DNA from: a virus
Length of the DNA: 29,390 nucleotides
Direction: 5' to 3' (one strand)
IMG/VR virus record: IMGVR_UViG_3300025079_000014
Span: 1 to 29,390 of that record
Shown here: in pieces, positions 1 through 29,390 of the stretch
Layout: each line of letters starts with the position of its first letter
Position numbering within the stretch: the stretch's first letter is position 1
Program-made: the position numbers and the translations under genes
Notes under the pieces: model-generated
The model's database searches: none
What the model saw: only the letters and a program-made list of their open reading frames with translations
What the model was told of the DNA's origin: nothing

Positions 1-1229
1 CTAAGACCAGACATAGTATTTCTTCTAAAGTCCTCTTTGGTTGTCTCTATAGACAGTGAACTAGCTTTAAAGAACCACACATCCTGTAAAGCACCAAACT
101 TATTTATAAAAGTAATTTTATAAGGCTCATATTTACATTCATCAACATTCTCTACAGTTACTATAGAAAGACCATCTGTTCCACCTATGTGAATAGTGTC
201 TACTGGGAAAAATTCAAACTCACCTTCAAATTCAGATAAGCAAGTGTTTCCCTCAAATGAACCACCAGCCAGTATAACTCTACTCTCAAAACCATCTGCT
301 CCATTTGAACCATTCGTTACATATTCTATTTGTAGTGCACTATTTGCAATCGGAAATAGTAATTTAGTGTAAACCTGTTCTCCTTCGCTAAGGTATGTTA
401 CACTTTGAGTTATAGACCTGTCTACAGGTATTATAACTGGAGAATCAGCAAACTTTAGTATCTTATTGTTTGATTGTAAGTAAGAGTTGTTTAGCTCTGG
501 GTTAATTCCTTCTTCGAAGTACCCATAACCATAGAAAGCTCTAGTAAATTGATAATCCATTGAAGCTGGTATGCCATCATAATAACTAACAACTTGAATA
601 TCTACAAATGGGTTTTTGCTGTAATAAGAACCATCAAAAATTATAGGAACATAATCTTTTATTAACTCAGCAATATTAAACAATACTTCAGAGTTAGATG
701 CCGAGCTAGATAGTTGATAAGTCCAGTTCACAGCAGCACCCCAGTTTGATTGACTTCCTTCGTATATCTTTAGCTTTATTAATGCAGATGTAAGAGTTCC
801 TAGTGGAGAATATTCTTGAACTCTATACCAATGAGGGCTTCTTGCATTTATCTTAGGGTATGTTATAATAGCACCATTAGTATCAGTAGCTGATGTAGAT
901 GTTACTACTCCTGTTGTTGCAAACGTTGCAGAGGTTACTGATAAATCGTAAAATGTTAGTGTAATAACATTAGATGATTGAGATATGTCTAGTTGACCAC
1001 CCAACTGTTCACCAAAAGATATGTTGTCAGATATTAAAGCAGAGTTATAAGCTATAGCTGTTCCTTCTCCAGTAGTTCCTGTAGATACAGGTTGTGATAT
1101 CTGATTAGCAAAACCTCTCACCTTTTGCACACTAGCTACGTATGACTTACCGGTGTTGGTAGTTATTGTCATCGTATCGTTGACTGCTGCTTCTCCTGTA
1201 AATGTTATTATAAGCCTTGTAAATGCCAT
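1..1229 (-). CDS. Phage structural (tail-associated) protein, C-terminus cut by window edge
   Basis: The frame is open from an ATG at 1229 to the left edge, giving about 409 residues (starts MAFTRLIITFTGEAAVNDT) with no stop, so the C-terminus lies outside the window. The sequence is rich in Ser, Thr, Asn, Tyr and Gly with alternating hydrophobic residues, as expected for a beta-rich virion protein. No transmembrane segment or catalytic motif is visible. It begins 6 bp after the stop of the neck-like gene and is the last visible member of the 2966-1 structural block. Position after neck and tail-completion-like genes suggests a tail or baseplate-type protein. I do not recognise the family, so the exact role is inference. 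Confidence 0.75.
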   Translation of the reverse strand, partial: MAFTRLIITFTGEAAVNDTMTITTNTGKSYVASVQKVRGFANQISQPVSTGTTGEGTAIAYNSALISDNISFGEQLGGQLDISQSSNVITLTFYDLSVTSATFATTGVVTSTSATDTNGAIITYPKINARSPHWYRVQEYSPLGTLTSALIKLKIYEGSQSNWGAAVNWTYQLSSSASNSEVLFNIAELIKDYVPIIFDGSYYSKNPFVDIQVVSYYDGIPASMDYQFTRAFYGYGYFEEGINPELNNSYLQSNNKILKFADSPVIIPVDRSITQSVTYLSEGEQVYTKLLFPIANSALQIEYVTNGSNGADGFESRVILAGGSFEGNTCLSEFEGEFEFFPVDTIHIGGTDGLSIVTVENVDECKYEPYKITFINKFGALQDVWFFKASSLSIETTKEDFRRNTMSGL

Positions 1230-1235
1230 TGTGTT

Positions 1236-1715
1236 TTATTTAATTGTAAATTTGTCTATACTTTGTTCTATTGATGTTTTAAATGTATCTAAAATCTCAT
1301 CACTTATATTATCTTCAATACCTTTGTAAGCTCTCATTATAACATCACTACCTTTCCAAGAGTCTCTGTTAATGCTTCTAGCTATACCAAAAGCAGCTCT
1401 TCTGTAGTTGGAAGATGTTTGTCGTTGAAACCTACCTCTATACCCTCTAATAGTAAGATTCTTGTATTGCATCCACTTAGCAATCTTAGATACCATCTCA
1501 CCAGAAGGATTTTTACCAGTAGCCTTCTTGCCTTCACTAATAGCCCCTAAATACTCTTCAAACTCAAAGGTTAGGCTGTTATCAGTAGTTTTAAATGTAA
1601 TATTCCTAGACATCTTGCCAGAAGCAACGTTGCCATCACTAGCTATCTTACTCCTAAGTTCAGCCTTATACATTCGACCAATCTTCTGCAATGATTTTCT
1701 AAGATTACTTTCCAT
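1236..1715 (-). CDS. Head-tail joining (HK97 gp10 / neck-like) protein
   Basis: 159 residues. A basic, helical N-terminus (MESNLRKSLQKIGRMYKAEL) is followed by a beta-type segment and a long amphipathic C-terminal helix, the general look of HK97-gp10-like neck proteins, which join the connector to the tail. ATG 1715 is preferred over a TTG 6 bp upstream because it forms a TAATG overlap with the stop of the preceding gene, the coupling used elsewhere in this genome. A segment around residues 60-75 (EGKKATGKNPSGEM) is a flexible basic loop. The assignment rests on composition, size and the adjacent tail-completion-like gene rather than on a sequence motif. Confidence 0.6.
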   Translation of the reverse strand: MESNLRKSLQKIGRMYKAELRSKIASDGNVASGKMSRNITFKTTDNSLTFEFEEYLGAISEGKKATGKNPSGEMVSKIAKWMQYKNLTIRGYRGRFQRQTSSNYRRAAFGIARSINRDSWKGSDVIMRAYKGIEDNISDEILDTFKTSIEQSIDKFTIK

Positions 1716-2176
1716 TAGCAAATACTAATCTCGTTTCTACCAGTTATAACCATTGTTGCCTCCCAACCAGCTAATTCATTCTCAAACCTATCTAAGAAGG
1801 GAGTAGCAGTTACACCGCCCTCAACTCTCAAGTAGTTGTTGTCTACTAAGTCTAATCTTCTTAGTTTGTTAATTAGTCTAGTTAATACACTCATTTGAGT
1901 GTTTAAGATGTCCTGCATATTGTTGTTTCCATAATAATCATTATTAGGAATATCCTCCTTAAGCAAATCTACAATATCAGCAGCAATTATCCTTAGTGTG
2001 TAATCTATCGTTCTCTCATTGATAACAGCTTCGTCTATTATCATGTGGACTAAAGGAAAGTTTGTTAGCTTTCCCAAGTCAACCTCAGTAATGTCACCAA
2101 ATGTAACCTTGTTATTAAATTCAGAGCTACTAAGTAGTTGCTTAATTGTGTCTATTAAATTGTAAAAATTATTCAT
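1715..2176 (-). CDS. Tail completion / tail terminator-like protein
   Basis: 153 residues (starts MNNFYNLIDTIKQLLSSSEF). An N-terminal helix is followed by a beta-rich centre with the phrase TNFPLVHMIIDEA, and the C-terminal half carries FLDRFENELAGWEATMVI. This order (helix, a strand with a conserved Pro, then a late GWEATM-type strand) is what I associate with tail completion or terminator proteins of flavobacterial siphoviruses, which cap the tail tube at the neck. It overlaps the neck-like gene by one base (TAATG), so the two are probably translationally coupled. Family assignment is by resemblance only. Confidence 0.55.
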   Translation of the reverse strand: MNNFYNLIDTIKQLLSSSEFNNKVTFGDITEVDLGKLTNFPLVHMIIDEAVINERTIDYTLRIIAADIVDLLKEDIPNNDYYGNNNMQDILNTQMSVLTRLINKLRRLDLVDNNYLRVEGGVTATPFLDRFENELAGWEATMVITGRNEISIC

Positions 2177-2243
2177 TACTTTCTGTGTGCTTTTTTAATT
2201 AATGAGTTTTCTATCGTATTTTTGTCCTTTTCGTATTCTAACA

Positions 2244-2966
2244 TCATAAAGCAGCTGTGAACACTGGTCTTTGTGATTTCATTGATTCTTCTAACATCAC
2301 CTTGAGCGAGTGTGTATATTGACTGATACCATCCCCACTTTCTCCCAAAATTTGCTTGACTTGAGGAGTCGCTCCCTCTTTCTTCAGTACCTCCTGTAAA
2401 TAGTCCATCGTAAGAACTGGTAATTTGCTCCCTAAACGATAAAAAAAAACAGTTGCTCCTATTGCAACACTAACAGGCATATCCAACATAACATCAGAAT
2501 ACCTAGCAGAACCACCATAATCATCTATCCTATAAAACTCCTTCTTGCTGTGTATAATAGGTCTAAATAATACAGCCATTGCCTTATGCATTGTCTGCCA
2601 ATCACTCATATATTTCTCCAAGTCAATAAACTCTCCAAAACTAATCTCATCTAACTTAGGAATAAATCCAAACTCTAACTCCGCATCATTACCATCCTTA
2701 TCCTTACCTTTCATACTAAACTTCCGTATAAATGGAGTGTCAGCATTTAAACAGTCTAATAAGTGTTGTATAGTATTATCAAAAGAAGCTAAAGGTACTT
2801 TCAAAGTATCCTCTGGCTTTAACCCACAAAATACCTGAAGCATCTTACTCTTGATGTAAATCTCATCCTCCTTATCCCACTTATCATAAATCTTCAAGTA
2901 ATCCTGATATTGCCTAAGTGTAATACTAGACAAATCTACAGGGATTTCTAATTGTAATTCTTCCAT
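2244..2966 (-). CDS. Phage structural-module protein, tail assembly chaperone-like
   Basis: 240 residues from MEELQLEIPVDLSSITLRQY. An upstream in-frame ATG at 2996 would add ten residues, but the start at 2966 is preceded by a TATAATACT leader also found directly before the starts at 27183 and (as AATAATACT) at 26828, so 2966 is chosen. The protein is mostly helical, with LRQYQDYLKIYDKW near the N-terminus and a conserved-looking middle (EISFGEFIDLEKYM, then a helix ending AVLFRPII). Proteins of this type precede tail genes in Bacteroidota phages and may act as tail assembly chaperones. It is the first gene of the 2966-1 block and follows a long untranslated region. Confidence 0.55.
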   Translation of the reverse strand: MEELQLEIPVDLSSITLRQYQDYLKIYDKWDKEDEIYIKSKMLQVFCGLKPEDTLKVPLASFDNTIQHLLDCLNADTPFIRKFSMKGKDKDGNDAELEFGFIPKLDEISFGEFIDLEKYMSDWQTMHKAMAVLFRPIIHSKKEFYRIDDYGGSARYSDVMLDMPVSVAIGATVFFYRLGSKLPVLTMDYLQEVLKKEGATPQVKQILGESGDGISQYTHSLKVMLEESMKSQRPVFTAAL

Positions 2967-3261
2967 AGTATTATAACAATATTCTATGAATATCATTTTA
3001 TCATAGACAATACCTATAGTGTTTTATGTTTCTATATTTTTTATCTATACACCCAAAATGAAAATAGAGGTTTGTTGTTATAAGTGTATACCAGTCGCAA
3101 ATCTGCCCAAGTTGCTAAACTTCTATAGTCATATAGTTGGTTCAGCTAAATCAAATCTCCTTAGAAATTGCACTACTTAATCCTTTGTTACTTTCGTCAG
3201 CACCCAAGTAGTATTCAACCTAACGAGTATCTAATCTAAATTTAAAATAACATATTCTATA

Positions 3262-3281
3262 GGGGGGGTGCATATTAAACA
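3262..3281 (-). repeat. TTAAACA-family intergenic element (G-run variant)
   Basis: Seven G followed by TGCATATTAAACA on the plus strand. It matches the family core (ATATTAAACA preceded by a G or C run) but is the most diverged at the TYAT positions. It lies in the gap between the small-gene operon and the structural block. Confidence 0.6.
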
Positions 3282-3353
3282 TTGAACTGTTTCCAAATAT
3301 ATTTCTGGAATGCATAAATCAATTCTAACCAAAAAGAGTTTATAGTATTTGAA

Positions 3354-3370
3354 CCCCATCATATTAAACA
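3354..3370 (-). repeat. TTAAACA-family intergenic element (C-run variant)
   Basis: CCCCATCATATTAAACA on the plus strand, a full match to the family consensus. Same orientation relative to transcription as all other copies. Confidence 0.75.
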
Positions 3371-3422
3371 ATTGAAATCATTAGATTGGGCTACTACACA
3401 ACCCACTTGCTTGTTTTACGTC

Positions 3423-3462
3423 AATATGTCATATCCTAATAAAAAGACTGCAAATATGTCAT
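3423..3462. repeat. Pair of AATATGTCAT direct repeats
   Basis: AATATGTCAT occurs at 3423-3432 and again at 3453-3462, start to start exactly 30 bp (about three helical turns). The flanks differ. It lies in a noncoding, A/T-rich stretch and could be a protein-binding pair, for example at an origin; function is unknown. Confidence 0.4.
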
Positions 3463-3623
3463 GCTATTCTAAGCTGTTTTAAGGCTGTTTTAAGAAGGTT
3501 TTACTGAATTTGATAGTTGAGGTTATAATAAAAGAGATAATGCTTGTTTTATAGCTTAAAAATTCGCTACAATTATTAATACTACTAATACTGACAATCA
3601 ATACTAATATAAAATAATAGCAC

Positions 3624-3649
3624 AAAAAAAGGACCTAAAAAATAGGTCC
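3624..3649 (-). terminator. Rho-independent terminator of the small-gene operon
   Basis: On the minus strand a GGACCT/AGGTCC six-bp stem with an A/T loop is followed directly by seven T. It lies 30 bp beyond the stop of the 40-residue gene and closes the operon. Confidence 0.85.
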
Positions 3650-3678
3650 GTTAATAACTTAAAATAGTGTTATAAGTG

Positions 3679-3801
3679 TCAAAAATATTGTGCAGGATTT
3701 ATACTGTTATAAGTGTCTAAACCAATAAGAGCGATTAAGTCTTTTTTGCTTAGTCCGTTGTTCAAATAATCTTTGTATAATTCAATGATAAATGTTTCCA
3801 T
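3679..3801 (-). CDS. Hypothetical small protein (40 aa)
   Basis: 40 residues, starting METFIIELYKDYLNNGLSKK and ending TYNSINPAQYF. The centre (GLSKKDLIALIGLDTY) looks like a short helix-turn-helix-like pair of helices, but it is too short to assign. It sits two bases after the stop of the 34-residue gene and is the last gene before a strong terminator, which supports it being translated. No family recognised. Confidence 0.55.
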   Translation of the reverse strand: METFIIELYKDYLNNGLSKKDLIALIGLDTYNSINPAQYF

Positions 3802-3803
3802 AG

Positions 3804-3908
3804 TTAAAATTTATTATTTATTAATATTTCTTTTAATTTTTCTACTAATTTGTAAGGAGTTATACAACCCTGTTCAAATTCCCATATTAAATCTTTTATT
3901 TTATCCAT
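3804..3908 (-). CDS. Hypothetical small protein (34 aa)
   Basis: 34 residues (MDKIKDLIWEFEQGCITPYK onward), predicted helical with a short break at GCITP. It lies between two genes with gaps of 25 and 2 bp in a continuous minus-strand operon. No family recognised; support comes from packing in the operon. Confidence 0.5.
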   Translation of the reverse strand: MDKIKDLIWEFEQGCITPYKLVEKLKEILINNKF

Positions 3909-3933
3909 AATTTCTAAGTGTTTTAAATAATAG

Positions 3934-4173
3934 TTAATTAATGTTTAGTGTTTTTAGTATTTGTTTAAGTGAATAGTTTTCTTTAGGTTCTAATATGTTG
4001 TGACGTTTAAAGACGTCTAACAACATGAAGTGTTCATACTTGTTTGCATATCGTCTAAAGTTATTATTTAGAACATAGCTCTGGAGCTTATTATCTGCAC
4101 CAATATTATAAGATATAAAATCTTTATGCTTGCTATTTATTATGTTTAATTTCTGGCTTAATGATATAGTCAT
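3934..4173 (-). CDS. Hypothetical protein, paralogue of the gene at 7820-8020
   Basis: 79 residues. The stretch KDFISYNIGADNKLQSYVL, then NNFRRYANKYEHFMLLDVFK, aligns with residues 17-57 of the protein at 7820-8020 (KDFILFNIDKDYNITDFRL, then SHYSQFRLVDVIK). The shared pattern is KDFI-x2-NI, a D, an L-x-N, Y-x2-F-x-L-x-DV-x-K. This indicates an old duplication within the small-gene region. Function is unknown; size and variable sequence suit an early host-takeover or defence-related accessory protein, but that is inference. Confidence 0.65.
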   Translation of the reverse strand: MTISLSQKLNIINSKHKDFISYNIGADNKLQSYVLNNNFRRYANKYEHFMLLDVFKRHNILEPKENYSLKQILKTLNIN

Positions 4174-4185
4174 AGTGTTATTTAT

Positions 4186-4437
4186 TTAGTAAAAATTGTG
4201 TAACAATATTGTCTTAACTTCGTCTATGTTTTGTCTATCGTAATCGTGAAAAGAATTGATAATATGCATATCGCTTAAACCAATATCTTTTAATATTTTA
4301 ATAGTTTTTTGCAAACCAAATAATTGGCTGCATTGTATTATTTGAATGCCATCTTTTTTCCAATTACTAAATTGATTTTTAGCGATTGTTATATTTCCAT
4401 TAATATGCGTTTCTATAATGTCTTTTAATTTAATCAT
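4186..4437 (-). CDS. Hypothetical protein (83 aa)
   Basis: 83 residues (MIKLKDIIETHINGNITIAK onward). It is lysine and isoleucine rich, predicted mixed alpha/beta, with no membrane segment or recognisable motif. A short helical section NQFSNWKKDGIQIIQCSQLF could be DNA- or protein-binding, but nothing supports a specific call. It lies 12 bp from both neighbours in the same operon. Confidence 0.6.
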   Translation of the reverse strand: MIKLKDIIETHINGNITIAKNQFSNWKKDGIQIIQCSQLFGLQKTIKILKDIGLSDMHIINSFHDYDRQNIDEVKTILLHNFY

Positions 4438-4449
4438 GATATTTATTAT

Positions 4450-5163
4450 TTAGTTATTAATTACAAAACCGCTTGTATCCTTTTTAGCGTCGCCTTTTGC
4501 TTTAAGTCCTAGAATATAACCTTTATATTTTAGCATCTCATTGTCTGTTTTATCGCCGTCAATAACCGGTATATTTTTATATTCTTTAGGGAGGTCACCG
4601 CTAAAAACGGCGGAAACATTTGCACCGAATTCAATGGCTTTAAAGATATCGCTTTCGTTGTCTTCAGCTCGTGAGAACGTGAGAGTGTAGTTTTTATCGT
4701 TTGCATACTTTTTAACTTTCCCTAGTATTTTTGTATAGTCGTAAAAATGTAAATTAGTGTAATTAGCAATGTCAAAGTTAGCATATTTTTTAAGCAAGTA
4801 AACGAAATCCAAATCGCTCGTTCCGTTTAATCGTATTAATGTTTGATTAATGTTATTGAATGCTTTAGAGTTTATCTTAATTAACTCGTTTGCTAATTGA
4901 TTAATAAATCCGTTTTTGTCTTGCAGGAAATATTCTGTTTTATTTATTCTAGCTTTGATAACGTTTGAGAATTTACCACGTCCAGCACTAAACAAGCAAG
5001 AAGCGGCACAACCTTTGGATGCTTTAGGACAAATGTTAATTTTTAAACTGTTTTGTTTATGAGGTGCCAAATATAAAATATATGTATCAAAGTTATTTTT
5101 AGCAGTTTTGGCGTTGGTATTTCCTTTGCTTAATAGGTTCTTAGGTGCTTTATAATTTATCAT
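4450..5163 (-). CDS. GP88-like phage protein with a conserved cysteine motif
   Basis: 237 residues. The N-terminal part holds ICPKASKGCAASCLFSAGRG, that is Cys45, Cys52 and Cys56 in a CX6CX3C arrangement followed by a Gly-Arg-Gly, then a helix with KARINKTEYFL. This matches what I remember of the family named after mycobacteriophage gene product 88, found widely in phages of unrelated hosts. The biochemical role is not established. Three clustered cysteines suggest a metal or iron-sulfur site, and the alternating helix/strand pattern of the rest (FDIANYTNLHFYDYTK, YTLTFSRAED, NVSAVFSG) would fit an alpha/beta barrel; both are inference. It is the largest protein in the small-gene operon. Confidence 0.65.
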   Translation of the reverse strand: MINYKAPKNLLSKGNTNAKTAKNNFDTYILYLAPHKQNSLKINICPKASKGCAASCLFSAGRGKFSNVIKARINKTEYFLQDKNGFINQLANELIKINSKAFNNINQTLIRLNGTSDLDFVYLLKKYANFDIANYTNLHFYDYTKILGKVKKYANDKNYTLTFSRAEDNESDIFKAIEFGANVSAVFSGDLPKEYKNIPVIDGDKTDNEMLKYKGYILGLKAKGDAKKDTSGFVINN

Positions 5164-5175
5164 GTTTTAAAGTGT

Positions 5176-5289
5176 TTAGAGAGCGTTAAAGCCTTGAGTG
5201 AATATCATAACAACAATTAGAGTTGTTAACGTTATAGAGACTATTAAAAATGCCTTAATTTGTAGGTCTAGTTTTTTAAATGCTTTCAT
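5176..5289 (-). CDS. Small single-pass membrane protein (37 aa)
   Basis: 37 residues: a basic N-terminus (MKAFKKLDLQIK) followed by one hydrophobic helix (AFLIVSITLTTLIVVMIF) and a short tail. This suggests an inner-membrane protein with the N-terminus inside by the positive-inside rule. It lies one base from the upstream gene and 12 bp from the downstream one. The role is unknown; it is far from the lysis genes, so a holin function is not assumed. Confidence 0.6.
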   Translation of the reverse strand: MKAFKKLDLQIKAFLIVSITLTTLIVVMIFTQGFNAL

Positions 5290-5290
5290 G

Positions 5291-5716
5291 TTATCCGAAT
5301 ATGTAATTTATATTTTTATATCCTTTTAAAATCATCTCAAAAGCTTTGACTTGTGTTTCTAGGTCTTCAATGTCATATGCTCCTAAACCTTCACAAGAAT
5401 AGCCCTCAATATCATAGAGCATTGAATCGTGAAACTCCTCTGTAAATTCAAGTAAATCATCTTTGACCTCAAAATATCTGTCTAGTAATTTATTTGCTTT
5501 GAGTATTTCGGTATTTAATACTCTGGGAACAAAAAATACATCTTTAGACATCAAACCTCTGATATCGTGTATTAAATCAGTGTAATTATCTTTATTTTCA
5601 ATAATAGATTTGTGTAACTCTGGGTTATCCAATACAAAAATTATAATATCGTAGTTAATACCTTTGTTAGTACTTCTGTTTTCCAGAGCTTTGGTGATTA
5701 TTTCAATTGCTTTCAT
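5291..5716 (-). CDS. Hypothetical protein (141 aa)
   Basis: 141 residues, acidic and mostly helical (MKAIEIITKALENRSTNKGI onward). The C-terminal half is rich in Asp/Glu/Tyr (DSMLYDIEGYSCEGLGAYD). No domain recognised. Its first four residues MKAI/MKAF resemble those of the next gene only by chance at the start. It is part of the continuous small-gene operon. Confidence 0.6.
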   Translation of the reverse strand: MKAIEIITKALENRSTNKGINYDIIIFVLDNPELHKSIIENKDNYTDLIHDIRGLMSKDVFFVPRVLNTEILKANKLLDRYFEVKDDLLEFTEEFHDSMLYDIEGYSCEGLGAYDIEDLETQVKAFEMILKGYKNINYIFG

Positions 5717-5730
5717 GTTGTTTTTTGTTA

Positions 5731-6066
5731 TTAGTTTATTTCTATTTCTATTATCTCTATACTTAAACTGTTGTTGTCAATGTTATGTTGGTAAAAGTTT
5801 TTAGTAAATTTAGCAACCAAATAAACTTTATCGATATTGTAAAAGTTGAATTTTAAAACGCCGTTTTTTATTTTCACTTTCCTTAAGTTATATCTTTCTT
5901 TTCTATTGGTTCTGATATCAATTACCGACAAGCATCCCTCTTTAATACCTTGAGGATGACAATAAGCTCCAGCAATATCAGTAACGATATAAACGTTTTT
6001 GTGGTCTGTTAAAGTTACTGTTTTACCTTGTTTAATTGCTTTTTTAATTTTCTTTAAAGTAATCAT
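5731..6066 (-). CDS. Hypothetical protein (111 aa)
   Basis: 111 residues. The N-terminus is strongly basic and helical (MITLKKIKKAIKQGKTVTLT); the remainder alternates short strands, consistent with a small beta-barrel or Tudor-like fold, but no family is recognised. The opening KKIKKAIKQGKTVTL resembles that of the 57-residue protein at 7645-7818 (MEKIKQAVLDGKTVYW), which may mean a shared short domain. It follows a copy of the duplicated 36-bp hairpin unit. Confidence 0.6.
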   Translation of the reverse strand: MITLKKIKKAIKQGKTVTLTDHKNVYIVTDIAGAYCHPQGIKEGCLSVIDIRTNRKERYNLRKVKIKNGVLKFNFYNIDKVYLVAKFTKNFYQHNIDNNSLSIEIIEIEIN

Positions 6067-6077
6067 TATTTGTTTTG

Positions 6078-6113
6078 TTTTATGGGAGCTTTTAAGCTCC
6101 CGTTAATTATTTA
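6078..6113. repeat. 36-bp hairpin unit, copy 1
   Basis: Identical over 36 bp to 6266-6301. It contains the inverted repeat GGGAGCTT-TT-AAGCTCCC (6084-6101). The two copies flank the 46-residue gene. On the transcript the hairpin sits between a stop codon and the next start and is followed by A-rich sequence rather than U-run, so it is not a typical minus-strand terminator; an RNA-processing or mRNA-stabilising element is possible. Confidence 0.7.
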
Positions 6114-6115
6114 AT

Positions 6116-6256
6116 CTATAAACTACCCCAAATTCCCTTTTGTTGAAGTGTTCCTAAAATTTGGTGCATTTCAGCTTGTGTTTTACCTTCATAGTCACTC
6201 TCTAATAATGACAAGCTATAGGCGATAATTTCTAATTGACGTTTTGTAAATTTCAT
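6116..6256 (-). CDS. Hypothetical small protein (46 aa)
   Basis: 46 residues, starting MKFTKRQLEIIAYSLSLLES and ending LGTLQQKGIWGSL. The first helix has the look of the opening of small phage or prophage regulators, but the protein is too short to place. It is bracketed on both sides by copies of the 36-bp hairpin unit, with 2 bp between its stop and copy 1 and 9 bp between copy 2 and its start. That arrangement suggests the gene and one hairpin duplicated or moved as a cassette. Confidence 0.55.
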   Translation of the reverse strand: MKFTKRQLEIIAYSLSLLESDYEGKTQAEMHQILGTLQQKGIWGSL

Positions 6257-6265
6257 AAGATTGTT

Positions 6266-6301
6266 TTTTATGGGAGCTTTTAAGCTCCCGTTAATTATTT
6301 A
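6266..6301. repeat. 36-bp hairpin unit, copy 2
   Basis: Exact second copy of 6078-6113, with the inverted repeat at 6272-6289. It lies 2 bp beyond the stop of the 119-residue gene. The plus-strand side of the hairpin is followed by a T-rich stretch, so it could terminate rightward transcripts weakly. Confidence 0.7.
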
Positions 6302-6303
6302 TT

Positions 6304-6663
6304 TTAATAGCTTAGAGTAGTGTATATGGAATATATAGCTGACAGCTTAGTATCGTATGTTTCAAAGTCTAATTCCTTTCCAGAGATACAGTAAACGCTC
6401 CAGTAATCAGTTTCGCATCCATCTAAGAAAACATCATATACATTCCCTTTGTACTCTACCTTATAACCGGCAGCACTCTTAGAAGTCTTTAAACCAGCTC
6501 GCTTCATTACTTGAGTAGTCTTATTGTAGTTTCTGATTTTAGACTGTAATGCTTTATACTTATTGTAGAATGCGTCATATTGCTTCCCCGCAGTTAATGG
6601 CTTAAGCACATAATCGTCGTGCAATTTCTGTAAGTCCGATTTAAGAGTTTCTAATGTTTTCAT
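6304..6663 (-). CDS. Hypothetical protein (119 aa), first gene of a promoter-led operon
   Basis: 119 residues from MKTLETLKSDLQKLHDDYVL. A longer frame opens at 6759, but a clear promoter -7 box (TATCTTTG, 6687-6694) lies inside that extension, so transcription begins downstream of it and ATG 6663 is the start. The N-terminal half is a basic helical segment; the C-terminal half has strands with YKVEYKGNVYDVFLDG and a Trp-Ser-Val-Tyr motif. Not recognised; probably a small alpha/beta accessory protein expressed early from a host-type promoter. Confidence 0.6.
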   Translation of the reverse strand: MKTLETLKSDLQKLHDDYVLKPLTAGKQYDAFYNKYKALQSKIRNYNKTTQVMKRAGLKTSKSAAGYKVEYKGNVYDVFLDGCETDYWSVYCISGKELDFETYDTKLSAIYSIYTTLSY

Positions 6664-6686
6664 TATATTAGTGTTTTTGTTCCTTA

Positions 6687-6719
6687 CAAAGATACACTTT
6701 ATTTTAACATACAAGCAAA
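6687..6719 (-). promoter_or_regulatory. Bacteroidota-type promoter
   Basis: On the minus strand, TTTG is followed after 21 bp by TATCTTTG, a full match to the -7 consensus TAnnTTTG. The spacer contains ATGTTAAAATA. The predicted transcript starts a few bases before the 6663 ATG. Confidence 0.75.
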
Positions 6720-6745
6720 AATATATTTTTTTTTGTGAAATATGT

Positions 6746-6768
6746 TTATTTATATTCATTCTAAATAA
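6746..6768. promoter_or_regulatory. Fur-box-like palindrome, copy 1
   Basis: A 23-bp sequence (TTATTTATATTCATTC then TAAATAA) identical to 7198-7220. It is an imperfect inverted repeat around TTCAT and lies about 50-80 bp upstream of the 6687 promoter -7 box. The layout resembles the Fur operators I recall from flavobacteria (ATTTAGA, short spacer, TCTAAAT). Confidence 0.5.
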
Positions 6769-7197
6769 TACACTATAAATTTACTATTAATAATAGAACG
6801 TGCACGTGTATACAACAATTTTTTTACACTACCAAACATTTATACAGAAAAAAGTCGATTTTGCTCTGGTTTAATTATCTCAGACTTTTGATATACTAAC
6901 ACATAGAAATAAATAGAAGCTCTTAAAACGGCTAAAAACAGCCTTAAAACGTATGATAAAATAATTTACACTAATTAGTAAATTTTAACATAAAACATTT
7001 TTTTTATCCAAAAATTAGCTTTAAATTTGTGTTGGTGCCCTAGTCCGAAAATGTAAGAATATTCCTACAAGCCTATTTCCATACGAAAAATAATTGGATA
7101 ATCCTAACAAAAATATTTTTTTTTCTGTATTTTTTTGGTCGTATTATTGCCTTATGAAAGTCCAAAGGAATATCCAAATAAAAAGTGTTAAAGTTTC
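6769..7197. other. Gene-free region
   Basis: No coding frame supported on either strand. It contains the perfect 10-bp palindrome ACGTGCACGT (6798-6807), a GGCT/AGCC mini-hairpin (6930-6943) in CTTAAAACG direct repeats, and the 16-bp sequence at 6935-6950 shared in inverted orientation with 3476-3491. The rest is A/T-rich with long T-runs, compatible with an easily melted origin-like segment, but nothing proves it. Confidence 0.5.
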
Positions 7198-7220
7198 TTA
7201 TTTATATTCATTCTAAATAA
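7198..7220. promoter_or_regulatory. Fur-box-like palindrome, copy 2
   Basis: Exact 23-bp copy of 6746-6768, separated by only three bases from copy 3. Confidence 0.5.
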
Positions 7221-7223
7221 CAC

Positions 7224-7244
7224 TATTTAGATTCATTCTAAATA
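7224..7244. promoter_or_regulatory. Fur-box-like palindrome, copy 3 (perfect arms)
   Basis: TATTTAGA-TTCAT-TCTAAATA, a perfect 8+8 inverted repeat with a 5-bp centre. It is the best of the three copies and lies 10 bp from the start of the TTAAACA repeat array. Confidence 0.55.
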
Positions 7245-7253
7245 ATAGGTTGA

Positions 7254-7354
7254 CCCCCATTATATTAAACAACCCCCATTATATTAAACAGCCCCCATTA
7301 TATTAAACAAGAGAGGGGATTATGTTAAACATATCCCCCCCATTATATTAAACA
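7254..7354 (-). repeat. Array of five TTAAACA-family elements
   Basis: Copies at 7254-7271, 7273-7290 and 7292-7309 are identical (CCCCCATTATATTAAACA) and spaced 19 bp. Copy four (7315-7331) has GGGG in place of the C-run and ATGTTAAACA; copy five (7335-7354) has seven C. Copies four and five together form a hairpin, GGGGAT-T-ATG / CATATCCCC with loop TTAAA. The array follows the stop of the gene at 7365. Confidence 0.85.
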
Positions 7355-7364
7355 GATTATTTTT

Positions 7365-7523
7365 TTAGTCTAATCCTAAATTTATATTATAAACATTACC
7401 TATCTTCTTTAGTAATATTTCAGTATAATATTTTTTATCTGTTCCCATTTCCTCAACAAAACCTTGTGTGTGCAAGTATTCTATTGCATCCATTACTTCC
7501 TCTTTAGTTACCTTGTTTATCAT
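7365..7523 (-). CDS. Hypothetical small protein (52 aa)
   Basis: 52 residues, starting MINKVTKEEVMDAIEYLHTQ and ending GNVYNINLGLD. The pattern of an N-terminal helix, GFVEEMGTDKKYY and a second helix suggests a small winged-helix-like or adaptor fold, but no family is recognised. It is the last gene before the five-copy repeat array, which begins 10 bp beyond its stop. Confidence 0.55.
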   Translation of the reverse strand: MINKVTKEEVMDAIEYLHTQGFVEEMGTDKKYYTEILLKKIGNVYNINLGLD

Positions 7524-7540
7524 TTTGTTTATATTTTAAA

Positions 7541-7642
7541 TTAATCTTCATTACCTTCATCAAACTCTGCCCATTCAAGGCATTGACCACATCTCTCATC
7601 ACTTAAATAACTTGGCTCTGAGCCACAACAATTGCTATACAT
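7541..7642 (-). CDS. Zinc-ribbon-like microprotein (33 aa)
   Basis: 33 residues with four cysteines: CC at residues 5-6 and CGQC at residues 18-21, in the form CCGSEPSYLSDERCGQC. This is the common phage micro-protein pattern of a small Zn-binding ribbon. It starts two bases before the stop region of the 57-residue gene and lies within the operon. Specific function unknown. Confidence 0.55.
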   Translation of the reverse strand: MYSNCCGSEPSYLSDERCGQCLEWAEFDEGNED

Positions 7643-7644
7643 AT

Positions 7645-7818
7645 CTATATTATTTTAAATTCATATTCTCTGTAGTAACTGTTAAGTCCTACATAATTAC
7701 TATTACCTTTTGAATGAACCAAGAACTTATTAAGCATCTTGTCGTGTATAACCTCATAGTTATCATTCATCCAATAAACTGTCTTGCCATCTAGTACTGC
7801 TTGTTTTATCTTTTCCAT
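7645..7818 (-). CDS. Hypothetical small protein (57 aa)
   Basis: 57 residues (MEKIKQAVLDGKTVYWMNDN onward), with an N-terminal helix followed by short strands. The opening resembles the first residues of the 111-residue protein at 5731-6066 (helix, then GKTV). It is separated from the upstream gene stop by one base. No family recognised. Confidence 0.55.
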   Translation of the reverse strand: MEKIKQAVLDGKTVYWMNDNYEVIHDKMLNKFLVHSKGNSNYVGLNSYYREYEFKII

Positions 7819-7819
7819 A

Positions 7820-8020
7820 TTAATCTATGCTTATACCGGTGCTAATTTCTTTCTTTATTACATCTACTAACCTAAATTGAGAGTAATGGCTTCTAAACGT
7901 CGATAGGTCGTTTGTAAGGCGGAAATCTGTTATATTGTAGTCTTTATCTATGTTGAATAGAATAAAGTCCTTACGGCTTCTGTAAATGCGTATAGCATCA
8001 AGTATTCCTACGTTAAACAT
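7820..8020 (-). CDS. Hypothetical protein, paralogue of the gene at 3934-4173
   Basis: 66 residues. The core SRKDFILFNIDKDYNITDFR and SHYSQFRLVDVIKKE align with the 79-residue protein at 3934-4173. Conserved positions include KDFI, NI, D, L-x-N, Y-x2-F-x-L and DV-x-K. It lacks the C-terminal extension of its paralogue. It sits two bases from its neighbours on each side. Function unknown. Confidence 0.6.
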   Translation of the reverse strand: MFNVGILDAIRIYRSRKDFILFNIDKDYNITDFRLTNDLSTFRSHYSQFRLVDVIKKEISTGISID

Positions 8021-8021
8021 A

Positions 8022-8210
8022 TTACTTTATATTTATTTGGTGAAACGGGCCATTGAATCCAATAGAAAATTCTTCGTCGACATCAAAAGACTCACTTGAG
8101 TCAATGTTAAAGAAAGTTAATTTATCAGCTATTAAATCAATAAACATCTGGTGTTGCTCTGGTGTACTTGTCTTGTAAAATTGTAATACGTGTTCAAATT
8201 CTTTTGACAT
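8022..8210 (-). CDS. Hypothetical acidic protein (62 aa)
   Basis: 62 residues (MSKEFEHVLQFYKTSTPEQH onward): an N-terminal helical half and an acidic C-terminal half (FNIDSSESFDVDEEFSIGF). Small acidic proteins of this kind are frequent among early phage genes and can act as DNA mimics or inhibitors, but no evidence here favours that. Same operon as its neighbours. Confidence 0.5.
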   Translation of the reverse strand: MSKEFEHVLQFYKTSTPEQHQMFIDLIADKLTFFNIDSSESFDVDEEFSIGFNGPFHQINIK

Positions 8211-8251
8211 AATGTTTTGTTTTATAGGTTATTTAATTGGTTAATACTCTC

Positions 8252-8743
8252 TTAGGAATCTAACGAATGGATTAGGCTTTTTTTTTCATAATCTTCTAGT
8301 CGTTCGTGAAATATTCTAACTACTTGACCTTTACTGTTTCTCAAGTCTGCAAAGGTGGTTTCATCTTCAAACCAATCCCCTATAAGAAACATAGGTGTTT
8401 CTATTTTAGATATAGTATTGTCATCTAAACCATGTAAGTCTTTAACTATTACTTTTTTTTCTTCACAATCCTTAATAAATTTTACTATCGCATCGTAGGT
8501 GTGGTCTATTTTTCTGTCGAACGATATATCAGCAATATTGTTGACAACCTCAATCCAATCTGTTTTTGTTCGCTCAATGATTCTTGTTCCATATTGAAGT
8601 ATTTCAACATCATATCTTTCATCGCTTTCAATCTTCTCAACTACGGGCATTAGCCAATTCCATGATTGGTGGTATTCCATTTGAGATAGGCTTAAAAACC
8701 CGTCAACCTCCATAAATTCTGCTATTAGTTTATTGTCTTTCAT
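8252..8743 (-). CDS. Conserved phage hypothetical protein (163 aa)
   Basis: 163 residues. The N-terminal segment MEYHQSWNWLMPVVEKIES is a motif I recognise as recurrent in uncharacterised proteins of Bacteroidota phages. It is followed by a beta segment (RYDVEILQYGTRII) and a helical section ending with DAIVKFIKDCEE. The C-terminal third (LIGDWFEDETTFADLRNSKG) may be a separate extension. No catalytic motif is visible. Confidence 0.6.
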   Translation of the reverse strand: MKDNKLIAEFMEVDGFLSLSQMEYHQSWNWLMPVVEKIESDERYDVEILQYGTRIIERTKTDWIEVVNNIADISFDRKIDHTYDAIVKFIKDCEEKKVIVKDLHGLDDNTISKIETPMFLIGDWFEDETTFADLRNSKGQVVRIFHERLEDYEKKSLIHSLDS

Positions 8744-8772
8744 GATAAATAATTTATTTGATTAGTATTGAT

Positions 8773-8955
8773 TTATTTTTTACCTATTATTTTTCTGTAT
8801 CTGCTTCTCTCTTTGCCTTCCTCGTTTATGTAGTAATATGAGTACTTTGTCTGTCTCGATACTAACCCTAAGAAATCACCTCTATCACCCGTACATAGTC
8901 TCTCATATGCTTTCTCTCCCTTGTTGTAGCTTTGGTAAATGTATACTGTATTCAT
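8773..8955 (-). CDS. Hypothetical basic protein (60 aa)
   Basis: 60 residues (MNTVYIYQSYNKGEKAYERL onward), rich in Tyr, Arg and Lys, ending in a basic tail (KERSRYRKIIGKK). The composition suits nucleic-acid binding; no family is recognised. It is the second gene behind the 9288 promoter. Confidence 0.5.
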   Translation of the reverse strand: MNTVYIYQSYNKGEKAYERLCTGDRGDFLGLVSRQTKYSYYYINEEGKERSRYRKIIGKK

Positions 8956-8990
8956 AATAATAATGTTTTGTTTTGTAGTTATTTAATTGA

Positions 8991-9257
8991 TTAATAATTT
9001 GACAGAATATCTCTGTCGTTTTCTAATTGTTTTTTACTCAAAACGTTCATCATTGGTGATGTAGTTACTTGTCCTACGTTTTCTGTAAAGAAAGAATCAT
9101 GCGACCAAAATTGATTGTCATTTGTTTCATCAATACATCTTATTGATGTTATGCCTTGAGATAGTAATTTATCTCTGTCTATTACGTCTAACACGCTTGA
9201 AATTAATGAGTCGCTTCCTTCATCATCAATCATAAAATCTAAAATAAATCTTGCCAT
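8991..9257 (-). CDS. Hypothetical protein (88 aa), first gene behind a host-type promoter
   Basis: 88 residues (MARFILDFMIDDEGSDSLIS onward). The N-terminal MARFILDFMID is a beta strand followed by an acidic loop and helix, suggesting a small ferredoxin-like alpha/beta fold. The start codon lies about 25 bp downstream of the predicted transcription start of the 9288-9319 promoter. As the leading gene of the operon it is probably among the first expressed. Function unknown. Confidence 0.55.
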   Translation of the reverse strand: MARFILDFMIDDEGSDSLISSVLDVIDRDKLLSQGITSIRCIDETNDNQFWSHDSFFTENVGQVTTSPMMNVLSKKQLENDRDILSNY

Positions 9258-9287
9258 AATTTTAATTGTTTATTGTTATTGTTAGTG

Positions 9288-9319
9288 CAAACATAAGTAG
9301 CATAATTCGATTACACAAA
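9288..9319 (-). promoter_or_regulatory. Bacteroidota-type promoter
   Basis: On the minus strand TTTG (9316-9319) and TATGTTTG (9288-9295) are separated by exactly 20 bp, a full match to the Bacteroidota sigma-ABfr consensus. It drives the 9257 gene and those beyond it. The rest of the 9258-9553 gap holds only the repeat array. Confidence 0.85.
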
Positions 9320-9464
9320 CTTATTAGACCAAATGCATATTTATTCGACTAAATGTATTATTGACATATGCAAGACTTTTTTGCCCTTTTTTATCTTTTT
9401 TTAAGTGAAGTGCGGATGTATCTTTGCCTAACGGAGCTTTAGACTCTTAACTAACTAACACACC

Positions 9465-9499
9465 AATACCCCCATTATATTAAACATAGTGGGGGTATT
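9465..9499. repeat. Perfect 10-bp inverted repeat around a TTAAACA element
   Basis: AATACCCCCA (9465-9474) and TGGGGGTATT (9490-9499) are exact reverse complements with a 15-base loop that carries ATATTAAACA. It is formed by a C-run copy followed by a G-run copy. No T-run follows on the minus strand, so on its own it is not a classical terminator. Confidence 0.8.
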
Positions 9500-9551
9500 A
9501 TATTAAACATCTTAGGGGTATCATATTAAACGACCCCCATCATGTTAAACA
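9469..9551 (-). repeat. Array of four TTAAACA-family elements
   Basis: Copies at 9469-9486 (CCCCC), 9491-9509 (GGGGGT), 9515-9531 (GGGGT) and 9534-9551 (CCCCC). Cores are ATTATATTAAACA, ATTATATTAAACA, ATCATATTAAAC and ATCATGTTAAACA. The run base alternates, so neighbours can pair: copies one and two by 10 bp, copies three and four by 5 bp. The array starts 3 bp after the terL stop codon. Confidence 0.85.
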
Positions 9552-9553
9552 TT

Positions 9554-10768
9554 CTATCTGATTACATATTTTCCTGAGTTGACTCCCTGTAGTAAATACA
9601 TAAGCGAGTAACGGATTGCATCAATATAGTGATTGAACTTATCTATTGGTCTTTCATTCTTCTCATGCCAGACATAGTTATTTATCTCTCTTATGATACC
9701 TTCAGACTCTCTATCAACTATTATCTGATAATCTTGCATTAGGGCAATCCCAGATAGGATTGACCCTTTCTTCTTTATGGTAGGTTTTATATTCAAACCC
9801 ATATTCTTTAACTCTGATATAAGTCTTGGCTCTGCTGAGTCACAGATAATTAAATCTGTGCCACACTCAGTCTTATTCCTGTATGCAATGTCTGAGGTAG
9901 ACAGGTTTGTCTTACCATAGATAGACTTAACATAAACACTCCTAGTGTCCTTATCAACTGCAACTTTTACTAAACTAGTAATATCTGTAGAGAATCCAAA
10001 ATCCTGCCCATAACACATAAGGTCGGTCTGAACAAAGTGTCCTACCTTCCAGTTAGTGATTATAGTACCCTCTGCTTTGTTTAACCATCCTCCTAGTATC
10101 TGATGCTCAAACTTAATCACATCTCTTCTCTTGAGGTCGTAGAGCTGTTCTAAGTAACTCTTAGATAGATTCTTTCTATTGTCTTCAAAGGTAGTGTGGA
10201 TATAAGTTACATCATTCTTAGAACCATTAGTGCCAGACTTAAAGTTAGGATACATAAAGAACCTTTGGTATATCCAATGCTCCTTAGTAGTTGGATTCAA
10301 TATAAGTACAACTCTGTTCTGCTTAGTGTTTGAACGTATAGAGAAGTCAATCTTACTGAAAGTGTCTTCATCTGTAAGCTCTTCTGCTTCATCCAATACA
10401 AACGTTGTAACACCACTAAGAGACTTCAGGGCAGCCGTTTGGTTACCTGATGATGTTCTGATACCTTTAAACATTATAGAGCTTCCTGTGGTTAGATTTA
10501 TGATTTCATCCTTTGTGATTCTGAAATCACTATCTACACCCATGAGTTCAATCTTCTCAATAAACTCTGGAATAATAGATGCTGCTGCTGAGGTTAGTGT
10601 AAAACGAGTAAACAGGACTTTGTGTCCTGCCTCGTATGTTAGGTTAAGTAAGAATACTGTTATACCGAATGACTTACCAGAACCACGACCACCTGTAACA
10701 ACAAAGTACCTAGATTTATCTGTAAATAAAGGTACGTACTTGTCGTTTAATTGTACTGAGTTCTTCAT
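9554..10768 (-). CDS. terL: Terminase large subunit
   Basis: 404 residues, a usual length for Terminase_3/PBSX-type motors that cut and pump DNA into proheads. The N-terminal ATPase has Walker A GGRGSGKS at residues 26-33, Walker B TTFVLDEAEE at 121-130 and a coupling motif LILNPTT at 155-161. The C-terminal RNase-H-like nuclease has Asp256 in YGQDFGFS, Asp310 in LIICDSAE and Asp383 in YIDAIRYS. The ATG overlaps the end of the small upstream gene by four bases (ATGA). It ends three bases before a repeat array. It is far from the portal and capsid genes, at the end of the replication block. Confidence 0.96.
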   Translation of the reverse strand: MKNSVQLNDKYVPLFTDKSRYFVVTGGRGSGKSFGITVFLLNLTYEAGHKVLFTRFTLTSAAASIIPEFIEKIELMGVDSDFRITKDEIINLTTGSSIMFKGIRTSSGNQTAALKSLSGVTTFVLDEAEELTDEDTFSKIDFSIRSNTKQNRVVLILNPTTKEHWIYQRFFMYPNFKSGTNGSKNDVTYIHTTFEDNRKNLSKSYLEQLYDLKRRDVIKFEHQILGGWLNKAEGTIITNWKVGHFVQTDLMCYGQDFGFSTDITSLVKVAVDKDTRSVYVKSIYGKTNLSTSDIAYRNKTECGTDLIICDSAEPRLISELKNMGLNIKPTIKKKGSILSGIALMQDYQIIVDRESEGIIREINNYVWHEKNERPIDKFNHYIDAIRYSLMYLLQGVNSGKYVIR

Positions 10769-11163
10769 TCTTCTTCGTCTGATATATCGATAGTGTCTTC
10801 TATCTGAGGTGTCTGACCGGCATTCATAACAAAGTTAATAGTAGGTGCAGCTTTTGCCTTTCTACTGTTGTCTGCATTGATACTGTCTGATGGCTTTCCA
10901 TAAGCATACTCCATAAGTAACTTCATATTGTTAAAGTTTGTCTTACCGAGTTCTGCCATGTGTTTAAAGGCTTCCTTCTCGCTGCCAAAGACTTCCTTCA
11001 TAGCTGAGATAGCGTAAGATGCTATCCTTTCTTTTTTAGCCTTAGTAGTCCTAGCAGGCTTAATCATCTTATCTTTCGTGGATATTGGTTTTGGAGCTAA
11101 TCTCTTGTTATACTTCCTACCATCATTCTTTGAGGTCTCTTCTGATTTCTTATGTCTACTCAT
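10765..11163 (-). CDS. Candidate terminase small subunit
   Basis: 132 residues: a very basic N-terminus (MSRHKKSEETSKNDGRKYNK), a helical middle (AISAMKEVFGSEKEAFKHMA, then FNNMKLLMEYAYGKP) and an acidic tail ending DEEE. A basic DNA-binding end, helical core and acidic end directly upstream of and overlapping terL are what is expected of a small terminase. YAYGKPSDSI resembles a phrase common in small phage terminase-associated proteins. Sequence alone does not prove the function. Confidence 0.6.
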   Translation of the reverse strand: MSRHKKSEETSKNDGRKYNKRLAPKPISTKDKMIKPARTTKAKKERIASYAISAMKEVFGSEKEAFKHMAELGKTNFNNMKLLMEYAYGKPSDSINADNSRKAKAAPTINFVMNAGQTPQIEDTIDISDEEE

Positions 11164-11177
11164 AATATTATAACAAT

Positions 11178-11396
11178 TTAATTGTCTTTTCGTTTATTGT
11201 ATAGCATTAAGTAAACATCTGCAACTGCTTGATGTATAGATTTCTTAGTGTGAGTTTCAGTAAGCAAGGCTTTTTGGTGAGCCTTGCAAACTTCAACTTG
11301 ATAAACTACATTGTCTTTAGTAATGGGATATATCTTATAGCCCTCTTTAAAGCACCACTTAATAGCTTCTTGTGGTAATGGGCTATTCTTCTTCAT
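11178..11396 (-). CDS. Hypothetical protein (72 aa)
   Basis: 72 residues (MKKNSPLPQEAIKWCFKEGY onward). A strand pair (YKIYPITKDNVVYQVEVC) is followed by a helical C-terminal half (KSIHQAVADVYLMLYNKR). No family recognised. It overlaps the upstream 49-residue gene by 14 bp and precedes the small-terminase candidate by 14 bp. Confidence 0.6.
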   Translation of the reverse strand: MKKNSPLPQEAIKWCFKEGYKIYPITKDNVVYQVEVCKAHQKALLTETHTKKSIHQAVADVYLMLYNKRKDN

Positions 11397-11532
11397 CTGA
11401 CAAGTGATAGCCTGTTTTGTCTTGTATCACTTTAATCTCACCTTCAATCTTCTTAGTGAGTACAAATAGCTGTGACACTACCTTTTCTAATCTGCCTATT
11501 CTTTGTTGTTGTGTTAACTTCTTCTGTCTCAT
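11383..11532 (-). CDS. Small coiled-coil protein (49 aa)
   Basis: 49 residues, starting MRQKKLTQQQRIGRLEKVVS and ending GYHLSDEEE. The heptad-like spacing of Leu, Val and Ile (RLEKVVSQLFVLTKKIEGEI) predicts a short coiled coil. It lies between the DnaA-like gene (5 bp gap) and the 72-residue gene (14 bp overlap). Its acidic DEEE ending mirrors that of the small-terminase candidate. Function unknown. Confidence 0.55.
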   Translation of the reverse strand: MRQKKLTQQQRIGRLEKVVSQLFVLTKKIEGEIKVIQDKTGYHLSDEEE

Positions 11533-11537
11533 AATAA

Positions 11538-12068
11538 TTATTTTAAAAATGGGTTGGATACTCTTCCTTCTATCTTAGCACCTTTTACGAGTTCTACATC
11601 TTTAGGAGCGACCTTAATAGAAACTAGCCTATCATAAGGTGTTAATCTATTGTCTATAAAGTCATTTAATGTATTTACATCCCAATTAAAAAGTGTATTG
11701 TTTATTTTAACTACAAGAGATTTTATATCTTCATGAACCTGATTAGTTGTATTCAACTGCTCTTTGGCTCTAATAATTTGTATTGGCTCACTGTATTCAG
11801 GTTTAATAAATAACCCATTGTCAAGAACTATCTCGTCATGAATCCTTACATCTTTGTCGTTTACTACTTTAAAAGAATTAAAGTGATAGTAAGCTGCATC
11901 GTGAGATATGTCTATTGATTTACCAATGCTATCCCAAGTATGATTGTATTTTCTAGCTATCTTGCAATACACTTTTCTAGCATAAGAAAACCTCCTCTTT
12001 CTACTTTTTGTAGCTATATCAAATCCATACTTACTATCTAGTTCTGCTTTTAGTTTTTCTAATGTCAT
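11538..12068 (-). CDS. DnaA domain-IV-like DNA-binding protein
   Basis: 176 residues. Residues about 22-68 (SRKRRFSYARKVYCKIARKY, then HTWDSIGKSIDISHDAAYYH) follow the layout of the DnaA C-terminal domain: a basic helix with Ala-Arg, a helix, IG, then the recognition helix where DnaA has DHTTV and this protein has SHDAAYYHF. Cellular DnaA ATPase domains are absent, so this is a stand-alone DNA binder with a C-terminal domain of unknown type. Such phage proteins may bind an origin or regulate replication; that is inference. Confidence 0.6.
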   Translation of the reverse strand: MTLEKLKAELDSKYGFDIATKSRKRRFSYARKVYCKIARKYNHTWDSIGKSIDISHDAAYYHFNSFKVVNDKDVRIHDEIVLDNGLFIKPEYSEPIQIIRAKEQLNTTNQVHEDIKSLVVKINNTLFNWDVNTLNDFIDNRLTPYDRLVSIKVAPKDVELVKGAKIEGRVSNPFLK

Positions 12069-12072
12069 TTTG

Positions 12073-12201
12073 TTATATTTTGTTATCTATTACTTCTATT
12101 AAGTGTCTTAGTTCGCTTCGTTCCCATTCACCGAGATTATCTCCGTTTATTATGAGTTTGTAGTAATCTTTTCTGTCTGTGTCTCTAATGTTTACGTACA
12201 T
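12073..12201 (-). CDS. Hypothetical small protein (42 aa)
   Basis: 42 residues (MYVNIRDTDRKDYYKLIING onward), with a beta-hairpin-like first half and a helix (SELRHLIEVIDNKI) at the end. It is preceded by an A/T-rich leader typical of the genome and lies 4 bp before the DnaA-like gene. No family recognised. Confidence 0.55.
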   Translation of the reverse strand: MYVNIRDTDRKDYYKLIINGDNLGEWERSELRHLIEVIDNKI

Positions 12202-12214
12202 AATTTATTGTTTA

Positions 12215-12436
12215 TTAATTAACTTCATTGTCTAATTCTAATAATATAGATTCAATAGTGTTTGATTCAGCAAATTCAATAGCTTGTCTTATCCCATCAC
12301 ACTCTTCATACATTCCTTCGTCTTCAAACTCAGAGATAACATACTTAAGCTCTTCAAAAGTCTCACCTTGACTAATACTATACAAGGTAAGAAGGTAATA
12401 TGAGTAAACTATGTCTTGTTGCTCTTCACTATACAT
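12215..12436 (-). CDS. Hypothetical acidic helical protein (73 aa)
   Basis: 73 residues (MYSEEQQDIVYSYYLLTLYS onward), strongly acidic and predicted all-helical, with two helical pairs. It overlaps the FEN nuclease gene by 8 bp, so the two are probably co-translated. No motif recognised. Confidence 0.6.
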   Translation of the reverse strand: MYSEEQQDIVYSYYLLTLYSISQGETFEELKYVISEFEDEGMYEECDGIRQAIEFAESNTIESILLELDNEVN

Positions 12437-13112
12437 CTGTCCTCAACTTTAGCAAGTTATAAGACTCAATATACTTTAATTTAGCCTTAGACTTGTAATG
12501 CTCCTTGTAAACAGCATAAACAGCCTTTACAATTTGATATTTAGAGGTCAAATCCTTAAATAACTTGTCGGCATAAGCCTTTCCCTTGTTTTTACAGACC
12601 TTTATGTTGTCTGCACTATCTCCAACTATCATTTGAGTGTAAAAGTTCTTTAAAGCCTCTAATTCGGTTACTTTAACTAGCTTTTTCTTATTATAGTTGA
12701 ATATCATTGCAGGAAACTGTAAATAATCTTTATCTATGGATACAATAACAGGTGATTCGTTGTTTTCATTGCTTTGATGCCATATCTTAGCGACTAAATC
12801 ATCGGTTTCTATACCATAACCCCATTTAGCATACCAATCTGACTTACAATACTCATGTAACTCATCTAATAAAGGTGGAAGCTCTGTATCTTTACGATTA
12901 GCCTTATAGCTACTCGTAATAAACTTCCTGAAGTTACCTTTTGAACCAGAACAAACTACAAGACTCATTATATCATAGCCTAAGTCCTGTAAATCATTAA
13001 GAGACTCGTTAATTCTAGCATCTAACTTGTTCTTGGCATCTGATATGTTACCAGAGTTGACTGCTGAAGCGTAAATCATGCTATCAGCATCTAAAATAGC
13101 TTTTATATCCAT
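12429..13112 (-). CDS. 5'-3' exonuclease / flap endonuclease (FEN, PIN-like) family
   Basis: 227 residues. The acidic metal-site residues of FEN-type nucleases are present in order: Asp8/Asp10 in AILDADSMIY, the arch-like SSYKANRK at 67-74, Glu102, Asp104 and Asp105 in IETDDLVAK, Asp127 and Asp129 in VSIDKDYLQFP, and Asp165/Asp168 in MIVGDSADNI. These enzymes remove RNA primers and flaps at replication forks, as T4 RNase H and T5 D15 do. The helix-hairpin region after GDSADN is short. It is led by a predicted promoter at 13131. Confidence 0.88.
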   Translation of the reverse strand: MDIKAILDADSMIYASAVNSGNISDAKNKLDARINESLNDLQDLGYDIMSLVVCSGSKGNFRKFITSSYKANRKDTELPPLLDELHEYCKSDWYAKWGYGIETDDLVAKIWHQSNENNESPVIVSIDKDYLQFPAMIFNYNKKKLVKVTELEALKNFYTQMIVGDSADNIKVCKNKGKAYADKLFKDLTSKYQIVKAVYAVYKEHYKSKAKLKYIESYNLLKLRTDV

Positions 13113-13130
13113 AGTTAATTATTTCTTATG

Positions 13131-13159
13131 CAAATATAGGGAATATATTTAACATATCC
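13131..13159 (-). promoter_or_regulatory. Promoter -7 box with upstream dyad element
   Basis: TATATTTG (minus, 13131-13138) matches TAnnTTTG, but no TTTG lies at the expected -33. Instead a GGATATGTTAAATATATTCC element abuts it. A similar element (GGAAATATAAAATATATTCC) abuts the -7-like box at 18005. It precedes the FEN nuclease start by about 18 bp. Confidence 0.6.
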
Positions 13160-13608
13160 TATTGTTTTTCGTTATATTCACTTAGAGGAGCTTTGCCCTC
13201 ACGCTCTAATTCCTTCTGTAGGTTCGCTAAGGCTCTCCAAGCTACCTTAGCACTATGTTTAACCCCATCTGAGTCTGTAGTACCAGCTTCCATCAAATGT
13301 CTCGCTAAAGCATCTAATTCGTCTCCTGACTTGCTTCTATCCCAATGTAAGGGCTTGTCTGGATGATGTTGTTGGTTTCCTGTCCAAGAGGTCTTAGAAA
13401 CCTCTCTAATAGCATCTGGGAAGTAGTTAAGTACTCCACTAAATACAGGCATTTCCTTTCTTTCCTGTGTATTGCTTATATCGTTGAAATGCTCTATGGC
13501 TATGTTCTTAGCCTCTATGTCTGAGCATTGATTACCAAATGGTGGGTTCTCTAGATAAGCTCCTTCAGTTCCACTTATTATGTCGTGTGTTATAGTCATT
13601 GTCCACAT
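13159..13608 (-). CDS. dATP/dGTP diphosphohydrolase-like (DUF5664 family) protein
   Basis: 149 residues. The centre carries NYFPDAIREVSKTSWTGNQQ and HHPDKPLHWDRSKSGDELDA, followed by ARHLMEAG and HSAKVAWRALANLQKELE. This is the signature of the phage family known as DUF5664, also named dATP/dGTP diphosphohydrolase N-terminal domain, an all-helical nucleotide hydrolase related to MazG-like enzymes. It could remove purine dNTPs, as in phages that change their base composition. No purZ or modified-base polymerase is seen in this window. An inner ATG three codons downstream is a possible alternative start. Confidence 0.72.
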   Translation of the reverse strand: MWTMTITHDIISGTEGAYLENPPFGNQCSDIEAKNIAIEHFNDISNTQERKEMPVFSGVLNYFPDAIREVSKTSWTGNQQHHPDKPLHWDRSKSGDELDALARHLMEAGTTDSDGVKHSAKVAWRALANLQKELEREGKAPLSEYNEKQ

Positions 13609-13609
13609 A

Positions 13610-13954
13610 TTAAAATAATTCTTTTATAGGTAACAAAATCCCTTTGGAGGTATTGTTGTCACCACCTAACTTGTCTCTGTTTGTGCCTAAGTATTGCCTG
13701 CATCTTTCCTTCAATATACTTGACTGTATCAAATGAAATGTATCCCCAATACAAAAGCAATAGTAGTCGGCTTGACTAGTGCTTATGCCACTAGCCTTGC
13801 CTCTACTGAAATACTCTATGTAAACATTACCTGTCTTCATAGCTTGTAAATCATACTTAACTTCTATAGTCTTAGAGTTGAATATCTCACCGAGTTCTTC
13901 CTCTTTAACTTGACCAACCTTAAGGTCATATTTGAAGTCGTTATTGTAATTCAT
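13610..13954 (-). CDS. PD-(D/E)XK nuclease-like protein, Holliday-resolvase type
   Basis: 114 residues. An N-terminal Glu (residues 18-20, EEELGEIF) is followed by EVKYD at residues 31-35 (the D/E-x-K pair), then a strand with NVYIEYFSRGKASGISTS and ADYYCFCIG. This order (E, EXK, Glu-containing strand, Ser-Gly-Ile-x-x-Ser, A-D-Y-x) is that of archaeal Hjc-like and phage resolvases of the PD-(D/E)XK fold. It starts in a TAATG overlap with the phosphoesterase stop. It would be the second junction-processing enzyme beside the RusA-like protein. Confidence 0.65.
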   Translation of the reverse strand: MNYNNDFKYDLKVGQVKEEELGEIFNSKTIEVKYDLQAMKTGNVYIEYFSRGKASGISTSQADYYCFCIGDTFHLIQSSILKERCRQYLGTNRDKLGGDNNTSKGILLPIKELF

Positions 13955-14670
13955 TACAGTTCCATCTTAACGTTAAAGGCAGTATGACCACCTATTACAA
14001 CACCAAGACCAATAGCCTCCTTCTTACCACCTTGCATATAAGCCATTGCGTAAGACTTACTGTCTATACCACATCCAACGGACATTCCGAATATAGCTCT
14101 TGTCTTACCAAACATCCATTCACAATAGAAATCTGTGTGAAAGTGTCCAGAAACAGTAGAAACCATATCTCTCTTTGCTGCCATCCTAGCCTTGCCACTC
14201 TTATCACCATGTACATACCTAACTCCATCAATATAGACTTCTGTTACAAAGTTCCAATTAGGAGTCTCTAGCACCTCTTTAAACTCCTTAATCCACTTGC
14301 TAGGAATGTTAGATGATTGTGCCTTACGAATAATAATCCTGTCGTGATTTCCAAGAGTTACATCGGCATCTGGGAATGCCCTGTACCATTTAGATAGTTT
14401 CTTTACTGCTTGTTCTAATTCAAACTTACCACCTAATCCATCAGCGGATGACTCATGATATGAGCTATAGTGATTATCGATAACATCACCGATAAAAACT
14501 ACCTTGTTACAGTTGTGAATAGCATACTGTTCTTTACAGAACTTTAAGTAACCATCTAAACAAAATGGTTCGTGTAAGTCACCTATGACAAGAACTCTGT
14601 TCTCTACTTTGGTTAGGTTTTCGTAGGCTTTCAATACCTTTCCTTTTAATCTTGGTCTAAAATCTTTCAT
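13954..14670 (-). CDS. Calcineurin-like metallophosphoesterase
   Basis: 238 residues from MKDFRPRLKGKVLKAYENLT. An upstream in-frame start would read through the lipoprotein gene, so ATG 14670, 14 bp inside that gene's end, is preferred. The metal-binding motifs occur in order: GDLHE (30-34), GDVIDNH (61-67), GNHD (107-110), VHGD and GHFH near the C-terminus. These bind two metal ions in phosphatases and nucleases. Phage homologues include lambda phosphatase, and a role in nucleic-acid or phosphoprotein processing is possible. Position among nucleases favours DNA metabolism. Confidence 0.85.
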   Translation of the reverse strand: MKDFRPRLKGKVLKAYENLTKVENRVLVIGDLHEPFCLDGYLKFCKEQYAIHNCNKVVFIGDVIDNHYSSYHESSADGLGGKFELEQAVKKLSKWYRAFPDADVTLGNHDRIIIRKAQSSNIPSKWIKEFKEVLETPNWNFVTEVYIDGVRYVHGDKSGKARMAAKRDMVSTVSGHFHTDFYCEWMFGKTRAIFGMSVGCGIDSKSYAMAYMQGGKKEAIGLGVVIGGHTAFNVKMEL

Positions 14671-14809
14671 AATATTCATCACATCTATATTCAATACATA
14701 CCCATTCAGAAGTTCCATCACTACGATAAATAGTGTAACAGTCTTGACACAAGGAAGCCTCACAACTAGTGAGAGCAAACCAAGCTAGTAATAACAGTAG
14801 TTTTTTCAT
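14657..14809 (-). CDS. Small predicted lipoprotein (50 aa)
   Basis: 50 residues: a signal sequence MKKLLLLLAWFALTSC with a lipobox (LTSC, Cys16 as the lipidated residue), then EASLCQDCYTIYRSDGTSEW and a Tyr- and Cys-rich tail. The mature part has four further cysteines (CQDC, and single Cys at about 38 and 43). The gene overlaps the phosphoesterase start by 14 bp. It would be anchored in a membrane facing the periplasm. Phage lipoproteins of this size include Rz1-type spanins and superinfection-exclusion proteins; neither is proven. Confidence 0.65.
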   Translation of the reverse strand: MKKLLLLLAWFALTSCEASLCQDCYTIYRSDGTSEWVCIEYRCDEYYERF

Positions 14810-14810
14810 T

Positions 14811-15233
14811 TTATTTATAGTTTACAATTAATTTATTTAATTCACCAACCATACTTCTTATGCAACTTGAACAATTACTCATTTGCTTTCTCTGATTAAA
14901 CACTCTATTATAAATGTCTAATAACCTTCTTTGTTCAGCCATAGTCACTCTGTTTCTGTTTAACGAAACAAAATCACTGATGTAGCTATACTCATCTTCC
15001 TCAAGGCAGTTAACTACGTTATAACTCATTATAGAGTTTAACTTAGACTTCCTTTCATCACAACCGCAATCGTCTCCGAAAACAGCTTTAACAACACTCT
15101 TAATTCCTGTAGCTTTAGTTATCTTCTCTACAGTATCTCCAAGTCCTTTTGACTTGCTCTCGTTCTCTAATTCGAACTTAGCCTTCCATTCTTTGTAAGC
15201 CTTAGTTCTCTTGTCTCCTTTGAATTCTTCCAT
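14811..15233 (-). CDS. Hypothetical protein with cysteine pairs (140 aa)
   Basis: 140 residues: a basic, helical N-terminus (MEEFKGDKRTKAYKEWKAKF), a central DDCGCDERK, then a helical region and a second pair CSSC near the end. The two cysteine pairs (CGC and CSSC) could bind a metal together. The helical ISDFVSLNRNRVTMAEQRRL is amphipathic. I recall similar proteins in flavobacterial phages but with no function. It ends one base before the lipoprotein ATG. Confidence 0.6.
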   Translation of the reverse strand: MEEFKGDKRTKAYKEWKAKFELENESKSKGLGDTVEKITKATGIKSVVKAVFGDDCGCDERKSKLNSIMSYNVVNCLEEDEYSYISDFVSLNRNRVTMAEQRRLLDIYNRVFNQRKQMSNCSSCIRSMVGELNKLIVNYK

Positions 15234-15239
15234 AATTAA

Positions 15240-15806
15240 TTAAATTTTATCGTAATCTCCGTTATAATAATCCTCTGCATCTTCTGAAAAGCTCTCTCTT
15301 ATAATATCTCTATATCTTTTTATAGAGTTATAAAGACTGCTTCTACCTATACCGGTCTCACTAGACAACTTATCTAATGACAAACCTGTTGTGAAATAAG
15401 CTATAAATACATTACGAGAGTAGAAATCCCAACTATTTACCTCTGTAAATATCTTACTTATTAATTTGTTAAACCCTTTCTCCTGTTCTACATCAATAAA
15501 CTCATCCTTTAAGTTTCCTAAAACATAATCAAGAGTCTCCTCCTGAGTATCTAATAACTCATTAGACACACACTTTCTTTTAACTCCATTAAGATATATG
15601 CTTCTTAAAGTCATATACATATAAAAGTCATTTACATCATCCTCACCATAAGAAATATCAACACCTTTGCTTAGGTAGTCATAAACTCTTATGTAAGCAT
15701 CTTGAACAACATCATCCACATAAGCTGGATTACATCCCATTCCCTTCACTAACCCCACCCAAGTCTTTTGCTTGGCTGCAAGTTTCCTTAATTGTTCTTC
15801 AATCAT
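15240..15806 (-). CDS. ECF-like RNA polymerase sigma factor
   Basis: 188 residues, the ECF sigma length. A region-2-like segment (AYVDDVVQDAYIRVYDYL, residues 28-45, then a helix ending YLNGVKRK) has the DDVVQDAYIRV phrase of sigma region 2. A C-terminal HTH, GLSLDKLSSETGIGRSSLYN at 141-160 followed by SIKRYRDIIR, matches region 4. It may redirect host RNA polymerase to phage promoters. It overlaps the RusA-like gene by 8 bp. No anti-sigma gene is seen. It is also possible that it acts as a middle/late transcription activator rather than a true sigma. Confidence 0.72.
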   Translation of the reverse strand: MIEEQLRKLAAKQKTWVGLVKGMGCNPAYVDDVVQDAYIRVYDYLSKGVDISYGEDDVNDFYMYMTLRSIYLNGVKRKCVSNELLDTQEETLDYVLGNLKDEFIDVEQEKGFNKLISKIFTEVNSWDFYSRNVFIAYFTTGLSLDKLSSETGIGRSSLYNSIKRYRDIIRESFSEDAEDYYNGDYDKI

Positions 15807-16212
15807 CTATACTTTTAATTAAAATCTCTACTCTTCCATTGCCCTTATCATACTCAGTAGGCAGTAACTTCTCAATCTTTACATAATCGTCATTATCATC
15901 TTCCCAACATCCTAACTCTGTAATAGCATCTAATAAATACTTTGACGTTACCGCTATCACATTCATTTTATCTAATTTCCTTTTACTAGGCTTAAACACT
16001 TGATATGTTATGTTAACAGGTGTTTTAATCGTAATACCTCTTAGCTGTTCTCCAACTACTTCCTTAAACTTAATCTTCACTTCATTGTTTGTGAAATGAT
16101 TTGAATGTCCATAGGAGTTCATATTGATTGATACTTTTCTATTCTTCTTGGTCTTTCGCTCAAGTTCAATATACATAGGTGTAACTATGCGATATTCATT
16201 TTTTTCTGCCAT
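15799..16212 (-). CDS. RusA-like Holliday junction resolvase
   Basis: 137 residues, the usual RusA size. The metal-site pattern is present: KRKLDKMNV (Asp81), LLDAITELG (Asp95), CWEDDNDDY (Asp105/106/108) and the DAI-x-x-LGCW phrase, matching the RusA family (DxDN-x5-K-x-x-x-D-x-L-x6-x-DD). RusA enzymes resolve four-way junctions produced by annealing recombination. The first Asp motif is LDKMN rather than DLDN, within family variation. It overlaps the ATPase gene by 28 bp, so the true start could be at an internal Met (residue 13). Confidence 0.8.
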   Translation of the reverse strand: MAEKNEYRIVTPMYIELERKTKKNRKVSINMNSYGHSNHFTNNEVKIKFKEVVGEQLRGITIKTPVNITYQVFKPSKRKLDKMNVIAVTSKYLLDAITELGCWEDDNDDYVKIEKLLPTEYDKGNGRVEILIKSIDD

Positions 16213-17090
16213 TCGCTTGGTTCTTTTTTAGGTTGTATAGCATCTCCTAAATCATCATCCAAATCACTAATTATCTTAGGGTAACCAAACTCTGTTACCT
16301 TAAAACTAAATGGCTCAAAAGAAAATCCTCTACTCTGTTTACATCTTACTGTTATTATACCATCATCCTCTTCATTCTTTTCTAATATTATGCCTGTCTC
16401 ACATTTTTTCTGGGCGAAAGAACCCAAATGTCCTGTGGGCTTTTCTGAACCATTATTTGTGTGAATACAAAGTATGATGTGACAATTATACTTCTCACTC
16501 CAAGTCATAAGTCTCTGTATACACTCATTTGATTCTTCTATAGAATTTACATCGCTAACCAAATCAGCAATTCCATCAATCACAACCAAACCTATTTCAT
16601 TATTCTCTGATATAGTCCTTAGCTTATAATCTATGAAATCAATCCTTGTCTTGTATCCTATTGAACGCAATCCATAGGTATGATAGCAACCTGCATTCTC
16701 ATTGCCATTCATCTCTACAACCCTTCTAAACACTCTCTGTGCGTGAAACTTTCCTTGTTCCGTATCAAAGTGTATAACACACTTATCGTCTCTCTTAGCC
16801 CTTAATTTACCACCATAGTTATTTTTACCTGTTGATGAAAGATAAACAGAAGTTAGTAAAGAAACAAAGAAGGTCTTTTTGGTTTTTGGTGGGGCTGACA
16901 CAAAACTGAAGTTGCCATAAGTTCCAATAGGTATTGGATACCTCTTGATACCATTTGGAGTATTCAACGAATAATTACCAAATGACAACGCAACAGGCGG
17001 ATGTTCTATAACTTGAGATATGTCTACAAAACAGTCTTCATCGACCTTTTGCATAAACATTCTTTCTACTTCTTTATCTTGTGTACTCAT
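16185..17090 (-). CDS. RecA-fold AAA/DnaB-like ATPase with an atypical P-loop
   Basis: 301 residues. The RecA-type core has SAPPKTKKTFF at 65-75 in the Walker A position, FDTEQGKFHAQRV at 108-120 (the catalytic Glu region), IGLVVIDGIADL at 166-177 (Walker B) and CIHTNNGS, GHLGSF. The P-loop lacks the usual glycines, reading APPKTKKT rather than GxxxxGKT, a variation I associate with RepA/AAA_25-type proteins of Bacteroidota elements. It probably serves as a replicative helicase-like or recombination motor. It follows a terminator and an unusual AAACA-repeat leader. Confidence 0.72.
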   Translation of the reverse strand: MSTQDKEVERMFMQKVDEDCFVDISQVIEHPPVALSFGNYSLNTPNGIKRYPIPIGTYGNFSFVSAPPKTKKTFFVSLLTSVYLSSTGKNNYGGKLRAKRDDKCVIHFDTEQGKFHAQRVFRRVVEMNGNENAGCYHTYGLRSIGYKTRIDFIDYKLRTISENNEIGLVVIDGIADLVSDVNSIEESNECIQRLMTWSEKYNCHIILCIHTNNGSEKPTGHLGSFAQKKCETGIILEKNEEDDGIITVRCKQSRGFSFEPFSFKVTEFGYPKIISDLDDDLGDAIQPKKEPSEWQKKMNIA

Positions 17091-17120
17091 AAATTTGTTT
17101 GTTTTGTTTGTTTGTTTTAC
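17091..17120. promoter_or_regulatory. A-rich AAACA-repeat leader before the ATPase start
   Basis: On the minus strand the leader reads AAACAAACAAACAAAACAAACAAAT just before ATG 17090. It lies downstream of the 17127 terminator. Unstructured A-rich leaders support translation in Bacteroidota where Shine-Dalgarno sites are rare. Confidence 0.4.
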
Positions 17121-17126
17121 TTAAAT

Positions 17127-17151
17127 AAAAAGGGGAGGTATTACCCTCCCC
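17127..17151 (-). terminator. Terminator hairpin after the SSB-like gene
   Basis: On the minus strand GGGGAGG-GTAATA-CCTCCCC followed by TTTTT. It lies 7 bp after the SSB-like stop and before the ATPase operon. No promoter could be found between it and the ATPase start, so it probably attenuates rather than ends transcription. Confidence 0.8.
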
Positions 17152-17157
17152 ATTTCA

Positions 17158-17442
17158 TTAGAACGGCAATCCATCACCAGCAGCTACCTTGAAGTTTTCT
17201 TTCTTAGCAACGGCAGGAGCATTGCCACTACTTGCCTTAGGCTCGAAAGTATTTAGTTCCATGTAATACTTTCCTGCTTTACTCTGCTTAACGTCTAGGT
17301 TAACCCATCCGTTCTTAGCATTTGAAGCCAAGAACTTTGTCGCTTCATCTACTTTTACACTAATCCCACCAATAACAAATTCTGGTGCTGTCTCATTTCT
17401 TTTAAAGATGAATCCATCTGCGAATACTTTTGTGTTTTCCAT
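17158..17442 (-). CDS. SSB-like ssDNA-binding protein
   Basis: 94 residues. The body is beta-rich (FADGFIFKRNETAPEFVIGG, then NLDVKQSKAGKYYMELNTFE) like an OB-fold, followed by a flexible Ala/Lys-rich linker and the end DGLPF, which resembles the SSB C-terminal tip (D/E-rich then IPF) that binds partner proteins. The location between the ERF annealing gene and the ATPase supports a single-strand-binding role. Shorter than bacterial SSB, as is common for phage versions. Confidence 0.7.
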   Translation of the reverse strand: MENTKVFADGFIFKRNETAPEFVIGGISVKVDEATKFLASNAKNGWVNLDVKQSKAGKYYMELNTFEPKASSGNAPAVAKKENFKVAAGDGLPF

Positions 17443-17446
17443 AATA

Positions 17447-17974
17447 CTACTTTTTTAATAATTGTTTAACTTCAGTTGATAATTTGTACTTCTCTTCTAT
17501 TTGTGATATAGTTCCACCTCCACTTAAGAACTCTTGTGCTTTCTTAAACTCTGGAGTAGCCTTATTAAGCCATTTACGGGTGTCCTTATGGTCGTTTGTC
17601 GCATCAGCATCCTTTGTGTCATCTATAAGGAATAAGCCGTTTAGAGCGTACTTACGAGCGTATGAGGAGCTACTACCAAATGACTGTGCGATATCCATAC
17701 CTTTTCTATTAGGGTCAATACCTGCCTGTGCAGTTGCTTCTACCCTACCTTCTGCATCAAACAAGACTGCTCTTGCTTCTACGTAAACTAATCCTGTTAC
17801 TTCCTTGATTTCGTCTGTAATCATAAGAGTTAGTCCGTTGTCTTTTAGAAGTGGCTTAACCGCTTCTAAGATGTCTTCACAAGAACGATAGTTATACTTA
17901 CCGAAATTGTTTCTTTGATTCTTTGGAGCTTTTAACTCCGATTGTACCTTAAGTACTTTGTCGTGAAAATTCAT
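17447..17974 (-). CDS. erf: ERF-family single-strand annealing recombinase
   Basis: 175 residues. The ERF signature is clear: FGKYNYRSCEDILEAVKPLL (residues 24-43), LTLMITDEI, an acidic beta region, and QSFGSSSSYARKYALNGLFL followed by IDDTKDAD. ERF proteins anneal complementary strands and support recombination-dependent replication or genome circularisation. It opens the operon at a predicted promoter (18005). The C-terminal 40 residues form a separate basic helix. Confidence 0.9.
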   Translation of the reverse strand: MNFHDKVLKVQSELKAPKNQRNNFGKYNYRSCEDILEAVKPLLKDNGLTLMITDEIKEVTGLVYVEARAVLFDAEGRVEATAQAGIDPNRKGMDIAQSFGSSSSYARKYALNGLFLIDDTKDADATNDHKDTRKWLNKATPEFKKAQEFLSGGGTISQIEEKYKLSTEVKQLLKK

Positions 17975-18004
17975 AATGTTAATTGTTTTTTAATTAATAC
18001 TTTG

Positions 18005-18033
18005 CTAAAGTAAGGAATATATTTTATATTTCC
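18005..18033 (-). promoter_or_regulatory. Promoter-like region with upstream near-palindrome
   Basis: Minus strand TACTTTAG (18005-18012) is one mismatch from TAnnTTTG and abuts AGGAAATATAAAATATATTCC, an almost palindromic element similar to that of the 13131 promoter. It precedes the ERF start by about 30 bp. It overlaps no coding sequence except up to the upstream gene's end. Confidence 0.45.
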
Positions 18034-18037
18034 TAAT

Positions 18038-18205
18038 TTATTTTAATATTTCCTGTCTTACTACTGACTTGTATTCTTTGGGAACATCTTCGTCAGTTAA
18101 CTCAAACACATAAGTTTCTAGTTGTGTATTTGATTTCTTTAATAAATCAACTTCTCTTTGTAATGCTTCTATCTGTGCATTCTTAAATGATATTAAGTCT
18201 TTCAT
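18038..18205 (-). CDS. Small coiled-coil protein (55 aa)
   Basis: 55 residues (MKDLISFKNAQIEALQREVD onward). Leu/Ile/Val at heptad spacing (ISFKNAQIEALQREVDLLKK) predict a coiled coil; the C-terminal third is acidic then basic. It overlaps the stop of the upstream gene by four bases (ATGA). The upstream gene ends in a coiled coil too, so the two may form a heterodimer; that is inference. Confidence 0.55.
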   Translation of the reverse strand: MKDLISFKNAQIEALQREVDLLKKSNTQLETYVFELTDEDVPKEYKSVVRQEILK

Positions 18206-18441
18206 AATAGTTTGTTTAAATTGTTTAATGTTATTGCTAATTCTTGTTTAAGTTTATCAAGGTCTCTTTTAAGTACATTGTTTTCGTTCTGTAGTTTATT
18301 GTTGTAAACTCCTATCACTTCAACACCCTTGAGCAAGTTCTTTATGTCTAGGTTATCTGGCTTTAGTTCATGCCAATCGTATATCTTATTACCTAGAGAC
18401 TTGTACCAAGCATTGTACTCTTGTTGTTCTATTAACTGCAT
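18202..18441 (-). CDS. Coiled-coil protein (79 aa)
   Basis: 79 residues. A polar N-terminus (MQLIEQQEYNAWYKSLGNKI) is followed by a long C-terminal coiled coil (LQNENNVLKRDLDKLKQELA). It overlaps the previous gene by one base and the next by four. No family recognised. Confidence 0.55.
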   Translation of the reverse strand: MQLIEQQEYNAWYKSLGNKIYDWHELKPDNLDIKNLLKGVEVIGVYNNKLQNENNVLKRDLDKLKQELAITLNNLNKLL

Positions 18442-18671
18442 TATCTATAGTATTTTTCAATAATGAATTCTTCTAACTCCTGTATTCTATAGTATATTAA
18501 ATCAGTAACATCTATAGAGACATCTCCAGAAATAGCAAATACACACTCTACCTCAAACTCATCAGGTTCTGGAGCACCGAAGTAATCTCCACTATCTCCT
18601 TCAATATAGTATCCGTGAACATCTAATGCCACACCATCTAATTCTATTTCGTAATTACTTATTGTTGCCAT
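18441..18671 (-). CDS. Conserved phage hypothetical protein (76 aa)
   Basis: 76 residues. The phrase GDYFGAPEPDEFEVECVFAI (residues 28-47) is one I have seen repeatedly in short uncharacterised phage proteins, followed by DVTDLIYYRIQELEEFI. Strongly acidic. It overlaps the preceding 50-residue gene by 17 bp. No catalytic residues are evident. Confidence 0.6.
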   Translation of the reverse strand: MATISNYEIELDGVALDVHGYYIEGDSGDYFGAPEPDEFEVECVFAISGDVSIDVTDLIYYRIQELEEFIIEKYYR

Positions 18672-18807
18672 AGCTCTTTAGTGATTTTACCATTCGTTCA
18701 TATTCTACTTTTTTTACATTAGCTATGTAGGAGTTTCCTTTCTCTACTCTCCAACCTGTGATTGGATTAATGCTTCTTTCCCAGAAGGGAGCTTGTTTGT
18801 ATTTCAT
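18655..18807 (-). CDS. Small basic protein (50 aa), first gene of its operon
   Basis: 50 residues, starting MKYKQAPFWERSINPITGWR and ending LKSYGNNK. Net positive charge and a Trp-rich beginning. It is the first gene downstream of the 18831 promoter (about 18 bp from the predicted start of transcription), which supports it being real despite its length. It may be a nucleic-acid-binding protein. Confidence 0.55.
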   Translation of the reverse strand: MKYKQAPFWERSINPITGWRVEKGNSYIANVKKVEYERMVKSLKSYGNNK

Positions 18808-18830
18808 AATATTAGTTTTATTGTTCTATG

Positions 18831-18861
18831 CAAACATAAAAAACATTTTTGGATTAAACAA
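18831..18861 (-). promoter_or_regulatory. Bacteroidota-type promoter
   Basis: On the minus strand TTG (18859-18861) and TATGTTTG (18831-18838) are 20 bp apart. It lies directly downstream of the terminator at 18863 and upstream of the 18807 start, as expected for a new transcription unit. Confidence 0.75.
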
Positions 18862-18862
18862 G

Positions 18863-18886
18863 AAAAGAGCTACATTTCTGCAACTC
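18863..18886 (-). terminator. Terminator after the degenerate M15-like gene
   Basis: Minus strand GAGTTGCA-GAAA-TGTAGCTC (two G-U pairs, GNRA tetraloop) followed by TTTT. It ends the transcript of the 18916-19341 gene. Confidence 0.65.
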
Positions 18887-18915
18887 TCTCCTTAAACAAA
18901 ACAAAAAACAAAACA

Positions 18916-19341
18916 TTATCTTAAATATAAAGCCATTGGCTTTAAGTCATCAGTATCAAAATATATGAAGTCATCAGCTAAAGCAATCCTAGTAACACCT
19001 CTTACTATTAAACCTCTCATTACCTTTAACCTCTTCATATTATTAAGGACTCTTACTTTAATCCCTAATCCTGTTCTATGAGCATCCTTTGTTGGCAAGA
19101 AAATCTTGTCACCTTTTGGCTTACAAACATAACCCAAATCAATATCAAATCTCATTCTTTCCTCCAGAGCTATCTCATCTAATATAAAGACAGGTAACCT
19201 TTCCATAAAGTTCTTTCCTGTTTTCACACTACACTTCCCACATTTACACATAAACTGTGACCACAATAACTTTTTTAGTTCTTGCCTGTCATCCTCTTCA
19301 TTATATCCTCGCTCGTAAATGGGGGTATGTAGTAGTGACAT
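18916..19341 (-). CDS. Degenerate peptidase M15-like protein, probably catalytically inactive
   Basis: 141 residues from MSLLHTPIYERGYNEEDDRQ. A longer frame begins at 19365, but the promoter -7 box (19363-19370) sits there, so ATG 19341 is the start. The layout matches that of the endolysin at 20022-20390: FMCKCGKC near residue 30 against FDCKCGC, FDIDLGYVCKPKG against PIDINSAYRCKP, and KDAHRTGLGIKV against SSQHLLGKASDI. The zinc ligands are only partly kept: His88 remains, but the Asp is Lys95 and the final His is Tyr127 in DFIYFDTD. It heads the DNA-metabolism region behind its own strong promoter. A regulatory or structural use of the fold is inferred. Confidence 0.55.
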   Translation of the reverse strand: MSLLHTPIYERGYNEEDDRQELKKLLWSQFMCKCGKCSVKTGKNFMERLPVFILDEIALEERMRFDIDLGYVCKPKGDKIFLPTKDAHRTGLGIKVRVLNNMKRLKVMRGLIVRGVTRIALADDFIYFDTDDLKPMALYLR

Positions 19342-19362
19342 GATTATTAAACTTTGGTTACA

Positions 19363-19394
19363 CAAATATAAGTATAATTACTCTTATGCACAAA
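19363..19394 (-). promoter_or_regulatory. Bacteroidota-type promoter
   Basis: On the minus strand TTTG (19391-19394) and TATATTTG (19363-19370) are separated by exactly 20 bp. A second TATATTTG (19391-19398) overlaps the -33 element. It drives the 19341 gene. The remainder of the 19342-19626 gap holds the two repeat elements and no gene. Confidence 0.85.
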
Positions 19395-19558
19395 TATAGT
19401 TATAAACATTGTTAATAACTTTACTTGACATTGTAAAAAAAAAGGTGTAACTTCGCTTTATCTCTTTTGGGTCAGACAAAGGAGGCTATCCAAAGCCGAC
19501 TTGTCTTAGTTGTGTATACAGGATAAGTGTGTTTTTTAAGTAAAACAGACATTTACTA

Positions 19559-19620
19559 CCCCATCATGTTAAACATCCTGTGTGTGGTATTTTAAGATAC
19601 CACCCCCATCATGTTAAACG
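19559..19620 (-). repeat. Two TTAAACA-family elements flanking a hairpin
   Basis: CCCCATCATGTTAAACA at 19559-19575 and CCCCCATCATGTTAAACG at 19603-19620. Between them GTGGTAT-TTTAAG-ATACCAC (19584-19603) forms a 7-bp hairpin. The pair lies just beyond the holin stop codon at 19627. No T-run follows the hairpin on the minus strand. Confidence 0.8.
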
Positions 19621-19626
19621 AACAAC

Positions 19627-20022
19627 TTAGTTTTTATTGATTGTAATATTCTTGGATATCTTCTCAGCACTTCTTCCAACTACATATCCACCGATACCTA
19701 ATTGTAATAGATTCCAAAATTCATTCTCTAAAGGTGGAATAGTAAAGCCAAACAAAGGTGCTATAAACTTTACATAAATAACTATAAAACCAAAAGCTAA
19801 CATTAGAATAGGTCTCCAGCTTCTTTGTAGCCAGTTACCTTTAGCTTCTGCAATGATTATATCAGTTTGCATTTTTTGTAACTCAAGTTCTTTTTCCTTT
19901 AATACTTGAATTATCTTGTTCTTAGCGTTTATACGCTCTTCATCATTAGTAAATAAGTTGTCTATTATACCACCTATTTCTTTTACTACATTACCACTTA
20001 AAAAGTCTAATATCTTCTTCAT
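19627..20022 (-). CDS. Holin, GTA/3TM type
   Basis: 131 residues from MKKILDFLSGNVVKEIGGII. ATG 20022 overlaps the endolysin stop as TAATG, so a TTG two codons upstream is rejected. The family pattern is a helical N-terminus (FTNDEERINAKNKIIQVLKE), then EAKGNWLQRSWRPILMLAFG FIVIYVKF region (the NWLQRSWRP motif), a first membrane helix at about 71-88 and a second around 103-118, closing with GRSAEK. Holins of this type form the membrane lesion that releases the endolysin. A third segment is less certain. Confidence 0.85.
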   Translation of the reverse strand: MKKILDFLSGNVVKEIGGIIDNLFTNDEERINAKNKIIQVLKEKELELQKMQTDIIIAEAKGNWLQRSWRPILMLAFGFIVIYVKFIAPLFGFTIPPLENEFWNLLQLGIGGYVVGRSAEKISKNITINKN

Positions 20023-20390
20023 TACCAACGTGCTTTAGTTTTTCTAATATCATAGTGTGTAAAGGTACTATAATCCCCTAAACCACCCTGTAGTATTTGA
20101 CCCTCATTAATTAGCTCCTCTATTAAAGGATGTGTTTCTAATGATGGGTCATAACCTCTAATAACAATATCTGATGCTTTACCAAGTAGGTGCTGTGAGC
20201 TCTCTGAGCCATTTACAGCCTGATTGTGAGGCTTACACCTGTATGCACTGTTAATGTCTATAGGTGTCTTTACATAGTCTCTAATCGCTTGTAATTGATT
20301 TGCAAGTTTAACTATGTTGTATTCTACCTCTTGTGGCATTGTACATCCGCACTTACAATCAAACTCTCCTTTGCTAAAGTTCTTTGTCAT
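20022..20390 (-). CDS. Endolysin, peptidase M15 (D-Ala-D-Ala carboxypeptidase-like)
   Basis: 122 residues from MTKNFSKGEFDCKCGCTMPQ. An in-frame start at 20432 exists but would lie inside the preceding membrane-protein gene; ATG 20390 is 17 bp from that gene's end and is preferred. M15 zinc ligands are intact: His67 and Asp74 in SSQHLLGKASDI and His112 in FTHYD. SAYRCKPHN precedes them, as usual. The enzyme cleaves peptidoglycan cross-links. No signal peptide is seen, so it needs the neighbouring holin. Confidence 0.88.
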   Translation of the reverse strand: MTKNFSKGEFDCKCGCTMPQEVEYNIVKLANQLQAIRDYVKTPIDINSAYRCKPHNQAVNGSESSQHLLGKASDIVIRGYDPSLETHPLIEELINEGQILQGGLGDYSTFTHYDIRKTKARW

Positions 20391-20538
20391 TCTTTTTATG
20401 GGTACTATAAATCTTTTGTACTGTATAAACAATAGAAGCTAATAAAAGAATAACTTTTAAACTGTTTTCAACGTGTGTAAAGCTAATCCCTAAAGTGATA
20501 GCGTTAAATATTCCTAATTTCAAATCTTCTATGCTCAT
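20374..20538 (-). CDS. Small membrane protein in the lysis cluster (54 aa)
   Basis: 54 residues (MSIEDLKLGIFNAITLGISF onward). One clear hydrophobic helix (LKVILLLASIVYTVQKIY) near the C-terminus, followed by a basic tail (HKKNDKEL). An N-terminal amphipathic segment (KLGIFNAITLGISF) may insert too. Position directly before the endolysin suggests a second holin or a spanin partner. It overlaps the next gene by 17 bp and the previous one by four (ATGA). Confidence 0.65.
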   Translation of the reverse strand: MSIEDLKLGIFNAITLGISFTHVENSLKVILLLASIVYTVQKIYSTHKKNDKEL

Positions 20539-20633
20539 AATTTAATACTCTCTAAAAAGCGATTCCATTTAACTATACAGAAAAACTGGAACGCTTCTAT
20601 TTTGTCGGCTAAATATCTTAATACTCTAACCAT
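20535..20633 (-). CDS. Hypothetical microprotein (32 aa)
   Basis: 32 residues (MVRVLRYLADKIEAFQFFCI onward), with a basic amphipathic helix. Its ATG overlaps the preceding stop as TAATG, and its own stop overlaps the membrane protein ATG as ATGA. This stop-start chain supports translation. Function unknown. Confidence 0.5.
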   Translation of the reverse strand: MVRVLRYLADKIEAFQFFCIVKWNRFLESIKL

Positions 20634-20962
20634 TAGATTTTGTATGAGTCATATTCTAAACCAAAGAAACTATGTACTCCGTTTCCACTTAAATCAACAG
20701 CAGCAGACTTCCATCCGTAAGGGTGTCCTTCGTCATCAGCCCATAGAGCATCGATGTGCCACTTTGCAGATAATACTGGTGCTTTAGTTTCTTCTCCTTC
20801 TTCGTCGTACTCTCCAGCTTCTAAGACAATATGTCCTAAGTGTACTAGTGTGTGCTTGTGAGTTGGATACTCGTTTCCGTCTTCGTCTTCAGCAGTTCCT
20901 AACGCTTTGATTTTAGACTCTGCTACTTCTCTGCTGTCAAATTCGTACTTTCCTATTTTCAT
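20633..20962 (-). CDS. Conserved phage hypothetical protein (109 aa)
   Basis: 109 residues, acidic. The sequence MKIGKYEFDSREVAESKIKA, then EYPTHKHTLVHLGHIVLEAG and SAKWHIDALWADDEGHPYGW, contains several His and Trp residues in strand-like segments. I recognise this as a conserved phage protein that lies near fibre genes, with no assigned function. The gene sits between the spike trio and the lysis cluster, so a tail-fibre accessory or virion role is possible. Confidence 0.6.
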   Translation of the reverse strand: MKIGKYEFDSREVAESKIKALGTAEDEDGNEYPTHKHTLVHLGHIVLEAGEYDEEGEETKAPVLSAKWHIDALWADDEGHPYGWKSAAVDLSGNGVHSFFGLEYDSYKI

Positions 20963-21012
20963 AATTTAATTATTTACTCTTGTTAGTTTAATATGTGTAT
21001 TTATTACTCTTG

Positions 21013-22176
21013 TTATATTGTTGTTAATGCTTGTAATTCTGCGTTTGTCAATAATGTATTGTAAAGTTTAATATCTTTAATACTCATTCCAAGAGCATCA
21101 TTTCTGATTGTTTCTAAATTAGCGTTCAAACCGCTTCCACTTGAAAGTAAAACACCATTTTTGTAAAAATTATAAGAACCAGAAGATGTAACTGATAAAG
21201 CAAATTTATTAAAACCAATAGTATTTGCAGTAGTGTAAAGATTAGTTCCTATATTTATTGAATTACCAACTCTAAAAATATAAGATATTGATGTTTCTTG
21301 TCTAAATTGAAGCTGATTGTATTCAGTTAAACTAAATGTTTCGTGTTCTAAATACAATGTATAATCTCCACTATAATCAACATTTAAGTTCTCATTATTA
21401 CAAGCATCTGCAACCCTCGTTACAGCACTTCCAGATGTAGGAATATACGATGTAGGGTAGCTGCCAGCTTCTAATTGAGCGCCGTAGATGTAAACACCTT
21501 TTGAAGTGTCTCCTTGATAAGCAGAAGTGGACTCTGTATCTGAAACCCATAATTCTAATCTTGATTGATTTGATACAGTGTGACTGATACTGATTCTATA
21601 CCAACCATTACCCACAGATTCTATACTTGAATCGTTTGGTGTTCCTTGATAAATTCCACCTAAAACACCATTTTCTACATCGTACCATCTACCAACAGTA
21701 GAATCTGCAATTCTCATTAATACGTTTTTACGACCTAAATATTTTACATAAATAGAAATTGTAGTGTTTGGAGAACCTGTAACTGTTGCTGTTTGATAAA
21801 TTCTATGTATTGCATTACTATTATCTTCTAATAATTTATATGCGTTTAATGTTCCATCTGGAGATAAAAATCCAGTTGTAGCAGTTGTTCCATTTCTTAC
21901 ATAACTACTATGGGTAAATTCATTACTTCTAGGAATTAAATTTGTCCTAGCAGGTTCTAACAACAAAGCCCCTTTAGTATTACCTAAAAAGTCAATTCTT
22001 GGCTCTCCACTACCAACTGTTTCGATTAAACCAGATTGATTAACAACAGTAGCACTTGATGCTCTACTGAATGAGAATGGCAGCGGCTTAAAGTTATTAT
22101 TTTCGTCATTGAAAGCAAGAACTGTATCTGTGCCAGTAGCCCATTTTCCAGCTCCTAATTTTAGTGTATTAGCCAT
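21013..22176 (-). CDS. Spike/fibre protein C (387 aa), third of three paralogues
   Basis: 387 residues. Shared with its two neighbours: an N-terminal FSRASSATVVNQSGLIE-type block, a carbohydrate-binding-module-like jelly roll (LEPARTNLI, SPDGTLNAYKLLED, GNGWYRISIS), the phrase YGAQLEAGSYPTSYIPTSGS with AVTRVAD, and a LamG-like end with FNKFALSV, FYKNGVLLSS and a final LTNAELQALT. These are consistent with phage head-spike or tail-fibre proteins that bind host polysaccharide. It lacks the AETASGAGNS phrase kept in A and B. It overlaps gene B by 8 bp. Confidence 0.75.
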   Translation of the reverse strand: MANTLKLGAGKWATGTDTVLAFNDENNNFKPLPFSFSRASSATVVNQSGLIETVGSGEPRIDFLGNTKGALLLEPARTNLIPRSNEFTHSSYVRNGTTATTGFLSPDGTLNAYKLLEDNSNAIHRIYQTATVTGSPNTTISIYVKYLGRKNVLMRIADSTVGRWYDVENGVLGGIYQGTPNDSSIESVGNGWYRISISHTVSNQSRLELWVSDTESTSAYQGDTSKGVYIYGAQLEAGSYPTSYIPTSGSAVTRVADACNNENLNVDYSGDYTLYLEHETFSLTEYNQLQFRQETSISYIFRVGNSINIGTNLYTTANTIGFNKFALSVTSSGSYNFYKNGVLLSSGSGLNANLETIRNDALGMSIKDIKLYNTLLTNAELQALTTI

Positions 22177-23440
22177 TGTATATTATATTTAAATTTAATT
22201 CGTTAACCATTGATGTCCAGCTCTTATAACTTGTAAGCGTTTCAAGCTCTAAATCCGTCAAAATTGTATTATAGTAGCCAAGTTCTTTTGTCTTGCCTTT
22301 AAATGTAAAACTTCCTTGTCTTTTAAAATCTAATGAAACTAAACCAGATAAACTTGTGTAAGTATCTGTAATTCTACGAAAACCATTAACATACAAATGA
22401 TAAGTACCAGAGCCGTATTTTATTAAAATTTTGTTATTCAAAGTATTACTACTAATAAATTCTTGACCACTATTTCCAACTTGTGTGTAAAACTTGCCAT
22501 CACTAAACCAAAGCAATTCAACTCTGTTACCAGAACCAGTTGCACCTCCGTCATTAATAGAAATACATAAATTTTCATTTGTTGCAAACACAGAACCATC
22601 AAAAAACAATACTCCTTGACTATCAGAAAAAACTTCGCTATTACCAGCACCAGAAGCAGTTTCAGCCACACGAGTCACAGCAGAACCTTGCGTTGGTATG
22701 TAGGAAGATGCTACGTTTCCAATTTCAAATTGTGCGCCAAAGATATAAACTCCTGAACTTCCATCTCCAGTATATGATGTATTTGAAATAGATTTAGCTA
22801 ATTGGATAAACACTCTGTCATTAGTAGCTGATGATGAGTTCCAAGTCGCAGAACACTTATACCACCCATTTGCTAAAGATTCTATTTTACCTACGATAGA
22901 TGATTCTTGTAGCTCTACAATTCCTTTATCTAAATTAAACCAAACATAAGGTTGTGCGCCACTAGATGTTTGTATACCAAAAATATTTCTACCTCCTTTT
23001 TTTGCAAAAACAGAACTAGTATAATTATTATTTTGAGATGTGGTAATTAAATTAGTATAGATTCTGTGTAATCCATTACTACTATCTTCAACTAACTTGC
23101 TTGCATTTGATGTCCCATCTGGAGAAATAACTGCGTTTGATACTATACTTGCTTTTTCTTTAGTCCAATAAGCATTGCTAAACGCTTCTGAATAAGTAAC
23201 TAAATTAGTTGCTGCCTTTTCCAAAAGTAGCACTCCATCACTTGTATCTGTATAATCTATTCTAGGTCTATCGCTTGTTACTACCTCAATTAAACCTTCT
23301 TTATTAACTCGTGTAGCTGATGTAGACCTTGTAAACGCAAAAGGCAAAGGCTTGTAGTTTGCATTCTCGTCATTATAAGCAAGTGTTGAACCTACTTTTG
23401 TAGCCCACGTTTTATTGCCGAATTTTAGTGTTTGTGCCAT
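22169..23440 (-). CDS. Spike/fibre protein B (423 aa), second of three paralogues
   Basis: 423 residues. N-terminal FTRSTSATRVNKEGLIEVV block, then VLLLEKAATNL, ISPDGTSNASKLVED and NGWYKCSATW of the carbohydrate-binding-like domain, FGAQFEIGNVASSYIPTQGS and TRVAETASGAGNS, followed by a LamG-like domain ending TDLELETLTSYKSW. The final region differs from C but resembles A (ETLTSYKSW against EQLTSWTSF). Ends two bases before the start region of the neighbour. Likely a receptor-binding spike that gives the phage an alternative glycan. Confidence 0.75.
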   Translation of the reverse strand: MAQTLKFGNKTWATKVGSTLAYNDENANYKPLPFAFTRSTSATRVNKEGLIEVVTSDRPRIDYTDTSDGVLLLEKAATNLVTYSEAFSNAYWTKEKASIVSNAVISPDGTSNASKLVEDSSNGLHRIYTNLITTSQNNNYTSSVFAKKGGRNIFGIQTSSGAQPYVWFNLDKGIVELQESSIVGKIESLANGWYKCSATWNSSSATNDRVFIQLAKSISNTSYTGDGSSGVYIFGAQFEIGNVASSYIPTQGSAVTRVAETASGAGNSEVFSDSQGVLFFDGSVFATNENLCISINDGGATGSGNRVELLWFSDGKFYTQVGNSGQEFISSNTLNNKILIKYGSGTYHLYVNGFRRITDTYTSLSGLVSLDFKRQGSFTFKGKTKELGYYNTILTDLELETLTSYKSWTSMVNELNLNIIYNG

Positions 23441-23442
23441 AT

Positions 23443-24654
23443 CTATTCTATTGTGTATAATTGTCCGTTAGCCATATCTGTAAAAGATGTCCAAGACGTT
23501 AATTGTTCAAGTTGTGTATCTGCTAGAGCTGAATCAAAGTATTGTACTTGCTTAGTTTTTCCGTAGAAATCATTTAAGCCACCCCCATTATCAAAAGACA
23601 ATTTATTAATTCCACTTGGTGGTGTTCCAGTTGTATCTTCTCCAACCTTAAATCCATTTGACCACAATTCAAATTGATTAAGTTTATACAATACCGCAAT
23701 TTTATTAAATAATGTTTGACTAATAACATTTGCAACTATATCTGCTTGAGCAACACCACCATTTTCTATTCTTGTTCTTATTTGATTACTTACACCAGAA
23801 TACTGTATGTTTGTTGAATTATTTACAGTTCCATCGGATAAAGAAATCATCCTATATGTTCCATCATTATCCAAAGCACTTATCTCAGCCATTAGCACAC
23901 CTTCTGAATCATTAAACGTAGTTGAGTTCCCAGCTCCAGAAGCAGTTTCTGCTGAACGAGTAACTACTGCTGTTGTGGAAGTTGGTATATACGAAGTTTC
24001 GTAACTACCCACCTCTAACTGAGCTCCCCAAAAAGATGCTGTCACTAAACTTGAAGAAGATGCTAATAGCCAGACTTGCATTTGCGTACAACCACTTGGA
24101 GTTGTTACTTGTCTTGTTACTCTTGTCCAATCAGTTCCAAGTACTTGATTACTGTAATCGTAATACTCAATGTTTGCACTATTACTATTGTCATAGAATC
24201 TACCTTGTAATCCAGTTCCACTTTCTAACTTAATATAAAAACTAAATGTATATGTCGTACCTGCTACCACTGTAACTGTTCTTTTTAAATCTAAAGCAAC
24301 GTTATTAAAAACCACCTTATCTGCATTTAGAGTACCATCTGGACTAATTACTGAATTAGAAGATAACGTTCCATTTGTTAGTGACCATTGAGTAAGATTA
24401 TCACTATATCCACAAACATTACTCCTTTGCGGTTCTAAAATGTGATGCGGACATCCTTTCTGAACACCATCTATCATTGGGTAGTTAAGTCTTGATTGAC
24501 CACTCGCAACGTTCTCGATTAATCCTTGTGCGTTTATTCTAGTAGCTACGCTGCCTCTTGTGAAAGTAAAGTCTCCAGTTCCATCACTTGGTAATACAGA
24601 GTATAACTTAGTGCCTTGTGCTGCTGGTATTAATGCTAATTTTGGTTTTGCCAT
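23443..24654 (-). CDS. Spike/fibre protein A (403 aa), first of three paralogues
   Basis: 403 residues. N-terminal FTFTRGSVATRINAQGLIE block, HHILEPQRSNV, ISPDGTLNADKVVFNN and the jelly-roll region (YTFSFYIKLESGTG, MQVWLLASSSS), WGAQLEVGSYETSYIPTSTT with TRSAETASGAGNS, and a LamG-like end with FELWSNGFKVG and DTQLEQLTSWTSF. The C-terminal part is the most diverged among the three, as is expected when the receptor-facing domain is under selection. Translation starts three bases after the previous gene stop. Confidence 0.75.
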   Translation of the reverse strand: MAKPKLALIPAAQGTKLYSVLPSDGTGDFTFTRGSVATRINAQGLIENVASGQSRLNYPMIDGVQKGCPHHILEPQRSNVCGYSDNLTQWSLTNGTLSSNSVISPDGTLNADKVVFNNVALDLKRTVTVVAGTTYTFSFYIKLESGTGLQGRFYDNSNSANIEYYDYSNQVLGTDWTRVTRQVTTPSGCTQMQVWLLASSSSLVTASFWGAQLEVGSYETSYIPTSTTAVVTRSAETASGAGNSTTFNDSEGVLMAEISALDNDGTYRMISLSDGTVNNSTNIQYSGVSNQIRTRIENGGVAQADIVANVISQTLFNKIAVLYKLNQFELWSNGFKVGEDTTGTPPSGINKLSFDNGGGLNDFYGKTKQVQYFDSALADTQLEQLTSWTSFTDMANGQLYTIE

Positions 24655-24657
24655 TGT

Positions 24658-24843
24658 TTAATTATTTAAGTCTTGTAAAGCAGTTATATGAGTCCAGTCG
24701 GCTAAACACTTAACCGCTTCTACTTCTTGTCTTTCATTCATTTTAAATTGTCCACTAAAGAAATCTGGTTTAGTGCCTATTGATGATGCTGTCTCTATTG
24801 CATTGCCCCACCAAGTTGTGTTATATATTTGTCCGTATCCCAT
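24658..24843 (-). CDS. Hypothetical small protein (61 aa)
   Basis: 61 residues. It begins MGYGQIYNTTWWGNAIETAS and ends TALQDLNN, with an aromatic, strand-like N-terminal part and a helical C-terminal part. Its ATG lies 22 bp inside the 43-residue gene. Its position between the connector and the spike genes suggests a small head or spike-attachment protein; the role is not known. Confidence 0.6.
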   Translation of the reverse strand: MGYGQIYNTTWWGNAIETASSIGTKPDFFSGQFKMNERQEVEAVKCLADWTHITALQDLNN

Positions 24844-24952
24844 CTGTAATATTTTTATTGTTTTCTGTTTTACCTACCTTTTGTAAATACTCCTTCAATT
24901 TAATGACATTAGCCTCCTTAGGCTTGTATATGTTTACATTCTTCTTATTCAT
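24821..24952 (-). CDS. Hypothetical small protein (43 aa)
   Basis: 43 residues (MNKKNVNIYKPKEANVIKLK onward), basic. Its ATG overlaps the connector stop as TAATG, and its end overlaps the 61-residue gene by 22 bp. Such nested stop-start chains recur in this genome. Its real translation is likely but the function is not known. Confidence 0.5.
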   Translation of the reverse strand: MNKKNVNIYKPKEANVIKLKEYLQKVGKTENNKNITDGIRTNI

Positions 24953-25470
24953 TATACGAACCAGCCTCCTGTGTAATTTACATCTCTATCAGGGTCCATC
25001 TCTTCATTAGTACCACTAGTATATTCAGGATATAAGTTAGAATAGTTGCAAATGTAATCTAAGAACCTTTTAGTGTAGAACTCAGCAGTATCCCTAGTTC
25101 TTTGTACAAGATAATCCATCTCATCTTTAGAAGCTGTGTCAGAGTTCTCACTTCTGTGCTTAAATAAACCACCATTGTTTACTTGAAACATACTGTAAGG
25201 TATGTAAGTAGCCTGTGTGTACCAAATAAGCATAGGCTTTACATAATCATCTAACAATGTCTTATAATCAGCATTAGCAACATCTGTTATAGTTCCAGCT
25301 ATAATTAACCCCTGTAACTTCTTGTATAAACTTCCACCTAAATAATTCTGTATATGAATGTCCTGTGCAATCTCAATATATTGTACTATTTTGTCACTAT
25401 CAACATTTCCATCAATAATTGACTTCTTCTTTAAATCAGTAACACTTATAAATAACGCTTTTAAGCTCAT
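24952..25470 (-). CDS. Head-tail connector (DUF6712-like)
   Basis: 172 residues. The helical body has a phrase DSDKIVQYIEIAQDIHIQNY, then LGGSLYKKLQGLI and YVKPMLIWYTQATYIPYSMF, which are the features of the DUF6712-type connector protein of Bacteroidota phages (conserved IQxYLG and KPML-x-W). These form the ring between portal and tail. It overlaps the end of the portal gene by four bases (ATGA). Confidence 0.72.
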   Translation of the reverse strand: MSLKALFISVTDLKKKSIIDGNVDSDKIVQYIEIAQDIHIQNYLGGSLYKKLQGLIIAGTITDVANADYKTLLDDYVKPMLIWYTQATYIPYSMFQVNNGGLFKHRSENSDTASKDEMDYLVQRTRDTAEFYTKRFLDYICNYSNLYPEYTSGTNEEMDPDRDVNYTGGWFV

Positions 25471-26828
25471 ATCTTTTCATTTATAGGGTTGTCGTTCATT
25501 TCTTCTCCTAAGTCTCTTAGGGACTCGCTATGTGCCTTACAAGGCATATACCAAGTTTTACCACCCTCTGTGTGTTCGTGATAGCCTTCACAACCTTGCT
25601 CTAAAGCCTTAGCTTCTGCTTGCTCTATTGTTTCATAGGCTTCTTTACCATCTATCTCTTTTAGATTTTGGCTTAGTTTCTCTCCTGTCTCTTCTTCTCT
25701 CTTTACTTTAGTAGATATATTTTCTAGTTCAGTAAACTCAATAGGCTGTAAAGTAACAAAGTATAAATCTAAATAGATTCCGTTAAATTCTAGTATCTCA
25801 TCTAAGCAAGAAATGATTTCTTCCTGAAATGGTCTAATAACAATGTTATCCATAAGGATAGATGCTGTTCTAAGCTCTTCTGCATTGTTACCAAAGCCTG
25901 TATTGTCTTTAATACCTAAAAGTATTGGAGATACAATCCCATGCCCTAACATTATCTTCTCTCTTGCCTCATCAGACATAAACTGATACTGTGCGTGTGC
26001 ATCTGGCAAGTGAATAGGCTCTAAATCAGCCTTAGTCTCTTGTGACTCGTTAAATGCAATGATAAACTTACCGGCATTTGAACTTCCACTAAACTTGTCG
26101 TATATCTTGTTCTCAATGGCAGACTGAGTTTCCTCTGGTGGCACACCATTGTTAAAGTTGATTAATAAAGATGGCTGTAAACCATTCTTTATGTTGTTTA
26201 TGTGGTAATTTGATACCTCTTGCTCTAAATCACAGTATTGTAAGCATCCGTTGTAATCAACAGGTGCATAGTAATAGAAACCACTTCTATAAGGCTTTAT
26301 AACGTATATCTCGTTAGTTTGACCTTTAGTTCCATTCTTGAATGTAGGAATCCTCTTAGGTCTGTCAGAAGGCTTTACATTAGCCCAATTTGGGTGATAG
26401 TAATAAGCATCTACTCCACCTTTTTTATTTGCTTTCTCAGCTCTCAATGTTTCCATAGGGAAATGAGATACTTTAAGTATTCTAGTCTTTCTTTTATTGT
26501 AAGATACTTGAATAGCAGCTTGACCTAACATTTTGTAGTCATGTACTATTCTTTTTATTTGCTTCTTGTTAAGTAGCTTCTTCATCTCTAGGTACATCTC
26601 AGGCTTGTCCATTCGGTCAAGAGCCTCTAAGCCTCTTCCGTAAATCATATCAATAATACCATTGATACATCTTGAATTAGTAGGAGAGCCTAAGTAGTTG
26701 TCTATAAGATTCTGAAAGTAGTCATTGCTTTCGCCATAAGATACCCAATCCCTGTTGTATTCCTCTTTTACAACTGGAGTCTGGTATGCAGCTAAGTTTA
26801 CTACTCTAATGTGTTTATTGTCTTCCAT
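25467..26828 (-). CDS. Phage portal protein
   Basis: 453 residues from MEDNKHIRVVNLAAYQTPVV. An in-frame start at 26879 would lie in the preceding gene; the start at 26828 has the AATAATACT leader seen also before 27183 and 2966. Portal hallmarks are the clip/wing region FPMETLRAE, YAPVDYNGCLQYCDLE and the stem region DEAREKIMLGHGIVSPILLG and FGNNAEELRTASILMDNIVI with RPFQEEI. The C-terminal 60 residues hold acidic helices and an EHTEGGKTWYMPC phrase. The portal forms the dodecameric DNA entry ring. Confidence 0.85.
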   Translation of the reverse strand: MEDNKHIRVVNLAAYQTPVVKEEYNRDWVSYGESNDYFQNLIDNYLGSPTNSRCINGIIDMIYGRGLEALDRMDKPEMYLEMKKLLNKKQIKRIVHDYKMLGQAAIQVSYNKRKTRILKVSHFPMETLRAEKANKKGGVDAYYYHPNWANVKPSDRPKRIPTFKNGTKGQTNEIYVIKPYRSGFYYYAPVDYNGCLQYCDLEQEVSNYHINNIKNGLQPSLLINFNNGVPPEETQSAIENKIYDKFSGSSNAGKFIIAFNESQETKADLEPIHLPDAHAQYQFMSDEAREKIMLGHGIVSPILLGIKDNTGFGNNAEELRTASILMDNIVIRPFQEEIISCLDEILEFNGIYLDLYFVTLQPIEFTELENISTKVKREEETGEKLSQNLKEIDGKEAYETIEQAEAKALEQGCEGYHEHTEGGKTWYMPCKAHSESLRDLGEEMNDNPINEKI

Positions 26829-26838
26829 AGTATTATTA

Positions 26839-27183
26839 TTATACAAATATGTATTCATAATCAGAGTTGTCCTGAACATAATCCGAAGTAGAAGCTAATG
26901 AAGTTCTAAACGTAACTATATCCCTGTAAACAGGTGAGGAATCTGATGAATTATAAATATTAACAGACAAAGTGCTATTGCTGTTTATCTTTGACTGAAA
27001 AGTAGAGTCAGTTATAGTCAAGTCCACATAAGCATTCTCAGCACCCACAACAATATTACCTGTTGCAACAGTGTGAACCTTCTTGGTTTCTTGATTTGTT
27101 ATCTTAGCCGCTAAAGAAGTGAAACTTCTCCCAGTAATATTAACCCTAATTACAGGTAAGCTATTTATATCTGCTATTGTCAT
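26839..27183 (-). CDS. Small structural-module protein (114 aa), Ig-like fold possible
   Basis: 114 residues from MTIADINSLPVIRVNITGRS. A longer frame starts at 27213, but the start at 27183 has the TATAATACT leader. The protein is Thr/Ser/Asn-rich with alternating strands and closes with DYVQDNSDYEYIFV, suggesting an Ig-like or head-decoration fold. It lies between the 184-residue protein and the portal. The next start comes 10 bp after its stop. Not recognised. Confidence 0.6.
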   Translation of the reverse strand: MTIADINSLPVIRVNITGRSFTSLAAKITNQETKKVHTVATGNIVVGAENAYVDLTITDSTFQSKINSNSTLSVNIYNSSDSSPVYRDIVTFRTSLASTSDYVQDNSDYEYIFV

Positions 27184-27223
27184 AGTATTATAACAACAAA
27201 CATTGCTTTTCATTTTATTTAAT

Positions 27224-27254
27224 AAAAAAGGGGCTTATGTTAAACATAGCCCCC
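27224..27254 (-). terminator. Terminator built from two TTAAACA-family elements
   Basis: Minus strand GGGGCTATG-TTTAA-CAT-A-AGCCCC followed by TTTTTT: a 9-bp stem with a bulged base. The loop carries the core of the repeat family. It lies 23 bp beyond the 184-residue gene stop. Confidence 0.85.
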
Positions 27255-27267
27255 TTAATATTAAACA
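27230..27267 (-). repeat. Two TTAAACA-family elements
   Basis: GGGGCTTATGTTAAACA at 27230-27246 and CCCCCTTAATATTAAACA at 27250-27267. Both match the family core, and together they give the terminator hairpin listed above. Confidence 0.75.
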
Positions 27268-27276
27268 TATTAGTTA

Positions 27277-27831
27277 TTACGGATTGATAACTGATGCATT
27301 TACATCAAAGTCAAGTCCAGCTCCTACTATTGCAGATGATACAAAGTAAGCAGGTTCTTTTTCTTTTCCTTCGAAAGATAAGTTATACCCATTAAGGTCT
27401 CCCATTGCACCGCCAGTAGCAGTAGATACAGATACTTCTACTCCATTTTGAAGTCCAGCCAATCTAAAGTTACCATTGTAATCTTCGATTAGGATGTGTG
27501 GTCTTCCGTAAGAAAGCAATTTAAGAGCTTTCTGAGTAGCAGCATCTTGTTTCTTTAATACGATAGCTCCAGTTTGAGTCCAAAAAGAAGTTCCGTTATC
27601 TCTTGAGTTTTCGTTAGTCTCCTCAAAAGTATTGTTGTCACCTCTAAGCTCAAACTTGTAAACAACTAAATCAGTTGTTAAGCCTGTAATTTGCTCATCA
27701 GTGTCTAGGTTTGATGCTGTTGTTGCATCAGCGTAAAGTCCATCAACGTAATTTCCAATGTAGATGTTTCTTAAGCCACCAACACTTTCCTTACACGCTT
27801 CTGTTCTTCCTGTTGTAATATCACAAGACAT
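27277..27831 (-). CDS. Major tail or structural protein (184 aa)
   Basis: 184 residues (MSCDITTGRTEACKESVGGL onward). The beta-rich sequence includes NIYIGNYVDGLYA, VVYKFELRGDNNTFEETNEN, RDNGTSFWTQTGAIVLKKQD and a closing VSVSTATGGAMGDLNGYNLS. Proteins like this occur downstream of the capsid gene in Bacteroidota phages and are known virion proteins; a tail-tube or decoration role is possible. It is flanked by terminators on both sides (27224 and 27856), as for a highly expressed unit. Confidence 0.65.
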   Translation of the reverse strand: MSCDITTGRTEACKESVGGLRNIYIGNYVDGLYADATTASNLDTDEQITGLTTDLVVYKFELRGDNNTFEETNENSRDNGTSFWTQTGAIVLKKQDAATQKALKLLSYGRPHILIEDYNGNFRLAGLQNGVEVSVSTATGGAMGDLNGYNLSFEGKEKEPAYFVSSAIVGAGLDFDVNASVINP

Positions 27832-27855
27832 ATTTTTATAGTTTTATAGTTAAAC

Positions 27856-27886
27856 AAAAAAAGGGATGGGATAAGACACCCATCCC
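27856..27886 (-). terminator. Terminator after the major capsid gene
   Basis: Minus strand GGGATGGG-TGTCTTAT-CCCATCCC followed by seven T. It lies 23 bp beyond the capsid stop. A TTAGATTAAACAG sequence next to it (27893-27906) resembles the repeat core. Confidence 0.9.
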
Positions 27887-27909
27887 CTTTATATTAGATT
27901 AAACAGTTA

Positions 27910-28842
27910 TTAAGCTGTGTAGTATACAATCTCAGAACCAAATCCGTACTGGATTCCTCCTGTGAAACGTGCAATTACACGAACATTTTGAGAACCATCA
28001 AGGTCAGCCATGTCTAATACTTTAACTTGGTTTAAGTCAGATAATACACCTGTACCGAAGTATAAGTTAGAAGACTGAGCAGCTACCATTTTGTTATCAC
28101 CAAGACCATTAGCCATAAATACAGATACACCATCGAAAGATAAAGCTCCGTTGTCATACCATTGTGTTCCTTTGTTGTCAGAACCAGCAGCTCCTAATCC
28201 AGCAGCTCCAAATCCTCCTAATGCACGAACGTAAGCCTTCATAACATTTTTAGAAACGTATAATTTAAGGTCTTCTTTTCCGTAGATTGCAGAAGGAATT
28301 AAATCAACAGTGTCTCCCATTTTTTCAATTACATTAGCAGGAGTAATTGCAGCAGTTCCAGCTACATCAATTACAGATGCATCAGCAGCAAATAAAGTAG
28401 TGAACCCATCAAACTGTCCAGCAGTTCCATTAGTTCCACTCCAGATAGTAGTTTCCATTTCTTCAGCTACTTTAGAAGCAACGTGTGCTACTAAGTAATC
28501 AGCGAAAGATGGAGGTAAGCTATCGAAAGCTGAATACCCCATAGAGATTGCATCCCAGTCAGAACGGAAATCGTCTTTACATAGTTGTAGGTTTACCTGA
28601 AAAGTCTCAGGTGTTAAAATTCTTTCAGCAAGAGTTACTGAAGAACTGTCTGTGAAATCACAAGTGTCATCAGCAATTAAAGTTCCTGTAGCCAATGATT
28701 TGATTACAGCTTTGAATTTAACGTTTGGTTTAACTGTTACACCACCATTTTCGATAGTGTTAGCAGATAATAATGCAGCAGAGATAAAACCTTGTAATTT
28801 CTCACCAGCATAAGTTGTAGTAATAGATGTTGTTGTTGCCAT
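27910..28842 (-). CDS. Major capsid protein (HK97 fold)
   Basis: 310 residues. Features of the HK97-type capsid are a helical N-terminal arm, the E-loop-like stretch (KPNVKFKAVIKSLATGTLIA), the spine-like helix (DYLVAHVASKVAEEMETTIW) and the P/A-domain region with YGKEDLKLYVSKNVMKAYVR. The end is beta-rich (RFTGGIQYGFGSEIVYY). It follows the scaffold-like gene by 14 bp and is isolated downstream by a strong terminator, as expected for the most abundant protein. Confidence 0.82.
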   Translation of the reverse strand: MATTTSITTTYAGEKLQGFISAALLSANTIENGGVTVKPNVKFKAVIKSLATGTLIADDTCDFTDSSSVTLAERILTPETFQVNLQLCKDDFRSDWDAISMGYSAFDSLPPSFADYLVAHVASKVAEEMETTIWSGTNGTAGQFDGFTTLFAADASVIDVAGTAAITPANVIEKMGDTVDLIPSAIYGKEDLKLYVSKNVMKAYVRALGGFGAAGLGAAGSDNKGTQWYDNGALSFDGVSVFMANGLGDNKMVAAQSSNLYFGTGVLSDLNQVKVLDMADLDGSQNVRVIARFTGGIQYGFGSEIVYYTA

Positions 28843-28855
28843 TTTTATTAAATAA

Positions 28856-29341
28856 TTAATTATTAAACATTTTTGCGAATACTCTGTCTTTAGTTGTCAT
28901 AGCTCTGTTACCACCGATAACAAACTTAGACTTGCTTTCAATACCAGATTCAGGTGAGTGAGAGATTTCCTCTACAACCTCGTCTGAACTTAGTTCAGCA
29001 GGTACTTCTTTATTGTATTCTTCTTCTTTTCTCATAAGACCTTCGATGATACCCATAAATTCTTTTTTAAGGTCTTCTAAGTCTTGTTTAGATGCGTATT
29101 CCATAACAGGGGCTTCATCCTCTATTACTTCTTCCACAACTTGTTCGTCTTCTTCAGCTAATTCAGTAGTTTCTTCAACTACGTCTTCAACCACTTCTTC
29201 TTGAGACTCTAATTCAACGTTCTCTACTACATCTTCAGCAGATAACTCTTCTTTTACCTCCTCTACAGGAGTTTCAGTTACCACTTCTTCAGTAGAAAGT
29301 AAAACATCTTTTAGCTTCCCTAAAATTTCTGTTGCTTTCAT
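28856..29341 (-). CDS. Acidic scaffold-like protein preceding the capsid gene
   Basis: 161 residues. The N-terminal half is extremely acidic with many VVEE and EVVE repeats (residues 15-75), then a helix (SKQDLEDLKKEFMGIIEGLM) and a basic end (GNRAMTTKDRVFAKMFNN). Acidic, helical, coiled proteins directly upstream of the capsid gene are often scaffolds that guide head assembly; the basic C-terminus would bind the capsid protein. No separate prohead protease is seen in the window. The first part of its operon lies to the right of the window. Confidence 0.6.
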   Translation of the reverse strand: MKATEILGKLKDVLLSTEEVVTETPVEEVKEELSAEDVVENVELESQEEVVEDVVEETTELAEEDEQVVEEVIEDEAPVMEYASKQDLEDLKKEFMGIIEGLMRKEEEYNKEVPAELSSDEVVEEISHSPESGIESKSKFVIGGNRAMTTKDRVFAKMFNN

Positions 29342-29390
29342 AAATTAAACATTTTTATATTAGTATAACAATTAAATTAACGTTTGTTTC

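Follow-up and report, generated by a model that had tools for sequence, protein, structure and literature searches.

A flavobacterial phage contig and its intergenic repeat

The window, that is, the whole stretch of DNA analysed here, is a 29,390-base linear virus record from IMG/VR. It is an uncultivated flavobacterial phage contig with almost every gene on the minus strand. Matches to PHROGs and Pfam comprise terminase, portal and tail proteins, an exonuclease, an ERF protein, an M15 peptidase and a holin, and the nearest terminase matches belong to the flavobacterial isolates P12024L and P12024S (51% identity). These two isolates, homologous in their terminase, lack the repeat element described below. 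A weak sigma-70 region 2-like protein is encoded at 15240-15806, with conserved counterparts throughout the clade and, as gp35, in P12024; it was rejected as a reader of the repeat core, since P12024 has the protein but no motif.

On the plus strand the repeat reads (C or G run)-N-ATYATRTTAAACA, and as transcribed (the sense form) [CT]GTTTAA[CT]AT followed by N3-GGGG or N4-CCCC, with the short form TGTTTAAYAT-N3-GGGG. All 15 core-plus-run copies in the window are intergenic and all 15 lie on the plus strand, hence antisense to the genes. Across the 36 compared records 242 copies are in sense and three in antisense orientation. The string SSSSNNNATRTTAAACR has 13 matches in the window, all on the plus strand, against 0.00 in shuffled sequences, and TTAAACA has 38 against 15.8. 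Among the runs of 110 distinct arrays, a perfect TGTTTAATAT stands 1-5 nt before the run in 366 of 537, and the run base in sense is G in about 413 copies and C in about 69. The C-run copies have a gap of four nucleotides rather than three, the extra base before the run (usually A) pairing with the U after the G-run. A T5 run lies behind 14 of 83 C-run and 14 of 408 G-run copies.

The repeat is specific to one clade of marine flavobacterial phages and occurs between genes only. A scan of viral contigs with CCCCATYATRTTAAACA returned 112 stretches, many of them multi-copy; some single matches sit in GC-rich contigs and look like chance. Examined as whole records, the multi-copy contigs share the terminase and many protein families with the window and thus form one phage clade. 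An element of host chromosomes was rejected, because the scan of genome contigs gave 63 stretches with one pattern match each, scattered over unrelated phyla and therefore read as chance. A literature search for the repeat sequence found no relevant paper among those listed, and an Rfam scan of the window gave no curated family for it, its one sub-threshold match lying elsewhere in the window. Many of the compared loci came from scans that required the motif, whereas the samples for the terminase, gene 27277-27831 and the holin were drawn without this requirement. The relatives include many fragments and some near-duplicate sequences, and their gene calls are mechanical open reading frames.

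The features of the window are as follows, all on the minus strand.

3262-3370, minus: pair of copies with a spacing of 92 bp (G, then C, in sense), within the leader of the late structural operon
7254-7354, minus: array with five copies of core plus run, in sense order G C G G G; the stop of a predicted 52-aa ORF lies 10 nt upstream
7315-7338, minus: hairpin GGGGAUAUGUUUAACAUAAUCCCC, its loop holding the core, followed by the weak U-tract UCUCUUGUUU, in the slot of the relatives' intrinsic terminator
9288-9318, minus: predicted flavobacterial-type promoter TTG-N20-TATGTTTG, 151 nt beyond the post-terminase array
9465-9499, minus: second hairpin of the post-terminase array, AAUACCCCCA-CUAUGUUUAAUAUAA-UGGGGGUAUU, with a stem of 10 bp and without a U-tract
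9469-9551, minus: array with four copies, G C C G in sense; the stop codon of the terminase gene (9554-10768) lies 2 nt upstream
9515-9538, minus: first hairpin of the post-terminase array, GGGGGU-CGUUUAAUAUGAU-ACCCC, lacking a U-tract and weak on its own
19363-19393, minus: predicted flavobacterial-type promoter TTG-N20-TATATTTG, 165 nt beyond the 19559 array
19559-19620, minus: pair of copies downstream of the holin-like gene 19627-20022, each with a G-run in sense, without mutual pairing
27224-27256, minus: predicted intrinsic terminator AAGGGGGCUAUGUUUAACAUAAGCCCC-UUUUUU, whose loop contains the core, lying between genes 27277-27831 and 26839-27213
27250-27267, minus: core copy preceding the 5' arm of the 27230 terminator
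27859-27890, minus: plain predicted intrinsic terminator GGGATGGG/CCCATCCC, T7GTTTAAC behind, no core in the loop

Arrays, operon ends and promoters

Arrays hold up to seven copies with a usual spacing of 19, 23 or 25 bp, and at operon ends they often stand 2-10 nt behind a stop codon and 200-600 nt before the next start. The post-terminase array is the most widely shared, being found in about 40 of 70 terminase relatives (fetched by protein, window included). It is missing from relatives with terminases at or below about 66% identity and also from some at 69-76%. The site behind the holin gene is sporadic, with core plus run in 3 of 58 distinct sequences, and in the window a separate GTGGTAT/ATACCAC inverted repeat lies between its two copies.

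Promoters were searched with the pattern TTG-N18-23-TAnnTTTG, in which TAnnTTTG is the flavobacterial -7 consensus (PMC9723704). Matches fall between array and next gene for 27 of 58 arrays, typically about 150-290 nt beyond the array, and between stop codon and array for two. The core itself was rejected as a host -7 box, since TAnnTTTG ends in a G that the core does not have, and since the promoter matches were located past the arrays. In the relatives, arrays often begin with a terminator whose U-run abuts the next core.

Several other elements neighbour the arrays. Inverted repeats of the type TTATTTAGAATGAATCTAAATAG, in two or three copies at intervals of about 22-25 bp, occupy 7190-7253 of the window and likewise follow the arrays of relatives; behind them come a conserved TGTATACACGTGCACGTTC-like block and then a promoter. 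They look like an operator cluster, with a possible resemblance to a Fur box. At 3000-3370 on the minus strand, about 290 nt of noncoding DNA precede the first late structural gene. This leader is well conserved in relatives (CTCGTTAGGTTGAATACTACTTGGG...GGATTAAGTAGTGCAATTTC), has no Rfam match and, in the window copy, folds barely better than shuffled sequences (z -1.25). Variant arrays of TTTAACATG units, with arms that are not homopolymers, occur in L233 and its record G036 (L323-L324), some of the arms being complementary around the core (GCUC/GAGC, CCUC/GAGG). The more distant relatives L270 and L271 have another kind of tandem array, GGTAATATGGTAATATGG, in this post-terminase position, and in L255, L259 and L260 the simple repeat CGCGCGCACGCACGCAC lies immediately behind the post-terminase array.

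Direct repeats at 19-25 bp, close to other repeats and AT-rich DNA and in a long noncoding region, might be replication iterons or another phage DNA-maintenance site, with the long post-terminase region as the origin. A 176-aa protein with a weak match to the C-terminal domain of DnaA (domain IV; E 2.7e-4) is encoded nearby, at 11538-12068. This explanation is nevertheless very unlikely, given up to seven separate repeat sites per genome, several of them inside the late operon and at terminators, and given that the DnaA-C-like family, widespread in the clade and P12024, is present without arrays. Its occurrence in array-free relatives also led us to reject this protein as the binder of the repeat.

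Hairpins around the core and their covariation

The initial annotation had proposed that neighbouring G-run and C-run copies pair into hairpins with the core in the loop, and all four of its examples do fold. The 7315-7338 hairpin, GGGGAU[U]AUG-UUAAA-CAUAUCCCC, reaches -10.4 kcal/mol on both strands (z -2.8 on plus, -2.4 on minus), and its bulged base was confirmed to sit at the same place as that of the 27230 stem. Behind the stem is only UCUCUUGUUU, whereas relatives carry a T-run in the same slot; in several of them, comparing by position, the slot holds a plain terminator at the array start, for example GGGGGUGCGGAUAAAACGUAUCCCC-U5 or GGGGUGCAGUCAUGCACCUC-U7. The stem at 9465-9499, described as a perfect 10 bp, is indeed uninterrupted over 10 bp or more (-19.0 on plus and -17.3 on minus, z -3.9 and -2.9), and the 5-bp stem at 9515-9538 is present, weak on plus (z -1.0) and somewhat better on minus (-9.4, z -1.8). 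These two stems are followed by GGUGUGU and UAAGAUG, respectively, neither of them a U-run, and are therefore not classed as intrinsic terminators. The 27230-27253 hairpin has a 10-bp stem with one bulge (-15.6 kcal/mol, z -3.1). Its U-run (27224-27229) lies on the minus strand, which is the coding strand, so that the earlier reading of this site as a terminator fits its sequence for minus-strand transcripts only. Here a GC-rich stem-loop, an immediate U-run and compensatory stem change together make up the sequence features of an intrinsic terminator.

Covariation in homologous phages had been set in advance as the test of the hairpins; it was seen in the stems at 27230 and 9465, so that the refuting outcome of no covariation did not occur, although there is little variation in the runs. 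To resample the 27230 site independently of the motif, sequences were collected through the neighbouring gene 27277-27831, giving 43 distinct downstream sequences. In 17 of the 43 the core occupies the loop, the stem changes are compensatory and a U-run stands behind; all 24 folded hairpins consist of a stem and then a T-run, about 5-8 long in homologues. Immediately inside the run the stem pair is C-G, U-G, U-A, G-U or A-U, and the 5' arms include GGGGCUA, GGGGUUC, GGGGUC and GGGUGUC, each with its own complement. For the 9465-9499 stem, 94% of cells over six relatives are paired and three pairs have changed on both sides; the covariation score is 0.160 against at most 0.049 for slid partners, on six sequences, which are few. 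Among the hairpins of relatives in the order G-run, core, C-run, the pair beside the run is complementary in 22 of 27 distinct readable cases (U-A in nine, C-G in six, U-G in four and A-U in three). Stem variation falls beside the runs, which are nearly invariant except at one swapped site (L444).

The 27230 hairpin and its homologues resemble intrinsic (Rho-independent) terminators in having a GC stem-loop behind a stop codon, a U-run and compensatory changes, and differ from them in the clade-specific motif of 9-10 nt in the loop; moreover, two of the four window hairpins have no U-run. The core does not appear to be needed for termination, as one homologue has a flipped core centre (TGTTAAACA), another is one base short (TGTTTACA) and plain terminators occupy this site in more distant relatives.

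Pairing proved to be a minority use of the repeat. The claim that the run base is not random did not hold: neighbouring copies carry opposite runs in 26 of 42 cases in the window's subclade (21.2 expected, P 0.12) and in 16 of 58 in other subclades (16.7 expected, P 0.80), so that run alternation was rejected as evidence for hairpins. That opposite-run pairs form stems is borne out for the G-then-C order but not for C-then-G pairs, 38 of 51 of which have a T-T mismatch beside the run; C-then-G hairpins were rejected as a general class, the 9465 stem being an exception. Complementarity between the flanks of 17 cores was not significant in the window alone (P 0.13). It was elevated in the window's subclade (11.18 against 9.29 ± 0.40 permuted, 0 of 300) and not significant in other subclades (9.19 against 8.81 ± 0.27). 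Arrays with both runs have median z values of -2.3 in sense and -1.4 in antisense, and G-only arrays, at -1.1 and 0.06, fold little better than shuffled sequences. On the flank permutations in other subclades and the G-only folds, pairing was rejected as a general trait of the repeat. With alternation at chance level, C-then-G mismatches and unstructured G-only arrays, the hairpin, though real, is confined to a minority of copies; most copies, having the same run and being unable to pair, probably do something else.

Part of this evidence would suit a spreading intergenic repeat, REP-like or made by tandem slippage, in which run inversion creates hairpins and no function is selected. Chance-level alternation, the mismatch of most C-then-G pairs and the patchy occurrence among relatives with 69-76% identical terminases are as expected from such spread. 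We consider it improbable in view of the compensatory stem changes, the strict orientation and the more conserved core columns. REP and BIME elements are intergenic repeats behind stop codons that can fold, REP palindromes occurring in both orientations. The present repeat is likewise intergenic, behind stop codons and able to fold, but it keeps one orientation (242 against 3) and most of its copies do not fold.

Candidate roles at transcription-unit ends

The proposal of a module working both as DNA site and as RNA hairpin is better put in terms of a single oriented repeat that has been incorporated into terminator hairpins in some of its copies; the majority have G-runs and are unpaired, and the repeat may serve as a DNA site. 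Over 20 aligned post-terminase regions, core and G-run columns are conserved at 0.94 against 0.79 for the rest, the former figure being somewhat inflated because the core columns were chosen by core matching. Copies directly behind terminator U-runs would be mostly absent from the terminated RNA, and this placement favours a role at the DNA level or in read-through transcripts.

An RNA-level variant would have the cores in read-through or 3' UTR RNA serve as single-stranded UGUUUAAYAU for an RNA-binding or antitermination protein. The core is nearly palindromic yet strictly in sense, and G-only arrays are unstructured and hence accessible; the copies behind terminator U-runs, however, would be mostly untranscribed and no candidate protein was found, which makes this variant distinctly doubtful.

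We favour, at a probability of about 0.55, a reading in which this phage clade uses the repeat to mark where transcription units end, as operon-end stop signals with the tandem copies as a directional backstop. On the minus strand, a G-run copy followed by a C-run copy would give the transcript a GC stem with UGUUUAAYA at its tip, and with a U-run behind, as at 27230 and the same site in relatives, an intrinsic terminator. The 7315 hairpin may stand in for the plain terminator of relatives, and the two stems at 9465 and 9515, without U-runs, might act by slowing RNA polymerase or by capping the 3' end; any stopping of transcription by these three hairpins is inferred. The other tandem copies, mostly G-run, lie just behind a stop codon or a terminator U-run, with the next promoter further on. 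These unpaired copies would most likely serve as the backstop, keeping transcription out of the next control region.

A possible model for the action of the repeat is offered by the stoperators of the cluster A mycobacteriophage L5, which are many short asymmetric intergenic sites with an orientation tied to transcription (PMC9283540). The present repeat is also short, asymmetric, intergenic, fixed in orientation and present in many copies per genome, but differs in its tandem arrays, its G or C run, its place beside terminators, the host phylum and the absence of a repressor-like gene among the window proteins scanned. A phage or host protein bound to the asymmetric TGTTTAAYAT-N3-GGGG duplex could block elongating RNA polymerase from one side, the hairpins being secondary. 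This alternative to the operon-end reading draws on the likeness to L5 in asymmetry, number and orientation, on the copies right behind terminator U-runs, which the terminated RNA would not contain, and on the conserved core and G-run columns. Against it, no repressor-like gene appeared among the scanned window proteins (no such Pfam match among 30, and none named by a PHROGs scan of 20), the DnaA-C-like protein also occurs in array-free relatives, G- and C-runs are both tolerated and the spacing varies (19, 23, 25 bp); we regard it as possible, though rather unlikely. More speculative still is the specific proposal that tandem TGTTTAAYAT-N3-GGGG forms a one-directional protein-bound stop for RNA polymerase behind intrinsic terminators, which would be a stoperator-like insulator in Bacteroidota phages without the mycobacteriophage repressor.

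The embedding of a repeat in terminators has a parallel in the neisserial DNA uptake sequences (DUS), which double as terminators, with inverted DUS copies forming the stem (PMC2397512). Both are short genome-specific repeats inside terminator stem-loops at gene ends. In the phage repeat, however, the copies are direct, the attached G/C runs are the arms and the repeat is the loop, and no role in uptake is implied.

In this phage clade one short oriented repeat is used in two settings, within the loops of terminators and, in tandem arrays, at the borders of operons. Arrays with an effect on RNA polymerase would constitute a modular transcription boundary for Bacteroidota phages; arrays without one would be a useful warning that run inversions in G-rich repeats yield convincing hairpins by default.
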